64,000 nucleotides of DNA from Phaeobacter sp. HF9A (lineage in GTDB: Bacteria; Pseudomonadota; Alphaproteobacteria; Rhodobacterales; Rhodobacteraceae), in assembly GCF_011806385.1 (NCBI RefSeq), contig NZ_JAATOX010000006.1, forward strand, positions 1 to 64,000. Direction: 5' to 3'. Position 1 is the stretch's first letter, and each line of letters starts with the position of its first letter. Below, piece after piece: positions 1 to 64,000 of the stretch. The position numbers were made by a program, and so were the translations under genes. Below the pieces are notes generated by a model. The model was not told the DNA's origin and made no database searches. It was given only the letters and a program-made list of their open reading frames with translations.

Positions 1-978
1 CTGGAAGCGGTATCGCTGTTCTCACCCGGCCGTGGTTTGCGGCGGGCGGCGGCGGCCGATATGGCCCGCCGACCGGAGGCTTTGGGCTGGAAGCTGCGCG
101 GCGTTCTGCAATCGGCGGAGCAGTCCTATGAGGTGGAGACCTCCTCTGAAGGTGGCAATGCGCGGCAGGTGAAGATCGACGGCAAGGCAGCAAGCCAGGT
201 GGCATTGGGGCGTCTTGCGCGGGTTGTCTGGTTGATCCCGGCCATGGACCGGCTGTGGATCGAGGGGGCCGAGGGGCGGCGGCGGTTCCTTGATCGCATC
301 GCGCTCAGCTTTGATCCGGACCATGCCGAGGCGAGCCTGAGCTATGAAAAGGCGATGCGAGAGCGCAACCGGCTGCTGAAGGACAGCGTGCGTGATGCCG
401 CCTGGTATCGGGTGCTGGAAACGCAGATGGCCGAGGCCGGTCATCGGATCCACCAGACCCGTGTGGAGGCGGTGTCGCAGCTTGCCCGTGCTCAGGCGGA
501 GGCAGAGACCGCCTTTCCCGTGGCCGAGTTGCAGCTCGTCCAGGCCGAGGGCGAGATGCCGGAGAGCGCGGCAGATCTGCGCGCGGCGCTGGATGCGGGG
601 CGTGGGCGGGATCTGGCGGCGGGGCGTACTTTGATCGGGCCACATCGCAGTGATCTGATGGGTCACTACGCCGCCAAGGGGCTGCCCGCAAAGGACTGCT
701 CGACCGGCGAGCAAAAGGCGCTGCTGGTTTCGCTGATCCTGGCCAATGCCCGCGCCTTGCAGGCGGAAGAGGGCGCCGCCCCGATCCTGCTGCTGGATGA
801 AGTGGCGGCGCATCTGGATGCGGGGCGCAGGGCGGCGCTCTATGACGAAATTTGCGCCTTGGGAACGCAAGCCTGGATGACCGGCACCGGGCCGGAACTC
901 TTTGCCGAGCTTGGGGATCGGGCCCAGCATCTTGAAGTCACCGATACCGGTGGGCAGAGCGGAGTACACCTGCTGTGA
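1..978 (+). CDS. recF: DNA replication/repair protein RecF (5' end missing)
   Basis: RecF is an SMC-like ATPase that helps load RecA on gapped DNA in the RecFOR pathway. The reading frame is open from base 1 and begins inside the conserved stretch LEAVSLFSPGRG, so the true start and the N-terminal Walker A lie upstream of the window; roughly 40 residues are missing compared with the usual 360 or so. The C-terminal half keeps the ABC signature STGEQKALL and the Walker B segment ILLLDEVAAHLD. The stop codon overlaps the GTG start of the LysE-type gene by four bases (GTGA). In most bacteria recF follows dnaA-dnaN and precedes gyrB; here three other genes lie between recF and gyrB. Identification is firm. 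Confidence 0.95.
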   Translation: MEAVSLFSPGRGLRRAAAADMARRPEALGWKLRGVLQSAEQSYEVETSSEGGNARQVKIDGKAASQVALGRLARVVWLIPAMDRLWIEGAEGRRRFLDRIALSFDPDHAEASLSYEKAMRERNRLLKDSVRDAAWYRVLETQMAEAGHRIHQTRVEAVSQLARAQAEAETAFPVAELQLVQAEGEMPESAADLRAALDAGRGRDLAAGRTLIGPHRSDLMGHYAAKGLPAKDCSTGEQKALLVSLILANARALQAEEGAAPILLLDEVAAHLDAGRRAALYDEICALGTQAWMTGTGPELFAELGDRAQHLEVTDTGGQSGVHLL

Positions 979-1595
979 CCTTGAGCATATGGGATCTCGC
1001 AATCTATGCCGCAGCGGTGTTTGCGCTGTTTCTAACCCCTGGCCCGGTCTGGCTGGCGCTGGTGGCGCGAGCCATTTCCGGCGGATTTCACGCAGGCTGG
1101 CCTTTGGCGCTTGGCGTGGCAACGGGCGACATCTTCTGGCCGCTGATTGCGATCTTGGGGGTGAGTTGGGTCACGGCGGCCTCGACCATGATCGCGCTGG
1201 TTCTCAAGGGCGTGGCGGTTCTGGTCTTTCTGCTGATGGGGATCGTGACGCTGCGCGGCGCGGATCAGACGATCACGACCAACAGCCGCCTGACGCGACC
1301 GGGACGGCTTGCGGGATTTTCCGCCGGAGTGATTGTGATCCTGGGCAATCCCAAAGCGGCGTTGTTCTACATGGGGATCCTGCCGGGGTTCTTTGATCTG
1401 TCGGTCGTGACCTGGCGCGATGTGCTGGCCATTCTTCTGGTCTCGATGGCGGTGCCGCTGATGGGGAACGTCATTCTGGCGGGGCTCGTCAGCCGTTTGC
1501 GGGCTGTGCTCAGCGCACCGAGCGCGCTGCGGCGGATGAACATTGGCGCGGGCTGCCTGCTGATCGCAGTGGGCTGCATCATCCCCTTTACCTGA
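975..1595 (+). CDS. LysE/RhtB-family amino-acid exporter
   Basis: A 206-residue inner-membrane protein of the LysE/RhtB family, which exports amino acids or small metabolites. The family signatures LTPGPVWLAL near residue 16 and NPKAALFYMGILPGF near residue 125 are present, with about six hydrophobic segments and the usual family length. The start is GTG, overlapping the recF stop by four bases, which suggests translational coupling. The 3' end overlaps the convergent TetR gene by eight bases. The substrate cannot be told from sequence. Because it reads out of recF, it may depend on the recF promoter. Confidence 0.85.
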   Translation: MTLSIWDLAIYAAAVFALFLTPGPVWLALVARAISGGFHAGWPLALGVATGDIFWPLIAILGVSWVTAASTMIALVLKGVAVLVFLLMGIVTLRGADQTITTNSRLTRPGRLAGFSAGVIVILGNPKAALFYMGILPGFFDLSVVTWRDVLAILLVSMAVPLMGNVILAGLVSRLRAVLSAPSALRRMNIGAGCLLIAVGCIIPFT

Positions 1596-2178
1596 TGTCG
1601 AGCCAGCCGCGCAAATAGGGCAGCATCGCCTCCGCCGGGGGGATCATCTGCGCGTGCTCCTGACAGAAGCCGATCGCCAGCACATGGGTCAGGAAGGCCT
1701 GCACCCCCTCGGCCAATAGCACCGGATCCTGATCATCGCGGATGCGACCGCGTTGCTGCATGCCTGTGATCCAGCCGGCACAGAGCGTAACCTGACGGAT
1801 AAACCCCTGGGTGATGACCTCGTCCACATTTTCGCTGGTGGTGCCAGAGTAGCGAAGCAGCAGCTCAAAAATCATCCGGTCCTGTGCGACGAAGTCCAGC
1901 AAGGGCGCCAGCCTGCTCGCGATCTCGTCGGGCGTGTCTGGATCGGGCATCGCCTCCATCTGGTCGAGATATCCCATCACCCGCGCGCCGAAGATCACCG
2001 CAAGCAAGCCCTCCTTGTCGCCGAAGTGAGAGAACAAGGTGCCCTTGGCGACGCCGGCCTTGGCGGCGACCTCCTCCATGCGCAGCGCGGCGCAGCCCTC
2101 GGTGTCGATGATATGCTCAGCCACCGACAGGAGCTTTGCTCTGGTTTCCAAACGCCGTTTTTGCGGGGCACGTGACAT
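1588..2178 (-). CDS. TetR/AcrR-family transcriptional regulator
   Basis: A 196-residue TetR-type repressor. The N-terminal helix-turn-helix is clear: EEVAAKAGVAKGTLFSHFGD at about residues 35-54, where the tyrosine usual in the recognition helix is phenylalanine. The rest is the variable ligand-binding domain. It is divergent from the flavodoxin-fold oxidoreductase at 2291, and the gap contains three copies of an inverted repeat with TTGACC/GGTCA arms. Autoregulation and control of the oxidoreductase are therefore the likely roles; the ligand, perhaps a quinone or electrophile, is inferred only from the neighbour. Confidence 0.88.
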   Translation of the reverse strand: MSRAPQKRRLETRAKLLSVAEHIIDTEGCAALRMEEVAAKAGVAKGTLFSHFGDKEGLLAVIFGARVMGYLDQMEAMPDPDTPDEIASRLAPLLDFVAQDRMIFELLLRYSGTTSENVDEVITQGFIRQVTLCAGWITGMQQRGRIRDDQDPVLLAEGVQAFLTHVLAIGFCQEHAQMIPPAEAMLPYLRGWLDIR

Positions 2179-2204
2179 GGGACGGGGTCTCCACTGGACA
2201 AATA

Positions 2205-2270
2205 TTGACCACGGTCAATTTTAAAGTTGACTGCGGTCATTTTTTACATCAACAAATTGACCACGGTCAC
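2205..2270. promoter_or_regulatory. Three TetR-type operator repeats
   Basis: Three near-identical 14-bp elements lie between the divergent tetR and oxidoreductase genes: TTGACCACGGTCAA at 2205-2218, TTGACTGCGGTCAT at 2227-2240 and TTGACCACGGTCAC at 2257-2270. The first has perfect 6-bp arms (TTGACC/GGTCAA) around two central bases. Start-to-start spacings are 22 and 30 bp. The symmetric GACC/GGTC arms are typical of TetR operators. Assignment to the neighbouring TetR protein is inference from position. Confidence 0.75.
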
Positions 2271-2290
2271 ATATCAGAATGAAGGTCCTC

Positions 2291-2884
2291 ATGTCGATGC
2301 GCAAAATTCTACTTCTAAACGGTCATCCCGGCCACACGTCTCTCAACAAATCACTGGCGGAGGCCTATCGCGCGGCGGCAGAAGAGGCCGGACATCAGCT
2401 GCGCTATCACGATCTGTCACAGATGGAGTTTGACAGCGATTACGGTTTGGGCGGCTATGCCAATTACAAACCGCTGGAGCCGGTGCTGGAGACATTCCTG
2501 ACGGATCTTGAATGGGCCGAACATGTGGTGATCACGACGCCGCTGTGGTGGGGCATGCTTCCGGCCAAGCTCAAGGGGCTCTTTGATCGCGTCCTGCTGC
2601 CCGGGCGCACCTTTGACACCCGCAATACCTCTTTGATCGGACTGCCTGCACCGATGCTGTCGGGCAAGACCGCGCGGGTGATCCTGACAATGGACACGCC
2701 CCCGCTGTTTCTGCGCCTGGCCTATAGCAATGCGGTCAAGAAGATTCTGACGCGTCAGATCCTCGGCTTTGTGGGGATCAAGCCAACCCGTTTCACCTCC
2801 TTTGCGCCGGCGTCGCACCCAAAGGAAAACCACCTGCGGAGCTGGCTCAAAAAAGTATCTGATCTGGGCACCCGCGCGGCGTGA
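2291..2884 (+). CDS. NAD(P)H-dependent flavodoxin-fold oxidoreductase
   Basis: A flavodoxin-like fold protein of the NAD(P)H:quinone oxidoreductase family (MdaB/KefF/NQO relatives), which use FMN or FAD for two-electron reduction of quinones or electrophiles. It begins with a beta strand and phosphate-binding loop (ILLLNGHPGHTSLNKSL) and carries WAEHVVITTPLWWGMLPAKLKGLFDRVL at about residues 75-102, typical of the family. The start at 2291 is preferred because GAAGG lies five bases upstream; an ATG at 2279 in frame would place the start almost against the third operator. It is divergent from and probably repressed by the TetR protein. Substrate unknown. Confidence 0.85.
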   Translation: MSMRKILLLNGHPGHTSLNKSLAEAYRAAAEEAGHQLRYHDLSQMEFDSDYGLGGYANYKPLEPVLETFLTDLEWAEHVVITTPLWWGMLPAKLKGLFDRVLLPGRTFDTRNTSLIGLPAPMLSGKTARVILTMDTPPLFLRLAYSNAVKKILTRQILGFVGIKPTRFTSFAPASHPKENHLRSWLKKVSDLGTRAA

Positions 2885-2912
2885 TTCTGCCAAGAAAAAA
2901 AGGGGCTTGGGC

Positions 2913-2941
2913 GTGACATCCCCCACCGGAGCGCGTATAAA
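2913..2941 (+). promoter_or_regulatory. Probable gyrB promoter
   Basis: GTGACA at 2913-2918 and TATAAA at 2936-2941 are separated by 17 bp, a good sigma-70-type match 29 bases before the gyrB ATG. This would let gyrB be transcribed independently of the inserted oxidoreductase upstream. Confidence 0.6.
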
Positions 2942-2969
2942 ATCGGAAAGTAAAAATAGGATGGCGTGA

Positions 2970-5387
<2,418 letters not shown>

Positions 5388-5395
5388 GGGCTTTT

Positions 5396-5427
5396 GGGAT
5401 CGCGCATTAACACGCGCGATCCCTTTT
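5396..5427 (+). terminator. Rho-independent terminator of gyrB
   Basis: GGGATCGCGC (5396-5405) pairs perfectly with GCGCGATCCC (5414-5423) around an eight-base loop, followed by TTTT. It starts nine bases after the gyrB stop and lies upstream of aroC. Confidence 0.85.
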
Positions 5428-5477
5428 CCCGCGCGACCTTTGGCGTTAAAGGGGCAAGACAAAGGAGACCCGCGCGC

Positions 5478-6581
5478 ATGTCCATGAACTCATTTGGCCA
5501 CCTCTTCCGTGTTACCACCTGGGGCGAAAGCCACGGGCCCGCGCTTGGCGCAACTGTTGATGGTTGCCCGCCCAACGTGCCGCTTGAGCCGGCGCTGTTG
5601 CAGCAGTGGCTGGACAAACGCCGCCCCGGGCAGAACAAAAACACAACCCAGCGCAATGAGCCCGACGCGGTGAAAATCCTGTCCGGCGTGTTTGAGGGCA
5701 AATCCACCGGCACGCCGATCCAGCTGATGATCGAAAACACCGATCAACGCTCCAAGGATTATGGCGATATCGCCCAGACCTTCCGTCCGGGCCACGCCGA
5801 CATCACCTATTTCCAGAAATACGGCAACCGCGACTACCGCGGCGGCGGGCGCTCCTCGGCGCGCGAAACCGCAGCGCGGGTGGCGGCAGGTGGCGTTGCG
5901 CGCGAGGCGATCAAGACCCTTGTGCCGGGACTGGAGATCAAGGGCTACATGACCCGCATGGGCGAGCTGGAAATCGACCGCAGCCGCTTTGATTCGGCCG
6001 CGATTGACCAGAACGATTTCTGGATCCCCGACGCCGCCGCTGTGCAGGACTGGGAAGACTACCTGCAAGCGCTGCGCAAGGATCATGACTCGGTCGGCGC
6101 GGTGGTCGAGGTCGTGGCGCGCGGTGTGCCCGCAGGCATCGGTGCGCCGATCTATGGCAAGCTCGATACCGATCTGGCGGCTGCGATGATGTCGATCAAC
6201 GCGGTGAAAGCGGTGGAAATTGGCGAGGGCATGAATGCGGCCGTTCTGAAGGGGTCACAAAATGCCGATGAGATCTTCATGGGCAATGACGGTCAGCCGG
6301 TCTATTCCTCCAACCATGCCGGCGGCATTCTGGGCGGCATTTCGACCGGGCAGGATGTGGTGGTGCGCTTTGCGGTCAAACCGACCTCCTCGATCCTGAC
6401 GCCGCGCCAGTCAATCCGCAAGGACGGCAGCGCCGCCGAGGTGATCACCAAGGGCCGCCACGACCCCTGTGTTGGCATCCGCGCCGTGCCGGTGGCCGAA
6501 GCCATGATGGCCTGTGTGATCCTCGACCACTTGTTGCTGCATCGCGGCCAAATCGGAGAGAACCAGGGGCGGATCGGCTAA
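5478..6581 (+). CDS. aroC: Chorismate synthase
   Basis: Converts 5-enolpyruvylshikimate 3-phosphate to chorismate, the last step of the shikimate pathway, using reduced FMN. The 367-residue product carries all three family signatures: [14 protein letters not shown] near residue 14, the arginine/glycine-rich [20 protein letters not shown] near residue 115, and [17 protein letters not shown] near residue 280. The ATG at 5478 is chosen because AAGGAG stands 12 bases before it and the protein then begins with the conserved [13 protein letters not shown]; an in-frame TTG further upstream falls inside the gyrB terminator. The AEC transporter follows nine bases downstream and may be co-transcribed. 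Confidence 0.98.
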
Positions 6582-6590
6582 GACCGCCTC

Positions 6591-7535
6591 ATGACCACCA
6601 TCCTGGGGATCACCTTTCCGATCTATGCCATGCTTGGACTTGGCTACCTTGTTGTATGGAAAGGTATTTTCGACAAGCGGGACATTCGGGCGCTGGGTGC
6701 GTTTGTGTTCAACCTCGCCCTGCCCGGGCTGATCTTCACCACATTGGCGCAGCGTGATCCGGTCGAGGTTTTCCAGGCCGGCTATGTGCTGCCCTATCTG
6801 ATCGGCGGGCTGATCAATATCGTGGTGACCTATGTCATGTTCACCCTGCGCGGGTTTGACCCGATGCGCCGCGCCATCGGCGTGATGGGCTCCACCTGCC
6901 CCAACAACGGGTTCGTCGGCTATCCGGTGATGTTGCTGGTGTTCCCCGAGATCGCCGGCGTGGTTCTGACGCTGAACCTGGTGGTGGAGACCCTGATCCT
7001 GATTCCCATTTGCCTGATGCTGATGGAGGCTTCGGCCAGCAATAGCACTTTGCCGCTGCCGGTGCGTTTGCGGCGTATCATATGGAATGTGCTCAAGATG
7101 CCGGCGATGATCGCCTTGATGGCGGGCGCGGTTGTGGCGCTGTTGCATCTGCCCCTGCCCGCGCCCTTCTTTCGCTTTACTGATATGTTGGCTGCCTCAG
7201 CGGGTGCGGTGGCGTTGATCGTGATCGGAGGATCCTTGGCGGGGTTGCCGCTGCGGGGCAACAAGAGCCTCGCGCTTCAGGCGACCCTGGGCAAGCTTCT
7301 TCTGCACCCCGCGCTTGTGGCCGCAGTGGCGGGTCTTTTCACGCTGACGGGCGTGCTGACGATCTCGCCCGAGATCCGCGCCGCGCTGATCCTCTCCGCC
7401 GCGATGCCGATGTTTGCAACCTATGTGATCTTTGCCCAGGCGCGCGGCCATGAGGGCGCGGCCAGCCTGGCGACGTTGGCGGCCACGGTGCTGGCCTTCT
7501 TTACATTGAACGGGTTGCTCTGGCTTCTGATCTGA
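6591..7535 (+). CDS. AEC-family (auxin efflux carrier-like) transporter
   Basis: A 314-residue integral membrane protein of the auxin efflux carrier family, whose bacterial members (for example MdcF and YfdV types) move small carboxylates or amino acids. About ten hydrophobic segments are visible, and the conserved mid-protein GSTCPNNGFVGYPVMLLVFP near residue 102 fits the family. It begins nine bases after aroC. Substrate cannot be predicted. Confidence 0.85.
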   Translation: MTTILGITFPIYAMLGLGYLVVWKGIFDKRDIRALGAFVFNLALPGLIFTTLAQRDPVEVFQAGYVLPYLIGGLINIVVTYVMFTLRGFDPMRRAIGVMGSTCPNNGFVGYPVMLLVFPEIAGVVLTLNLVVETLILIPICLMLMEASASNSTLPLPVRLRRIIWNVLKMPAMIALMAGAVVALLHLPLPAPFFRFTDMLAASAGAVALIVIGGSLAGLPLRGNKSLALQATLGKLLLHPALVAAVAGLFTLTGVLTISPEIRAALILSAAMPMFATYVIFAQARGHEGAASLATLAATVLAFFTLNGLLWLLI

Positions 7536-7567
7536 TCATCTAGCCCCTACGCCCCAGCCCCGACGCC

Positions 7568-7984
7568 CTAGCCGTGCTCTCCCAGACATTGGCTATGATC
7601 GCCCAGCGCCGAGAGCACCCGACAGGTGCCGCCCGCGCCGCCTTCGCAGAGATGGGTGATCCGCTCCAGCTCCGCTTCGAGCCGTTGCAGCCGTGCGATG
7701 CGGTGCCGGGTCTTTTCCAACTGCGCCTTGGCGATCTCATCTGCAGCGCGGCAATCCTGCCCCAATTCGCCGTTCAATCCCATCAGCTCCTTGATGTCCT
7801 CCAGCCCAAAGCCAAGATCGCGGGCATGTTTGATAAAGCCGAGCCGCTCCATCCCCGCATGATCATAGCGCCGCTGGTTACCAGCGTTGCGGGTCGCCGG
7901 ATCTATCAGGCCGATCTCTTCGTAGTAGCGAATGGTCGGAACCTTGACCCCGGTCGCTTTGGATAATGCGCCGATGGAAAACAC
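7568..7984 (-). CDS. MerR-family metal-responsive regulator
   Basis: A 138-residue MerR-type activator. Residues 1-70 form the winged helix (FSIGALSKATGVKVPTIRYY, then NQRRYD), followed by a long dimerisation helix and a metal loop. Cys78, Cys113 and Cys121 occupy the positions used by divalent-metal sensors of the ZntR/CadR/PbrR type, rather than the monovalent CueR type; Cys133 is extra. The start is GTG, preceded by AGAGGGGG. It is divergent from a cation-efflux-type gene, and a classic MerR operator sits in the gap. Likely inducers are Zn, Cd or Pb, by analogy only. Confidence 0.88.
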   Translation of the reverse strand: MFSIGALSKATGVKVPTIRYYEEIGLIDPATRNAGNQRRYDHAGMERLGFIKHARDLGFGLEDIKELMGLNGELGQDCRAADEIAKAQLEKTRHRIARLQRLEAELERITHLCEGGAGGTCRVLSALGDHSQCLGEHG

Positions 7985-7996
7985 TGTAGCCCCCTC

Positions 7997-8027
7997 TTGA
8001 ACCTCTAGTGACTAGAGCCATTAGATT
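7997..8027 (+). promoter_or_regulatory. MerR-type operator/promoter with long spacer
   Basis: TTGAAC (7997-8002) and TAGATT (8022-8027) are separated by 19 bp, the lengthened spacer typical of MerR-controlled promoters. The spacer contains the inverted repeat CTCTAGTGACTAGAG at 8003-8017, closely resembling operators of CadR/PbrR/ZntR-type regulators. It drives the cation transporter at 8064. Confidence 0.8.
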
Positions 8028-8063
8028 GGTCTCGAATCAGCAAAAGCACAAGGAGCATTCCCC

Positions 8064-8741
8064 ATGGCAGGTTGTTGCGGACATGGCGCCCGGTTCGACG
8101 GGGTTTCCACAGCCTATCGACGCCGCCTCTGGGCGGTCATCGTGATCAACGCAGTGATGTTCATCGTCGAGATGACAGCGGGCGAGGCCGCAGGGAGCCA
8201 GGCCCTGAAGGCGGATGCGCTGGATTTTCTCGGTGACGCGCTCACCTATGGTATTTCGCTCGCGGTCATTGGCGCCAGCCTGCGCACGCGCGCAATGGCG
8301 GCCATCGGCAAGGGGCTAAGCCTGTTGCTGATGGGGCTCTGGGTCTTTGGCTCGACGGTTTGGCAGGTTTTCATGGTCGGCGTGCCGGTGGCCCAGGTGA
8401 TGGGCTGGATCGGATTCCTGGCCCTGGCCGCCAACCTCCTGTCGGTTCTGCTGCTGGCGGCCTACAAGGATGGCGACGCCAATGTACGCTCCGTCTGGCT
8501 GTGTTCGCGCAATGACGCCATCGGCAATGTCACCGTGATGATCGCGGCCCTCGGGGTCTGGGGCACCGCCACCGGCTGGCCGGATCTGATCGTCGCCGGG
8601 ATTATGGCCGGATTGTTCCTCAACTCGGCCTTTCAGATTCTGAGGCAAGCACTGGAAGAATGGCGCGAGAACGCCGAGCCACATCAGCACGCGGCCTCTC
8701 ACGCCCAGAGTGCGGACCACGATCACCGCAGTGCTCATTGA
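8064..8741 (+). CDS. Cation diffusion facilitator-like metal exporter
   Basis: A 225-residue membrane protein of the cation-efflux type, probably exporting a divalent metal against protons. About six transmembrane segments are seen. The transmembrane acidic site KADALDFLGD near residue 50 and a second Asp in SRNDAIGN near residue 150 match the paired metal site of CDF proteins. The N terminus has a CC pair and the C terminus is rich in His (HQHAASHAQSADHDHRSAH), but the usual cytoplasmic domain is absent, making it shorter than canonical CDFs. Control by the divergent MerR regulator is strongly suggested by the operator. Confidence 0.83.
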   Translation: MAGCCGHGARFDGVSTAYRRRLWAVIVINAVMFIVEMTAGEAAGSQALKADALDFLGDALTYGISLAVIGASLRTRAMAAIGKGLSLLLMGLWVFGSTVWQVFMVGVPVAQVMGWIGFLALAANLLSVLLLAAYKDGDANVRSVWLCSRNDAIGNVTVMIAALGVWGTATGWPDLIVAGIMAGLFLNSAFQILRQALEEWRENAEPHQHAASHAQSADHDHRSAH

Positions 8742-8830
8742 CGCGCTGACCGCCACGCTTTTACGGAAAGAGTGTACCAATAAAGCCCCGCGCGCTTGTC
8801 ATTTCCGGGGCGAGCGCGCAGGGTCTGCTC

Positions 8831-9772
8831 ATGGCAAAAAGCTTAACATCGCATCGACCATTGGTGGGGATCACGCTCAAGGTGATCGCTATCGGTCTGT
8901 TCACCATCATGTCCGGGCTGATCAAGGAAATCACCTATTCCGTGCCCACCGGGCAGGTGGTGTTTTTCCGCTCTTTCTTTGTGCTGCCGGTTATCCTGGT
9001 CTGGCTGGCACTGCGCGGCGATTTGCCAAAGGGGCTAAGAACCAAAAGCCCGATCCTGCATTTCTGGCGCGGGCTGGTGGGCACATCCGCCATGGGGCTT
9101 AACTTCGCCGCGTTGGCGCTTCTGCCTCTCCCGGAGGTCACAGCGCTTGGCTACGCGACGCCGATTTTCACGCTGATACTTTCCGCCCTCCTGCTGGGCG
9201 AGCGCATTCGCGTCATTCGCGTCACTGCCGTCGCGGTTGGCTTGATCGGCGTGCTGATCATGCTGTCGCCACGTCTGGGAAGCAGTGAAACACTGCAAGA
9301 TCAGGCGCTACTCGGCGCTATTCTGGTGCTGATGGCCGCAGCCCTGCGCGGCTTTGTTCAGATCCATATCCGCAAGATGGTGCAGAGCGAGGAAACCTCG
9401 GCCATTGTGTTTTATTTCTCCGTCACGGCTTCACTCCTGTCCCTGCTGACGCTGCCTTTTGGCTGGGTCATGCCGGACACGCCGGTGCTGCTGATGATGA
9501 TCGGAACAGGATTTCTTGGCGCCCTGGCCCAAATTATCATCACCTCCTCCTATCGCTATGCGCCCGCCTCCATGCTGGCCCCCTATGACTATGTCTCGAT
9601 GCTCTTTGCGCTGGTCATCGGCTATGTCTGGTTCGCCGAATGGCCCTCTACCGTAATGCTGGCCGGTGCCGCAGTGGTGATCGCCGCAAATGCCATCGTG
9701 ATCTGGCGGGAAAGCCGGCTGGGGCTGGATCGCGGCCGCGCCAAGCCGCTCACCGACCCCAAGGGCGGCTGA
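8831..9772 (+). CDS. EamA/DMT-family transporter
   Basis: A 313-residue inner-membrane protein with ten predicted hydrophobic segments and two EamA repeats, typical of the drug/metabolite transporter superfamily. The first repeat contains a helix with VVFFRSFFVLPVILVWLAL, the second ends with YVWFAEWPSTVMLAGAAVVIAANAIV. Members export amino acids, nucleosides or other metabolites; substrate unknown. It converges on ohrR with five bases between the stops. The last 20 residues are charged and cytoplasmic. Confidence 0.88.
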   Translation: MAKSLTSHRPLVGITLKVIAIGLFTIMSGLIKEITYSVPTGQVVFFRSFFVLPVILVWLALRGDLPKGLRTKSPILHFWRGLVGTSAMGLNFAALALLPLPEVTALGYATPIFTLILSALLLGERIRVIRVTAVAVGLIGVLIMLSPRLGSSETLQDQALLGAILVLMAAALRGFVQIHIRKMVQSEETSAIVFYFSVTASLLSLLTLPFGWVMPDTPVLLMMIGTGFLGALAQIIITSSYRYAPASMLAPYDYVSMLFALVIGYVWFAEWPSTVMLAGAAVVIAANAIVIWRESRLGLDRGRAKPLTDPKGG

Positions 9773-9777
9773 TAGGG

Positions 9778-10209
9778 CTAGATCTTTTCGATGCGATCAC
9801 GGAGTTGCGTCAGCTTGTCCCGCAGGGCGACAATCTCGGCCAGATCCTCCCCCAATGCCTCCGCGAGACAGGAGCTTATCTCGCGCGCCTGAACACGCAG
9901 CGCATCCCCCTTGTCGGTCAGCGCCACAATGCGACTGCGCTCATCCTCCGGGTTGCGCGCGCGTGAGATCAGCCCCGCGCCCTCCATGCGTTTCAGCAGC
10001 GGCGTCAGCGTATTTGTATCCAGCTGGAGCGTCCTGCCAAGATCGGTGACTTGTCGATTGTCGCGGTCCCAAAGCGCCACCAACACAAGATATTGTGGAT
10101 AGGTCAGCCCCATCCGGCTCAGATGCGGACGGTACAGGCGCGAAATCGCATGGTTCGCCGCATAGACGGAGAAACACAGAAGCTCGTCAATTTTCAAAGG
10201 TCGATCCAT
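9778..10209 (-). CDS. ohrR: OhrR: MarR-family organic-hydroperoxide sensor
   Basis: A 143-residue MarR-type repressor that is released from DNA when its reactive cysteine is oxidised by organic hydroperoxides. Cys12 in DELLCFSVY is in the position of the conserved sensing cysteine, and the winged helix includes TDLGRTLQLDTNTLTPLLKRME near residues 55-76. A second cysteine (SSC, near residue 117) could form the disulfide used by two-cysteine OhrR proteins. It is divergent from ohr, and a palindromic operator lies between them. Identification is well supported by motif and context. Confidence 0.93.
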   Translation of the reverse strand: MDRPLKIDELLCFSVYAANHAISRLYRPHLSRMGLTYPQYLVLVALWDRDNRQVTDLGRTLQLDTNTLTPLLKRMEGAGLISRARNPEDERSRIVALTDKGDALRVQAREISSCLAEALGEDLAEIVALRDKLTQLRDRIEKI

Positions 10210-10248
10210 AGAAGGAAGCTATGTCGCGCGCGATTTATGCGCAAGCGC

Positions 10249-10290
10249 TTGACCCTGCGCCGAAGCACCCCATATGTATCGTGCACGATA
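10249..10290 (+). promoter_or_regulatory. ohr promoter and OhrR operator
   Basis: TTGACC at 10249-10254 and TATGTA at 10273-10278 form a promoter with an 18-bp spacer. The perfect 14-bp palindrome TATCGTGCACGATA at 10277-10290 overlaps the -10 end and transcription start, where a bound repressor would block the polymerase. Assignment to OhrR is by position. Confidence 0.7.
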
Positions 10291-10316
10291 TATTATCACC
10301 ATCAAAGGAAGCTGAA

Positions 10317-10745
10317 ATGTCCGTTTCGCCAGTTTACACCGCACATGGATCCGCAACCGGAGGCCGCGATGGTCAGGCCAAGGTTTCAGGGACCGATCTG
10401 GTGCTGGACCTGTCCCCGCCGACCGAGATGGGCGGCGACGGCAAAGGCTACAACCCGGAGCAGCTCTTTGCCGCGGGCTATTCCGCCTGCTACATCGGCG
10501 CGATGAAATTCGCGGCCAGCCAGGACGACAGCCTCCCCAAAGTGCCGGATGCGGTAGAGGTCGAGACCGCAGTCGGCATCGGCCCGCGCGACGCGGGCGG
10601 GTTTGGCCTGACCGTGAGCATGACCGTCACCCTGCCCGGCGTAGACCAAGAGGCTGCGCAACGGCTGACCGAGGCGGCACACAAGATTTGCCCCTACTCC
10701 AACGCCATCAACGGCAATGTCAGCATCACGACACAGATCGCCTGA
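10317..10745 (+). CDS. ohr: Organic hydroperoxide resistance protein Ohr
   Basis: A 142-residue thiol peroxidase of the Ohr/OsmC family that reduces organic hydroperoxides with lipoylated proteins or dithiols as reductant. The catalytic pair is clear: Cys58 in SACYIGA and Cys125 in HKICPYSNA; Arg17 and Glu48 match the conserved active-site arginine and glutamate. The ATG at 10317 gives the standard N terminus and family length; an upstream in-frame ATG at 10221 would cross the promoter and operator and is rejected. Regulated by the divergent OhrR. Confidence 0.96.
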   Translation: MSVSPVYTAHGSATGGRDGQAKVSGTDLVLDLSPPTEMGGDGKGYNPEQLFAAGYSACYIGAMKFAASQDDSLPKVPDAVEVETAVGIGPRDAGGFGLTVSMTVTLPGVDQEAAQRLTEAAHKICPYSNAINGNVSITTQIA

Positions 10746-10833
10746 TCCGCAACGCTCTGCCTTGCGCCCCAGAGTATTGGGAGCACGATGAACAGGCAGC
10801 ATGCGCCATCGGCACCGCAGGTGCTAAAATAGA

Positions 10834-10863
10834 AAAAGCGCGGGGCGTCAGCTCCGCGCTTTT
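10834..10863. terminator. Bidirectional terminator between ohr and ilvE
   Basis: AAAAGCGCGG (10834-10843) and CCGCGCTTTT (10854-10863) form a perfect 10-bp stem with a ten-base loop. A/T tracts on both sides allow termination of ohr from the left and of ilvE from the right. Confidence 0.85.
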
Positions 10864-10886
10864 CCGTTTTAACAGGGATCGCCGGG

Positions 10887-11753
10887 TCAGCTGCGCACCA
10901 GCGCCTCATAGGCTTCGGCAATCTCGCGGGTCATTTGTCCCACCTCGAATGTATAGGGACCGATTTCTCCCACCGGGGTGACCTCGGCGGCGGTGCCGGT
11001 CAGCCAGCATTGCTCAAACCCGTCCATCTCCTCGGGCATGATGTGGCGCTCATGCACGGTGATGCCTTTGTCTTTCAACATCTGGATCACCGTCTGGCGG
11101 GTAATCCCGTTGAGGAAGCAATCCGGCTTTGGCGTGTGGACTTCGCCGTCTTTCACAAAGAAGATATTGGCGCCGGTCGCTTCCGCCACATAGCCGCGAT
11201 AGTCCATGAACAGCGCATCCGAGCAGCCCTTGGCCTCGGCCTTATGCTTGGAGATGGTGCAGATCATATAGAGACCGGCAGCCTTGGCGTGCACCGGGAT
11301 GGTTTCCGGCGAGGGGCGTTTGTATTCGGCGATGTCGAGCTTGGCGCCCTGCATCTTGGCGTCGCCGTAATAGGCGCCCCAGCCCCAAACCGCCACAGCC
11401 ATGCGCACCGGGTTCCTGGCTGAAGCCACGCCCATGTCTTCACCCGAGCCACGCCACACCACGGCCCGCACATAGGCGTCCTGCAGCCCCGAAGCTTTGA
11501 GCGCCGCGTCCTTTGCTGCCTCGATCTCATCGACCGTATAGGGCATCGGCATGTCCAGCGCCTCGGCCGAGGCAATCAGACGTTCGGAATGGGCCCGGCT
11601 TTTGAAGATCTTGCCGTTATAGGCGCGCTCGCCCTCGAACACGGAGGAGGCATAGTGCATTGCATGCGTCAGGATGTGAACCTTGGCATCGCGCCAATCC
11701 ACCAGCTCGCCATCCATCCAGATCAGGCCATCGCGGTCATCATATCCAGCCAT
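10887..11753 (-). CDS. ilvE: Branched-chain amino-acid aminotransferase
   Basis: A 288-residue fold-type IV PLP enzyme that interconverts leucine, isoleucine and valine with their 2-oxo acids. The N-terminal segment LTHAMHYASSVFEGERAY is characteristic. The PLP lysine is in ISKHKAEAKG (first Lys, near residue 168), followed by EATGANIFFVKDG and NGITRQTVIQM for phosphate binding. D-amino-acid transaminase is the alternative within the fold, but the substrate-side motifs favour IlvE. It is transcribed alone between a bidirectional terminator and the divergent petP gene. Confidence 0.93.
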   Translation of the reverse strand: MAGYDDRDGLIWMDGELVDWRDAKVHILTHAMHYASSVFEGERAYNGKIFKSRAHSERLIASAEALDMPMPYTVDEIEAAKDAALKASGLQDAYVRAVVWRGSGEDMGVASARNPVRMAVAVWGWGAYYGDAKMQGAKLDIAEYKRPSPETIPVHAKAAGLYMICTISKHKAEAKGCSDALFMDYRGYVAEATGANIFFVKDGEVHTPKPDCFLNGITRQTVIQMLKDKGITVHERHIMPEEMDGFEQCWLTGTAAEVTPVGEIGPYTFEVGQMTREIAEAYEALVRS

Positions 11754-11857
11754 TCCGTGTTCCTCTTCAGCGCCAGGGCATTTTCAGTTGTTGCGCAAAT
11801 CTATGGGTTTCCGTTCTCATAATTACGCAAAATCCGCGTCTCGATACATCTCGCCTC

Positions 11858-11886
11858 TTGGAATGTCAACAATGCTGACCTAAAAT
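11858..11886 (+). promoter_or_regulatory. petP-petR promoter with inverted repeat in spacer
   Basis: TTGGAA (11858-11863) and TAAAAT (11881-11886) flank a spacer of exactly 17 bp. The spacer is itself an inverted repeat, GTCA-N7-TGAC (11865-11879). The same arrangement with nearly the same repeat occurs at 41975-42003, facing uppP. Autoregulation by PetP or another dimeric repressor is inferred. Confidence 0.6.
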
Positions 11887-11913
11887 GCCCCGCAAAACGA
11901 AGGAGAGGCAACA

Positions 11914-12426
11914 ATGTCTGACGGGCGGACCGGAACCGGGTTTGGAGGTGAAAGCCTGCTGTTCCTGACCGATGAGCAGCTGCGCCAGGGGATCGAGGCG
12001 ATGTTTTTTGCCTATCGGGGCTTTACCGCAGATCCCGACCGGATCCTGGCAGAGCTTGCCTATGGCCGCGCCCATCATCGGGCCCTGCATTTCATCAATC
12101 GCGCACCTGGCACCACGGTCAACAACCTGCTCAGCATTCTTGGCATCAGCAAGCAGTCCCTCAACCGCGTTCTGCGCGCCTTGGTGGAGGACGGGCTGGT
12201 GGACAGCCGCGTGGGCGCGTTGGACAAGCGCGAACGCAACCTCTACCTGACCGAGCAGGGGCATGAGCTGGAAAGCCGGCTCTCCGACGCCCAGCGCATC
12301 CGCATGCGCGCCGCCTATAAGGAGGCCGGGCCAGACGCGGTTCAGGGCTTCAAGAAAGTACTGGAAGCCATGATGGATTCTGACATGCGCCGCGCCTACG
12401 CCGATTTGCGCGAGACCGCGCAATGA
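11914..12426 (+). CDS. petP: MarR-family regulator, PetP type
   Basis: A 170-residue winged-helix regulator of the MarR family. The DNA-binding region is TVNNLLSILGISKQSLNRVLRALVEDGLV at about residues 68-96, followed by the wing with DKRERNLYLTEQG. It overlaps the response-regulator gene by four bases (ATGA), the arrangement of the petP-petR pair described in Rhodobacter capsulatus, where it was linked to cytochrome bc1 expression. No bc1 genes are nearby here, so the regulatory target is open. An inverted repeat in its promoter spacer suggests autoregulation. Confidence 0.82.
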   Translation: MSDGRTGTGFGGESLLFLTDEQLRQGIEAMFFAYRGFTADPDRILAELAYGRAHHRALHFINRAPGTTVNNLLSILGISKQSLNRVLRALVEDGLVDSRVGALDKRERNLYLTEQGHELESRLSDAQRIRMRAAYKEAGPDAVQGFKKVLEAMMDSDMRRAYADLRETAQ

Positions 12427-13124
12427 GCGCGCCCGACGCGCATCTGCTGATCGTCGATGATGACGAACGCATTCGCGATCTCTTGAAAAAATTCCTGGTG
12501 CGCGCCGGATTCCTGGTGAGCGCGGCGCGTGATGCGGCGCATGCGCGACGGATCCTCTCTGGGCTGGAATTCGACCTTATTGTGATGGATGTGATGATGC
12601 CCGGCGAGGATGGGCTCTCGCTCACCGCCGCGTTGCGCGAAACCATGACGACGCCGATCCTGCTGCTGACCGCGCGGGGCGAGACCGATGACCGGATCAA
12701 GGGGCTGGAGGCCGGGGCCGATGACTACCTGCCAAAACCGTTTGAACCCAAGGAGTTGTTGCTGCGGATCAATGCGATCCTGCGCCGGATGCCGGAAAAC
12801 CGCGCCGAGGACGTGACCCCGAAGTTCCTGCAATTGGGCGCCATCCGCTACGACCTGGAACGGGGCGAGATGTGGCAAGGCGAGGAACTGGTCCGGCTGA
12901 CCTCGACTGAAAGCCAGCTGATGAAGATCTTCTCCGCCCAGCCCGGCGAGCCGGTCAGCCGCACAAAGCTGGTGGAGGATCTGGGACGCGACCGCGGCCA
13001 AGCGCAGGAACGGGCGGTGGACGTGCAAATCACCCGCCTGCGACGCAAGATCGAGCCGAACCCCAAACAGCCGCAATACCTGCAAACCGTGCGCGGCGCG
13101 GGATATATGCTCGCCCCTGACTGA
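12423..13124 (+). CDS. petR: OmpR-family response regulator, PetR type
   Basis: A 233-residue response regulator. The receiver domain (residues 7-120) has the acidic pocket Asp12-Asp14, phospho-acceptor Asp56, Thr83 and Lys105; the C-terminal OmpR/PhoB winged helix (from about residue 140) ends with TVRGAGYML. No histidine kinase gene adjoins it; its partner is the overlapping MarR gene instead. This matches the R. capsulatus petR arrangement, and PetR-like regulators of Rhodobacterales are often important for growth. The kinase, if one exists, must be encoded elsewhere. Confidence 0.87.
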   Translation: MSAPDAHLLIVDDDERIRDLLKKFLVRAGFLVSAARDAAHARRILSGLEFDLIVMDVMMPGEDGLSLTAALRETMTTPILLLTARGETDDRIKGLEAGADDYLPKPFEPKELLLRINAILRRMPENRAEDVTPKFLQLGAIRYDLERGEMWQGEELVRLTSTESQLMKIFSAQPGEPVSRTKLVEDLGRDRGQAQERAVDVQITRLRRKIEPNPKQPQYLQTVRGAGYMLAPD

Positions 13125-13285
13125 CGCCTCACCAGCAGGGCAGTGCCGATTGTCCAGCTGACGATCCTGCCAAAATATCAATTCTAACGGATTTTTTGCG
13201 CCTGCGCCGGTCGCTGAGTAGAATTCATCAACCTTTGATCCCTAGCGTCGGACGCATTCGCATCATTCAAGGGGCAAGACGCGCA

Positions 13286-14167
13286 ATGACAGTTGGGGCA
13301 AGGGGAACTCTGTGCAAATGGGTCATCGCAAGTTTTCTGGTCGGGATTTTGTCGAACACCGCGGCGCAGGCCTCTGACGGGCACGGCGCAGCAGCGACGA
13401 GCCATGCCAGCGCCGACACGACATCCGCCGCAACCAATGGCGGGATTTGCCATGGGTTTGGACCTCAAACCCCCCGCGACATTGGCGATTTTGCCGGTGC
13501 CAATACAGCGAGCTTTGCCATGGCGCCGCCACCGGCAGCGATGAACCTCTGTAATATCCATACCCACACCAATGCCGAACACAAAGGCCCCGGATTCTCT
13601 CAGCCCGCAGGCGGCAGCAAGGCGGGCGGCTATCTGTGCAATGAAACCCGGGACCTGAGCATTCAGGAACAGATTGATCCGACCGGCGGCCATGGCGCGT
13701 TTGAGGGGATCCATCCCGGCGATACGATCGAGGTGCATTGGGTCTATACCTCTTGCAATGTCACCCCCGGCCACGGCCTTGGCTCTTGTGTCAGCGACAG
13801 CTGCGCCAACCCCACCCTGCGGGTGGAAAGCCAGGTGTTCCTGGTGGTGAATGATGATGACGCGCTGAACTTTCACGACTTCGCCTACGCCGGACATATG
13901 GAAAACGGCCTGCATCAGCCGCAATCCCTGCCAACCGGCACCGGCGCGCCCGTGGTGTTTCGCGGCTCCACCACCGGACCAAGCTATACCGAAAGCACCT
14001 GCTCACCCTATCAAGTGACCTGGAGCGTGCGCCCCTCCTGCGCGAAACTCTCCTATTCCTCGATCAATTCCTGGGCGGCAAATGGCAATGTGTTTGGGGA
14101 AAACCACAGTCACGGCGTGCGCGAACTCGTGACCGCGCCGGAGCTGCTGGCACCAATCCACTATTAG
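13286..14167 (+). CDS. Delta-class carbonic anhydrase, secreted
   Basis: A 293-residue protein matching the delta class of carbonic anhydrases known first from marine diatoms: the motif LCNIHTHTNAEHKG near residue 87, with histidines and a glutamate suited to bind zinc, is typical. Such enzymes hydrate CO2 to bicarbonate. An N-terminal signal peptide is clear (hydrophobic WVIASFLVGILS, cleavage near AQA-S at about residue 29), so it acts in the periplasm or outside. At least eight cysteines (for example GICHG, YLCNE, GSCVSDSC, STCSP) could form disulfides. The ATG at 13286 is chosen because it places the signal peptide at the N terminus. It is monocistronic, with a histone-deacetylase-like gene 89 bases downstream. 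Confidence 0.85.
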   Translation: MTVGARGTLCKWVIASFLVGILSNTAAQASDGHGAAATSHASADTTSAATNGGICHGFGPQTPRDIGDFAGANTASFAMAPPPAAMNLCNIHTHTNAEHKGPGFSQPAGGSKAGGYLCNETRDLSIQEQIDPTGGHGAFEGIHPGDTIEVHWVYTSCNVTPGHGLGSCVSDSCANPTLRVESQVFLVVNDDDALNFHDFAYAGHMENGLHQPQSLPTGTGAPVVFRGSTTGPSYTESTCSPYQVTWSVRPSCAKLSYSSINSWAANGNVFGENHSHGVRELVTAPELLAPIHY

Positions 14168-14255
14168 GCATATCTCCACGCCCCCGGGGTTGAGCTTTCG
14201 TGTTGCGGCTGCAAAAGTTCGGCATGAAACCAACCCGCAGAGGGACCCTAGTGAT

Positions 14256-15182
14256 ATGACCACCACGCTCCTGACCCACGCCGATTGCCTGCGTCACGAA
14301 ACCCCAGCCGGCCACCCGGAGCAGGTCGCACGGCTGGAGCATGTTCTGCATGCGCTTGAGGGGCTGGATCTGACGCGCGTTACCGCACCGATGGCGGCCG
14401 AGGATGACATTCTGCGCATACATCCCGCCAGCTATCTAGCGGAGCTGCGCCGTGCCCTGCCTGCGGAGGGCCAAAAACAACTGGACTCTGACACCTGGAT
14501 GTCGCCGGGCTCGCTTGACGCGGCCTTTCGGGCGGCGGGGGCCGCGGTGCGGGCAGTGGATATGGTCATGGGCGGCGAGGCGGACAATGCGTTTTGCGCC
14601 ACCCGCCCACCTGGCCACCACGCGGAAACCGACACGCCGATGGGATTTTGCCTGTTCGGGACTGCCGCCCTCGCGGCCAAACACGCGCTGGATCATCACG
14701 GGCTGAGCCGCGTCGCGGTGGTCGATTTCGACGTTCACCACGGCAATGGCACCCAGGATCTGCTGTGGGATGAGAAACGCGCGCTTCTGGTCACCTCGCA
14801 ACAAATGCCGCTCTGGCCCGGGTCCGGCGCTGCGGAGGAAGACGGGGCCTTTGGCAACGTGATGAACCTGCCTCTTCCCCCCGAAAGTGACGGCGCGGTG
14901 ATGCGTGAGATCTATCGCGAACAGGTCTTTCCCCGGCTGCGCGCCTTCAAGCCGGAGTTGATTATCATCTCTGCCGGGTTTGACGCCCATGCAGACGATC
15001 CGCTGGCGCAGCTGCAATGGCAGACAGAGGATTTTCGCTGGTTGACGGCACAGCTTTGCGCGCTGGCGAAGGAGCTGTGTCAGGGCCGTATCGTCTCGAC
15101 TCTGGAAGGCGGATATGATCTGAACGCCCTGAGCAAAGCCGCCAAGGCGCATGTGGAAGAATTGATAAAGGCCGCGACATGA
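14256..15182 (+). CDS. Histone-deacetylase-family (acetylpolyamine-type) amidohydrolase
   Basis: A 308-residue zinc amidohydrolase of the arginase/deacetylase fold. The active-site motifs are intact: RPPGHHAE (tandem His near residue 120), the zinc-binding DFDVHHGNGTQD near residue 155, a second zinc Asp in SAGFDAHADDPL near residue 245, and the tyrosine of LEGGYD near residue 288. Bacterial members deacetylate acetylpolyamines, acetoin-related or other small amides, or acetylated proteins; the substrate here is unknown. The stop overlaps the xseB start by four bases, so it is co-translated with xseB-ispA. Confidence 0.9.
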   Translation: MTTTLLTHADCLRHETPAGHPEQVARLEHVLHALEGLDLTRVTAPMAAEDDILRIHPASYLAELRRALPAEGQKQLDSDTWMSPGSLDAAFRAAGAAVRAVDMVMGGEADNAFCATRPPGHHAETDTPMGFCLFGTAALAAKHALDHHGLSRVAVVDFDVHHGNGTQDLLWDEKRALLVTSQQMPLWPGSGAAEEDGAFGNVMNLPLPPESDGAVMREIYREQVFPRLRAFKPELIIISAGFDAHADDPLAQLQWQTEDFRWLTAQLCALAKELCQGRIVSTLEGGYDLNALSKAAKAHVEELIKAAT

Positions 15183-15424
15183 CCAGTGAAACCCCCGTCG
15201 AAGAAATGAGCTTTGAACAGGCGATGAAAGAGCTGGAGCGTGTCGTCGACCAGCTGGAGCGCGGCGACGTGGCGCTGGATAAATCCATCGATCTCTATGA
15301 TCGCGGTGCCAAGCTGAAAAAGCGCTGCGAGGACGAGCTGAAGCGGGCCGAAGAAAAAGTCGCCGCAATTACCCTTGATGCCAATGGTCAAGCCACCGGC
15401 ACCCAACCGCTCGACGCGGGATAA
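15179..15424 (+). CDS. xseB: Exodeoxyribonuclease VII small subunit
   Basis: An 81-residue protein matching XseB, which binds several copies per XseA to form the single-strand-specific exonuclease VII. The hallmark is MSFEQAMKELERVVDQLERGD followed by an acidic-basic helix (SIDLYDRGAKLKKRCEDEL). It overlaps the upstream deacetylase-family gene by four bases and is followed six bases later by ispA, the usual xseB-ispA-dxs order. xseA is not in the window. Confidence 0.95.
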   Translation: MTSETPVEEMSFEQAMKELERVVDQLERGDVALDKSIDLYDRGAKLKKRCEDELKRAEEKVAAITLDANGQATGTQPLDAG

Positions 15425-15430
15425 ACGCAG

Positions 15431-16294
15431 ATGTCGGCAGGGTTTGCCGCCGCGCTGACGCAGGCGCAGGCGAAGATCTCCACCCATATGGGCAGCTGCC
15501 TGGGGCAGACAGATCAGCTGCATCAGGCGATGGCCTATGCCCTGCGCGGCGGCAAGATGCTGCGCGGATTTCTGGTGCTGGAAAGTGCGCGCCTGCATAG
15601 CGTGCCGGACGCCGCAGCGCTGGAGGCGGCGCTGGCGATCGAATGCATTCACGCCTATTCGCTGGTGCATGATGATCTGCCCTGCATGGATGACGACGAT
15701 CTGCGTCGCGGTCAGCCGACCCTTCACCGCAAATGGGACGAGGCCACCGCCGTGCTCGCGGGCGACAGTTTGCAGAGCTTTGCCTTTGAACGGCTTGCCC
15801 AGGACTCGCTCGGCCCCCATGCGATCCCGCTGATCCGCAGCCTGGCGCAGGCAGCGGGCAAGGACGGCATGGTTTCAGGGCAAATGATGGATATCGCCGC
15901 CGAGAGCGCCGCAACGCCGCTGACCCTGGATCAGATCACCACCCTTCAGGCCCGCAAGACCGGCTGCCTGATCGAATGGTCCGCCTGTGCTGGCGCAATT
16001 CTGGCAGGCGACGACCCGGCGCCCCTGCGGCACTATGCCCAGGCGCTGGGGTTGGCGTTTCAGATCGCCGATGACATTCTGGACATCGAGGGCGACGCCG
16101 CCACCGTCGGCAAGGCGGTGCGCAAAGATGCCGAGGCGGGCAAGGCGACCTTTGTCTCGCTTCTGGGGCTGGACCACGCCAAGATCCGCGCGCAAGAACT
16201 GGTGGATCTCGCCTGCGAGGCTTTGACGCCCTATGGTATGGCAGGCGAGACCTTGAAGGACGCCGCGCGCTTCGTTATCTCGCGCGATAGCTGA
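15431..16294 (+). CDS. ispA: Farnesyl (geranyl) diphosphate synthase
   Basis: A 287-residue polyprenyl synthase that condenses IPP with DMAPP and GPP to give farnesyl diphosphate. The first Asp-rich motif [10 protein letters not shown] (near residue 80) has the two-residue insertion typical of bacterial FPP synthases; the second is DDILD near residue 215. The IPP-binding loop reads GGKMLR, with Lys42 and Arg45 kept but Met43 where arginine is usual. It sits between xseB and dxs, so the operon supplies both precursor and product for quinones, carotenoids and undecaprenyl phosphate. Confidence 0.94.
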
Positions 16295-16322
16295 TACGCC
16301 GCCAACAGGAGCCAGGAACACT

Positions 16323-18251
16323 ATGACGGACCGGCCGCAAACCCCGCTCCTTGACCAGATCGCAACACCCGCCGACCTGAAACGGCTGTCGGATGCGCAG
16401 CTTGTGCAGGTTGCGCATGAACTGCGGCAAGAAACCATCTCTGCCGTCTCGGTGACCGGCGGCCACCTTGGCGCGGGCCTTGGCGTGGTGGAGCTGACCG
16501 TGGCGCTGCACGCGGTCTTTGACACGCCCAAGGACAAGCTGATCTGGGATGTGTCGCACCAGTGCTATCCGCACAAGATCCTGACCGGGCGGCGCGGCCG
16601 CATCCGCACCCTGCGGATGAAGGATGGGCTCAGCGGTTTCACCAAACGTTCCGAAAGCGCCTATGACCCCTTTGGCGCCGCGCATAGCTCCACCTCGATT
16701 TCCGCCGCGCTGGGGTTTTCTGTCGCCCGCGATCTGGGCGGCGTCACCGAGGAGGGCCTCGGCGATGCGATTGCGGTGATCGGCGATGGGGCGATGAGCG
16801 CTGGCATGGCCTTTGAGGCGATGAATAACGCAGGTCATCTGGGCAAGCGGCTGGTGGTGATCCTCAACGACAACGAAATGTCGATCGCCCCGCCGGTGGG
16901 GGCGCTGTCCTCCTACCTCAGCCATCTTTACACCGAGGCGCCGTTTCACGACCTGAAAGCCGCCGCGAAAGGTGCGGTCTCGCTGCTGCCGGAACCCTTC
17001 CGCGAGGGTGCCAAACGCGCCAAGGACATGCTGAAGGGCATGGCGATGGGCGGCACCCTGTTCGAATCCCTGGGCTTTTCCTACATCGGGCCGATTGACG
17101 GTCACGACCTGAACGAAATGCTGCCGGTCCTGCGCACGGTAAAGGAGCGCGCCACCGGGCCGATCCTGATCCATGTGCTGACCAAGAAGGGCAAAGGCTA
17201 TCGCCCCGCCGAGATCGCCCGCGACAAGGGCCATGCCACCGCGAAATTCGACATGGTGACCGGGGAGCAAAAGAAAACGCCCTCCAACGCGCCCGCTTAT
17301 ACCTCGGTCTTTGGTGAGACGCTGGTCGATCTGGCTGCCAAGGATAGCAAGATCTGCGCCGTCACCGCCGCGATGCCCGATGGCACCGGGCTGAACCTGA
17401 TGGCGGAACGCTACCCCTCGCGCTGCTTTGACGTTGGCATTGCGGAACAACATGGCGTCACCTTCGCCGCCGCACTGGCCGCCGGTGGGATGAAACCCTT
17501 CTGCGCGATGTATTCCACCTTCCTGCAACGGGGCTATGATCAGGTCGTGCATGATGTGGCGATCCAGCGCCTGCCGGTACGCTTCGCCATCGACCGCGCC
17601 GGGCTGGTCGGCGCTGATGGGGCGACGCATGCGGGATCCTTTGACATTGGTTTTATGACCAACCTGCCGGGCATGGTGGTGATGGCCGCCGCCGACGAGG
17701 CAGAGCTGAGACATATGGTTGCCACCGCCGCCGCCCATGACGACGGCCCCATCGCCTTCCGCTATCCGCGTGGCGAGGGCGAGGGCGTCGAGATGCCCGA
17801 GCAAGCAGAACTGCTGGAAATCGGCAAGGGCCGGATGATCCAGCAGGGCGCGCGCGTGGCGCTGCTGTCCTTTGGCACCCGTCTGGGCGAGGTCCGCAAG
17901 GCCGCCGAAGCGCTCGCGGCCAAGGGCATCACCCCGACCATCGCCGATGCCCGCTTTGCCAAGCCGCTGGACCGCGAGATGATCCTTGCGCTTGCCGCCG
18001 AGCATGAGGCGCTGATCACGATCGAAGAGGGCGCAGTGGGCGGCTTTGGCTCGCATGTGGCGCAGCTGCTGAGCGACGAGGCTGTCTTTGACGACGGGCT
18101 GAAGTTCCGCTCCATGGTGCTGCCGGATATCTTTATTGACCAGTCCAGCCCCGCCGACATGTATGCCACCGCCGCCATGAACGCCTCACACATCGAGGCC
18201 AAGGTGCTCGACGTGCTGGGCGTCACGCAAATCGGCGCGCAGCGGGCCTGA
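16323..18251 (+). CDS. dxs: 1-deoxy-D-xylulose-5-phosphate synthase
   Basis: A 642-residue thiamine-diphosphate enzyme that joins pyruvate and glyceraldehyde 3-phosphate to begin the MEP isoprenoid pathway. It has the expected length and motifs: [10 protein letters not shown] near residue 78, the ThDP-Mg motif [18 protein letters not shown] near residue 155, NDNEMSI, the second-domain [13 protein letters not shown] and [15 protein letters not shown]. It follows ispA by 28 bases in the same direction. Identification is certain. Confidence 0.98.
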
Positions 18252-18289
18252 GCGTTGACCCGCCGCCCGCAGCGGCTAGGCTGGAGCCC

Positions 18290-19336
18290 ATGACCGACCC
18301 TGAGGATCTGAAACAACGGCTGCTGGCGCAGGCCCGGGCTGAGGGCTTTGTCGCCGCAAAGATATGCCGGCCCTGGGATGTGCCGCAGGTCCCCGACAGG
18401 CTGCGCGGCTTTCTGGATGCCGGGTATCACGGGCAGATGTGCTGGATGGCGGAGCGGGTCAACTGGCGCGAAAACCCGGCAGCGCTCTGGCCCGAGGCGC
18501 GCTCTGTGCTGATGCTGGCCGAAAGCTACACCCCGGATGAGAACCCGATGGAAGTCGTCGGCCTGCCCGACCGCGCCGCGATTTCGGTCTATGCGCGCGG
18601 CAAGGATTATCACGACCTGGTCAAGAAACGGCTGAAACGACTGGCCCGCTGGCTGATCGCCGAGGCGGGCGAGACGACAGAGGTAAAGGTCTTTGTGGAT
18701 ACCGCCCCGGTGCCGGAAAAGGCGCTGGGACAGGCCGCGGGACTGGGCTGGCAGGGCAAGCACACCAATCTGGTCAGCCGTGATTGGGGCAATTGGGCCT
18801 TTTTAGGCTCTGTTTTCACTACGATTGAGCTGCCCGCTGATACGCCAGAGGCGGATCGCTGCGGCTCCTGCCGTGCCTGCCTTTCCGCCTGCCCCACCGA
18901 TGCGTTTCCGGCACCCTACCAGCTCGACGCGCGACGTTGCATTTCCTATCTGACCATCGAACACAAAGGGCCGATCCCCGAGGAGCTGCGCGATAAACTC
19001 GGCAATCGCATCTATGGCTGTGACGATTGCCTTGCCGCCTGCCCCTGGAATAAATTCGCCGTCACGGCATCGGACATGCGCTATGCCGCGCGGGAGGGCA
19101 CCGTCGCACCGCCCTTGGCGGAGCTGGCCCAGCTTGATGATACCGCCTTTCGCGAACGCTTTTCCGGCTCGCCGATCAAACGCATCGGGCGGGACCGCTT
19201 CATCCGAAATGTGCTCTATGCGATTGGAAATTCCGGCGATGCTGCGCTGCGACCCCTGGCGGCGAACCTCGGCAATGATCCCGACCCCACCGTCGCGGAT
19301 GCGGCGCATTGGGCCCTGCAACGCCTGCCGGAATGA
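18290..19336 (+). CDS. queG: Epoxyqueuosine reductase
   Basis: A 348-residue cobalamin and iron-sulfur enzyme that reduces epoxyqueuosine to queuosine at position 34 of tRNAs. Two 4Fe-4S clusters are evident: [16 protein letters not shown] near residue 190 and the later [13 protein letters not shown] near residue 240, with Cys in RRCISY between them. The substrate-binding N-terminal domain ends with [18 protein letters not shown] near residue 140. A short HEAT-like tail follows ([17 protein letters not shown]). It lies 38 bases downstream of dxs. Confidence 0.95.
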
Positions 19337-19406
19337 CGCAAACAGAGTGGACCTTGGCCCAAAACCCGCTAAACCCGAGGGCGCGTGAACAAGATTTGAG
19401 GTCAAA

Positions 19407-21413
19407 ATGGCGCTGTTGCTTGGGGTTGATACCGGGGGCACCTATACGGATGCGGTCCTGATCCGCGACGAGGAGGAGGTCATCGCCTCGGCCAAATCGC
19501 TCACCACCCGACAGGATCTCGCGATCGGGGTCGGCGGCGCCGTACGCGCGGTGCTGGAGCAATCCGGCGTTGCGCCCTCTGACATCTCGCTCGCGGCGCT
19601 CTCCACAACATTGGCGACCAATGCGCTGGTCGAAGGTCAGGGCGGGCGGGTGGCGCTGATCTACATCGGCTTCGCCCCGCAGGATCTGGAGCGTCACGGC
19701 CTCAGCGAGGCACTGAAAGGCGACCCGGCGCTGATCCTTGCAGGCGGCCACAACCACAGCGGAAATGAGGCCCATCCCCTGGATACCGAGGCCCTGATCG
19801 CCTTTTTAGAGACTGAATCAGCCGGGGTGAGCGGCTTTGCCGTCGCCGGGGTCTTTGCCACCCGCAACCCGGCACATGAGCTGGAGGTCGCCCGGATTAT
19901 CCAGGAACGCACTGGCGCGCCGGTCACCTGCTCGCATCAGCTGAGCGCCAAGCTGAACGGCCCGAAACGCGCCCTGACCGCCGTACTGAACGCGCGGCTT
20001 ATCGGTATGATCGACCGTTTGATCAATCGCGCGGCGGATACGCTGACCCAGATTGGCATCGAGGCCCCCATGATGGTGGTGCGCGGCGATGGCGCGCTGA
20101 TGTCCGCCGAACAGGCCCGCAGCCGCCCGATCGAGACCATCCTCAGCGGCCCCGCGGCCTCCATCGTCGGGGCGCGCTGGTTGACCGGGGCTCAGAACGC
20201 GCTGGTCAGCGATATCGGAGGCACCACCACCGATGTGGCCCTGATCGAACGCGGCCTGCCCAAGATTGACGCGGCGGGCGCCGAGGTCGGCGGCTTTCGC
20301 ACCATGGTCGAGGCGGTCGCGATGCGCACCACCGGGCTTGGCGGTGACAGTCAGGTGCATCTGAACACCGAGGGGCTTGCTGGTGGTATCACTCTGGGCC
20401 CACGACGGGTGCTACCGGTGTCGCTCATCGCGGCGGAGGCGCCTGAGGTCGTGCATGCCGCGCTGGATGCGCAGATCAACGCGCCGGTGGTTGGCGAATA
20501 CGATGGTCGCTTTGTTCGCGCGGTGATTGGCCAGATCGCCACCGGCCTTTCGGAACGCGAGGCCGCTCTGCTGGCCCGGATTGGCACCAACACCCGTCCC
20601 ATGGGGGATATTCTGCGCACGCGGATGGAGCAGGGCGCGCTCAACCGGCTGGTGGATCGGGGTCTGGTGCAGGTCGCCGGCGTCACCCCTTCGGACGCCA
20701 GCCATGTGCTGGGCCGGGTGGCGGCCTGGGACCGGGATGCAGCGGAAAAAGCGCTCACCATCTTTGCCCGACGCCGGGTCGGCAGCGGCGATCCCATCGC
20801 CAAGAACGCCGAGGCTCTTGCCCAGATGATCGTGGATCAGTTGACGGAACAGACTGCATTGACCTTGTTAGAGTCTGTTTTTGCAGAAGAACACGCGACC
20901 TTCGGAGGCGATGCCAAGACGCTGGCGCGGCATGTGCTGCTGCAACAAGGCCTGTCTCGATACTACGGGTTGCTGGCAATAGAGGCGCGCGTGAATGTCG
21001 ATGTGATCGGGCTTGGCGCCTCTGCCCCCAGCTATTACCCGGCGGTGGGTGAGCGGCTGAACTGCACCATGATCCTGCCGGAGCACGCTGGGGTTGCCAA
21101 TGCCATCGGAGCTGTGGTCGGGCGCATTACCCAGCGCCGCAGCGGCACCGTGACCACCCCCGCCGAGGGACGGTTCCGGGTGCATTTTGAAACGGGCCCG
21201 CAGGATTTCGCAACCTCTGCCGATGCCATCGCCGCCCTAGAGGCCAGTCTGCAGAAAGAGGCCGTCGCCGCCGCCGAATCCGCTGGCGCCGGGGACATCC
21301 ATGTTCACATCAACCACGATATCCGTACCGCCGAGGTCGAGGCCCGCGAGGTTTTTGTCGAGGCCACGCTGACCGTGGAGGCCAGCGGCCGCCCGCGCGT
21401 GGCGCATGATTGA
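19407..21413 (+). CDS. Hydantoinase/oxoprolinase family protein (HyuA-like)
   Basis: A 668-residue protein of the hydantoinase A/oxoprolinase family, ATP-dependent enzymes that open cyclic amides such as hydantoins or 5-oxoproline, or carboxylate ketones. The actin-like ATPase start GVDTGGTYTDAVLI, SDIGGTTTDVALI near residue 268 and GLGASAPSYYPAVGE near residue 535 are characteristic. The usual HyuB-like partner subunit is not adjacent, which is odd for the classic two-subunit enzymes. The upstream queG gene is unrelated. The substrate is unknown. Confidence 0.85.
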   Translation: MALLLGVDTGGTYTDAVLIRDEEEVIASAKSLTTRQDLAIGVGGAVRAVLEQSGVAPSDISLAALSTTLATNALVEGQGGRVALIYIGFAPQDLERHGLSEALKGDPALILAGGHNHSGNEAHPLDTEALIAFLETESAGVSGFAVAGVFATRNPAHELEVARIIQERTGAPVTCSHQLSAKLNGPKRALTAVLNARLIGMIDRLINRAADTLTQIGIEAPMMVVRGDGALMSAEQARSRPIETILSGPAASIVGARWLTGAQNALVSDIGGTTTDVALIERGLPKIDAAGAEVGGFRTMVEAVAMRTTGLGGDSQVHLNTEGLAGGITLGPRRVLPVSLIAAEAPEVVHAALDAQINAPVVGEYDGRFVRAVIGQIATGLSEREAALLARIGTNTRPMGDILRTRMEQGALNRLVDRGLVQVAGVTPSDASHVLGRVAAWDRDAAEKALTIFARRRVGSGDPIAKNAEALAQMIVDQLTEQTALTLLESVFAEEHATFGGDAKTLARHVLLQQGLSRYYGLLAIEARVNVDVIGLGASAPSYYPAVGERLNCTMILPEHAGVANAIGAVVGRITQRRSGTVTTPAEGRFRVHFETGPQDFATSADAIAALEASLQKEAVAAAESAGAGDIHVHINHDIRTAEVEAREVFVEATLTVEASGRPRVAHD

Positions 21414-21421
21414 TCTCCGTG

Positions 21422-21449
21422 CCCCGATGCCCCAGCGGGTGCATCGGGG
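21422..21449. terminator. Inverted repeat between convergent hyuA-like gene and msrA
   Basis: CCCCGATGC (21422-21430) and GCATCGGGG (21441-21449) form a perfect 9-bp stem with a ten-base loop between two convergent genes. There is no T tract, so its role as a terminator is only probable. Confidence 0.5.
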
Positions 21450-21474
21450 TGCAGATATCAGGCTCTAACAAGGC

Positions 21475-21993
21475 CTATTCGACATCAACGACCCGTTTGG
21501 GCAGCACCCAGTCAGGGCGCGGGAAATGGCAGGTGTAGCCATTCGGCAGCCGTTGCAAATAGTCCTGATGCTCGGGCTCGGCTTCCCAGAACGCGCCCAC
21601 GGGTTCGACTTCGGTCACCACCTTGCCCGGCCAGATCCCGGAGGCATTCACATCGGCGATGGTATCTTCTGCGATCTGCTTCTGCCGCGCGTCCTCGTAG
21701 TAGATCGCGGAGCGATAGCTCATGCCAACATCATTGCCCTGACGGTTCACCGTAGTGGGATCGTGGATCTGAAAGAAAAACTCCAGCAACTCGCGATAAG
21801 AGGTCTGCTGCGGATCAAAGATGATCTCGATCCCTTCGGCATGGGTGCCATGGTCGCGATAGGTCGCGTTGGGCACGTCGCCACCGGTGTAGCCCACGCG
21901 GGTGCTGAGCACGCCCTTGCGCGTCCGAACAAGCTCTTGCATGCCCCAAAAACAGCCCCCAGCAAGGACGGCGCGTTCACTCTGGACCATCAC
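21475..21993 (-). CDS. msrA: Peptide-methionine (S)-S-oxide reductase
   Basis: A 172-residue MsrA that repairs the S epimer of methionine sulfoxide. The catalytic cysteine is Cys14 in [10 protein letters not shown], and TRVGYTGGD and HAEGIEI follow as in the family. It overlaps msrB by four bases, forming an msrB-msrA operon that covers both sulfoxide epimers. The only other cysteine (YTCHF, near residue 155) is a candidate resolving residue. No signal peptide, so it is cytoplasmic. Confidence 0.97.
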
Positions 21994-22436
21994 TGACCCT
22001 CCACTTGATTGACATAGGCGCCATAGCCTTCGGCCTCCATATCATCGAGATGGATGAACCGCAGCGACGCCGAGTTGATACAATAGCGCAGTCCGCCCCG
22101 GTCGGCAGGCCCGTCGGGAAACACATGCCCCAGATGGCTGTCGCCATGGGTCGAGCGGACCTCGGTGCGGATCATACCGAGGCTGCGGTCCTCGATTTCC
22201 TGCACATGGGCGGGCTCCAGCGGCTTGGTAAAGCTCGGCCAGCCACAGCCGGATTCGTATTTGTCGGATGACGCAAAGAGCGGCTCGCCCGAGACGATAT
22301 CGACATAGATCCCCGGCTCTTTATTGCCCAAGTGCCTGCCGGTGCCGGGGCGTTCGGTGCCAGCCTGCTGGGTGACATAGAACTCCTCCTCCGTCAGCGC
22401 GGCAATGGCATCCGGGTTCTTGAAATATGTGGTCAT
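21990..22436 (-). CDS. msrB: Peptide-methionine (R)-S-oxide reductase
   Basis: A 148-residue MsrB that repairs the R epimer of methionine sulfoxide. Catalytic Cys119 lies in [12 protein letters not shown] and the resolving Cys64 in SGCGWPSF. The two CxxC zinc motifs of many MsrB proteins are absent, so this is the zinc-free form. It is the first gene of the msrB-msrA pair and overlaps msrA by four bases. Confidence 0.96.
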
Positions 22437-22571
22437 GAGGCCCTCACAGCTGGTTTTCTAGAGGTTAAGATGGGGTCTGGGGCGGCGCTGTCAAACCCCG
22501 CACCGCAGGGTTCAGCCCAAATGTGATCGGCCCGGCGCGGCAAACTGAGCATATGCGCCATGGTTCGGCCG

Positions 22572-23474
22572 TCAGGCGTTGATCGCAACAGAGCCGGGCA
22601 ACGCTGACCTGCGCGGCTGGCGTGAGAGCTGTACCGCAAGAATACCCAGCGTCACCACACCCACACCGACCACATCCAACGGGCCGAGGTGCTCGCCCAG
22701 CAGCACGCTGGCAATCGCCACGCCAAAAACCGGGTTCAGAAAGTGGAAGGTGGCGGCCCGAACCGCGCCGATCCGGTTGAGAAGCATCACCCAGATCAGC
22801 GTCGCCGCAAGCCCCGGCACCAGCGTGGTATAGGCAAAGGCGATCACCAGCGGCCAGCTCAGATCCACACGGAAGGTTTCAAACAGGCCCGCCGCCGGAA
22901 ACAACACCGCGGCACCGATCAGCATCTGCAAGCCCACGACCATCATGAAATTGCCGCCCGAGGTCGCCCCGCGCAGGGCCAGTGTCGCCGTGGTGAGCGC
23001 CAGCACCCCGATCACGCAGAGCCCCACCCCAAGGAGCCCGCCCCCAGCCCCAACCCGCGTCCCCATGATCAGCCCCCCGCCCGCCACGCCCGCAGCCAGG
23101 CCAAGCAACCCCAGCGGGCGGATTTTTTCCCGAAAGATCACCAGCGAGGCCAGCGCCACCATCAAGGGCATGGTCGAGGCGATGATTGCCGCCAGCGAGG
23201 CCTCCACCCATTGCATCGCCACGAAGTTCAGCCCGAGATAGAGCGCGTTTTGGCAGATCCCGAACAGGATCGTCGCCTTCCACTGCCCGCGCGTCAGTCG
23301 CCAGGTCTGGCCCAACAGGCGCGCAATGCCGACCCCGATCAAGCCGGACACTAAGAAGCGCAATGCCAGCGAATAAAGCGGCGATGCGTCCGCCACAATG
23401 ATCCGGGCCGAGGTAAAGGCCGAAGACCACATCAGGGCAAAGGTCAGCCCCATCGCAATCGCGCGGAAATCCAT
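22572..23474 (-). CDS. EamA/DMT-family transporter
   Basis: A 300-residue, ten-helix transporter with two EamA repeats. The start MDFRAIAMGLTFALMWSSAFTSARI is typical of RhtA/YdcZ-type metabolite exporters, and the second repeat ends with IASVLLGEHLGPLDVVGVGVVTLGI. It is different in sequence from the EamA protein at 8831. The substrate is unknown. It lies upstream of, and in line with, msrBA but 135 bases separate them. Confidence 0.87.
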   Translation of the reverse strand: MDFRAIAMGLTFALMWSSAFTSARIIVADASPLYSLALRFLVSGLIGVGIARLLGQTWRLTRGQWKATILFGICQNALYLGLNFVAMQWVEASLAAIIASTMPLMVALASLVIFREKIRPLGLLGLAAGVAGGGLIMGTRVGAGGGLLGVGLCVIGVLALTTATLALRGATSGGNFMMVVGLQMLIGAAVLFPAAGLFETFRVDLSWPLVIAFAYTTLVPGLAATLIWVMLLNRIGAVRAATFHFLNPVFGVAIASVLLGEHLGPLDVVGVGVVTLGILAVQLSRQPRRSALPGSVAINA

Positions 23475-23555
23475 GAAACACCCTTTCGTTTTCGTCGCGG
23501 CAAACTAGCGGCGTCTCAGCCGGAGGAACAGGGCACAGAAGGGGATTGGTACAAA

Positions 23556-23583
23556 CAAAAAGGGCCGCCCAATTGGGCAGCCC
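23556..23583 (-). terminator. Terminator of the HU gene
   Basis: Read on the minus strand, GGGCTGCCC and GGGCGGCCC pair over nine positions (one G-T) around the loop AATT, followed by TTTTTG. It stands 28 bases after the HU stop. Confidence 0.85.
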
Positions 23584-23611
23584 CGAAACCGTCGCCGGAT
23601 CAACAGATGGA

Positions 23612-23905
23612 TCAGGATTCGCCGTTTACGCTGTCTTTCAGCGCTTTGGCGATGGTCATTTTCACGACCTTGTCAGCTTCTTTCATGAATTTTTCACCGG
23701 TGGCCGGGTTGCGCACTTCGCGCTCGGGACGCTCGCGGCAATAGATTTTGCCAACACCCGGCAGAGTCACGGCACCGCCGCCGGACACTTCACGGGTGAT
23801 CAGGTTGCAGACGGCATCCAGCGCTGCGCCCGCAGCTTTTTTATCACTGCCCATTTCCTCGGCCAGCGCTGCCACAAGCTGAGTTTTGGTCATCGGTTTG
23901 GACAT
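23612..23905 (-). CDS. HU-family DNA-binding protein
   Basis: A 97-residue histone-like protein that bends and compacts DNA as a dimer. The N-terminal helices begin MTKTQLVAALAEEMGSDK, and the beta-arm region has GVGKIYCRERPEREVRNPATGE, with the conserved RNP tip. Canonical HU reads GFGxFxxRxRxARxGRNP, so the arm is noticeably divergent. The ATG at 23905 is chosen because AGGAGA lies ten bases before it. It has its own promoter and terminator. Confidence 0.9.
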   Translation of the reverse strand: MSKPMTKTQLVAALAEEMGSDKKAAGAALDAVCNLITREVSGGGAVTLPGVGKIYCRERPEREVRNPATGEKFMKEADKVVKMTIAKALKDSVNGES

Positions 23906-23965
23906 TTTTATCTCTCCTAGAAACTGCCCGACGTGTTGGGGCCTCATCGCGTAACATTAGCGTTA

Positions 23966-23980
23966 TGTTGTGGGACAACA
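23966..23980. promoter_or_regulatory. Perfect inverted repeat in the HU promoter region
   Basis: TGTTGT and ACAACA arms flank GGG (23966-23980), about 60 bases upstream of the HU start. On the minus strand a TTGTGT and TAATGT pair with an 18-bp spacer straddles it, so it may be an operator for the HU gene. Both the promoter and the role are inference. Confidence 0.4.
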
Positions 23981-24048
23981 CAACGCGTAGCGCCGAAGAT
24001 CAAGCGCCAATCAAGTGATTTTCCGTGGAAAACAGCATATTTTCGCGA

Positions 24049-25515
24049 TTACAGGAAGGCCGTTTCGTCAAACGAGCGCAGTTTCCGACTGTGGAGCCGC
24101 GCCAGTGGCATTGTCCTCAGTCGCTCCATCGCCTTGATCCCGATCAGAAGGTGCTTTGACACCTGGGTGCGATAAAAGTCCGATGCCATGCCCGGCAGTT
24201 TCAATTCGCCATGCAGCGGCTTGTCGGAGATGCACAGGAGCGTGCCATAGGGCACCCGAAAGCGGTAGCCGTTGGCGGCAATTGTTGCGCTTTCCATATC
24301 CAGCGCAATCGCGCGGGACTGGCTGAGCCGCTGGACCGGGCCGGAATGGTCGCGCAGTTCCCAATTGCGGTTGTCGTGGCTGGCGACGGTGCCGGTGCGC
24401 ATGATGCGCTTGAGATCATACCCCTCAAGCCCGGTTTCCTCTGCCACGGCTTCCTCCAACGCGACCTGGATTTCCGCCAGCGCCGGGATCGGCACCCAGA
24501 CCGGCAGATCGTCATCCAGCACGTGGTCTTCGCGCAGATAGGCATGCGCCAGCACGAAATCCCCCAGCGCCTGAGAGTTCCTGAGCCCCGCGCAATGGCC
24601 CACCATCAGCCAGGCATGCGGGCGCAGCACGGCGATATGGTCTGTGGCGGTCTTGGCGTTGGAAGGTCCGACACCGATATTGACCAGCGTGATGCCATTC
24701 CCGTCCGGGCGTTTCAGGTGATAGGTCGGCATCTGTGGCATCTTGGGGCTGTCGGGCAGCTGGCCGTCCGCCGTGGTGATCTCGACGTTGCCGGTCGAGA
24801 CAAAGCTGGTGTAGCCGCTCTCCGGGTCAGCAAGCTGGGCACGGGCGTAGGCCTCGAACTCGGTCACATAGAACTGGTAGTTGGTGAACAACACATGGTT
24901 CTGGAAATGCTCCGGCTCGGTGGCGGTATAATGCGACAAGCGCGCCAGCGAATAATCGACCCGTTGGGCCGTAAACAGCGCCAGCGGGCCGACACCGTTT
25001 TCCCGCACAAAGGTGCCGTTGACGATATCGTCATTGGTGGTCGCCAGATCCGGCACGTCAAAAACGTCGCGCAGCGGGAACCGCGCGGCCCCTTCCTGCG
25101 GCACTGTCAGACCGGGCCGGGAGGCGACGGCAAAATGCACCGGCATCTGCGTGTCGGAAACACCGATCACCACCGGTTGATCGTGGTTCTTGATCAAAAG
25201 GCCGATCTGCTGTTCGAGATACTGCTGGAACAGATCGGGCCGCGTCACGGTGGTGACATAGGTGCCGGGATCGGCCACATGGCCAAAGCTCAACCGGCTG
25301 TCCACCTGCGCATAGGTGGTGGTGGTAAAGCGTACCTCCGGGTAATAGGCACGCACACGCCCGCCCGGGGCAGCGCCCGCGCGCATCGCAGCCATGAACT
25401 CATCGCACAGAAAACTGGTTGCGGCGTCATAAAGCTCGATCAGCCGGGCCACGGCGGCCTTGGGATCGGTAAAGCTCTCTGCGGCGGGAAGGCTGGGGGT
25501 CTTGATATCACTCAT
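24049..25515 (-). CDS. amn: AMP nucleosidase
   Basis: A 488-residue protein that splits AMP into adenine and ribose 5-phosphate. It has the two-part family layout: an N-terminal regulatory domain (through about residue 190) and a C-terminal phosphorylase-like catalytic domain containing VGHCAGLRNSQALGDFVLAH near residue 305 and MESATIAANGYRFRVPYGTLL near residue 408. Length matches the roughly 484-residue enzyme of E. coli. Its start overlaps the end of the adenine deaminase gene by eight bases, so the two are translationally coupled and make a route AMP to adenine to hypoxanthine. Confidence 0.95.
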   Translation of the reverse strand: MSDIKTPSLPAAESFTDPKAAVARLIELYDAATSFLCDEFMAAMRAGAAPGGRVRAYYPEVRFTTTTYAQVDSRLSFGHVADPGTYVTTVTRPDLFQQYLEQQIGLLIKNHDQPVVIGVSDTQMPVHFAVASRPGLTVPQEGAARFPLRDVFDVPDLATTNDDIVNGTFVRENGVGPLALFTAQRVDYSLARLSHYTATEPEHFQNHVLFTNYQFYVTEFEAYARAQLADPESGYTSFVSTGNVEITTADGQLPDSPKMPQMPTYHLKRPDGNGITLVNIGVGPSNAKTATDHIAVLRPHAWLMVGHCAGLRNSQALGDFVLAHAYLREDHVLDDDLPVWVPIPALAEIQVALEEAVAEETGLEGYDLKRIMRTGTVASHDNRNWELRDHSGPVQRLSQSRAIALDMESATIAANGYRFRVPYGTLLCISDKPLHGELKLPGMASDFYRTQVSKHLLIGIKAMERLRTMPLARLHSRKLRSFDETAFL

Positions 25516-27313
25516 TGAACGGCTCGATTACTGGAATTTTCTTGAAGGTTCGCACATCGACAAGGCCAAGGTCGCTGATCCGAAGTTCCGGGATCACCAC
25601 CAGCGCCAAAAGCGAGTGCTGCATATAGGCATTGTTGAGCCGACAACCACAGTCCTGCATGGCCTCGACCAGTTTTTGCGCCTTGGCGGCCACCTCGGAG
25701 GCGGGGCGATCCGACATCAGCCCGGCAATCGGCAGCTCCACCAGCGCCAGTTCCTCGCCGTCGCGATAGAGGGTGATGCCGCCGCCGACCTCGGCCAGCC
25801 GGTTCGCCGCCAGCGCCATCTGCGCCCGATCGGTGCCAACCACGATCATATGATGACTGTCATGCGCCACGGTGGAGGCCATCGCCATTTTGCCCTGATA
25901 CCCAAAGCCGGACACAAAGGCGTTGGTGACACCACCGGTGGCCTGATGCCGCTCCACCAGTGCGATCTGGCAGACGTCGCCCACGCCCTCGACCAGCCCA
26001 TCCTTGACCGGCAGCTCGGCTTTCAGCGCCTTGGTCGGGGCCTGGTTTTCCACCACTCCGATAACATTGGCGGTGACCGCATTCGCGCCCTCTGGTGCGG
26101 CAAGTTCAAAATCCGTCGCGCTCAGCTCATGGCCCAGATGCACGGTGCCACGGGCCGCGTCCGGCCAATCCAGATGCGGGCAATCCACCTTGATAGAGCC
26201 TGCTTCCGCCACGATCTGCCCGCGCGCGATCACCAGCTCGATCGGCAGGCTGCTCAGATCAGACGTCAGGATCACATCCGCCCGCCGACCGGGGGTGAGG
26301 GAGCCGATTTCGCGCTCCAGCCCGAAATGGGTCGCGGTGTTGATCGTCGCCATCTGAAGCGCGATCAGCGGATCACAGCCGCAGTCGATGGCGTGGCGCA
26401 CCACCCGGTTCATATGACCGTCGTTCACCAGCGTGCCGGAATGGCAATCATCGGTGCAGAGGATAAAGTTGCGCGGATCGAGGCCCTTTTCGGTAATCGC
26501 GGTGATCTGCGCCTCGACGTCGTACCAGGCTGAGCCCAGCCGCACCATCGCCCGCATCCCCTGCCGCATTCGCGCGATCGCATCCGCCTCGCAGGTGCCC
26601 TCGTGATCGTCCGCCGGACCACCGGCAACATAGGCGGCAAAATCCGGCCCCAAATCGGGCGAGGCATAATGGCCACCGACGGTCTTGCCCGCGCGCTGGG
26701 TGGCGGCAATCTCTGCCAGCATCTTTGGGTCGGCATTGGCGACACCGGGAAAGTTCATCATCTCGCCCAGGCCGATAATGCCGGGCCAGGTCATCGCCTC
26801 CGCCACATCCTCGGCCGAGATCTCATAGCCGGTGGTCTCCAGCCCCGGCGCGGATGGCGCGCAGGAGGGCATCTGGGTGTAGATATTGATCGGCTGCAAC
26901 AGCGCCTCGTCGTGCATCAATCGCACACCTTCAAGGCCGAGCACATTGGCGATCTCATGCGGGTCGGTGAACATGCTGGTGGTGCCATGCGGAATAACCG
27001 CGCGGGCAAATTCCGCCGGAGTCAGCATGCCGCTCTCGATATGCATATGCGCATCGCAAAGGCCGGGCACCATATAGCGCCCCTCGGCCTCGATCACCTG
27101 CGTGTCGGGCCCCGTGCAATATGAGGCATCCGGTCCGACATAGGCGATGCGCCCGGCGCGGATCGCGATGTCATGCCCGTCGAGCACCTCGCGCGTGTGC
27201 ACATTCACCCATTTGCCATTACGGATCACCGTATCCGCGGGCGCGCGCCCGGCTGCGGTTTCGATCAATTGGGAAGCGACGTCGGGCCAGCTAGGGAAAG
27301 TCGAATGTGTCAT
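25508..27313 (-). CDS. ade: Adenine deaminase
   Basis: A 601-residue metal-dependent amidohydrolase that deaminates adenine to hypoxanthine. The metal motif GLCDAHMHIESGM near residue 91 and the following GTTSMFTDPHEIANVLG are characteristic, as are GHYASPDLG near residue 215 and CTDDCHSGTLVNDGH near residue 285. Length is the family norm. It is the first gene of a two-gene operon with amn. This combination salvages adenylate nitrogen and ribose, and avoids build-up of adenine. Confidence 0.96.
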   Translation of the reverse strand: MTHSTFPSWPDVASQLIETAAGRAPADTVIRNGKWVNVHTREVLDGHDIAIRAGRIAYVGPDASYCTGPDTQVIEAEGRYMVPGLCDAHMHIESGMLTPAEFARAVIPHGTTSMFTDPHEIANVLGLEGVRLMHDEALLQPINIYTQMPSCAPSAPGLETTGYEISAEDVAEAMTWPGIIGLGEMMNFPGVANADPKMLAEIAATQRAGKTVGGHYASPDLGPDFAAYVAGGPADDHEGTCEADAIARMRQGMRAMVRLGSAWYDVEAQITAITEKGLDPRNFILCTDDCHSGTLVNDGHMNRVVRHAIDCGCDPLIALQMATINTATHFGLEREIGSLTPGRRADVILTSDLSSLPIELVIARGQIVAEAGSIKVDCPHLDWPDAARGTVHLGHELSATDFELAAPEGANAVTANVIGVVENQAPTKALKAELPVKDGLVEGVGDVCQIALVERHQATGGVTNAFVSGFGYQGKMAMASTVAHDSHHMIVVGTDRAQMALAANRLAEVGGGITLYRDGEELALVELPIAGLMSDRPASEVAAKAQKLVEAMQDCGCRLNNAYMQHSLLALVVIPELRISDLGLVDVRTFKKIPVIEPFNE

Positions 27314-27579
27314 GGCCTAGTCTTATTGATTGCACGCAGGGGTGCAAGACCCCTAATCCGCGATCATAACGTCACCATGACGCACAGAGGCATATTTCCG
27401 GCTATTCGGCATGTCCTTGCCATCGCCACATCCCGAGCGATCAGCCATAAACAACCATATTAGAGCCTAGTTCAGGCGCCCAATGGAGCCAATCTCCACG
27501 ATCTGGTTTTCCCGGCCTTTTCACTGGCCCGTAAAACGCTCATCCTGCGCACAGATCCAAGTGGCTGGGAGGAGCCCCA
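27314..27579. other. Intergenic region without a recognisable gene
   Basis: These 266 bases between the divergent ade and membrane-protein genes hold the two promoter regions. No conserved purine-riboswitch core or other RNA structure could be recognised, and reading frames are short. GGGAGGAG about ten bases before 27580 is the ribosome-binding site of the next gene. Confidence 0.5.
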
Positions 27580-28773
27580 ATGCATGTAATCGCCGATACC
27601 GAGGCGCTGGTCCATGATGGCACCCTGACCCGGGAGCAGGCGCAAGTGTTGGAGACGCGCTCGCGCGAGGTGATGATGTCCCTGGCCGTCAATGCCATCC
27701 TCTGCTTTGGCATCATTGCCGCCACGGCGGGTTTAATCGTCTGGCTGGCAAACCCCGTCGCGGTCGCGGTAATCGGGGCGCTGATGCTGGGGGCCGGGCT
27801 GGCGGTACTGGCGCGCGGGTCAGCCACCTATGCGATGTTTGGCAACTCTGCGGTGCTGATCGGTATCGGCATGCTGCTCGGCGGCGCCACTGTGGAGCTG
27901 ATCGACAAGCATGAGGATCTGGCGGGCTGGATCTTGGCACTCACCGGGCTGCTGGTGGCGCTGATCTGTCTCTGGCGCTGGCGCACCGGCGCATGGTCTG
28001 CGCATTTCGTCTTGGGCACTGCGCTGCTGATGGGGCTGCTGATGCATCTCGGCGGCCTGGAATTTCTGGTTGTTCAATATGATCTTGGTGGGCCTTGGCG
28101 CAATCTGCTGCTGCTTTATTACGCCGCCGCGCTGGCGCTGGCGGGTTGGCAGTTGAACGTCCGGCTGGTGACAGCGCTGGCGCTGATCCCCTTCGCCCAG
28201 ATCCTGGAAACCGGAACCGCCTATTTTCACGCCCTCTATGCGTTTTATTCGCCAGAGCCGACGCTGACCATTCTGCAAATGGCGCTCCTGGTGGCGCTGT
28301 GCCTCTGGGGAGCCGCGCATCTGCCGGAGCGCGATGCCCGCCATCTGCGCATCCTTGCCATTCTTGGCTTTATCGTGGCCAATCTATGCGCGTTGGTCGG
28401 CGCGCTTTGGGGCGATGTGGTGGGCGAACACCTTTGGGGGCCCGGGCGGTATACTACCGGCTGGGAGGACTACGAGACCTACAGCGCCGCGCGCGACACC
28501 TTTCGTTCCCATGCGCTCACCCTGTCCGAGCTGCATTATTCGGTGATCTGGGCGTGCGCGCTGGTGACGATGATCCTCTGGGCGGCCTCGCGCAACCAGC
28601 GTGGGCTGTTCAACACCGCCCTGACCTTTGCCGCGATCCATTTCTACACACAGATGTTTGAAAGCTTCGCCGATGAACCGCTGGCCTATGTGATCGGCGG
28701 CCTTGGCGCGATCCCGCTGGCCTGGGGTGTCTGGCGACTGAACCAATGGATGACCACGCGGCAACACGACTAG
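27580..28773 (+). CDS. Multi-pass membrane protein, DUF2157-like
   Basis: A 397-residue protein with about ten to twelve hydrophobic segments. The N-terminal cytoplasmic segment (GTLTREQAQVLETRSRE) followed by tightly packed helices resembles DUF2157-type proteins, but no function is known for these. The only sizeable soluble stretch is GRYTTGWEDYETYSAARDTF near residues 290-310, probably a periplasmic loop. It is 28 bases upstream of the acyl-CoA dehydrogenase and so may be co-transcribed with the CoA cluster, though nothing in the sequence links it to that metabolism. Confidence 0.7.
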   Translation: MHVIADTEALVHDGTLTREQAQVLETRSREVMMSLAVNAILCFGIIAATAGLIVWLANPVAVAVIGALMLGAGLAVLARGSATYAMFGNSAVLIGIGMLLGGATVELIDKHEDLAGWILALTGLLVALICLWRWRTGAWSAHFVLGTALLMGLLMHLGGLEFLVVQYDLGGPWRNLLLLYYAAALALAGWQLNVRLVTALALIPFAQILETGTAYFHALYAFYSPEPTLTILQMALLVALCLWGAAHLPERDARHLRILAILGFIVANLCALVGALWGDVVGEHLWGPGRYTTGWEDYETYSAARDTFRSHALTLSELHYSVIWACALVTMILWAASRNQRGLFNTALTFAAIHFYTQMFESFADEPLAYVIGGLGAIPLAWGVWRLNQWMTTRQHD

Positions 28774-28801
28774 GCGACTCTGCTTCAGGAAAGGAGCTCC
28801 G

Positions 28802-29965
28802 ATGCATTTCGGCATGAAAGATGAACAAAGGATGATCGTCGAGACCACCCGCACCTTTGTCGAAAAGGAGCTCTATCCGCATGAGCAGGAAATCGAGCGC
28901 AGCGGCCATCTTGATATGGACCTGGTGAAAGAGATCCAGGCCAAGGCGATCAACGCCGGGCTTTACGCTGCGAATATGCCCGCAGAGGTCGGCGGGGCGG
29001 GCCTCGATACGCTGACGTGGCTGATGTATGAAAAGGAACTCGGCCGCGCCAATTATGCGCTGCACTGGACCGGCGTTGCGCGTCCCTCGAATATCCTGCT
29101 GGCTGGCACCAAGACCCAAAAAGAGCAATATCTGTTCCCCTGTATCCGGGGCGAAAAATGGGACTGTCTGGCGATGACAGAACCCGGCGCTGGCTCCGAT
29201 CTGCGCGGCATGTCTGCCACTGCGCGCAAGGAGGGTGAGGATTGGATCCTGAACGGCACCAAGCACTTTATCTCCCACGCCGACATCGCAGATTTCGCCA
29301 TCGTCTTTGTCGCCACCGGCGAAGAGGACACCCCGCGCGGCAAGAAGAAAAAGATCACCGCCTTTTTTGTCGATAAAGGCACCCCCGGCTTCACGGTGCG
29401 CGCGGGGTATCACAACGTCTCCCATCGCGGCTACAGCAATGCGGTGCTGGAATTCGACGACTGTCGCCTGCCCTCCGCTGCCATCCTCGGCGAGCTGCAC
29501 AAAGGGTTCGAGGTCGCGAACACCTGGCTCGGCGCCACCCGGCTGCAAGTCGCGGCAACCTGCCTTGGCCGGGCCGAGCGAGCACTGCAACATGCGCTGG
29601 AGTATGCCGCAGAGCGCACACAATTCGGCCAGCAGATCGGCAAGTTCCAGGGGGTCTCCTTCAAGTTGGCCGATATGGCGACGGAACTGAAAGCGGCGAA
29701 CCTGTTGACCTGGGAGGCCGGTTGGAAATTCGATCAGGGCAGCGTCACCGAAAGCGACATGTCGATGGCCAAGCTCAAGGCGACGGAAATGCTCGCCATG
29801 GTTGCAGATGAGGCGATCCAGATCCATGGCGGCATGGGACTGATGGAGGAGTTGCCCCTCGAACGCATCTGGCGCGACGCGCGTGTGGAGCGTATCTGGG
29901 AAGGAACCAGTGAAATTCAGCGGCATATCATCAGCCGCGAAATACTGCGACCGCTAGGAGGCTGA
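28802..29965 (+). CDS. Acyl-CoA dehydrogenase
   Basis: A 387-residue FAD enzyme that introduces an alpha-beta double bond into an acyl-CoA. The substrate/FAD motif CLAMTEPGAGSDLRGM near residue 122 and the C-terminal EGTSEIQRHIISREIL are typical, and IHGGMGLMEELPLERIWRDA near residue 340 fits the family. The catalytic base is probably the Glu in WEGTSE near residue 369. It is followed by a SelW-like gene, an NDP-forming CoA ligase and a CaiD-like hydratase, suggesting a pathway that activates, desaturates and hydrates an unusual acid. A relation to CaiA-type reductases is possible but not shown. Confidence 0.92.
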   Translation: MHFGMKDEQRMIVETTRTFVEKELYPHEQEIERSGHLDMDLVKEIQAKAINAGLYAANMPAEVGGAGLDTLTWLMYEKELGRANYALHWTGVARPSNILLAGTKTQKEQYLFPCIRGEKWDCLAMTEPGAGSDLRGMSATARKEGEDWILNGTKHFISHADIADFAIVFVATGEEDTPRGKKKKITAFFVDKGTPGFTVRAGYHNVSHRGYSNAVLEFDDCRLPSAAILGELHKGFEVANTWLGATRLQVAATCLGRAERALQHALEYAAERTQFGQQIGKFQGVSFKLADMATELKAANLLTWEAGWKFDQGSVTESDMSMAKLKATEMLAMVADEAIQIHGGMGLMEELPLERIWRDARVERIWEGTSEIQRHIISREILRPLGG

Positions 29966-29968
29966 CCC

Positions 29969-30283
29969 ATGACCGAGACCACCCACACCCCGCACAAACC
30001 CAACGTGAGCATCACCTATTGCATCGGCTGCAACTGGCTGCTGCGGGCGGCGTGGATGGGGCAGGAATTGCTCTCCACCTTTCAGGAACAACTCGGTGGC
30101 GTCACCCTGATTCCCGGCGAGATCGGCGGCACCTTCGAGATCACCGTGGATGGCGAACTGCTCTGGGAACGCAAGCGGGATGGTGGCTTTCCGGATGTCA
30201 AAGAGCTGAAAACCCGGCTGCGTGACATCATCAACCCGGGCCAGGATCTTGGTCATCTGGATCGCGATAGCTCCGGTGAATGA
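29969..30283 (+). CDS. SelT/SelW/SelH-family selenoprotein-like redox protein (Cys form)
   Basis: A 104-residue thioredoxin-fold protein of the Rdx/SelW family. The redox motif is Cys18-x-x-Cys21 in ITYCIGCNWLLRA, where eukaryotic relatives have selenocysteine; here the codon is ordinary cysteine. GEIGGTFEITVDGELLWERK and FPDVKELKTRLRD follow as in the family. It sits three bases after the acyl-CoA dehydrogenase and overlaps or abuts the CoA ligase, so it is part of this operon. Its redox partner is unknown. Confidence 0.87.
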   Translation: MTETTHTPHKPNVSITYCIGCNWLLRAAWMGQELLSTFQEQLGGVTLIPGEIGGTFEITVDGELLWERKRDGGFPDVKELKTRLRDIINPGQDLGHLDRDSSGE

Positions 30284-30290
30284 TCCCAAA

Positions 30291-32330
30291 ATGCAGGCTC
30301 TAAAAAGGCTATTTCAGCCCAAAAGCATCGCTGTGATTGGCGGCGGTGCCTGGTGCGCTGCGGTGATCGAACAATGCATCAAGATGGGGTTTGAGGGCGA
30401 TATCTGGCCCGTCCACCCCACGGCCGACGAGGTCGCTGGCCTGTCCGCATACCGTGATGTCAGCGCCCTACCCGCCGCGCCGGACGCGAGCTTCATCGGG
30501 GTGAACCGTGTGACGACCGTTGAAATCCTGCGCGCCCTGGCCGCGCGCGATGCCGGTGGTGCGGTCTGTTTTGCATCGGGCTTTATGGAGTCTGACGCCG
30601 AAGATGCAGAAGCGGCCGACCTTCAGGCGCAGTTGCTGGAGGCCGCCGGCGAGATGCCGATCCTCGGGCCGAACTGCTATGGGTTTATCAACTATCTCGA
30701 CGGGGCGCTGCTCTGGCCGGATCAACATGGCGGGGAGCGGGTGGAAAGCGGCGTCGCGATCCTGACCCAGAGCTCCAACATCGCGCTCAACCTGACGATG
30801 CAACGGCGCGCCCTGCCACTGGCCTATGTGGTCACCTGCGGCAATCAGGCCCAGACCGGCCTTGCCGCCATTGGCGAGGCGCTGCTGGACGACACCCGCG
30901 TCACCGCACTGGGGCTGCACATCGAAGGGGTCGGCGATCTGCGCGCCTTTGAGGCACTGGCCGCCAAGGCGCGCCAGCTGGGCAAGCCGATTATTGCACT
31001 CAAACTCGGCCAATCCTCGCAGGCCCGCGCCGCGATGCTGTCCCACACTGCCTCGCTCGCCGGGGGGGACGCCGGGGCGCAGGCGCTGCTGGCTCGGCTC
31101 GGAATTCCCCGGCTCCACGATCTGCCCTCCTTTCTGGAAACGCTGAAACTGTTGCATGTGGTTGGCCCTCTGCCCTCCACCCGGATCGCAACGATGAGCT
31201 GTTCGGGCGGCGAGGCCAGCCTTTCTGCGGATACCGCCCATGGGCGTGGTGTCAGCTTCCCGCCGCTGAATGACCGCCAACAGAACGATCTGCGTGCGGC
31301 TCTAGGGCCGATGGTGGCGCTGGCCAATCCGCTCGACTATCACACCTATATCTGGCGCGATCAGGCCGCGATCACCCGGACCCTCGCTGCCTTGGCGGAT
31401 CCGCAGCAGGCGCTGACCATCCTGATTGCGGATTTCCCGCGTGGTGATCGTTGCGATACCACGGATTGGGCCTGCACCCTGCAAGCCGCGATTGCTGCAC
31501 GCGCAGAGACCGGACAGAATATCGCCCTGCTTGCGACCCTGCCGGAGCTCTTGCCCGAGGATCTGGCAGCAGAGCTTCTTGCTGCGGGCGTGGTGCCCCT
31601 GCTCGGCCTGCCGGAGGCCATGACCGCGATCCAGGCGGCCGCCACGGCCCAACCAACGACCCCGCCACCGCTGCTGCTGCCGACCCCCTCGCACAGTGAC
31701 CCGGATCTGGTGCCCGAAGGCGAGGCCAAGACCTGGCTCTCCCGCTTTGGCCTCCGGGTGCCGCGCGCCAAACTGGCCCGCACGGTTGTCGCCGCCCGCG
31801 CCGTGGCGGCGGATATCGGCTATCCTGTTGTGCTCAAGGGCGAAGGCATCGCCCACAAGACCGAAGACGGCGCGGTGAAGCTGAACCTCTGCTCCGGGCA
31901 GGAGGTCAGCGACGCCGCCGTCGCCATGCCCACCAATCGTTTTCTCATCGAGGAAATGATCCCCGATGCGGTCGCCGAACTGTTGATCGGCGTGATCAAG
32001 GATCCGGCGCATGGGTTTGTGCTGACCCTGGCCGCTGGTGGCACGCTGACCGAAATCATGCAGGATCAGGCCTCCCTGCTGCTGCCCGCAAGTGACGAGA
32101 TGCTGAATACCGCCCTCGACAGCCTGCGCATCGCGCCCCTGCTGGCCGGGTATCGCGGCGCGCCGGCAGCGGATCGCGCGGCCATCCTGCGCGCCATCCG
32201 CGCGGTGGAAGCCTATGTGCTGGCCGAGGCCGAAGGGCTGGAAGAGATTGAAATAAACCCGCTGCTCTGCACGCCCACGGATGCGGTGGCGGCAGATGCG
32301 TTGATACGCCGAAAGGACCTGTTGCGATGA
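30291..32330 (+). CDS. Acetate-CoA ligase family (NDP-forming acyl-CoA synthetase)
   Basis: A 679-residue fused NDP-forming acyl-CoA synthetase. The CoA-binding Rossmann domain begins PKSIAVIGGG, the succinyl-CoA-synthetase-like middle domain has the phosphohistidine motif MLSHTASLAGGDAGAQ (His252), and the C-terminal ATP-grasp domain includes YPVVLKGEGIAHKTEDGAVKL and EIEINPLL. The ATG at 30291 is chosen; a GTG at 30276, overlapping the previous gene, is possible, and neither has a good ribosome-binding site. It presumably activates the acid used by the neighbouring dehydrogenase and hydratase. ATP-dependent DMSP lyase DddX belongs to this superfamily, but nothing here points to it specifically. 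Confidence 0.88.
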   Translation: MQALKRLFQPKSIAVIGGGAWCAAVIEQCIKMGFEGDIWPVHPTADEVAGLSAYRDVSALPAAPDASFIGVNRVTTVEILRALAARDAGGAVCFASGFMESDAEDAEAADLQAQLLEAAGEMPILGPNCYGFINYLDGALLWPDQHGGERVESGVAILTQSSNIALNLTMQRRALPLAYVVTCGNQAQTGLAAIGEALLDDTRVTALGLHIEGVGDLRAFEALAAKARQLGKPIIALKLGQSSQARAAMLSHTASLAGGDAGAQALLARLGIPRLHDLPSFLETLKLLHVVGPLPSTRIATMSCSGGEASLSADTAHGRGVSFPPLNDRQQNDLRAALGPMVALANPLDYHTYIWRDQAAITRTLAALADPQQALTILIADFPRGDRCDTTDWACTLQAAIAARAETGQNIALLATLPELLPEDLAAELLAAGVVPLLGLPEAMTAIQAAATAQPTTPPPLLLPTPSHSDPDLVPEGEAKTWLSRFGLRVPRAKLARTVVAARAVAADIGYPVVLKGEGIAHKTEDGAVKLNLCSGQEVSDAAVAMPTNRFLIEEMIPDAVAELLIGVIKDPAHGFVLTLAAGGTLTEIMQDQASLLLPASDEMLNTALDSLRIAPLLAGYRGAPAADRAAILRAIRAVEAYVLAEAEGLEEIEINPLLCTPTDAVAADALIRRKDLLR

Positions 32331-33115
32331 CCGAGAGCTCCCCCGTCAAGACCCGCCGCGACGGCGCCATACTGGAAGTGACACTGGACCGCCCCAAGGC
32401 CAATGCCATCGACCTTGCGACCTCCCGCATCCTGGGCGAGACCTTTCTGGGTTTTCGCGACGACCCGGACCTGCGGGTGGCGATTCTCACCGGTGGCGGC
32501 GAGAAGTTCTTTTGCCCCGGCTGGGACCTGAAGGCGGCTGCGGCGGGCGATGCCGTGGACGGCGACTATGGCGTCGGCGGCTTTGGCGGCTTGCAGGAGC
32601 TGCGCGACATGAACAAACCGGTGATTGCGGCGGTGAACGGCATTGCCTGCGGCGGCGGGCTGGAACTGGCGCTTTCGGCGGATCTCATTCTTGCGGCGGA
32701 GCATGCCACCTTTGCGCTGCCGGAAATCCGCTCTGGCACCGTTGCCGATGCGGCCTCGATCAAGCTGCCCAAGCGCATTCCCTATCACATCGCCATGGAG
32801 CTTTTGCTGACCGGGCGCTGGTTTGATGCCGAGGAGGCGCATCGCTGGGGTCTGGTGAACGAGATCGTCGCGGCGGATCAATTGATGGACCGCGCCCGGG
32901 AATTGGCCCGTCTGCTCGCCTCCGGCCCGCCGCTGGTTTATGCGGCAATCAAGGAAATCGTGCGCGACGCCGAGGATTCCAAATTTCAGGACGCCATGAA
33001 CCGGATCACCGGTCGGCAGCTGCGGACGGTGGATGTGCTTTATGGCTCAGACGACAACCGCGAGGGCGCCCTGGCCTTCTCGAAAAAGCGAGATCCGGTC
33101 TGGAAAGGACGCTGA
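32327..33115 (+). CDS. Carnitinyl-CoA dehydratase-like enoyl-CoA hydratase
   Basis: A 262-residue crotonase. It closely resembles E. coli CaiD, with TLDRPKANAID near residue 19, GWDLKAAA near residue 65 and the C-terminal LAFSKKRDPVWKGR. The two catalytic glutamates are present as Glu113 (GGGLELALSAD) and Glu133 (ALPEIRSG). The loop after Glu133, usually GxxPDxGG, reads GTVADAAS, so Pro and both Gly are lost. The start overlaps the CoA ligase by four bases. Crotonobetainyl-CoA is a reasonable guess at substrate, but no caiB or caiC is nearby. Confidence 0.85.
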   Translation: MTESSPVKTRRDGAILEVTLDRPKANAIDLATSRILGETFLGFRDDPDLRVAILTGGGEKFFCPGWDLKAAAAGDAVDGDYGVGGFGGLQELRDMNKPVIAAVNGIACGGGLELALSADLILAAEHATFALPEIRSGTVADAASIKLPKRIPYHIAMELLLTGRWFDAEEAHRWGLVNEIVAADQLMDRARELARLLASGPPLVYAAIKEIVRDAEDSKFQDAMNRITGRQLRTVDVLYGSDDNREGALAFSKKRDPVWKGR

Positions 33116-33286
33116 CGAATGATTGACCAAGCGACGTTTCACCCCGACGAAATCTTCGTAGCCAAGCCAAGATGATATCCAAAATCAGGATCTTATGCAG
33201 CAATACGTAATGTTGATCCGGTCAGTGGCGTGTTTCGGCATGCTCTCGACTTGCATCCGCGCTTTTCCGGTCGCATGGTCCGACGC

Positions 33287-34177
33287 ATGAGCACAGAAAC
33301 ACGCAAAACACTCCTCTGTCTTGGCTTTGGCTACACCGCGCGCGCGCTGGCCGCGCGGCTCCTGGATCAGGGCTGGCGGGTCATCGGCACCACCCGAAAC
33401 AGCGGCGACTCGGCGCCGATGCAGGGCGTCGAGCTGGTAACCTGGCCCGGCGAGGCAATTCCGCTGGACGGCGTGACCCATATCCTGGTCTCCATCAGCC
33501 CGACCAGCGAGGGCGACCCCGTGGTCAATGCGCTGCAAGATCAGATCACCCAGATTTCAACCCTGGAGTGGCTCGGCTATCTTTCCACCACTGCGGTCTA
33601 TGGCGACCAGGATGGCGCCTGGGTTGACGAGTCAACCCCGGCCCTCCCCTCCAGCCAACGCGGCGAGTGGCGTGCCCAGGCAGAGGCCGCCTGGCAGGCG
33701 CTGCCGGATCTGCCGCTGCATGTCTTTCGCCTCGCCGGGATTTACGGCCCGGGGCGCGGCCCCTTTGCCAAGCTGATGGCGGGCAAGGCGCGGCGCATCG
33801 TGAAGCCGGGGCAGGTGTTTTCCCGCATTCACGTAGACGATATTGCGCAGGTTCTGATGGCCTCCATCGCGCGCCCAAATCCCGGCGCGATCTATAACGT
33901 CTGTGATGATGAGCCCGCACCACCGCAGGACGTTCTGGGCTATGCTGCCGAGCTTCTTGGCCTGCCCGTCCCCGCCGAAGTGCCCTTTGACGAGGCAGGC
34001 ATGAGCCCAATGGCCCGCAGTTTTTACGGCGAAAACAAGCGCGTCCACAACACCCGCATCAAGGAGGAGCTGGGCGTCTCGCTGCTCTATCCGGAGTATC
34101 GCAGCGGTTTGCAGGCGGTGCTGGCGGCCGAAGACATGGAAAACTTCACGCCGCCCTCAGATCCGCCCGCGCTCTAA
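33287..34177 (+). CDS. NAD(P)-dependent epimerase/dehydratase-like protein (SDR)
   Basis: A 296-residue protein of the atypical/extended short-chain dehydrogenase group similar to YeeZ. The nucleotide-binding loop is LGFGYTARALAARLL near residue 12, and YLSTTAVYGDQDG near residue 100 and FRLAGIYGPGRGPF near residue 148 match the family. The classical YxxxK catalytic pair is not obvious. The ATG at 33287 is chosen because it starts just before the Rossmann strand; an upstream ATG at 33230 would add an implausible basic leader. Substrate unknown. Confidence 0.83.
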   Translation: MSTETRKTLLCLGFGYTARALAARLLDQGWRVIGTTRNSGDSAPMQGVELVTWPGEAIPLDGVTHILVSISPTSEGDPVVNALQDQITQISTLEWLGYLSTTAVYGDQDGAWVDESTPALPSSQRGEWRAQAEAAWQALPDLPLHVFRLAGIYGPGRGPFAKLMAGKARRIVKPGQVFSRIHVDDIAQVLMASIARPNPGAIYNVCDDEPAPPQDVLGYAAELLGLPVPAEVPFDEAGMSPMARSFYGENKRVHNTRIKEELGVSLLYPEYRSGLQAVLAAEDMENFTPPSDPPAL

Positions 34178-34198
34178 CGGGCGCTCAGGTCGAAGCCT

Positions 34199-34864
34199 TT
34201 AGAAATCGAGATCCGCGTAATGCGCCGGCGGGCGGAACCCGGGCACCTGATCCGCCAGGATGGAGCGAAACGCCGGGCGCGATTTGATCTTGGCATACCA
34301 ATCCTTGACCACCGCAGAGCGATCCCAGTCCACATCCGAAATATAATCCAGCGAAGAGAGATGCGCCGCGGCGGCAAAATCCGCCAAGGACATGCTGTCC
34401 CCCGCCAGCCAGCGGCGATGGTCCAGAAGCCAGGACATATAATCAATATGATACTTGATCGCCTTGGCGCCGGATTTGACATTGCCGCTATCGGGGTAGC
34501 CCTCGCCGGTCATCTTCTTGTTGACCCGCTCATAGAGCAGCTTTGAGGTCACCTCGTGGTGGAATTTGTCGTCGAACCAATTGACCAGGCGACGCACCTC
34601 CAGCCGTTCTTCGGCGGATTTGGGCATCAGCGAGGGGGCTGGGCGGGTTTCTTCGATATATTCGCAGATCGGGGCGCTTTCGGCCATCAGCATCCCATCC
34701 AGCCGCAGCACCGGCACCTTGGCCGCCGGGTTGCGGCGCAGGAAATCGGCCTCCTTCTCCCAATAGCGTTCCTCGACAAGCTCCACCTCGATCTTCTTTT
34801 CAGCCAGTGACAGGCGGACCTTGCGGCAGAAGGGGGACAGGGGGACATGATAGAGACGTGCCAT
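34199..34864 (-). CDS. Glutathione S-transferase family protein
   Basis: A 221-residue protein with an N-terminal thioredoxin-like GST domain (LYHVPLSPFCRKVRLSLAEK, then the cis-Pro region KVPVLRLDG and ESAPICEYIE) and a C-terminal helical domain (DFAAAAHLSSLDYI near residue 170). The candidate catalytic residue is Ser9 or Cys12 in SPFCRK. An in-frame start at 34909 would add 15 residues of unlikely leader, so 34864 is preferred. Bacterial GSTs of this type conjugate or reduce electrophiles; the substrate is unknown. Confidence 0.9.
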   Translation of the reverse strand: MARLYHVPLSPFCRKVRLSLAEKKIEVELVEERYWEKEADFLRRNPAAKVPVLRLDGMLMAESAPICEYIEETRPAPSLMPKSAEERLEVRRLVNWFDDKFHHEVTSKLLYERVNKKMTGEGYPDSGNVKSGAKAIKYHIDYMSWLLDHRRWLAGDSMSLADFAAAAHLSSLDYISDVDWDRSAVVKDWYAKIKSRPAFRSILADQVPGFRPPAHYADLDF

Positions 34865-34930
34865 GGGCGTCCAGAGCTCTCCGTTTGTTGGGGTTTGCAG
34901 ACCCAGCAATGCCTTGCCGGAACAAAAACA

Positions 34931-35671
34931 TCAATGCTCGAAACACGCGGCGCGGCCGTCGCGTTCGATGGTGGCGGCCCCATCCATGATCTGACGGGCC
35001 CTTTTGCGCATAAACTTGCCGGGTTGGGTCGCGGATCGGTCTTTTGGGTTCGGCAGAAGCGCCGCAATCAGCGCCGCCTGCTGTGGGCTGAGCGCCTCTG
35101 GCCCCACCCCGAAATAATGCCGGGCGGCCGCGTCGGCCCCAAAGATGCCATCCCCCATCTCGGCCACGTTCAGGTAAACCTCGACGATGCGGCGCTTGCT
35201 CCAGGTGGCTTCGACCACCGGGGTCATGAAGGTTTCCAGCGCCTTTCTGACCCAGCTGCGCCCCTGCCAGAGGAAAACGTTCTTGACCACCTGCTGGGTC
35301 AGGGTTGAGCCGCCACGTTTAGCACCGGCCTCCAACGCGCTGCGAATGGCGTCAACGTCAAACCCCCAATGCTCGCAAAACCGCGCATCCTCTGCCGCCA
35401 CGACAGAGCGTGCCAGCACCGGGGCAATATCCTCGATCGGGACCCATTCGCGATCCACCTCGCCTAGACGGCGTTTCTCAGCCCAAATCGTGTGGGTGAT
35501 CGGCGGGTTCACCACCGAAAACAGAAGTATCAGCAGAAACAGGAAGGCCAGAACGCCCAGACCCACCCGCAAGACCCAACGACGGAGCCGAAGCCACAGG
35601 GCGCGAGGGCTCCAGCGCGCGGCTTTGGATTTCGAGGTTCGGGGTGTTTTCTTGCGCGCTGCTTTTGCCAT
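34931..35671 (-). CDS. mtgA: Monofunctional peptidoglycan glycosyltransferase
   Basis: A 246-residue membrane-anchored enzyme that polymerises lipid II into glycan strands. A basic N terminus is followed by a single transmembrane segment at about residues 36-56, then the GT51 domain with catalytic Glu in VVAAEDARFCEHWGFD near residue 95, GGSTLTQQVVKN near residue 122, RKALETFMTP, KRRIVEVYLNVAEMG near residue 160 and the C-terminal AALIAALLPNPK. No transpeptidase domain. It shares its direction with gltB but the gltB terminator separates them. Confidence 0.95.
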   Translation of the reverse strand: MAKAARKKTPRTSKSKAARWSPRALWLRLRRWVLRVGLGVLAFLFLLILLFSVVNPPITHTIWAEKRRLGEVDREWVPIEDIAPVLARSVVAAEDARFCEHWGFDVDAIRSALEAGAKRGGSTLTQQVVKNVFLWQGRSWVRKALETFMTPVVEATWSKRRIVEVYLNVAEMGDGIFGADAAARHYFGVGPEALSPQQAALIAALLPNPKDRSATQPGKFMRKRARQIMDGAATIERDGRAACFEH

Positions 35672-35791
35672 GCCCCTCTATAGGACAGGGATTGGAGGCA
35701 CTCCAACAGAGAAAACCCGCAAGCCGCAATTTTGCCTCTGGCGGGTCAGCGCGCGGCCAGGACCGGCATGGATCTCGGGGTCACGCACGTC

Positions 35792-35825
35792 AAAAAAGCC
35801 CCACAGGCCAAGGCACTGCGGGGCT
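35792..35825 (-). terminator. Terminator of gltDB
   Basis: On the minus strand AGCCCCGCAG and CTGTGGGGCT pair over ten positions with one G-T, followed by a run of six T. It lies 45 bases after the gltB stop. A second perfect 9-bp stem, GAATAAGAG/CTCTTATTC (35835-35855), stands between the stop and this terminator. Confidence 0.85.
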
Positions 35826-35869
35826 CAGGTTCAGGAATAAGAGGATCTCTTATTCTCGGGGATTTGTGC

Positions 35870-38800
35870 TCACTCTGCCGGAACAGCAGAGGCTTCGAGC
35901 GCAATCGGATGGGGCAGCTTGTCCAGCATCTCTTTCGGGCAGACCTGAAGGAAGTTTGCTTTCTCGCTGTCCCAATGTTGCAGGATCTCGGCGGCTTTGC
36001 GGCTGCCGGTTTCCTCCAGGTGACGCTCGACCAGCGCCTTCAGCTCTGCCTCCCAATGCGCCACGGTGACCGGGCAGGTGACCAGGCTTTCCATGTTCAT
36101 CAGGTGTTCGGCTGTGCCCTCGGGATCATAGAGATAGGCCATGCCCCCGGTCATACCGGCCCCGAAGTTGGCGCCGAGGGTGCCGAGAATCACCGCCACA
36201 CCGCCGGTCATATATTCACAGCCGTTGGTGCCGCAGCCCTCGATCACCACTTTGGCCCCCGAGTTACGCACGGCAAAACGCTCGCCCGCGCGACCCGCGG
36301 CAAAGAGATAGCCATCGGTCGCCCCGTAAAGGACCGTATTGCCGATGATGGTGTTCTCCGACGCGGTCAGCGGGCTGACCTGCGGCGGGCGCACCACCAC
36401 GATACCGCCCGAGAGCCCCTTGCCGACATAGTCGTTGGCATCGCCGGAGACTTCCAGCTTCAGACCCGGTGCAGCAAAAGCACCCAGCGATTGGCCGGCA
36501 GAGCCTTGCAGCTTCACCGTCAGATGGTCGGGTTGCAGGGAATTCCGCATGCCGAAGTTCTGCACGATGTGGCTCGACGTGCGGGTGCCGACGGTCCGAT
36601 GGGTGTTTTGCACCGAATAGGACAGTTGCATCTTTTCACCGTCCTTCAGGAACCGCGCGGCGTCACGCACGATTTCCGCATCCAGCGTATCTGGCACCGG
36701 ATTGCGCGGCTTGTCGCGGTTGTAGACGATATTTGCCGAGCCATCGACGGTGATCAGCAGCGGATTGAGATCCAGATCGTCCAGATGCGCCGAGCCACGC
36801 GACACCTGCGCCAGCAGATCCGCCCGACCGATCACATCATCCAGCGAGCGCGCGCCGATGGAGGCGAGGATTTCGCGGACTTCCTGAGCGTAGAAGGTAA
36901 TGAGGTTCACCACCTTGTCGGCGTTTCCGGTGAATTTGGCCCGCAGCGCGTCATCCTGGGTGCAGACCCCCACCGGGCAGGTGTTGGACTGGCACTGACG
37001 CACCATGATGCAGCCCATGGCAATCAGCGCGGCGGTGCCGATGCCGTATTCCTCGGCGCCCATCATCGCGGCCATGACAATGTCACGCCCGGTGCGCAGA
37101 CCGCCATCGGTGCGCAGGGTCACACGATCCCGCAGGTTGTTCATCGCCAGAACCTGATGCGCCTCGGTGAGGCCCATTTCCCACGGAAGGCCAGCATATT
37201 TGATCGAGGTCGCGGGCGAGGCCCCGGTGCCGCCATTGTGGCCGGAAATCAGGATGATATCCGCCTTGGCCTTGGCGACGCCGGCGGCAATGGTGCCAAC
37301 GCCCGAAGAGGCCACGAGTTTCACCGTCACCTTGCAGCGCGGGTTGATCTGCTTGAGGTCATAGATCAGCTGCGCCAGATCCTCGATCGAGTAGATATCG
37401 TGGTGCGGCGGCGGCGAGATCAGGGTCACACCCTTGGTCGAATGGCGCAGCTTGGCGATCAGGTCGGTGACCTTCATGCCGGGCAGCTGGCCACCCTCGC
37501 CGGGTTTTGCACCCTGCGCCACTTTGATTTCCAGCTCTTCGCAGTGCAGCAGATATTCCGCCGTCACCCCAAAGCGACCGGAGGCCACCTGTTTGATCTT
37601 CGCCGAAGCGTTGTCGCCATTGGGTTCCGGCGTGAAATCATCCGGGCTCTCGCCGCCCTCGCCCGAGTCCGACTTAGCGCCGATGCGGTTCATGGCGATC
37701 GACAGCGTGCGGTGCGCCTCTGGCGACAGTGCACCCAGCGACATGCCCGGCGTCACGAAACGCTTGCGGATCGAGGTGATCGATTCCACCTCTTCGATCG
37801 GGATCGCCTTGCCCAGCGGCTTGATGTCCAGAAGGTCGCGCAGGTGGATCGGCGGGTTCGACTGCATCTTGGCGGAATACTGTTTCCACAGCTCATACGA
37901 GGCGCGGTTACAGGCCATTTGCAGCATATGCATCGAGGTCGCTTCCCAGGCGTGTGTCTCGCCGGATTTGCGCGCCTTGTAGAAACCACCGATCGGCAGG
38001 ATGCCTTCGGGTTGGTTCCAGCCTTTGGCATGGATTTCCTCGGCCTTCACCTGAATACCCGACACACCGATGCCGGAAATCCGCGAGGTCATGCCCGGGA
38101 AATATTCCGCCACCATGGCACGGGACAGGCCGACAGCCTCAAAATTGAGACCACCGCGATAGGAGGAAATCACCGAAATCCCCATCTTCGCCATGATCTT
38201 CAACAGGCCCTGGTCGATCGCCTCGCGGTAGCGGGCGACGTTTTCGGTCAGGCTGCCGTCCAGCAGGCCACGCTCGATCCGGTCAGCGAGACTGTCTTCG
38301 GCCAGATAGGCGTTCACCACGGTCGCGCCACAGCCGATCAGCACCGCAAAGTAATGCGGGTCGATACATTCAGCGGAGCGCACATTGAGCGAGCAGAAGG
38401 TGCGCAGCCCCTTGCGGATCAGATGCGAATGCACGGCGGAGGTTGCCAGGATCATCGGCATCGCCACTTTTTCCGGCCCGGAATATTGGTCGGTCAGCAC
38501 GATATGGGCGGCACCGGAGCGCACTGCTTCTTCGACTTCGGCGCGGATCCGAGTCAGCGCGCTGTGCAGGGAACCACCACCAGGGGCAAAGGTACAGTCG
38601 ATCTCAGCCAGTTTTGTGCCCAGGCTCTCGATCAGCTTGTCCCATTGGCCATTGCCGACAAAGGGGCTTTCCAGCACGGCGATCTCGGTCTGAGAGCCGT
38701 CCTCGTCCAGCACGTTCTTGAGGTTGCCAAACCGCGTCTTGAGGCTCATCACGCGATATTCGCGCAGGGAGTCGATCGGCGGGTTGGTCACCTGGCTGAA

Positions 38801-40402
38801 GTTCTGCCGGAAGAAATGGCTCAGCGGGCGATATTGCTTGGACAGCACCGCAGAGGGCGTGTCGTCACCCATCGAGGCGAGGCTTTCCTTGCCGTCCTCG
38901 GCCATCGGCGACAGGATCTGCTCCAGCTCCTCGATGGTGTAGCCCGCCGCGACCTGACGGCGGCGCAGATCCTCGCCAGAGAACAGCGGCACCTCGGTTA
39001 CCTGCGCCAGCACCTCGTCCAGATCATTGACCTTTTCGACCCAATCGCCAAACGGCAGTGCGCGGGAAAGCTTGTCCTTGATTTCAACATCGTGGAACAG
39101 CTGGCCTTTTTTCATGTCAACAGCCAGCATCTGACCAGGGCCAAGCGCGCCTTTTTCCACAACGGAGCCTTCGTCGATCGGCACCATGCCGGCCTCGGAT
39201 CCCGCGATCACCAGACCGTCGCCGGTCACGACATAGCGCATCGGACGCAGGCCGTTGCGATCCAGACCGGCACAGACCCAGCGGCCATCGGTCATCGCCA
39301 GCGCGGCGGGGCCATCCCAGGGTTCCATCACCGCGTTGCAGTAGGAATACATGTCGCGCCAGGCCAGCGGCAGCTCCTCTGCCTGCTTGGACCAGCTTTC
39401 CGGCACCAGCATGGTTTTCGCCATCGGCGCGGAGCGGCCCGCGCGCACCAGGACCTCAAACACCGAATCCAGCGCCGCAGAGTCCGAAGAGCCGGTCGCC
39501 ACGATCGGCTTGATGTCTTCGGCGTGATCACCAAAAGTCGCCGAGGCCATGCGGATTTCATGGCTCTTCATCCAGTTGGTGTTGCCCTTCAGCGTGTTGA
39601 TCTCGCCGTTATGGGCCAGCATGCGGAAGGGCTGTGCCAACCACCACTGCGGGAACGTGTTGGTGGAATAGCGCTGGTGATAGATCGCAAATGCGGATTC
39701 AAAGCGCTCGTCCATCAGGTCCGGGTAGAACACGGCGACCTGCTCGGCCAGCATCATGCCCTTATAGATGATCGACCGGCAGGACAGCGACGCGATATAA
39801 AGCCCGCCAACATGCGCAGCGGCGGCAGCTTTCTCGATCCGGCGACGGATCACATAAAGCTCGCGCTCAAAGGTTTCCTCGTCCACGCCCTTGGAGTTGG
39901 AGATCAGGATCTGCTCGATCTCGGGGCGGGTGGCGTTGGCTTTTTCACCCAGGCAGGTCACATCCACCGGCACATGGCGCCAGCCGTAGATGTAATAGCC
40001 CATACGCAGGACTTCGGTTTCGACGATGGTCCGGCAGGTTTCCTGCGCACCAAAATCGGTGCGCGGCAGGAACACCTGACCCACGGCCATCAGCTGGTCC
40101 AGACGCGGCTCGTGGCCGGTGCGGCGGATCTGATCGTAAAAGAACTGTGGCGGGATCTGCACGTGAATGCCCGCGCCGTCACCCGTCATGCCGTCGGCGT
40201 CCACCGCCCCACGGTGCCAAATCGCCTTCAGCGCGTTGATGCCCGCATCAACCACCTTGCGGCTCTTGGAGCCATCAACGGAGACCACAAGCCCCACACC
40301 GCAGGAGGAATGCTCTTCCGCCTCGGAATAGAGACCGTTTTCGGCCATCCATTTGCGCTTGGCTTCTTCGGCGCGGACCCAGTTTTCATCGTATTTCGTC
40401 AT
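35870..40402 (-). CDS. gltB: Glutamate synthase (NADPH) large subunit
   Basis: A 1510-residue large subunit of glutamate synthase, which makes two glutamates from glutamine and 2-oxoglutarate. The type II amidotransferase nucleophile is Cys34 in HSSCGVGL, implying removal of a 33-residue propeptide. The synthase domain carries FMN sites (PGMSLGALSPEAHRTL, ISGHNGGTGASPATSIKYAG) and the 3Fe-4S cysteines in QCQSNTCPVGVC near residue 1150. The C-terminal beta-helix domain has GGIVVVRPP and GGVAVILG. The ATG at 40402 is chosen because GGAGAGACA precedes it and the conserved N terminus then follows. Co-transcribed with gltD, 76 bases apart. Confidence 0.98.
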   Translation of the reverse strand: MTKYDENWVRAEEAKRKWMAENGLYSEAEEHSSCGVGLVVSVDGSKSRKVVDAGINALKAIWHRGAVDADGMTGDGAGIHVQIPPQFFYDQIRRTGHEPRLDQLMAVGQVFLPRTDFGAQETCRTIVETEVLRMGYYIYGWRHVPVDVTCLGEKANATRPEIEQILISNSKGVDEETFERELYVIRRRIEKAAAAAHVGGLYIASLSCRSIIYKGMMLAEQVAVFYPDLMDERFESAFAIYHQRYSTNTFPQWWLAQPFRMLAHNGEINTLKGNTNWMKSHEIRMASATFGDHAEDIKPIVATGSSDSAALDSVFEVLVRAGRSAPMAKTMLVPESWSKQAEELPLAWRDMYSYCNAVMEPWDGPAALAMTDGRWVCAGLDRNGLRPMRYVVTGDGLVIAGSEAGMVPIDEGSVVEKGALGPGQMLAVDMKKGQLFHDVEIKDKLSRALPFGDWVEKVNDLDEVLAQVTEVPLFSGEDLRRRQVAAGYTIEELEQILSPMAEDGKESLASMGDDTPSAVLSKQYRPLSHFFRQNFSQVTNPPIDSLREYRVMSLKTRFGNLKNVLDEDGSQTEIAVLESPFVGNGQWDKLIESLGTKLAEIDCTFAPGGGSLHSALTRIRAEVEEAVRSGAAHIVLTDQYSGPEKVAMPMILATSAVHSHLIRKGLRTFCSLNVRSAECIDPHYFAVLIGCGATVVNAYLAEDSLADRIERGLLDGSLTENVARYREAIDQGLLKIMAKMGISVISSYRGGLNFEAVGLSRAMVAEYFPGMTSRISGIGVSGIQVKAEEIHAKGWNQPEGILPIGGFYKARKSGETHAWEATSMHMLQMACNRASYELWKQYSAKMQSNPPIHLRDLLDIKPLGKAIPIEEVESITSIRKRFVTPGMSLGALSPEAHRTLSIAMNRIGAKSDSGEGGESPDDFTPEPNGDNASAKIKQVASGRFGVTAEYLLHCEELEIKVAQGAKPGEGGQLPGMKVTDLIAKLRHSTKGVTLISPPPHHDIYSIEDLAQLIYDLKQINPRCKVTVKLVASSGVGTIAAGVAKAKADIILISGHNGGTGASPATSIKYAGLPWEMGLTEAHQVLAMNNLRDRVTLRTDGGLRTGRDIVMAAMMGAEEYGIGTAALIAMGCIMVRQCQSNTCPVGVCTQDDALRAKFTGNADKVVNLITFYAQEVREILASIGARSLDDVIGRADLLAQVSRGSAHLDDLDLNPLLITVDGSANIVYNRDKPRNPVPDTLDAEIVRDAARFLKDGEKMQLSYSVQNTHRTVGTRTSSHIVQNFGMRNSLQPDHLTVKLQGSAGQSLGAFAAPGLKLEVSGDANDYVGKGLSGGIVVVRPPQVSPLTASENTIIGNTVLYGATDGYLFAAGRAGERFAVRNSGAKVVIEGCGTNGCEYMTGGVAVILGTLGANFGAGMTGGMAYLYDPEGTAEHLMNMESLVTCPVTVAHWEAELKALVERHLEETGSRKAAEILQHWDSEKANFLQVCPKEMLDKLPHPIALEASAVPAE

Positions 40403-40478
40403 CTTGTCTCTCCTCGGCCTGGGCGACGCCGCCGCGCCTGCGTTCAGGGGCGCTCGTCGCATGGGGAACTGTCAGGTT

Positions 40479-41921
40479 TTACTCGGCAGCGACGGCTGCT
40501 TTTGCGTTGAATTGCTCCAGGATCGCCTCGGCGCAGTCGCGACCGTCCTTGATCGCCCAAACCACGAGGCTGGCGCCGCGCACGATGTCACCCACCGCAT
40601 AGACGCCATCGAGGTTGGTTGCGCCGGTCTTGAACTCCGCCTTGATGGTGCCCCAGCGGGTCACCGGCAGGTTCGGCTGATCCCAGAGCGTCGGCAGCTC
40701 TTCAGGTTCAAAGCCAAGCGCCTTGATCACCAGGTCGGCGTCCTCGACATAATCCGCACCTTCGATCACCTCGGGCGCCTGACGGCCGGAGGCATCGGGC
40801 TGCCCCAGGCGCATCTTCTGCACCATGACGCCCGCGACCTTGCCGCCCTCATCGGTGAAGCCTTTCGGCGCCGAGAGCCATTCGAACACAACGCCCTCTT
40901 CTTCGGCGTTCTGCACCTCGCGCTGCGAGCCGGGCATATTGGCGCGGTCGCGACGGTAGAGACATTTCACCGAGGTCGCGCCCTGACGGATCGAGGTGCG
41001 CAGGCAGTCCATCGCGGTATCCCCGCCGCCGATCACGACGACGTTCTTGCCCGCGGCGTTGAAGGTTCCGTCCTCATACTCCGGCACGCTGTCGCCAAAG
41101 TTCGCCACCCGGTTGGAGGCGGTCAGGAAGTCAATCGCCTTGACGATGCCGCTTGCCCCGGAACCGGGCATGGCCAGATCGCGGGATTTATACACGCCAG
41201 TCGCGATGATCACCGCGTTATGTTTGCTACGGATCTCTTCAAAGGAGATATCCACGCCGACGTTGCAGTTCATCACAAAGGTCACGCCGCCGTCTTCCAA
41301 CAGCTTGTTGCGGCGCATCACGACCTCTTTTTCCAGCTTGAAGCCGGGGATGCCGTAGGTCAGCAGACCGCCTGCGCGGTCATAGCGGTCATATACGGTG
41401 ACCTGCACGCCCGCCTTGCGCAGCATGTCGGCTGCGGCCAGACCGCCGGGGCCCGCGCCGATGATGCCGACGGATTCCTCGCGCTCCACGCGCGGTGCGT
41501 TGGCCTTCACCCAGCCTTTTTCCCAGGCGGTATCGGTGATGTATTTCTCCACCGCGCCGATGGTGACAGTGCCATGGCCGGATTGTTCGATCACGCAGTT
41601 GCCCTCGCAGAGGCGGTCTTGCGGACAGATGCGGCCACAGATCTCCGGGAAGGTATTGGTCGCCTGGCTGGTGGCATAGGCCTCTTCGAGGCGGCCCGTG
41701 GCGGTCAAGCGCAGCCAATCGGGGATGTTGTTGTGCAGCGGGCAATGCGACTGGCAATAGGGCACGCCACATTGGCTGCACCGGCTGGCCTGCTCTTCGG
41801 CCTTGGCGGCGGCGAATTCCGCATAGATCTCATCGAAGTCTTCTCTGCGTGCATCCGCAGTTCGTTTCTCCGGCATATCGCGATTGATCTTCACGAATTT
41901 CAGCATCGGTTGCTTGGCCAC
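40479..41921 (-). CDS. gltD: Glutamate synthase (NADPH) small subunit
   Basis: A 480-residue flavoprotein that passes electrons from NADPH to GltB. Cysteines for two 4Fe-4S clusters are in CSQCGVPYCQSHCPLHN near residue 47 and CPQDRLCEGNC near residue 98; the FAD site is GIIGAGPGGLAAADMLRK near residue 148 and the NADPH site VVIGGGDTAMDCLRTSIR near residue 293. It is upstream of gltB, the reverse of some species but usual in this group. A promoter-like region carrying an inverted repeat lies 60 bases upstream and overlaps the divergent uppP promoter. Confidence 0.97.
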   Translation of the reverse strand: MAKQPMLKFVKINRDMPEKRTADARREDFDEIYAEFAAAKAEEQASRCSQCGVPYCQSHCPLHNNIPDWLRLTATGRLEEAYATSQATNTFPEICGRICPQDRLCEGNCVIEQSGHGTVTIGAVEKYITDTAWEKGWVKANAPRVEREESVGIIGAGPGGLAAADMLRKAGVQVTVYDRYDRAGGLLTYGIPGFKLEKEVVMRRNKLLEDGGVTFVMNCNVGVDISFEEIRSKHNAVIIATGVYKSRDLAMPGSGASGIVKAIDFLTASNRVANFGDSVPEYEDGTFNAAGKNVVVIGGGDTAMDCLRTSIRQGATSVKCLYRRDRANMPGSQREVQNAEEEGVVFEWLSAPKGFTDEGGKVAGVMVQKMRLGQPDASGRQAPEVIEGADYVEDADLVIKALGFEPEELPTLWDQPNLPVTRWGTIKAEFKTGATNLDGVYAVGDIVRGASLVVWAIKDGRDCAEAILEQFNAKAAVAAE

Positions 41922-41974
41922 GGCGAAACTCTCCCTTTTGGCTGGCGACGACAGTAAGAAAACCTCCGGGTCGG

Positions 41975-42003
41975 TAGAAAGGTCATTAATGCTGACCTAT
42001 TAT
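41975..42003 (+). promoter_or_regulatory. Promoter facing uppP with inverted repeat in spacer
   Basis: TAGAAA (41975-41980) and TATTAT (41998-42003) flank a 17-bp spacer that is the inverted repeat GGTCA-N7-TGACC (41981-41997). The layout and most bases match the petP promoter at 11858-11886. On the minus strand GATAAT (42004-41999) could serve gltD, so the repeat could also block that promoter. Confidence 0.5.
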
Positions 42004-42055
42004 CCAACCTCTACTGTGTGAATAATCATTCTGGAGCGGTTGTACAGTATTTTTG

Positions 42056-42070
42056 GGACCGATACGGTCC
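42056..42070. promoter_or_regulatory. Inverted repeat upstream of uppP
   Basis: GGACCG and CGGTCC arms flank ATA at 42056-42070. The shape suggests an operator of a dimeric repressor. TTGTAC at 42040-42045 lies 17 bp before TACGGT (42063-42068), so a second promoter may overlap it. No binding protein can be named. Confidence 0.4.
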
Positions 42071-42154
42071 TAAATTGCAACTTCCCTCTAAAATCAATGG
42101 GATTATACAGAAGCGACACTGCGCACCCTGCGCCGATCACCCTGGACCCCTCCC

Positions 42155-42958
42155 ATGCCGCTCTTTCAATTGATCCTCGTCGCCCTGATCCAGGGCATCA
42201 CCGAATTCCTGCCGATCTCCTCCTCCGGCCATTTGATTCTCCTGCCCGGCCTCACCGGGATGCAGGATCAGGGCCAGGCCATCGACGTGGCGGTGCATGT
42301 CGGCACGCTTGCGGCAGTGATCATCTATTTCTGGAGCGACGTGCGCGAAGGGCTGATCGGCCTGCCCCGCGCGCTAACAGGCCGTCTGGACACCCCCGGC
42401 GCGCGGCTTGCGATGGGGTTGATCGTTGCGACGATCCCGACCGTGATCTTTGGCGCCTTCCTGCATTTCAGCGGGCTGAGCGACGCGCTGCGCTCCGTCA
42501 CCGTGATCGGCTGGACCATGCTTGGATTTGGCATTGTCCTTTATGTCGCCGACCAAAAAGGCGACACCCGGAAAACGAGCTCCGATTGGGGGCTGGGGGA
42601 CGCGCTGATCATGGGGCTCTGGCAGATGGTGGCGTTGATTCCCGGCACCTCGCGTTCCGGCATTACCATCACCGGCGCGCGCCAGCTGGGCTACGCCCGC
42701 GAAGACGGTGCCCGGGTCGCAATGTTGATGTCGATCCCGACCATCATCGCCTCGGGCGTTTTGCTGGGCACTGAGGTCGCCCTGGATGCCAATATGGCCC
42801 TGATGCGCGATATGGGGATTGCGGCGCTGCTGTCGATGGTCTCGGCGCTCGTGGCGCTTTCAATCATGATGCGCCTTCTGAAATCGGTGAGCTTCACACC
42901 CTATGTCATCTACCGCGTAATTCTGGGCGTCGTGCTTTTGGTCATCGCCTATAGCTGA
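42155..42958 (+). CDS. uppP: Undecaprenyl-diphosphatase
   Basis: A 267-residue membrane enzyme of the BacA/UppP family that recycles undecaprenyl diphosphate to the monophosphate carrier for cell-wall synthesis. The two active-site motifs are intact: QGITEFLPISSSGH near residue 14 and ALIPGTSRSGITI near residue 163. About eight transmembrane segments. It follows the intergenic region shared with gltD and is terminated by a strong hairpin shortly after its stop. Confidence 0.96.
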   Translation: MPLFQLILVALIQGITEFLPISSSGHLILLPGLTGMQDQGQAIDVAVHVGTLAAVIIYFWSDVREGLIGLPRALTGRLDTPGARLAMGLIVATIPTVIFGAFLHFSGLSDALRSVTVIGWTMLGFGIVLYVADQKGDTRKTSSDWGLGDALIMGLWQMVALIPGTSRSGITITGARQLGYAREDGARVAMLMSIPTIIASGVLLGTEVALDANMALMRDMGIAALLSMVSALVALSIMMRLLKSVSFTPYVIYRVILGVVLLVIAYS

Positions 42959-42962
42959 CAAA

Positions 42963-42986
42963 AAAGGCGCGGTCTCCCGCGCCTTT
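42963..42986. terminator. Terminator between uppP and the NDUFA9-like gene
   Basis: AAAGGCGCGG (42963-42972) and CCGCGCCTTT (42977-42986) pair perfectly over ten bases with a four-base loop (TCTC). A tracts on the left and T on the right make it usable in both directions. Confidence 0.85.
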
Positions 42987-43009
42987 CGATCCGTCATCGA
43001 ATATCGGTT

Positions 43010-43999
43010 TTAGATATCTCCGCGCAGATTGCGGGCGGATTGCATCAGCTCGTCATACTGACCAGAGGGGCGGAACTTCCACAGATAGTCCGGCAGGATC
43101 GTGCCCATGGGCATCGGCTCGATCCCCAGATCGGCCAGCCCCTTTGCACCGTCGCTGACGACATTGTCGCTCTTCAGGCTCTTGAGCTGATCGCGGGTCA
43201 GCATCTTGTTCTCGACCAGCCCAAGCGTCAGCTTCTGCACCATATCAAAGCCCCAGGCCATCAGACCCGCCACAAAACCCGGCAGAGAGACAACAAGACG
43301 GCGACGGTTGATCACCTCCAGCATCTGCGCAATCAGCGCAGAGAAGCTCTTGGTCTCGGGACCGCCAAGCTCGTAGACACCCGGCGCGGCATTGCCCAGG
43401 ATCCCGGCAACCGCAGCCTGCGCCACGTCATCGACATAGACCGGCTGAAACAGAGTAGCACCGCTGGCGATGGGCAGGACGGGCCCCATGCGAGTCATGG
43501 CGGCAAAGCGGTTGAAGAAACCATCCTCGGCCCCGAAGATCACCGAGGGGCGCAGGATCACAGCCTGCGGGAAGGCCGCGAGCACGGCGGCTTCGCCTTC
43601 GGCCTTGGTGCGGGCATATTCGCTGGCCCCCTCCGCGTCGGCACCGATAGCGGAAAGATGCACCAATGTCTCGACGCCATTCTGTGCCGCGATACGGGCA
43701 ATGCGGCCCGCGCCTTCGGCCTGAACGGCGGAAAAGGTGTTCTTGCCGGTCTCGTTGAGCACGCCCACGCAGTTCACCACCGCATCGGCCCCGGCCATCA
43801 CCGCCGCAACAGAGGCGTCATCGCGGATGTTGCAGAACACCGGCTCGACCTGGCCGGGCACACCGTAGGGTTTGACGTGCATCGCCTCGTTGGGACGGCG
43901 CACCGCGACTCGCACGCGCCAGCCCGCCTTCGCCATGCGGCGCGCAATATAGCGGCCGACAAAGCCCGACCCGCCATAGATGGTGACCAGTTTTGACAT
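43010..43999 (-). CDS. NDUFA9-like NAD(P)H-binding protein (complex I-associated type)
   Basis: A 329-residue atypical short-chain dehydrogenase. The N-terminal GGSGFVGRYIARRMAKAGW binds a dinucleotide, VNCVGVLNETG near residue 84 and HLSAIGADAEGASEYARTKAEGE near residue 112 follow, and the length fits the NDUFA9 family. In mitochondria and some alphaproteobacteria this protein is an accessory subunit of respiratory complex I; no nuo genes are in this window, so membership here is inferred from family resemblance. It converges on uppP. Confidence 0.83.
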   Translation of the reverse strand: MSKLVTIYGGSGFVGRYIARRMAKAGWRVRVAVRRPNEAMHVKPYGVPGQVEPVFCNIRDDASVAAVMAGADAVVNCVGVLNETGKNTFSAVQAEGAGRIARIAAQNGVETLVHLSAIGADAEGASEYARTKAEGEAAVLAAFPQAVILRPSVIFGAEDGFFNRFAAMTRMGPVLPIASGATLFQPVYVDDVAQAAVAGILGNAAPGVYELGGPETKSFSALIAQMLEVINRRRLVVSLPGFVAGLMAWGFDMVQKLTLGLVENKMLTRDQLKSLKSDNVVSDGAKGLADLGIEPMPMGTILPDYLWKFRPSGQYDELMQSARNLRGDI

Positions 44000-44189
44000 G
44001 ACTTGGCTCCTCTTGCGCTAGCTGTTACCCCGATCTACCGCTCCAAGCCCTTTCAAACAAGGCGCAAAACGTCGCTGATTGTTCCAAGATCCGAGGTTCC
44101 TGCCCCTGTGACGCAGGATTTTGCAAAAATGTCAAAAATCCGTTTGACGCCCTGCGCGACTCTGCGTATATCGCGCTTCACCGACCCGT

Positions 44190-44276
44190 GCCCAGATGGC
44201 GGAATTGGTAGACGCGCTAGCTTCAGGTGCTAGTGTCCGTATGGACGTGGAGGTTCGAGTCCTCTTCTGGGCACCA
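44190..44276 (+). tRNA. tRNA-Leu (anticodon CAG)
   Basis: An 87-base class II tRNA. Acceptor arms GCCCAGA (44190-44196) and TCTGGGC (44266-44272) pair completely, followed by discriminator A and an encoded CCA. The D arm has GGAATTGGTAGACGC, the anticodon stem CTAGC/GCTAG encloses the loop TTCAGGT giving anticodon CAG, a variable arm GTGTCCGTATGGAC is present, and the T loop is GGTTCGAGTCC. It reads leucine CTG codons, the commonest leucine codon in this GC-rich sequence. Confidence 0.97.
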
Positions 44277-44342
44277 TTTATCCCCTACACATTGCTGATC
44301 TCATCAGTAGAGTGCCCCTGAAATCAGACAGGGGAATTTCCG

Positions 44343-45086
44343 ATGCAAGCGAATCTCGATCACTGGCAGGAACGCGTCGATATGGCTGCGGCCTTTCGCT
44401 GGGTCGCGCGGCTCAATATGCATGAGGCGGTCGCCAACCATTTCTCGCTGGCGGTGAACGAGGACGGCAGCCGGTTCCTGATCAACCCGAAACTGCGCCA
44501 TTTCTCCCGCATCAAGGCATCTGACCTGCTGGAGGTGGATGCCAATGATCCCAGCACCATGGAGCGCCCCGACGCGCCGGACCCCACCGCCTGGGGGCTG
44601 CATGGCTCGTTGCATCGGCTCTGCCCGCATGCGCGCTGCATCATGCATGTGCATTCGACCTTTGCCACCGTCCTGGCGAGCCTCAAGGACAGTCGCCTGC
44701 CGCCCATCGACCAGAATTGCGCCACGTTCTACAACCGCTATGTGATCGACGATGGCTACGGCGGGTTGGCCTTTGCCGACGAGGGCGCGCGCTGCGCCGC
44801 CATGCTCACCGATCCGAAGGTCAAGGTGATGATCATGGGCAACCACGGGGTATTGGTGATCGGAAACACCGTCGCCGAGACATTCGACAAGCTTTATTAT
44901 TTCGAACGCGCGGCGGAGACTTATATTCGCGCCCTGCAAACCGGCCAGCCGCTGCGCGAGCTTAGCCCTGACGTGGCGGAGAAAACCGCGCAAGAGATCG
45001 AGAGTTATCCCGTAGACGCCACCGCAGCGCATCTGCGCGAATTGAAGGCCATTCTGGACGAGGAGGGCGCGACCTACGCGTCTTGA
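44343..45086 (+). CDS. Class II aldolase/adducin family protein
   Basis: A 247-residue zinc-dependent aldolase-fold protein. The family core is complete: N-terminal AAAFRWVARLNMHEAVANHFS, the zinc histidines in CIMHVHSTFAT near residue 100, and NHGVLVIG near residue 160. Members cleave or epimerise sugar phosphates such as fuculose or ribulose phosphate, or dehydrate methylthioribulose phosphate; the exact substrate is unknown. It lies just after the tRNA and has its own terminator; the xylose genes on the other side are in the opposite direction. Confidence 0.87.
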   Translation: MQANLDHWQERVDMAAAFRWVARLNMHEAVANHFSLAVNEDGSRFLINPKLRHFSRIKASDLLEVDANDPSTMERPDAPDPTAWGLHGSLHRLCPHARCIMHVHSTFATVLASLKDSRLPPIDQNCATFYNRYVIDDGYGGLAFADEGARCAAMLTDPKVKVMIMGNHGVLVIGNTVAETFDKLYYFERAAETYIRALQTGQPLRELSPDVAEKTAQEIESYPVDATAAHLRELKAILDEEGATYAS

Positions 45087-45107
45087 CGGTTATCTGACCT
45101 GAAATGC

Positions 45108-45134
45108 AAAACGGGGCGCCTCGCGCCCCGTTTT
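45108..45134. terminator. Bidirectional terminator between aldolase and xylG
   Basis: AAAACGGGGCGC (45108-45119) pairs perfectly over twelve bases with GCGCCCCGTTTT (45123-45134) around a three-base loop. T and A tracts on the two sides let it end both the aldolase message and the xylFHG message. Confidence 0.88.
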
Positions 45135-45158
45135 TTGTTCTTGAGACCGATCACCAGA

Positions 45159-45941
45159 TCAGGCGGCGGCTTCGCCCGGCTTCTTGCCGAGGATGATCAT
45201 CGACAGCAGGTCATCATCGGTCACATCTTCGATGTTCACCGTACCGACAAGCTGGCCGTTCTTCATCACCGATGCCCGGTCGCAGAGCTCCATCACCGCG
45301 TGCACATCGTGGTCGATCAGGAAGATCCCGATGCCCTGTGCCTTGAGCTGCTGGATAAGCTCCGCCACCATCTGGGTCTCGTGCGGGCCAAGCGCCGCGG
45401 TGGGTTCGTCCATGATCAGGATCTTGGCGTTGAAATAGACCGCGCGCGCAATCGCCACCGATTGCCGCTGCCCACCCGAAAGCGCGGAGACCGGCTCGTT
45501 GAACTTGCGGAAGTTCGGATTGAGGCGCCCCATGATCTTGCGACACTCGGCCTCCATCGCGGCATCATTCACCAGCCCCGTCGCTGTGACGATCTCACGC
45601 CCCAGAAACAGGTTCGAGGCAGCGTCGAGGTTATCGGCCAGCGCCAGCGTCTGATAGATCGTCTCGATGTTGTGGCTGCGCGCATCGCGGGGATTGGTGA
45701 TCTCCACCTTGTTACCGTTGATGCGGATCTCGCCCGAGTCCATCTTGTATGCACCCGAAAGCACCTTGATGAGTGTCGATTTCCCGGCACCGTTGTGACC
45801 CAGCAGGCCGACGACCTCGCCCGGATGCAGATCGACAGACACATCGTCCACCGCCTTGATGCCGCCGAAGGAGATGGAGATGTTGTTCATCTCCACCATC
45901 GGAGTTGCGCCCTGGGCGCGGAGTTCCTTGGGAGTAGCCAT
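45159..45941 (-). CDS. xylG: Xylose ABC transporter ATP-binding protein, single domain
   Basis: A 260-residue ATPase of a sugar ABC importer. Walker A is [12 protein letters not shown] near residue 50, the signature [14 protein letters not shown] near residue 153, and Walker [13 protein letters not shown] near residue 174. E. coli XylG has two such domains in about 513 residues; this protein is half-size and must dimerise. Its start overlaps the xylH stop at 45941. Specificity for xylose is inferred from the neighbouring xylF, xylR, xylA and xylB. Confidence 0.9.
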
Positions 45942-47239
45942 TATTTTGCCCCCACACGTTTGCGATAGACGATGTCGATGAATACGGCCGCAACCAGCAC
46001 GGTGCCGACAACGATGTTCTGGAACGGCGCATCAACGCCCACCATGGCCATGCCGGATTGAAGGCTCTGCATGATCAGCGCCCCCAGGATGGCGCCGTAG
46101 ATGGTGCCAAAGCCGCCCGAAAGCGCGGTGCCGCCAATAACAGCCGCTGCGATCACCCGCAGCTCGTCCAGGGTGCCGATGTCATTGGAGTGGTTGGCCA
46201 GACGGGCCGAGGCCACAACAGCCGACAGCGCACAGAGGAACCCCATGATGGCAAAGATTTTCACCGTCAGCAGGCGCGTATTGATGCCCGAAAGCTCCGC
46301 CGCGTCCGGGTTACCGCCGGTGGCAAAGATATACCGCCCCAGCCGGGTCCGTTTTGCGACAACGGTCATCACCACCGCCACGCCAATCAGGATCAGCACA
46401 GAAATCGGCAGGCCGTAACCCTGGGTGAAGCCCTCGGGCATCACTTCGCCGCGTGCCTCGAACAGGCGGGCCAGACGGCGGGTCGGGATCTCATAGGCGT
46501 TAAGGACCGCAACGAAGCCAAGGATTGCGCCAGACACGATCAGCGCCATGACGCCCTCGGCCCAAAGTGGTTTTACCGGGAATTCATGTGCCAGCTTGGC
46601 ACGGCGGCTGTTCCACAGGGTCAGGAGCGCAAGAACCGTCGCCACAACCCCAAGGATCCAGCTCAGTGAAACGCCAAGCGTGCCATTGGTGCCGCCGAAG
46701 ATCAGAAAGGTGGAATCAAGCGGGCCGATGGTCTGGCCGTCGGTCAGATACCAGGCGACGTTGCGCCAGACCAGAAAACCGCCAAGCGTGACGATAAAGG
46801 CGGGAATGGTCAGGTAGCCGACCATCCACCCCTGAAAGGCGCCAATCAGCGTTCCGGTCGCCAGGCCGACAACAACGGTCAGCACCCATGTCAGCGGATG
46901 GTTCAAGCCCAGCCCCAGCACATGCGGGAGAAATTCGGTCTGCGTCATCGCCATGACCGCCGAACAGGTCGCCAACAGCGCCCCAACGCTGAGGTCGATG
47001 TGGCGGGTCACGATCACAAACACCATGCCCGACGCCATGATTGCCACCGAAACGGTCTGGATCGTCAGGTTGAAGATATTGCGCGGCGTCAAGAAGCGCC
47101 CATCGGTCACCAGGTTGAACCCGATGCAAAGAATGACAAAGGCACCGATCATGCCCAACAGCCGCACATCCAGCTCAAGCTGCTGGAACATATTGCGCTT
47201 GTTTTGAGGGGGGATCGGCTGAGACGTGGTGTCGGTCAT
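45941..47239 (-). CDS. xylH: Xylose ABC transporter permease
   Basis: A 432-residue membrane permease of the ribose/xylose class with about ten to fourteen hydrophobic segments. [15 protein letters not shown] near residue 85, [13 protein letters not shown] near residue 150 and the late [18 protein letters not shown] near residue 310 are family motifs. The length is that of XylH rather than the shorter RbsC. It lies 80 bases downstream of xylF, with a hairpin in between, and shares a base with the xylG start. Confidence 0.93.
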
Positions 47240-47270
47240 GTCCGGCTCCAGTATTCAGCAGGGAAGGGGT

Positions 47271-47298
47271 CGGGCGCTCCGACAGATCGGAACGCCCG
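47271..47298 (-). other. Hairpin in the xylF-xylH intergenic region
   Basis: CGGGCGCTCCGA (47271-47282) pairs with TCGGAACGCCCG (47287-47298) except for one mismatch (C47277/A47292), with a four-base loop. It lies 22 bases after the xylF stop. Such structures after binding-protein genes are known to protect the upstream message and so give excess binding protein; this role is inference here. Confidence 0.65.
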
Positions 47299-47319
47299 TT
47301 TGAAGTATGTCAGATCAGA

Positions 47320-48348
47320 TCAGTTGCAGGGTGCGGGGCCGTTTTCAACACCTTGGCACAGCGCTTCCTGAGTGATCCAGCCAGCGTCAACCACGGCGGA
47401 CAGGTTGTCCTTGGTGACCGGAACCGGCGACAGGAACTTGGCGGTCATGGTGGTGCCCGACGGAGAGGTCCAGGACGTGGCCCCATCGACATCTGCCATG
47501 GCGGAGCCACCGGCCAGCGCAACGGCGATCTCGCCAGCCGCATGACCAAGGTCGCGCGCGTCTTTCCACACGGAAACGGTCTGGGTGCCCTTGGCAACGC
47601 GGTTCAGCGCTGCGTGGTCGCCGTCCTGACCGGAAACCGGGATGCCTTCCATGCCCTGAGCGGTCAGCGCCGCCACAACACCGCCCGCGGTGCCGTCGTT
47701 GGAGGCCACAACCGCGTCGACCTTGTTGTCGTTGGCGGTCAGGATCTGTTCCATGTTGCGCTGTGCGTTCGCCGGCAGCCAGCCATCGGTATAGGCTTCG
47801 CCAACGATGGTGATGTCACCGGAATCAACAGCCGCCTGGATGATCTCTTGCTGACCACCGCGCAGGAAGTCTGCGTTCGGATCGGTCGGCGAACCTTTGA
47901 TCATGACGTAGTTGCCCTTGGGCATCGCCTCGAATACGGCGCGCGCCTGCATGCGGCCCACTTCGACGTTGTCAAAGGTCAGGTAGAAGGCACGACCATC
48001 TTCGATCAGACGGTCATAGGCGATAACCGGGATGCCTTCGTCTGCCGCAGCTTGCACGGCGGGGCCAATGGCCTGTGTGTCCTGCGCCAGAATGATCAGC
48101 GCATCAACGCCCTGTGCGATCAGGCTTTCGATGTCGGACAGCTGCTTGCTGGACGAGGATTGCGCGTCAGCAGAGATATACTCGGCTCCGGCTTCATCCA
48201 GCGCCGCAACGATGGCCGCTTCGTCGGTTTTCCAGCGTTCTTCCTGGAAGTTCGACCAGCTCACGCCCACGGTCAAATCAGCAGCAAATGCCGAAGATGC
48301 AGCAAATGCACTCAGTGCGATAACGGAGAGTCCGTTCAGAAATTTCAT
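47320..48348 (-). CDS. xylF: D-xylose ABC transporter substrate-binding protein
   Basis: A 342-residue periplasmic binding protein. A signal peptide is evident (LSVIALSAFAASSAFA, cleavage near residue 24), followed by the type I sugar-binding fold with GVSWSNFQEERWKTDE, DALIILAQDTQAIGP near residue 85, YVMIKGSPTDPNADFLRGGQ near residue 140 and SGQDGDHAALNRVAKGTQTVSVW near residue 255. The ATG at 48348 is preferred because AGGGAGGAAAAT precedes it; the in-frame extension upstream would lie in the promoter. First gene of xylF-xylH-xylG. Confidence 0.95.
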   Translation of the reverse strand: MKFLNGLSVIALSAFAASSAFAADLTVGVSWSNFQEERWKTDEAAIVAALDEAGAEYISADAQSSSSKQLSDIESLIAQGVDALIILAQDTQAIGPAVQAAADEGIPVIAYDRLIEDGRAFYLTFDNVEVGRMQARAVFEAMPKGNYVMIKGSPTDPNADFLRGGQQEIIQAAVDSGDITIVGEAYTDGWLPANAQRNMEQILTANDNKVDAVVASNDGTAGGVVAALTAQGMEGIPVSGQDGDHAALNRVAKGTQTVSVWKDARDLGHAAGEIAVALAGGSAMADVDGATSWTSPSGTTMTAKFLSPVPVTKDNLSAVVDAGWITQEALCQGVENGPAPCN

Positions 48349-48414
48349 ATTTTCCTCCCTTGTCGTGTGGCCCTGACGTTCATACGGGACACACTGTGAT
48401 TCATCTGTAACAAC

Positions 48415-48439
48415 ATTTTTTTTGAGTTTCAAATTAAAT
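48415..48439. promoter_or_regulatory. Putative XylR operator in the xylF-xylR gap
   Basis: A 25-bp imperfect inverted repeat centred on 48427: ATTT/AAAT outer arms and TTTGA/TCAAA inner arms. Aligned on centre with the repeat at the xylB promoter it gives the shared pattern TTTWTTT-N9-AAWWAAA. AT-rich operators of this form suit ROK-family repressors. Assignment to the adjacent XylR is inference. Confidence 0.55.
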
Positions 48440-48463
48440 CATGTATCCTTTCCGCAGGGAGAG

Positions 48464-48489
48464 GGTGCCACAGCGGTTACGCTGGCACC
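48464..48489. promoter_or_regulatory. Second inverted repeat in the xylF-xylR gap
   Basis: GGTGCCA (48464-48470) and TGGCACC (48483-48489) are perfect arms; nested CAGCG/CGCTG arms flank GTTA. The element lies 46 bases before xylR. It could be an operator for another regulator, such as a LacI-type repressor, or a hairpin in the xylR leader. Confidence 0.45.
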
Positions 48490-48534
48490 AATAGAAAGAT
48501 AGCGCAAAAAACCTTGCGCTGGAGGAGCATACTC

Positions 48535-49749
48535 TTGGCACGATCAGGCAGGCTGTCGTCTTTGGGCGATCAGCGCGAAAATGGACGTCAACAGATACTG
48601 GATGTGATTCGAACCACCGAGAGCATCGCCCGGATCGACATCGCAAAAGCCACCGGTATGAGCCCGGCCACCGTGACCTCGATCACCGCCGAGCTGCTGA
48701 GCGCAGGGCTGATCGAGGAGGTCGCCCCCGATGCCTCCGCCGAGAGCCGACGCGGCCGGCCGCGCGTGGCGCTGCGCATTTGTGGCAAGGCGCGGCTGAT
48801 CGCCGGGATCAAAGTGTCGCATCATCTTATTTCGGCGGTCCTGACAGATTTTGTCGGCGAAGAGCTGGCCAGCCATGAAATGCCGCTCTCGCAGGGGCGC
48901 ATGCCGGTTCAGGACCTCTGCACGCAAATCCTGCGCACGCTGGAAATCGCCTGCCAAAAGGGCAACCTGTCGATCAACGATCTTTCGGGCGTTGGCGTCG
49001 GCATTGCCGGGATGGTCGATGCGGAGCGCAATTTCGTCTATTGGTCCTCCTCGCTGGACGAACGGAATGTATCCCTCGGCGACGCGCTTGCGCAGGTCCT
49101 CCCCTGCCCGGTGTTTCTCGACAATGACGCCAATCTGGTGGCCAAGGCAGAACATCTCTTTGGCGAGGGGCGCACCTGCGAGAATTTCATCGTCATCACC
49201 ATCGAACATGGCGTTGGCATGGGGATCGTGATCGACGGCAAGATCTATCGCGGCAGTCGCGGCTGCGGGGCGGAGCTTGGCCACACCAAAGTCCATCTGG
49301 AAGGCGCGCTCTGCCAATGCGGCCAGCGCGGCTGTCTGGAGGCCTATGTCGGCGATTACGCGCTGCTGCGAGAGGCCAATCTTTCCAGCGGCGGCGCACG
49401 GCACGCCACTTTGGCCTCGCTCTTTGAGGCCGCCCAAAACGGCGATGCTGTTGCGCGCTCCATTCTGGACCGGGCCCGGCGCATGTTCGCCATGGGGCTT
49501 GCCAATGTGGTCAATATCTTTGACCCGTCCAAGATCATTCTGGCCGGAGCACGACTGTCCTTTGATCACCTTTATTCCGACAAGGTCATAGAAGAAATGC
49601 GCCATTGGGTGGTGCAGGTCGACGCGCCGCTGCCAGAGGTCATCGTGCATGATTGGGGCGATCTGATGTGGGCCAAGGGTGCCGCCGCCTATGGAATCGA
49701 AGAAGTAACCACCCAAACCGTAAAGGAACTCGCCAATGCGGCCGCCTAG
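48535..49749 (+). CDS. xylR: ROK-family xylose-operon regulator
   Basis: A 404-residue ROK repressor. The N-terminal helix-turn-helix is ARIDIAKATGMSPATVTSITAELL at about residues 35-58; the ROK domain has GVGVGIAGMVD near residue 157, DNDANLVAKAEHLFGEG near residue 200 and the zinc site CQCGQRGCLEAY near residue 260. The TTG at 48535 is chosen because GGAGG stands nine bases before it; an earlier TTG at 48514 has none. It is divergent from xylFHG, and the CRTAC1-like gene overlaps its end by 14 bases. Confidence 0.9.
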   Translation: MARSGRLSSLGDQRENGRQQILDVIRTTESIARIDIAKATGMSPATVTSITAELLSAGLIEEVAPDASAESRRGRPRVALRICGKARLIAGIKVSHHLISAVLTDFVGEELASHEMPLSQGRMPVQDLCTQILRTLEIACQKGNLSINDLSGVGVGIAGMVDAERNFVYWSSSLDERNVSLGDALAQVLPCPVFLDNDANLVAKAEHLFGEGRTCENFIVITIEHGVGMGIVIDGKIYRGSRGCGAELGHTKVHLEGALCQCGQRGCLEAYVGDYALLREANLSSGGARHATLASLFEAAQNGDAVARSILDRARRMFAMGLANVVNIFDPSKIILAGARLSFDHLYSDKVIEEMRHWVVQVDAPLPEVIVHDWGDLMWAKGAAAYGIEEVTTQTVKELANAAA

Positions 49750-51271
49750 CCATCTGAGCCTGGTCTTGCTGACCATCGCGGCCCCGCTCTCTGCCGCGCC
49801 GCAGGCACCGAGCTTCACCCCCGTTCCGGTCGCGGAACATATCTATGGTGGTGGCTGGGAGCATTACGTGGGGGGCGGACTTGCGGTGTTTGACTGCAAC
49901 GGCGACGCGCTGCCAGAGCTCTACGCCGCCGGTGGCGAAAACCCGGCGCAGCTCTTCATGAATACCACAGATGGCGACGGTGCGGCGCTATCTTTTGCCC
50001 TAGACACCCCAGAGGAGCTGGCGCTGACCGGCGTGACCGGGGCATATCCGCTTGATATTGATGGCGATTCAATCCTCGACCTGGCCATCATGCGCGCCGG
50101 AACGGATGTCTTGCTCAAGGGCAGCGGCTCTTGCCACTTCACCCCCTTTGCGGATCTTGGCTTCAGCAGCGACAATCACTGGACCACTGGATTCTCCGCC
50201 ACCTGGGAGGGCGGGAACACACTGCCGACCCTGGCCTTTGGCACCTATGTGGACCGCACCGACCCCAATGGCCCCTTTGGCACCTGCGATGATACCCTGC
50301 TCTATCGTCCGAAGGACGGGCACTACGACACCGCCAAGGCGCTGTCGCCGGGGTTTTGCGCGCTCTCCGTCCTGTTCAGCGACTGGAACCACAATGGCCG
50401 CGCGGATCTGCGCCTCTCCAATGACCGCCACTACTATGTGCGAGGTGGGCAAGAACAACTGTGGGCAATGGAGGACACTCCGCGGCTTTATACCGCCGAG
50501 GAAGGTTGGAAGCCCTATGCGCTCTGGGGCATGGGGATCGCCTCGCGCGATATGAACGGCGATGGCTATCAGGACGTCTATCTGACCTCGATGGGGGATC
50601 AGAAGTTCCAGCTGCAAAACCCCGCTTCCGATGGCCCCGTGTGGGAGGATGTAACCTATGGGTTTGGCACCACCGCGCATCGCCCCTATACCGGCGGCGA
50701 CGGGCGGCCCTCGACCGGCTGGCATGCGGCCTTTGGTGATGTGAACAACGACGGGCGCGACGACATCTTTGTCACCAAGGGCAATGTGGAACAGATGCCC
50801 GGCGCGGCGCAAAAGGATCCCAACAACCTGATGCTGCAACAGGCGGATGGCAGTTTTGTTGAGATCGGCGAGGCCGCCGGTATCGCCAGCCTGCACCGGG
50901 GTCGTGGCGGCGCTTTGGTGGATCTCAATCGCGACGGGTTTCTCGACATCGCCGTGGTCAACCGACGTGCCGCGATGGAAGTCTGGCAGAACGATGGGGC
51001 GACCGGCGGCAATTGGCTGTTGCTGCGCCTGGAGGCCCGCGCCCCCAATACCCGCGCTGTCGGCGCCTTTATTGAAATCGACGTGGACGGCCAGCGCATG
51101 ATGCGCGAGGTCACCATTGGTGGTGGCCATGCAGGCGGTGACAGTGGCGATTTCCATGTTGGGCTTGGGGCCGCAGCCACCGCCATGGTCCGGGTGATCT
51201 GGCCTGACGGCCAGATCGGTGAGTGGCAGGATCTGGAGGCAAACCAGCGTGTTACGCTGTCACCTCAGTGA
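49736..51271 (+). CDS. Secreted CRTAC1-like FG-GAP repeat protein
   Basis: A 511-residue secreted protein. A signal peptide (LSLVLLTIAAPLSA, cleavage near residue 20) precedes a beta-propeller with several calcium-binding Asp-rich FG-GAP/VCBS loops: DIDGDSILD, DMNGDGYQD, DVNNDGRDD and DLNRDGFLD. The C terminus matches the UnbV/ASPIC domain (NWLLLRLEARAPNTRAVGA near residue 420, VRVIWPDG near residue 482). It begins inside xylR with a good AAAGGA site eight bases before the ATG, so it is translated from the xylR message. It converges on a di-heme peroxidase gene with ten bases between stops. Function unknown; extracellular or periplasmic polysaccharide interaction is one possibility. Confidence 0.83.
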   Translation: MRPPSHLSLVLLTIAAPLSAAPQAPSFTPVPVAEHIYGGGWEHYVGGGLAVFDCNGDALPELYAAGGENPAQLFMNTTDGDGAALSFALDTPEELALTGVTGAYPLDIDGDSILDLAIMRAGTDVLLKGSGSCHFTPFADLGFSSDNHWTTGFSATWEGGNTLPTLAFGTYVDRTDPNGPFGTCDDTLLYRPKDGHYDTAKALSPGFCALSVLFSDWNHNGRADLRLSNDRHYYVRGGQEQLWAMEDTPRLYTAEEGWKPYALWGMGIASRDMNGDGYQDVYLTSMGDQKFQLQNPASDGPVWEDVTYGFGTTAHRPYTGGDGRPSTGWHAAFGDVNNDGRDDIFVTKGNVEQMPGAAQKDPNNLMLQQADGSFVEIGEAAGIASLHRGRGGALVDLNRDGFLDIAVVNRRAAMEVWQNDGATGGNWLLLRLEARAPNTRAVGAFIEIDVDGQRMMREVTIGGGHAGGDSGDFHVGLGAAATAMVRVIWPDGQIGEWQDLEANQRVTLSPQ

Positions 51272-51281
51272 TGGGCAGAAC

Positions 51282-52601
51282 CTAGTGATCAACCGGCAGG
51301 CCACTGGGAATCGCCTTTGGCACCCCCAGCCGCCCTGCCGCTGCGGTCTCATCCGTCAGGGCGTTCAGGAAGGCGACAAGATCCGCGATCTCTGCCTCCG
51401 TCAGGGTGATGTCAGGCGCAGTGACCGATGCACGCAGCGCCGCGCGGTCTTCGGCGCTGTCAAGGATGGCCCAGTCTGCCACCCCGTCCAGCGGCGGGAG
51501 GATAGCCTGAGTTCTGTCGTAATTATCCAACGCTTGCGCGGGGTTTACGTGGTGCCGGATGGCCCCCTCCAATGTGGCATAGGCGCCATCATGCCCGTAG
51601 GGGGCGGTCAGGGTTACGTTGCGCAGCGACGGCGTGCGAAAGGCATAGGCGTCCTCCGCCTCTCCGGTGACCCGGATGCGGCCCTCATCCCGGTGGTGGC
51701 TCTCAAACCGGGCCGCCTTGCCGGGGCCAAACTGCGGCATCGCCAAAGCGTGGAACGCATGGTCGGTCTGTAGCCAGCCCGCATGGCAAGAACTGCATCC
51801 CGCCGCGCCGTAAAACAGATCCATGCCGCGTTTGGCGGGATCCGAAAGCCCGCCCTGCCCGAGCATATAGACATCAAAAGGGCTCATATCGGCGCGCCAT
51901 TCGAAGCGGATGAAATCGGCCATGGCATTGGCGATCTCGGCAAATGTGATCGGCGCGCCTGCGCCAAGAACCGTGTCAAACCGCGCCCGATAGTCGGGAA
52001 TGGCCTCGACCCGCGCCGCGATTCTGTCCCAGGCGCCGCCGGGGGTGGACAGCTGGCCCAGGCGCACCGCCTCGGCGACCTCATTCTCTGAATAATGTCC
52101 GGCCATCTCATCCGGCGAGAGAACGGGAAACATCGCCTGCGCGGCAAGCGCGTCGTCAAAGCCGGCAACCATATCCTCGCCCAGCGGCGTGCGCAGACCA
52201 TTGGGAAAATCCGGGTGCCCTTCCAGCCGCCCGTCGTGAAACATCACCGTGAACTGCGCCGCGCCGAGGTTCCACAGGCCCGGGGCATTGCGCGGAATAC
52301 GTTCCTCCGGGTGGTTGGCGGGGTTCGCTTTGCGCTCCGGGCCAAGGCCAAGACCGCCCTCGCCGATCCCCAGAGAGACCCCATCCCCGGTGCCAAACTT
52401 GGGATGGTGACAGGTTGAACAGGCGATATTGCGATTGCCGGACAGGATCGGATCGTAAAACAGCAGCTGCCCCAGCTCTACCGCCGCCATGTCGGCCTCG
52501 GGAAAGATCGGACGCGGACCAAGCGCGGGGCGCTCTCCTGCAACTGTAAAAGACGCAGAGGCCATCAGCCCCGCAACGATGATCGCGCGCGTCAGCCCCA
52601 T
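51282..52601 (-). CDS. Di-heme cytochrome c peroxidase/MauG-like protein
   Basis: A 439-residue periplasmic protein with a signal peptide (cleavage near TVA-G at residue 22). Two c-type heme sites are visible: IACSTCHHPK near residue 60 and AGCSSCHAGW near residue 268, and the C-terminal RTPSLRNVTLTAPYGHDGAY near residue 322 is typical of this family. Known members reduce hydrogen peroxide (CcpA) or oxidise residues in partner proteins (MauG). Its start overlaps galM by ten bases, so it is the last gene of the xylB-xylA-galM operon. Which reaction it performs is unknown; the CRTAC1-like neighbour is a candidate partner. Confidence 0.88.
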   Translation of the reverse strand: MGLTRAIIVAGLMASASFTVAGERPALGPRPIFPEADMAAVELGQLLFYDPILSGNRNIACSTCHHPKFGTGDGVSLGIGEGGLGLGPERKANPANHPEERIPRNAPGLWNLGAAQFTVMFHDGRLEGHPDFPNGLRTPLGEDMVAGFDDALAAQAMFPVLSPDEMAGHYSENEVAEAVRLGQLSTPGGAWDRIAARVEAIPDYRARFDTVLGAGAPITFAEIANAMADFIRFEWRADMSPFDVYMLGQGGLSDPAKRGMDLFYGAAGCSSCHAGWLQTDHAFHALAMPQFGPGKAARFESHHRDEGRIRVTGEAEDAYAFRTPSLRNVTLTAPYGHDGAYATLEGAIRHHVNPAQALDNYDRTQAILPPLDGVADWAILDSAEDRAALRASVTAPDITLTEAEIADLVAFLNALTDETAAAGRLGVPKAIPSGLPVDH

Positions 52602-53605
52602 CCGAAATCCAGCCTCAGGTTCTGGACATAGGGTTTATCGGGCGTCACGATCACGCTGGGAAAATCGGGCTGGTTCACCGCATTGGCATGTCCTTGCGGT
52701 TCGAAACACAGGCCCATTCCGGGGCCGATCGTTTGCCCGGACAGGCCACCGCCCTGTGCCGGCAGCATCATCGCTGTATAGACCTGTGCACCGGGTTGCT
52801 CGGTCGTGACGGTCATCCGCAACCCGTCTGGCGCAGTAAGGATGGCAACAGGCAAGGCCGGATCGCGGGTGTCGTCAAACACAACGTTGATATCCGTGCC
52901 CAAACGTTCGCGATCCAGATCACCGAGGCTCTGCCCCATACGCAGATCGTAGCGCGTGCCATCGGGAGGTGCGATCTCTCCATAGGGGACATTGGTATCA
53001 TCCACCGCGAGATAGCCGATGGCATCCACCTGCAACCGATGATCCCAGATCGGCTGCCCGCCCCCCATGAGGTTATAATAGTTGTGCTGCGCCATATTGA
53101 TCGGTGTGGGCCGATCAACGGTGGCGGACATCTGGTAATCGACAGACATCGCGTCCAGCGTCACAACGACGGTGAAATCCACCGCCCCGGGAAAGCCATT
53201 CTCTCCGTCCGGGGAGTGATAGCTCAACCGCGCGCTTGCGGCGCTTAGCGGTTCCAGCTCCCAGATCACATGCGACAGCCCCTTGGGGCCGCCATGCAGC
53301 TGATTGTTGCCCTCGTTCGCGTCCAGATAATAATGCTGCCCGCCCAGCGCGAACTGTGCATTCTTGATCCGGTTTGCGACCCGCCCCGCGATCACGCCGA
53401 GATATGCGGGATTGTCCAGATAGGCCGCCGGATCCGCGAACCCGAGGATCAGCGGCCGGTCTTCGCCCTTGGCCGTCAGGCGCAGATCTCGTGTCACCGC
53501 CCCGAAGTTCAGCAGGCTCAGCGAGAGCCCGTCGCTCTGCAATGTGACTTCCTTGAGCATTTGACCGCGATGCAGCCCGTGATTGATGATCTGCGCCTTA
53601 CCCAT
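52592..53605 (-). CDS. galM: Aldose 1-epimerase (mutarotase)
   Basis: A 337-residue mutarotase that interconverts alpha and beta anomers of aldoses. The catalytic His is in MAQHNYYNLMGG near residue 166 and the catalytic Glu in GLCFEPQGHANAV near residue 300; NRIKNAQFALGG near residue 77 also fits. The ATG shares one base with the xylA stop (TGATG). In this locus it would make alpha-xylose for XylA after uptake. Co-transcribed with xylB and xylA. Confidence 0.94.
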   Translation of the reverse strand: MGKAQIINHGLHRGQMLKEVTLQSDGLSLSLLNFGAVTRDLRLTAKGEDRPLILGFADPAAYLDNPAYLGVIAGRVANRIKNAQFALGGQHYYLDANEGNNQLHGGPKGLSHVIWELEPLSAASARLSYHSPDGENGFPGAVDFTVVVTLDAMSVDYQMSATVDRPTPINMAQHNYYNLMGGGQPIWDHRLQVDAIGYLAVDDTNVPYGEIAPPDGTRYDLRMGQSLGDLDRERLGTDINVVFDDTRDPALPVAILTAPDGLRMTVTTEQPGAQVYTAMMLPAQGGGLSGQTIGPGMGLCFEPQGHANAVNQPDFPSVIVTPDKPYVQNLRLDFGWG

Positions 53606-54915
53606 CAGACGAACCGATTGACGAGGTTTTCGAGGTATTCCTGCTTGCCGGAGCGCGGCTTGGGGTTGATGCCCTCGGCCTCGACCTTCTGCGCGATATC
53701 CTCAAGCGACAGCTTGCCCGCCAGCATCTCCTGCGCATCCGGTTTCTGCCAATCCGCATAGCGGTCGGTCACGAAACCATCCAGGGTGCCGTCTTCGATC
53801 ATCGCGGCGGCAGCTTTAAAGCCACGGGCACAGATATCCATACCGCCGACATGCGCCATCAGCAGATCCTCGGGGTCGATCGACTGGCGGCGCAGCTTTG
53901 CGTCAAAATTGGTGCCGCCGGAGGTAAAGCCGCCGTGCTTGAGGATATGGTAATAGGCCAGTGCCACCTCGGGCGTGTTGTTGGGGAACTGGTCGGTGTC
54001 CCAGCCGGATTGGTAGTCGTTGCGGTTCATGTCGATGGAACCAAAGATGCCCAGCGCCTGCGCGGTGGCGATCTCATGTTCAAACGAATGCCCGGCCAGG
54101 ATCGCATGACCCTGCTCAAGGTTCATCTTTACTTCGTTTTCCAACCCATGCCGTTTCAGGAAGCCATAAACCGTGGCGACGTCGTAATCATACTGGTGCT
54201 TGGTCGGCTCCTGCGGTTTCGGCTCCACCAGGATCTGCCCTTTGAAGCCGATCTTGTGCTTATACTCCACCACCAGATTGAGCATGCGGCCCAATTGCTG
54301 GTCTTCCTGACGCAGGTCGGTGTTGAGCAGGGTCTCATAGCCCTCGCGACCACCCCAGAGCACGTAGTTCTCGCCACCGAGGCGATGGGTGGCATCCATG
54401 CAAGTCTTGATGGTCGCCGCCGAAAAGGCAAAGACCTCCGGGTCGGGGTTTGTCGCCGCGCCGGACATAAAGCGCGCGTTGGAAAACAGGTTGGCGGTGC
54501 CCCAAAGGAGCTTGACGCCGGTCTCTTCCTGCTTTTGCGCGAAATACTCGACGATCTCGTTCAGGTTACGGGTGTTTTCCGCAAAATCCTTGCCCTCGGG
54601 GCGCACGTCCAGATCGTGGAAACAGTAGTAGGGCGATTGCAGCAGGGTGAACATCTCAAACGCCACATCGGCCTTGAGCTTGGCGGCCTCCATCGTGTCC
54701 TTGAACCAGGGGCGATCAAAGGTCTGACCGCCAAAGGGATCGCCGCCCGGCCAGACAAAGTTGTGCCAGTAGCAGGTGGCAAAGCGCAGATGCTCTTTCA
54801 TGGTCTTGCCGAGGATCACCTCCTCGGGGTTGTAGTGGCGGAAGGCCAGCGGGTTGCGGCTGTCCTCGCCCTCATATTGGATCTGCGAGACGTCGCCAAA
54901 AAAGCCAGTCGTCAT
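53605..54915 (-). CDS. xylA: Xylose isomerase
   Basis: A 436-residue class II xylose isomerase converting D-xylose to D-xylulose. The metal ligands are in [16 protein letters not shown] near residue 232, [18 protein letters not shown] near residue 265, [17 protein letters not shown] near residue 297 and [11 protein letters not shown] near residue 335. [14 protein letters not shown] near residue 188 is a standard signature. The start overlaps the xylB stop by four bases, and the stop touches galM. Confidence 0.98.
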
Positions 54916-56363
54916 GTCATCAGTGCTTTCATACTAGGATAGAGCGCGCGGTATTTGGCGTATGAGGCGTCAAAGGCTTCGGCCAGATCCGCACGCGGGT
55001 CTATGGTGTGGGCAATGGGCGGTGCGGTCATGATGCTGGCAAGATCGCCACCAGTGGCCGCCATGGCCAGACGCGCCGCGCCAAGGGCCGCGCCGAATTC
55101 GCCCTTGTCGGGAATGTCCAGCGGCAGGCCGAGCACGGTCGCCAGGGTCTCCACCCAATAGCGCGACTGGGTGCCGCCGCCGACGGCGAGCAGCCGGGTC
55201 AGATCGGTCTGGGTGCCCTTCAATGCCTCCAGGCAATCGCGCAGCGCAAAGGCCACACCTTCCATCACCGCCTGTGTCAGCTCGGCGGGGCCATCGCCAA
55301 TGTCGAGCCCGGCCAGAGTGGCGCGGATGCGGGCATCATTATGCGGGGTTCGCTCGCCGGACAGATAGGGCAGGAAAGTGATCGAGGAGGGACCGGCAAT
55401 GCGCTCCGGCAACAACCCGGCCAGCGCGGCGGGCGTTTGCCCGAGTGAGCGCGACAGCCAGTTCAGACAATCGGTCGCCGCCAGGATCACCCCCATCTGA
55501 TACCATGTGTCAGGCACCGCGTGGCAGAAGGTATGCACCGCCGAGGCCGGATCGGGCTGATACTGCCCCTTGGCGGCCAACAACACGCCGGATGTGCCAA
55601 GGCTGACAAATCCCTCACCGTCGCGGAAACAGCCGGCACCGCAGGCGGCGACAGCATTGTCACCACCGCCACCGGCAACAACAACGGGGCCGGAAATCCC
55701 CCACTCGCGTTGCAGTTCACCCCGCAGATCGCCACCGGGTGCGGCGCCCTCTACCAGATCAGGCATCTGGTCCCGGCGCATGCCAGAGGCATCCAGCAGC
55801 GCCTCGGACCAATCGCGCGCGCCAACGTCCAGCCAGGAGGTCCCGGCGCTGTCGGACATGTCGGAAATATATGCGCCGGTCAGCCAATAGCGGACATAGT
55901 CCTTGGGCAGCAGCACCTTGGCAACCTTGGCAAAAATCTCCGGCTCATGGGCCTTGACCCAGGCGAGTTTCGGCGCGGTAAAGCCGGGAAACACGATGTT
56001 GCCCGAAAGATCCCGCACGCCGCTCATCGCGTCCAGCGCGGCAGCCTCGGTTGCGGAGCGGGTGTCGTTCCACAGGATACAGGGCCGCAACACCTTGCCC
56101 GCCGCATCGAGCAGCGTTGCGCCATGCATATGACCGCTGAGCCCAATACCGCGCAGCGCCGCAAGTTCCGTGGGATGCGCTGCCTTTAACCCCGCCAGCG
56201 CGGATTTGCAGGCCTCGATCCAGTCCTGCGGATCCTGCTCGCTCCAGCCGCTCTGCGGGTGCGAAACCCCATAGGCCGCATCCGCCACGCCAATCACGTT
56301 GCCCGCCTCATCAGCCAGCAACGCGCGCAGCCCCGACGTTCCCACGTCAAGCCCCAGAAACAT
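54912..56363 (-). CDS. xylB: Xylulokinase
   Basis: A 483-residue FGGY kinase that phosphorylates D-xylulose to xylulose 5-phosphate. It begins with the ATPase loop [24 protein letters not shown] near residue 77 and the catalytic Asp in [14 protein letters not shown] near residue 230 are present, and the C-terminal [11 protein letters not shown] near residue 400 fits. The ATG at 56363 is chosen because GGGAGGACA precedes it. First gene of xylB-xylA-galM-peroxidase, expressed from the operator-bearing promoter just upstream. Confidence 0.96.
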
Positions 56364-56414
56364 TCGATGTCCTCCCAATCGCCTTCTGCGCGGCACCGCT
56401 AAATGCTGCACATA

Positions 56415-56460
56415 TTTATTTCGGCCATTAAAATAAACCAGAATCGCCAGAGACTGTCAA
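56415..56460 (-). promoter_or_regulatory. xylB promoter with putative XylR operator
   Basis: On the minus strand TTGACA (56460-56455) and TTTATT (56437-56432) have a 17-bp spacer, a near-consensus promoter. The inverted repeat TTTATTT-N9-AAATAAA (56415-56437) covers the -10 and start region, as expected of a repressor site, and resembles the repeat between xylF and xylR. Confidence 0.7.
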
Positions 56461-56551
56461 TCTGTCCCGGCAAAATTGCCGTCGCGTTCCCGCCTCGCCG
56501 GAGGATCGCAGAATTCGCCAATGTGAAACAAACCGGGCGCCATGCCGTCCC

Positions 56552-57898
56552 CTAGCCGAGGTAGACATCGCCCTTGGGGTAGCGCACGCGCGGGGTGCTG
56601 CGGGTGGCCAGGAAAAACCCTAGCGTCAGCGGCCCCACCCGCCCCAGAAACATGATGATGATGATCACCAACCGGCCGAAACCGTCCAGTTCCGGGGTCA
56701 CCCCGCGCGACAGCCCAACCGTGCCAAAGGCCGATGTCGCCTCAAAGGCGAGGTCGAGGAATTCTGAATCATGGGCGATCGAAATCAGGAAAATCCCGGC
56801 CAATACGATCACGATGCTGATGGTGGTCAGCGCCATCACCTTCATGATGTCTTCCAGCGCGAGGCTGCGGCCAAAGACATGCAGCGCCGTCTGGCGTCGG
56901 AAAAACGCAACCGTGCCAATCAGCAGAACAATTAGCGTCGTCACCTTGATGCCGCCGGCGGTGGAGGTGCTGCCGCCGCCCACCAACATCAGCGACATGG
57001 TCATCAAGGCGGTGCTGTCATGCATGCCATGGGTGTCGAGCGTGTTGAACCCTGCCGTGCGCGGCGAGACCCCCTGAAACCAGCTCGCCCAGAGCCGGCT
57101 TGAGGTATCGGGCAACCCGCCAAGCGTCGCGGGGTTGTTCCATTCCAGCAGCGCAAAACCAATACACCCCATCAAGATCAGCGCCAGGGTGCCGGACAGC
57201 ATCAGCTTGCTGTGCAATGTCAGCCGACGCCAGGACCGCACCTGCGCGATATCTCCCACCACGATGAAGCCAAGCCCGCCCAGGATAAACAGGGCCGGGA
57301 TGGTGATATTGATGATCGGATTGCCCACCCAGCGCATCAAGCCGTCCGAGTAAAGCGAAAACCCGGCATTGTTGAAGGCCGAAATACTGTGAAACAGAGC
57401 GTGCCAGGCCCCTTGCTGCCAGCCCAGCTCAGGCACAAAAACCAGCGCCAGAATGGCGGCGCCCGCCAGCTCGCAGACCAATGCGACCAGCATGATGGTG
57501 CGCACGATCAGCACCAGGTTGCCCAGAACCGGATGGTTCAAATCCTCGCGCAGCACCAGCCGCTGCGGCAGGCCGACCGGCAGGCCCAGCGCCGACAGCA
57601 ACAGCACCGCAAAGGCCATCAACCCCAGACCGCCCAGCTGGATCAGCAGCGCAACGATCAACTGCCCAAAAAAGGTGAAGTCATGACCCGTATCCACCAC
57701 CGCGAGGCCGGTCACGGTCACGGCGGAGGCAGAGGTAAAGAACGCGTCATAAAAGCTGACCGCACCGTTTTGCGAGATCGGCGCCCAGAGCAGCAGCGCG
57801 CCAATGACGATGCAGATAAAGTAGGAGATCACCAGCACCAGCGGCGGTGGCAAGGTGCGCTCTCGGGACAGCAGCTCTTTGCGGATCGGCTTTTTCAA
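56552..57898 (-). CDS. Trk/Ktr-type potassium transporter membrane subunit
   Basis: A 448-residue potassium channel-like subunit of the TrkH/KtrB superfamily. The four pore loops are recognisable, for example TSASAVTVTGLAVVDTG near residue 56, HSISAFNNAGFSLYS near residue 168, SPRTAGFNT near residue 280 and ATSAFGTVGLSRG near residue 390. Its length and single-partner arrangement resemble KtrB. The start overlaps the upstream TrkA-type gene by four bases, forming a two-gene operon for K+ uptake. Confidence 0.92.
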   Translation of the reverse strand: MKKPIRKELLSRERTLPPPLVLVISYFICIVIGALLLWAPISQNGAVSFYDAFFTSASAVTVTGLAVVDTGHDFTFFGQLIVALLIQLGGLGLMAFAVLLLSALGLPVGLPQRLVLREDLNHPVLGNLVLIVRTIMLVALVCELAGAAILALVFVPELGWQQGAWHALFHSISAFNNAGFSLYSDGLMRWVGNPIINITIPALFILGGLGFIVVGDIAQVRSWRRLTLHSKLMLSGTLALILMGCIGFALLEWNNPATLGGLPDTSSRLWASWFQGVSPRTAGFNTLDTHGMHDSTALMTMSLMLVGGGSTSTAGGIKVTTLIVLLIGTVAFFRRQTALHVFGRSLALEDIMKVMALTTISIVIVLAGIFLISIAHDSEFLDLAFEATSAFGTVGLSRGVTPELDGFGRLVIIIIMFLGRVGPLTLGFFLATRSTPRVRYPKGDVYLG

Positions 57899-58581
57899 TA
57901 GAGACTCGATGCGAAATTGCGCAGGTCCGAGCGCTTGCCGAGCAGGATCAGCAGATCATCCTTGGCCAGGGTACAGGCAGAGCCATCCTGCCCCAGATAT
58001 TCGGTGCCTCGCATCAGGCCGATGCAGCGCAGATTATAGGTCGAGGCATAGGGGATATCGACCAGCGCCTTTCCCTCCAGCGATTCCGGGATCTTGAAAT
58101 TCACCACATGGTAGCCATTGCCGAGGCTGACATAATCGCGCACCAGCGGGTTATGCAGCACCTGGGCTATATGGAGCCCGACATCGACCTCGGGGTGGAT
58201 AATGCGATCCACCTTCAGCTTGCTCAGGATACGGTGGTGGGTCTTGGTGGTCGCCTTGGCCCAAACGATCGGCACCCCAATGGTCTTGAGGTTGATCGCC
58301 GCGAGGATACTTGCCTCCAGATCCGACCCCATGGCCACCAGCGCCACATCGCAATCGGCGATCCCGGCCTGGCGCAGCGCCAGATCATCGCGGGCATCCA
58401 CAATCATCGCCTGCGACAACTCATCGGCGCATTGGCTGACGCGCGCCTCGTTGGTGTCAATGCCAATGACGTGGTTGCCGAACCGGCTCAATTCCTTGGC
58501 CACAGCCAATCCGAAATTGCCTAGCCCGACGATAACAAAGGTGTTGCGCCGCTCCGGGCTTTTGCGTTTTGCACCCAGCAT
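57895..58581 (-). CDS. Trk/Ktr-type potassium transporter regulatory subunit
   Basis: A 228-residue cytoplasmic gating subunit of the KtrA/TrkA type. The RCK_N Rossmann domain starts TFVIVGLGNFGLAVAKEL near residue 15, followed by the acidic GIDTNEARV and AKATTKTHHRIL; the C-terminal RCK_C domain begins near residue 140. It binds ATP/ADP or NAD(H) and controls the membrane subunit. The length, with only one RCK unit, is that of KtrA rather than the double-unit E. coli TrkA. Confidence 0.93.
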   Translation of the reverse strand: MLGAKRKSPERRNTFVIVGLGNFGLAVAKELSRFGNHVIGIDTNEARVSQCADELSQAMIVDARDDLALRQAGIADCDVALVAMGSDLEASILAAINLKTIGVPIVWAKATTKTHHRILSKLKVDRIIHPEVDVGLHIAQVLHNPLVRDYVSLGNGYHVVNFKIPESLEGKALVDIPYASTYNLRCIGLMRGTEYLGQDGSACTLAKDDLLILLGKRSDLRNFASSLY

Positions 58582-58812
58582 TCGGTTCCGCTCTCTCCAG
58601 CGACGCCGGATAAGCCCGGCAAGTATACGCTCAAATCAAAGGCAGCCCCCCATTGCAAGCCCTATATTTGCATAGCTTCCCCGACATATGGACCGCTTTG
58701 CCTGCTCCTCTTGATCCCTGTTCGACCGTGAAAGCGCGCGGCGGAACTGTTGAGTTCACACCCCAAAGCCCCTATGTCTGCACCGGATCGCGCCAAGACC
58801 AAGGACAGCCAC

Positions 58813-59427
58813 ATGGCCACGCATCTTCATCACCAAGACCTCCCCGAGGATCTGGACCTTGGCCCCGTGGTGGCCATCGACTGCGAGACGATGGGCCTTC
58901 AGCCGCATCGGGATCGGCTCTGCGTGGTGCAGCTCTCTGGTGGTGATGGCGATGCCCATGTGGTGCAGATCGCAAAGGGGCAGACCTCGGCGCCCAACAT
59001 CGAGGCAATCCTCACCGATCCATCCGTGCTGAAGCTGTTTCACTATGGCCGTTTTGATATCGCCGCGATGTATCACGCCTTTGGCGCCCTGGCCGCGCCG
59101 GTCTATTGCACCAAGATCGCCAGCCGCATGGTGCGCACCTATACGGATCGTCACGGGCTCAAGAACCTGACGCAAGAACTGCTGGGGCTTGATATCTCCA
59201 AACAACAGCAGATGAGCGACTGGGGCGCAGCCGAACTGACCAAGGCTCAGCAGGATTATGCCGCATCGGATGTCTTGTATCTGCATCGGCTGCGGGACGT
59301 TCTCGACGCCCGGCTGGAGCGCGAAGGCCGCAGCGATCTGGCGCAGGCATGCTTTGATTTCCTGCCCACCCGGGCACGGTTGGACCTGGCCGGCTGGCCG
59401 GATACGGATATTTTCGCACATTCCTGA
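58813..59427 (+). CDS. rnd: Ribonuclease D (short form)
   Basis: A 204-residue 3'-5' exoribonuclease of the DEDD superfamily. The metal residues are in VVAIDCETMGLQ (Asp23, Glu25), HYGRFDIAAM near residue 80 and YAASDVLYLHRL near residue 152. It lacks the HRDC domains of E. coli RNase D, as usual in this group. The ATG at 58813 is chosen because AAGGACA precedes it and the conserved fold starts soon after; an in-frame ATG at 58750 is unlikely. lptC follows 62 bases later. Confidence 0.88.
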   Translation: MATHLHHQDLPEDLDLGPVVAIDCETMGLQPHRDRLCVVQLSGGDGDAHVVQIAKGQTSAPNIEAILTDPSVLKLFHYGRFDIAAMYHAFGALAAPVYCTKIASRMVRTYTDRHGLKNLTQELLGLDISKQQQMSDWGAAELTKAQQDYAASDVLYLHRLRDVLDARLEREGRSDLAQACFDFLPTRARLDLAGWPDTDIFAHS

Positions 59428-59489
59428 CGGAATGAGATGCGGCACCGCATCGTATCTTTGGACCCGGACAGAACAGAAAGGCAGAGAGG

Positions 59490-60089
59490 ATGGACCGCTA
59501 TTCCCGCACGATTGCCTATCTGAAGGTGCTCCTGCCGCTTGCCGCCCTGGCGCTGCTGTCGACCCTCTTTCTGATTTCGCGGAAAGGGGACACCGATCCG
59601 GTGATCCCCTTTGCCCAGGTCGATATGGAAAACCGCCTGCGCGGTCAGCAGATGACAGCGCCTTTTTTCACCGGCACCACCGCCTCGGGACATGAGATCA
59701 CCATCGCAGCCGCCAAGGCCCTGCCCGGGGTCAATGCGGGCACCGCCTCCGCCACAGATCTTGAGGCAGAAATCCGAACCGGCGAGGGGCGTAGCATCCT
59801 GATGCTGTCGGATGCCGGCTTTGTGCGCCCCGACAAGGACACAGCAACACTCAGTGGCAATGTCCGCATCCTCAGCACCGATGGCATGCGGGTTGAAACC
59901 GACCGGCTCGACGCCCATCTGAGCAACGTTGATGCCAGCAGCCCCGGTACGATCAAGGCGACAGGCCCGCTGGGAGATTTTACTGCTGGTCGGATGCGGA
60001 TCTTTACAAATTCGAAGAGTGGCGCGGTACATATTCAGTTCACGGATGGTATTAACTTGGTGTACGATCCCGCAAACGCAGAAAGATAA
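59490..60089 (+). CDS. lptC: LPS export protein LptC
   Basis: A 199-residue single-pass inner-membrane protein that hands lipopolysaccharide from LptBFG to LptA. One transmembrane segment near residues 10-30 anchors a periplasmic beta-jellyroll domain containing GNVRILSTDGMRVETDRLDAHL near residue 122 and ATGPLGDFTAGRMRI near residue 156. Position directly before lptA and lptB supports the assignment; sequence alone is only moderately diagnostic. Confidence 0.88.
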   Translation: MDRYSRTIAYLKVLLPLAALALLSTLFLISRKGDTDPVIPFAQVDMENRLRGQQMTAPFFTGTTASGHEITIAAAKALPGVNAGTASATDLEAEIRTGEGRSILMLSDAGFVRPDKDTATLSGNVRILSTDGMRVETDRLDAHLSNVDASSPGTIKATGPLGDFTAGRMRIFTNSKSGAVHIQFTDGINLVYDPANAER

Positions 60090-60092
60090 CAC

Positions 60093-60593
60093 GTGAGACG
60101 ACTAGCTACCGCATTTCTGATTGGCCTGCTGACCCTGCCCTTCATGTCGATGGCGGAAGCCCAAGGCACGGATATCTCTTTTGGCGTGCTCAAGACAGAT
60201 ACCTCGCAGCCGGTAGAGGTCACCGCCGACGCCCTGGACGTCAATCAAGAGGACGGCGCCGCGCTGTTCAAAGGCAACGTCCTGATCATACAAGGCGAAA
60301 TGCGCCTGAGCGCCGATAGTGTGCTGGTCATCAACGCCCCCGAAGGCACCGGCATTGAGCGGCTGGAAGCGCGCGGTAATGTGCTTCTGGTCAGCGGTCA
60401 GGACGCCGCCGAAGCCGGCGCTGCCGATTACACAATCAAGAGCGGCACGGTGATCATGCATGGCAATGTGCTGCTGACCCAGGGCGCCAGCACGCTCGGC
60501 GCCGAACGCATGGTGGTCAATCTTGCCAGTGGCGACGCCACCCTGAGCGGCCGGGTCCGCACCACGCTGCCCGGAAGCGGCGCCGACAAATGA
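60093..60593 (+). CDS. lptA: LPS transport periplasmic protein LptA
   Basis: A 166-residue periplasmic protein that bridges the envelope for lipopolysaccharide. A signal peptide ([20 protein letters not shown], cleavage near residue 22) is followed by the OstA-type repeat: [23 protein letters not shown] near residue 33 and [20 protein letters not shown] near residue 130. The start is GTG, three bases after the lptC stop. It overlaps lptB by four bases. Confidence 0.93.
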
Positions 60594-61348
60594 CCTCCCC
60601 GACATTGACAGTCACCCCCGGCGCATCGGGGCTGCGCATTGAGAAACTGCGCAAGAGCTACCGCAAGAAGGTGGTGATCCGCGATGTCTCCATGGAGCTG
60701 AACCGGGGCGAGGTCGTGGCGCTTCTGGGGCCGAACGGCTCTGGCAAGACAACCACGTTCTATACCATCGCCGGATTGGTCTTTGCCGAAGGCGGGGATG
60801 TCTTTATCGACGGGCAAAACGTTACCAACCTTCCGATGTACCGGCGCGCGCGCCTGGGAATTGGCTATTTGCCACAGGAAATGTCGATCTTTCGCGGGCT
60901 TTCGGTCGAAGACAATATTTCAGCCGTGCTCGACATCGCTGTCGCCCATGATCACAAGCGACGCGAACGCCTGGAAGAGCTGTTGTCGGACTTTTCCATC
61001 GAACATCTGCGACGCGCGCCCGCGCTGGCGTTGTCGGGGGGCGAACGCCGCCGCGTGGAAATCGCCCGCTGCCTGGCGGCGGACCCGAAATACCTGCTGC
61101 TGGACGAACCTTTCGCTGGCGTCGATCCGATTTCGGTCGGCGATATTCGCAATCTCGTTTCTGACCTGAAAACCCGCGGAATCGGTGTTTTGATCACCGA
61201 CCACAATGTGCGTGAAACACTCGAAATCGTGGATCGCGCCTATATTCTCCATGATGGGCATGTGTTGATGTCCGGCACGCCAGAAGAGGTGGTGGAGAAC
61301 GAAAATGTCCGTCGCGTATACCTTGGCGATAACTTTCGCATCTCCTGA
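60590..61348 (+). CDS. lptB: LPS export ABC transporter ATPase LptB
   Basis: A 252-residue ATPase that powers lipopolysaccharide extraction from the inner membrane with LptF and LptG (not in this window). Walker A is [12 protein letters not shown] near residue 46, the Q loop and [19 protein letters not shown] near residue 90 follow, the signature is [13 protein letters not shown] near residue 146, and Walker [14 protein letters not shown] near residue 165. It overlaps lptA by four bases. The N-terminal ten residues before [10 protein letters not shown] are variable. Confidence 0.97.
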
Positions 61349-61425
61349 ACCTGTTTTTCGCAAGTTTCATCGGCAGGGTGACGCCGACGTGATGCCGCAC
61401 TTCGACAATTGCAGTCGGATTGTCA

Positions 61426-61454
61426 TTGACTCCGCCCGCCGTTTGCAATCGAAT
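61426..61454 (+). promoter_or_regulatory. Possible hpf-ptsN promoter
   Basis: TTGACT (61426-61431) and TCGAAT (61449-61454) are 17 bp apart, about 175 bases before the hpf start. The rest of the 282-base gap between lptB and hpf has no gene that I can recognise. Confidence 0.45.
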
Positions 61455-61630
61455 TGAACCATGGCAAATGTGCGATCCGATGCAGTCACAAAGACAGCCC
61501 TGCCAACAGGGTGTCCCGCGCTGCATGTCGCATATCTTGCCCATCATCCTTCCTGGCAGACCTGACACAGTGCACGCAGCATCGCTGCATCCTGTCGTCG
61601 TGGCTTCAGGCAAAACAATAAGGAGATAAC

Positions 61631-62194
61631 ATGCGTTACAAAGTCAGCGGAAAACAGATCGACATCGGCGAATCTCTGCAAACCCACGTGGAGACAGAGC
61701 TGAGCGCGGTCCTGGAGAAATACGCAGGCCGACCGACAGATGCTCAGGTCGTCTTCTCCCGCAATGCGCATGAATACGTCTGCGAAACCATCGTCCACCT
61801 CTCTACCGGTCTGACCTGTCAGGCCAAGGCGCATGCAAACGAGATTTATGCCGCTTTTGAGGGATGTCTTGAGAAGATGGACAAGCAGCTGCGCCGCTAC
61901 AAGCGCCGGCTGAAGGATCACCACCGTGATCGCAGCGAGCCGGTTGAAATTATCGGGGCCAGCTCGTATATCCTCGCTTCTGAACAAGCGGAAGCGGAGG
62001 TTGAACCGGATTCCCTGCAACCGATCATCGTGGCCGAGATGGAAACAAGAATTCCGTCGCTGTCCGTTGGTGAAGCCGTGATGCAGATGGAATTGGCCGG
62101 ATCGCCTGTCCTCGTTTTCCGCAACGAGACAAAAGACGGACTAAACGTGGTGTATCGGCGTGAAGATGGCAACATCGGCTGGATCGATCCATAA
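61631..62194 (+). CDS. hpf: Long-form ribosome hibernation promoting factor
   Basis: A 187-residue protein that dimerises and stores ribosomes in stationary phase. The N-terminal S30AE domain (residues 1-100) starts MRYKVSGKQIDIGESLQTHVE and has basic helices (KMDKQLRRYKRRLKDHHRD); the C-terminal domain, VKPFSLEEA-like in sequence (PSLSVGEAVMQMELAGSPVLVF), is the dimerisation module of the long form. GGAGATA lies before the ATG. It is followed by ptsN, a common pairing. Confidence 0.93.
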   Translation: MRYKVSGKQIDIGESLQTHVETELSAVLEKYAGRPTDAQVVFSRNAHEYVCETIVHLSTGLTCQAKAHANEIYAAFEGCLEKMDKQLRRYKRRLKDHHRDRSEPVEIIGASSYILASEQAEAEVEPDSLQPIIVAEMETRIPSLSVGEAVMQMELAGSPVLVFRNETKDGLNVVYRREDGNIGWIDP

Positions 62195-62203
62195 TAGAAT
62201 CTT

Positions 62204-62227
62204 GAAGGGGCCGCTTATGGCCCCTTC
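62204..62227 (+). terminator. Hairpin between hpf and ptsN
   Basis: GAAGGGGCC (62204-62212) pairs perfectly with GGCCCCTTC (62219-62227) around a six-base loop. There is no T tract after it, so it may only weaken readthrough or stabilise the hpf message rather than end it. Confidence 0.5.
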
Positions 62228-62248
62228 GCCCTGAGCGGAGCAGAGGCC

Positions 62249-62713
62249 ATGCAGATTTCGAACATCCTCAAGCAAGAGGCCGTCCGGGTCATTGGTGCGG
62301 CCTCCAGTAAAAAGCGCCTGTTTCAGGAAATTTCCGACGTCGCCAACAGCGCCTATGGCCTGGAGACGCAAAGCACGGTCGAGGCGCTTCTTGATCGTGA
62401 AAGCCTTGGCCCCACCGGCGTGGGCCATGGGGTCGCGCTGCCGCATGCCCGGCTCCGCGGTGTGGACCGCGTTATCGGGATCTTTGTCTCGCTGGAAAAA
62501 CCGCTGGATTTCGGCGCGGTGGATCGGCAGCCCGTCGATATCGTGTTTTCCCTCTTCGCCCCCGAAGATGCCGGTGTCGAGCATCTCAAGGCGCTGGCGC
62601 TGGTGTCGCGGACCCTGCGCGAACAGAGCTTCTGCACCAAACTGCGGGCCAATCCCGATCCGGCAACGCTCTATACCATCCTGACCGAAAGCCAATCCGT
62701 TCAGGCCGCCTGA
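62249..62713 (+). CDS. ptsN: PTS IIA-like nitrogen-regulatory protein
   Basis: A 154-residue EIIA-Ntr, the end of the phosphoryl relay PtsP-PtsO-PtsN that senses nitrogen and potassium status. The phosphorylated residue is His66 in HGVALPHARL, and the fold ends with KALALVSRTLREQSF. In this lineage it usually follows hpf. In other bacteria unphosphorylated EIIA-Ntr acts on Trk/Kdp potassium systems, and a Ktr-type pair lies 4 kb away in this window. Confidence 0.95.
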   Translation: MQISNILKQEAVRVIGAASSKKRLFQEISDVANSAYGLETQSTVEALLDRESLGPTGVGHGVALPHARLRGVDRVIGIFVSLEKPLDFGAVDRQPVDIVFSLFAPEDAGVEHLKALALVSRTLREQSFCTKLRANPDPATLYTILTESQSVQAA

Positions 62714-62742
62714 GTCAGGGCGCGATTCAGTCAGATGCGCTG

Positions 62743-64000
62743 CTATCGGGTCTCTTGCCAGTCGTCGAAACCAAACGTCAGATAGTCCCGCTGATAGGCT
62801 GACCGGCACAGCTCCTCCAGCTCTGCATCATAGATGTCAGCCAGCGCGTAGGGTTGATCCGCAGCGGGCCTGGCAAAGGTTGGCGCATTTGCGCAGCCCA
62901 ATTTGGCCGCCAACCAGGCAAGATCCTGCGCCAGCTCCTCTTCCCGCAGGATCAGATCCGGCGCGGCGAGTTCGGCAAAACCAGCCAGAATCTGGGACTG
63001 GCTGGCCCAGTTTGCGTCCACCCGGATCGAGGTCTGACCGGCAAGGTTGGATTTCACAAACGCCAGGAACTGCGCAAAGGCCAAGCGGTGCTGTTCCATG
63101 TCATACGTTTCGTCCACCGGCTGTTCCGGGATCGCCAGATTGTAGCGCCGCCGCAGGGTATTGCGGATCTGGCGCAGGCTGCCGGGACCCTTGGACAGGA
63201 TCCGGTCGCAGAACACCGCATGGGCCCGCGCGAGCGGATGACGCACCACGCTAAAGCTGCGATGGACCGGCGTCGCCCGCCGCCATTGCCGCAACTGTTT
63301 CTGGTTCATCTTCATGCGCAGCGCATCGGCCCCAATGCCATCCAGCGCTGCAAGCCATTGGATCAGCTCCGGCTCCAGCCCTCCGGCGATCGGCATATAA
63401 AGCAAAGGCGCCTCAGCCGCAGCAATATATCCGGGCACCGCAGGCCCGCGCCGCGGTTCAAAATTCGGCGTCCGCGTCAGATTGAACCGATCCAACCCCG
63501 CCAGCGCCAGTTCCATCTCTTCGGCGTTTTCCACCTTGGAGCTGACCGGAGCGGGGTTCTGCCGCTTCAACTTGTCGTCCAGCGCCTCCAGCCGCGCCGG
63601 GAGCCCCAGCCATTTGGCCAGGCCATTCATGACGTCGAGATCCTGAAGGTCCTCATAGGCCACATAAAACGCGCTCTGCCCAGAGCGCTGGAGCCGGTTC
63701 AGCAATAGCACCTGAAAGGCCTGAAGCTCCTGCACATGCTGGCCAAATTCCTCTGCGTCAAAGATCGCCTTGGCCTCCTTGCGTCGCTTGACGTTGGTCA
63801 GCTTCCATTGCCCGGTGCTCTTGGCAATCTTCCAGGACACATAGCTGTCCAGCGGGTTGCGGGTCAGGATGATCTTGGCCACCTGCGGATCGTCGAGGAT
63901 GACATCAAGAATCCGCGGATCATGGTCGTGGAAATAGCGAAACCCACCCAGAACGCCGGGCTGTGCGCGGATCGTATCGAGCAAACCAATGGGGTCCGCC
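62743..64000 (-). CDS. Sulfotransferase family protein with two sulfotransferase-like segments (5' end missing)
   Basis: The open frame runs off the right edge, so the start is missing; at least 419 residues are present. The first half has a PAPS 3'-phosphate motif, LTRNPLDSYVSWKIAKSTGQ, as in Stf0/NodH-type sulfotransferases. The second half has another candidate, HRSFSVVRHPLARAHAVFCDRIL, as in the carbohydrate sulfotransferase family, and then a Trp-Gln-type segment (DANWASQSQ). It therefore looks like two sulfotransferase modules in one chain. Sulfate donor and acceptor are not known. It converges on ptsN. Confidence 0.8.
   Translation of the reverse strand, partial: ADPIGLLDTIRAQPGVLGGFRYFHDHDPRILDVILDDPQVAKIILTRNPLDSYVSWKIAKSTGQWKLTNVKRRKEAKAIFDAEEFGQHVQELQAFQVLLLNRLQRSGQSAFYVAYEDLQDLDVMNGLAKWLGLPARLEALDDKLKRQNPAPVSSKVENAEEMELALAGLDRFNLTRTPNFEPRRGPAVPGYIAAAEAPLLYMPIAGGLEPELIQWLAALDGIGADALRMKMNQKQLRQWRRATPVHRSFSVVRHPLARAHAVFCDRILSKGPGSLRQIRNTLRRRYNLAIPEQPVDETYDMEQHRLAFAQFLAFVKSNLAGQTSIRVDANWASQSQILAGFAELAAPDLILREEELAQDLAWLAAKLGCANAPTFARPAADQPYALADIYDAELEELCRSAYQRDYLTFGFDDWQETR

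What the first reader, a model, noticed from the sequence alone, without database searches (positions are those of the whole stretch)
28802..33115. Compact CoA-thioester pathway with a SelW-like redox protein and a modified CaiD-type hydratase
Acyl-CoA dehydrogenase, SelW-family protein, NDP-forming CoA ligase and a CaiD-like crotonase are packed with 4-base overlaps or few-base gaps. The set could activate, oxidise and hydrate one specific acid, in the way that dmdBCD processes methylmercaptopropionate. The crotonase keeps both catalytic glutamates but its loop reads GTVADAAS rather than the usual GxxPDxGG, hinting at a different substrate. A SelW-type thioredoxin-fold protein in such an operon is unusual and could be a dedicated redox partner.
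Basis: partly seen in the sequence, partly recalled or inferred. Interest (0 to 1): 0.5.

Follow-up and report, generated by a model that had tools for sequence, protein, structure and literature searches.

The report
Butyrobetaine-to-carnitine operon plus SelW gene
Three of the four genes look like a known bacterial route that turns gamma-butyrobetaine into carnitine; the fourth, a small SelW-type redox gene, seems to be an old resident of this chromosomal spot rather than a needed part of the pathway.

Summary
The four ORFs are real and tightly packed. The conserved core is three genes: acyl-CoA dehydrogenase, NDP-forming acyl-CoA ligase, CaiD-like crotonase. In 14 of 17 named loci found with the ligase, a carnitine 3-dehydrogenase homologue lies beside them. 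A Sinorhizobium meliloti locus has the same order, its ligase in two ORFs; S. meliloti BcoAB is a documented gamma-butyrobetaine:CoA ligase. The window's genome holds carnitine 3-dehydrogenase and a 3-dehydrocarnitine-cleavage-type enzyme on other contigs. Best reading: the trio makes L-carnitinyl-CoA from gamma-butyrobetaine. The 'odd' crotonase loop is the family signature (74 of 74). SelW is in 36 of 395 family genomes; in 18 of the 23 that also hold the ligase it sits between dehydrogenase and ligase. But 10 of 18 stand-alone SelW genes sit in the window's own chromosomal neighbourhood (adenine deaminase, AMP nucleosidase, SDR gene), so the linkage may be positional history. In passing: relatives carry, in that slot, a structured RNA found in 158 of 199 family genomes without an Rfam match.

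The parts
28802..29965 (+). acyl-CoA dehydrogenase, proposed gamma-butyrobetainyl-CoA dehydrogenase
   Evidence: aligned to 2vig incl. EGTSEIQ; 65% to the S. meliloti locus
29969..30283 (+). SelW/Rdx-family thioredoxin-fold protein, CxxC (CIGC)
   Evidence: PF10262; TIGR02174 above cut-off; 2fa8 E 2.1e-38
30291..32330 (+). fused alpha-beta NDP-forming acyl-CoA ligase, proposed gamma-butyrobetaine:CoA ligase (fused BcoAB); longest ORF from GTG 30222
   Evidence: (57% alpha / 45% beta to the two-ORF S. meliloti ligase)
32327..33115 (+). CaiD-like crotonase, proposed crotonobetainyl-CoA hydratase; loop GTVADAAS
   Evidence: best NCBIfam model PRK03580, below its cut-off; 78% to the S. meliloti locus

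Best explanation
The ligase, dehydrogenase and crotonase convert gamma-butyrobetaine stepwise to gamma-butyrobetainyl-CoA, crotonobetainyl-CoA and L-carnitinyl-CoA. The carnitine 3-dehydrogenase/thioesterase and the beta-keto acid cleavage enzyme encoded elsewhere in the genome would carry L-carnitine on to glycine betaine. Shown here: the genes, their families, conserved order, linkage to carnitine genes in relatives, presence of the downstream enzymes in this genome. Inferred: substrate and reactions in this organism. SelW is an old and often missing gene of this spot in Rhodobacteraceae; the trio occurs without it in most genomes, so it is probably not needed for the chemistry.
For: Carnitine 3-dehydrogenase homologue beside the trio in 14 of 17 named loci, cleavage enzyme homologue in 13 (assigned by similarity to the Rhizobium N324 genes). 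Annotated together with the trio in Rhizobium N324, Palleronia, Alloyangia, Thioclava and S. meliloti records. The Rhizobium dehydrogenase passes NF005716 (938 bits, cut-off 592). S. meliloti Ak57 has the same order with the ligase as two overlapping ORFs, fitting the name BcoAB, used as gamma-butyrobetaine:CoA ligase in PMC8364193 (passages). The window genome has carnitine 3-dehydrogenase (718 bits over 592, cut by a contig end) and the cleavage enzyme at 71% identity. One ligase of this type in the genome (next best 33% identity). Six family genomes carry cleavage enzyme, carnitine dehydrogenase, ACAD, SelW and ligase in a row, with the crotonase following in the five not cut by a contig end.
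Against: In the window genome the trio is not next to the carnitine genes, and in only 12 of 39 Rhodobacteraceae loci that I chose is either of them in the fetched stretch (up to about 9 kb a side, some cut by contig ends); two Ruegeria records also have the trio without them nearby. None of the NCBIfam models shown is met at its cut-off by dehydrogenase, ligase or crotonase (25 of 74 models shown for the crotonase); the crotonase scores 327 of 500 for PRK03580, the carnitine-linked Rhizobium one 316. The two S. meliloti ligase ORFs are not annotated, so a frameshift in that record is not excluded. The S. meliloti paper was not held. No biochemistry in this organism.
Confidence: 0.85

Rival explanations
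1. The trio acts on a different short acid or betaine (for example delta-valerobetaine, or crotonobetaine taken up as such) and the carnitine genes elsewhere are unrelated.
For: In the window genome and in 27 of 39 chosen family loci the carnitine genes are not in the fetched stretch around the trio; no curated cut-off met.
Against: Relatives with the same crotonase loop sit beside the carnitine genes in other lineages; one ligase of this type in the genome; downstream genes present.
Confidence: 0.1
2. The set is a DMSP or methylmercaptopropionate route like DmdBCD, or the ligase is a DddX-type DMSP lyase.
For: A PDB entry called DMSP lyase (7cm9; the name DddX is recalled) is the only solved structure aligned in one stretch over nearly the whole ligase (residues 27-696, 162 bits); acryloyl-CoA reductase is the best NCBIfam model for the dehydrogenase, far below cut-off (298 of 640).
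Against: DmdB is AMP-forming (recalled), this ligase has the NDP-forming domains; the neighbourhood in relatives is carnitine. The carnitine-linked Rhizobium dehydrogenase has the same best NCBIfam model.
Confidence: 0.03
3. SelW is a dedicated redox partner of this pathway, for example keeping a thiol of the dehydrogenase or the CoA pool reduced.
For: 18 of 23 family genomes with both SelW and ligase have SelW between dehydrogenase and ligase, among them six full carnitine clusters away from the AMP nucleosidase/SDR spot; CxxC in 37 of 37 distinct SelW rows.
Against: 212 of 234 ligase-bearing family genomes have no SelW match; none in the slot in 14 of the 17 named loci (2 have it, 1 lacks the slot). 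10 of 18 stand-alone SelW genes lie by AMP nucleosidase, adenine deaminase and/or the SDR gene that also flank the window's operon, which explains the linkage by location. Association with one dehydrogenase type (14 of 20 against 4 of 51 rows) is not supported on independent pairs (median p 0.5).
Confidence: 0.08

Closest known systems
gamma-butyrobetaine to L-carnitine (BcoAB and partners) pathway of Sinorhizobium meliloti
   Same: homologous dehydrogenase (65%), ligase (57% and 45%) and crotonase (78%) in the same order; downstream carnitine enzymes present in the genome
   Different: ligase fused into one gene; carnitine dehydrogenase and cleavage enzyme not linked to the trio here; SelW gene between dehydrogenase and ligase
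E. coli cai operon (CaiA, CaiD; recalled)
   Same: CaiD-like crotonase; crotonobetainyl-CoA chemistry
   Different: no CoA-transferase in the set, an ATP-driven ligase instead; crotonase below the PRK03580 cut-off; oxidative direction (inferred)
DmdBCD (methylmercaptopropionate; recalled)
   Same: ligase-dehydrogenase-crotonase logic
   Different: ligase of another superfamily, different linkage
SelW/Rdx proteins such as Atu0228 (2fa8)
   Same: CxxC, family, length
   Different: placed inside a catabolic operon

Membership tests
gamma-butyrobetaine to carnitine (Bco-type) module | ligase, dehydrogenase and crotonase homologous to and ordered like the S. meliloti locus | tested here: met
   that this locus is the one studied as bcoAB is inferred
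gamma-butyrobetaine to carnitine (Bco-type) module | carnitine 3-dehydrogenase and 3-dehydrocarnitine cleavage enzyme in the same genome | tested here: met
   the first passes NF005716 although cut by a contig end; the second rests on 71% identity to the linked Rhizobium gene, no NCBIfam cut-off met
gamma-butyrobetaine to carnitine (Bco-type) module | physical linkage of trio and carnitine genes | tested here: not met
   they are on contigs C253 and C19. Met in 14 of 17 named loci
gamma-butyrobetaine to carnitine (Bco-type) module | activity with gamma-butyrobetaine | not testable with these tools
   needs assay
NCBIfam PRK03580 crotonobetainyl-CoA hydratase | score at or above 500 bits | tested here: not met
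   327 bits, best of 74 models matched; the carnitine-linked Rhizobium protein scores 316
SelW/Rdx (PF10262, TIGR02174) | profile above cut-off and CxxC | tested here: met
   101.2 over 22.6 and 66.7 over 34.2 bits, CIGC
acetate, 3-hydroxypropionate or 4-hydroxybutyrate--CoA ligase (NDP-forming) | NCBIfam equivalog cut-off | tested here: not met
   184 of 567, 193 of 1200, 190 of 1300, 178 of 1300 bits
DmdBCD | AMP-forming ligase DmdB (recalled) | tested here: not met
   ligase has CoA_binding_2, Succ_CoA_lig and ATP-grasp_5 domains

The most novel reading that the evidence does not exclude
In Rhodobacteraceae the slot between the gamma-butyrobetainyl-CoA dehydrogenase and ligase genes is a functional control point: it recurrently holds a SelW redox gene, a copy of a structured RNA that I could not match to a described family (R1, 158 of 199 genomes), or both. 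SelW would be a dedicated thiol-redox factor of the pathway, and the RNA a regulator that ties quaternary-amine use to other R1-bearing loci.
Probability: 0.08. Interest if true: 0.6.

Novelty: new member of a known kind. Interest (0 to 1): 0.3.

Why it matters
It proposes a substrate and pathway for a widespread set of genes that plasmid records annotate as 'acetate--CoA ligase family protein' and 'acyl-CoA dehydrogenase family protein': carnitine made from gamma-butyrobetaine on the way to glycine betaine. It also shows how a redox gene can look like part of a pathway because a catabolic operon and a resident gene share one chromosomal spot.

Tried and rejected
Loop as substrate hint: rejected, ADAA[ST] in 74 of 74 distinct crotonases of the trio, including carnitine-linked Rhizobium N324. 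SelW as a core member: rejected. SelW tied to one dehydrogenase type (at least 74% identity to the window's): raw table 14 of 20 against 4 of 51 rows, but independent pairs give median p 0.5, so not claimed. Neighbours of stand-alone SelW: on first reading by eye I saw none in common; the check showed that this was wrong. Direction of events (trio settling around SelW, or trio lost and SelW left) is not resolved. 15 SelW loci of other families (about 1.5 kb flanks) held no trio gene. Small ORFs in the dehydrogenase-ligase gap of relatives looked like genes at first; in 12 of 41 loci the gap holds the R1 element; in G004 a thioesterase-like ORF matching the C-terminal part of carnitine dehydrogenase lies there. 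Literature: searches were seen as listings; only 47 had SelW among its terms (one paper listed, not read). PMC8364193, PMC12482172 and PMC4809877 were seen as passages found by term. The S. meliloti paper (10.1128/JB.00772-18) was not held; what I know of it beyond those passages is recalled.
Full report
Observation. The four ORFs are present, co-directional and closely packed as described. Family searches give acyl-CoA dehydrogenase, Rdx/SelW, fused alpha-beta NDP-forming acyl-CoA ligase and crotonase. The ligase start should be moved from the mechanical GTG 30222 to about ATG 30291, because most homologues align only from about residue 20-27.

Conserved core. A scan of named genomes with the ligase found 17 loci. 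In 16 of 17 the dehydrogenase precedes the ligase; the exception, L015, begins inside the ligase. The crotonase follows in 12 of 17; in the other five the stretch ends inside or within about 240 bases of the ligase. SelW is present in 2 of 17, a Cognatishimia MAG and a Rhodobacteraceae MAG. In 39 Rhodobacteraceae loci with longer flanks, which I chose with SelW carriers over-represented (17 of 39), all three core genes are present in 38; the 39th is cut by a contig end.

Function. A carnitine 3-dehydrogenase homologue lies beside the trio in 14 of the 17 named loci and the '3-keto-5-aminohexanoate cleavage' type enzyme in 13. The three without it are L002, and L013 and L015, which are 3.3-3.5 kb fragments. 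Annotated plasmid records of Rhizobium, Palleronia, Alloyangia and Thioclava show the five genes together, while Ruegeria pomeroyi and Ruegeria THAF33 have the trio without them in the stretch seen. An S. meliloti record has regulator, cleavage enzyme, carnitine dehydrogenase, dehydrogenase, a ligase in two overlapping unannotated ORFs (480 and up to 228 aa) and crotonase. PMC8364193 (passages) used S. meliloti BcoAB as gamma-butyrobetaine:CoA ligase to make gamma-butyrobetainyl-CoA. PMC12482172 (passages) cites the S. meliloti work for a dual-function dehydrogenase acting on carnitine. That the two ORFs of strain Ak57 are bcoA and bcoB is my inference from position and family. The window's genome holds a carnitine 3-dehydrogenase passing NF005716 at the end of contig C253 and the cleavage enzyme beside a DJ-1/AraC-type regulator at the end of contig C19. 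The two could be neighbours across a contig break, but that was not shown.

The crotonase loop. Of 74 distinct crotonases of the trio, 74 carry ADAA[ST] in this loop, among them the carnitine-linked Rhizobium protein, whose loop region is identical to the window's. The loop marks this lineage and does not point to a new substrate.

SelW. In 395 Rhodobacteraceae genomes, 36 carry SelW and 234 carry the ligase at E <= 1e-130. Cross-reading the places with fetched loci, 23 genomes have both, counting G084, whose ligase is cut by a contig end. In 18 SelW lies between dehydrogenase and ligase; in G005, G033, G070, G247 and G356 it lies elsewhere. This is far from chance for one gene among some 4,000 (my estimate), although genomes share descent. 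On a ligase tree of 71 rows (18 with SelW) the state changes at least 9 times; on a SelW tree of 37 rows in-operon and stand-alone copies interleave with at least 8 changes, most branches weak. The dehydrogenase gene conflicts with the ligase tree (two types, at least 7 changes), so parts of the operon have been exchanged.

Where SelW lives without the trio. The window's operon is flanked by AMP nucleosidase (24049-25515), adenine deaminase (25508-27313) and, downstream, an SDR/epimerase gene (33230-34177). Of the 18 family genomes with stand-alone SelW, 8 have the same SDR gene close to SelW (only some 5-10 bases apart in several) and 10 have adenine deaminase and/or AMP nucleosidase near it (flanks 1.5-9 kb, so misses may be short flanks). 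These 10 include the 8. Of 18 loci of at least 7 kb with trio and SelW, 10 have one or more of these neighbours, and so do 9 of 22 with the trio alone. So SelW and the trio share one chromosomal spot in many genomes: the trio settled around a resident SelW, or was lost and left it. The other 8 trio-plus-SelW loci, including six full carnitine clusters, lie elsewhere as far as seen, so dehydrogenase-SelW-ligase has also stayed together away from that spot. In 290 genomes drawn from the class, 17 carry SelW, and none of the 15 loci from other families has a trio gene within about 1.5 kb.

Passing discovery. Between dehydrogenase and ligase, 12 of 41 loci examined hold a structured RNA-like element, in both orientations. 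Its core is GCGGUACAGGC-NNNNNN-GCCGAUGRCCGY, followed by a long hairpin. On 29 copies one free pair is UA 14, GC 13, AU 2 with none unpaired; the covariation score is 0.277 against a shuffled mean of 0.156, reached in 0 of 500 shuffles, while two measures are weaker (13 and 83 of 500 shuffles reach them) and the two outermost pairs fail in 19 and 10 of 29. My selecting pattern fixed several columns, so only the free pairs count. G-U pairs (13 and 8 of 29 at two pairs) favour the GGTACAGG strand. A covariance model matches in 158 of 199 family genomes at E <= 0.01, mostly 1-4 copies in the listed rows. The 12 loci are training sequences, so only their position is informative. Of the 30 loci fetched, 7 lie in this slot, three of them (G170, G124, G161) outside the training set. 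A T-run follows in 33 of 59 copies against 16.5% of random, mostly coding, stretches, a soft control. Six copies folded more stably than shuffles (z -2.7 to -4.1). Rfam 15 gave no match to the element at gathering score in 7 loci, and one chance-level miRNA hit in a permissive search of one locus. The window has no match (best E 0.55), but its genome has two copies elsewhere. Whether it is described under another name I could not settle; listings of two searches and passages of PMC4809877 did not show it, and no sequence comparison with published small RNAs was possible.

Verdict. Ordinary in its core: a fused-ligase member of the known gamma-butyrobetaine to carnitine route. The SelW gene is a real but probably positional companion.

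Noticed in passing
L002, L096, L103, L121, L126, L131, L136 and others, between dehydrogenase and ligase; window genome G000:C84:4751-4785 and G000:C262:24678-24712: A structured, covarying RNA-like element (model R1) in 158 of 199 Rhodobacteraceae genomes, mostly 1-4 copies, recurrent in this operon slot, also seen beside valS and between a GST gene and an acyl-CoA dehydrogenase gene; no Rfam 15 match in the loci searched.
   Followed up: partly
L062, L002, L101, L102, L122 between ligase and crotonase: A DJ-1/PfpI-family gene or its homologue sits between ligase and crotonase in Ruegeria pomeroyi and relatives.
   Followed up: no
dehydrogenase genes of L097, L101, L105, L113, L120 against their ligases: Two types of dehydrogenase (about 85% and 60% to the window's) are exchanged within otherwise related operons: at least 7 changes on the ligase tree.
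   Followed up: partly
L102 (G004): A separate thioesterase-like ORF matching the C-terminal part of carnitine dehydrogenase lies between SelW and ligase.
   Followed up: no
window 27580-28802: A 397-aa protein without Pfam or NCBIfam match abuts the operon. Homologues in L094, L097, L105 and L107 are followed by a divergent GlxA/GbdR-like regulator before the dehydrogenase; 23 of 39 family loci have such a regulator directly upstream (my count). The window has lost it there.
   Followed up: partly
window 24049-27313 and 33230-34177; L056-L058, L077, L080, L140-L142: Stand-alone SelW genes are often next to adenine deaminase, AMP nucleosidase and an SDR gene, the same genes that flank the window's operon; a possible functional link of SelW with that SDR gene was not tested.
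   Followed up: partly
window 13196-14167: A protein matching the delta carbonic anhydrase family PF10563 (E 8.9e-65).
   Followed up: no
L131:12721-12767: A guanidine-II riboswitch match downstream of the operon in G216.
   Followed up: no
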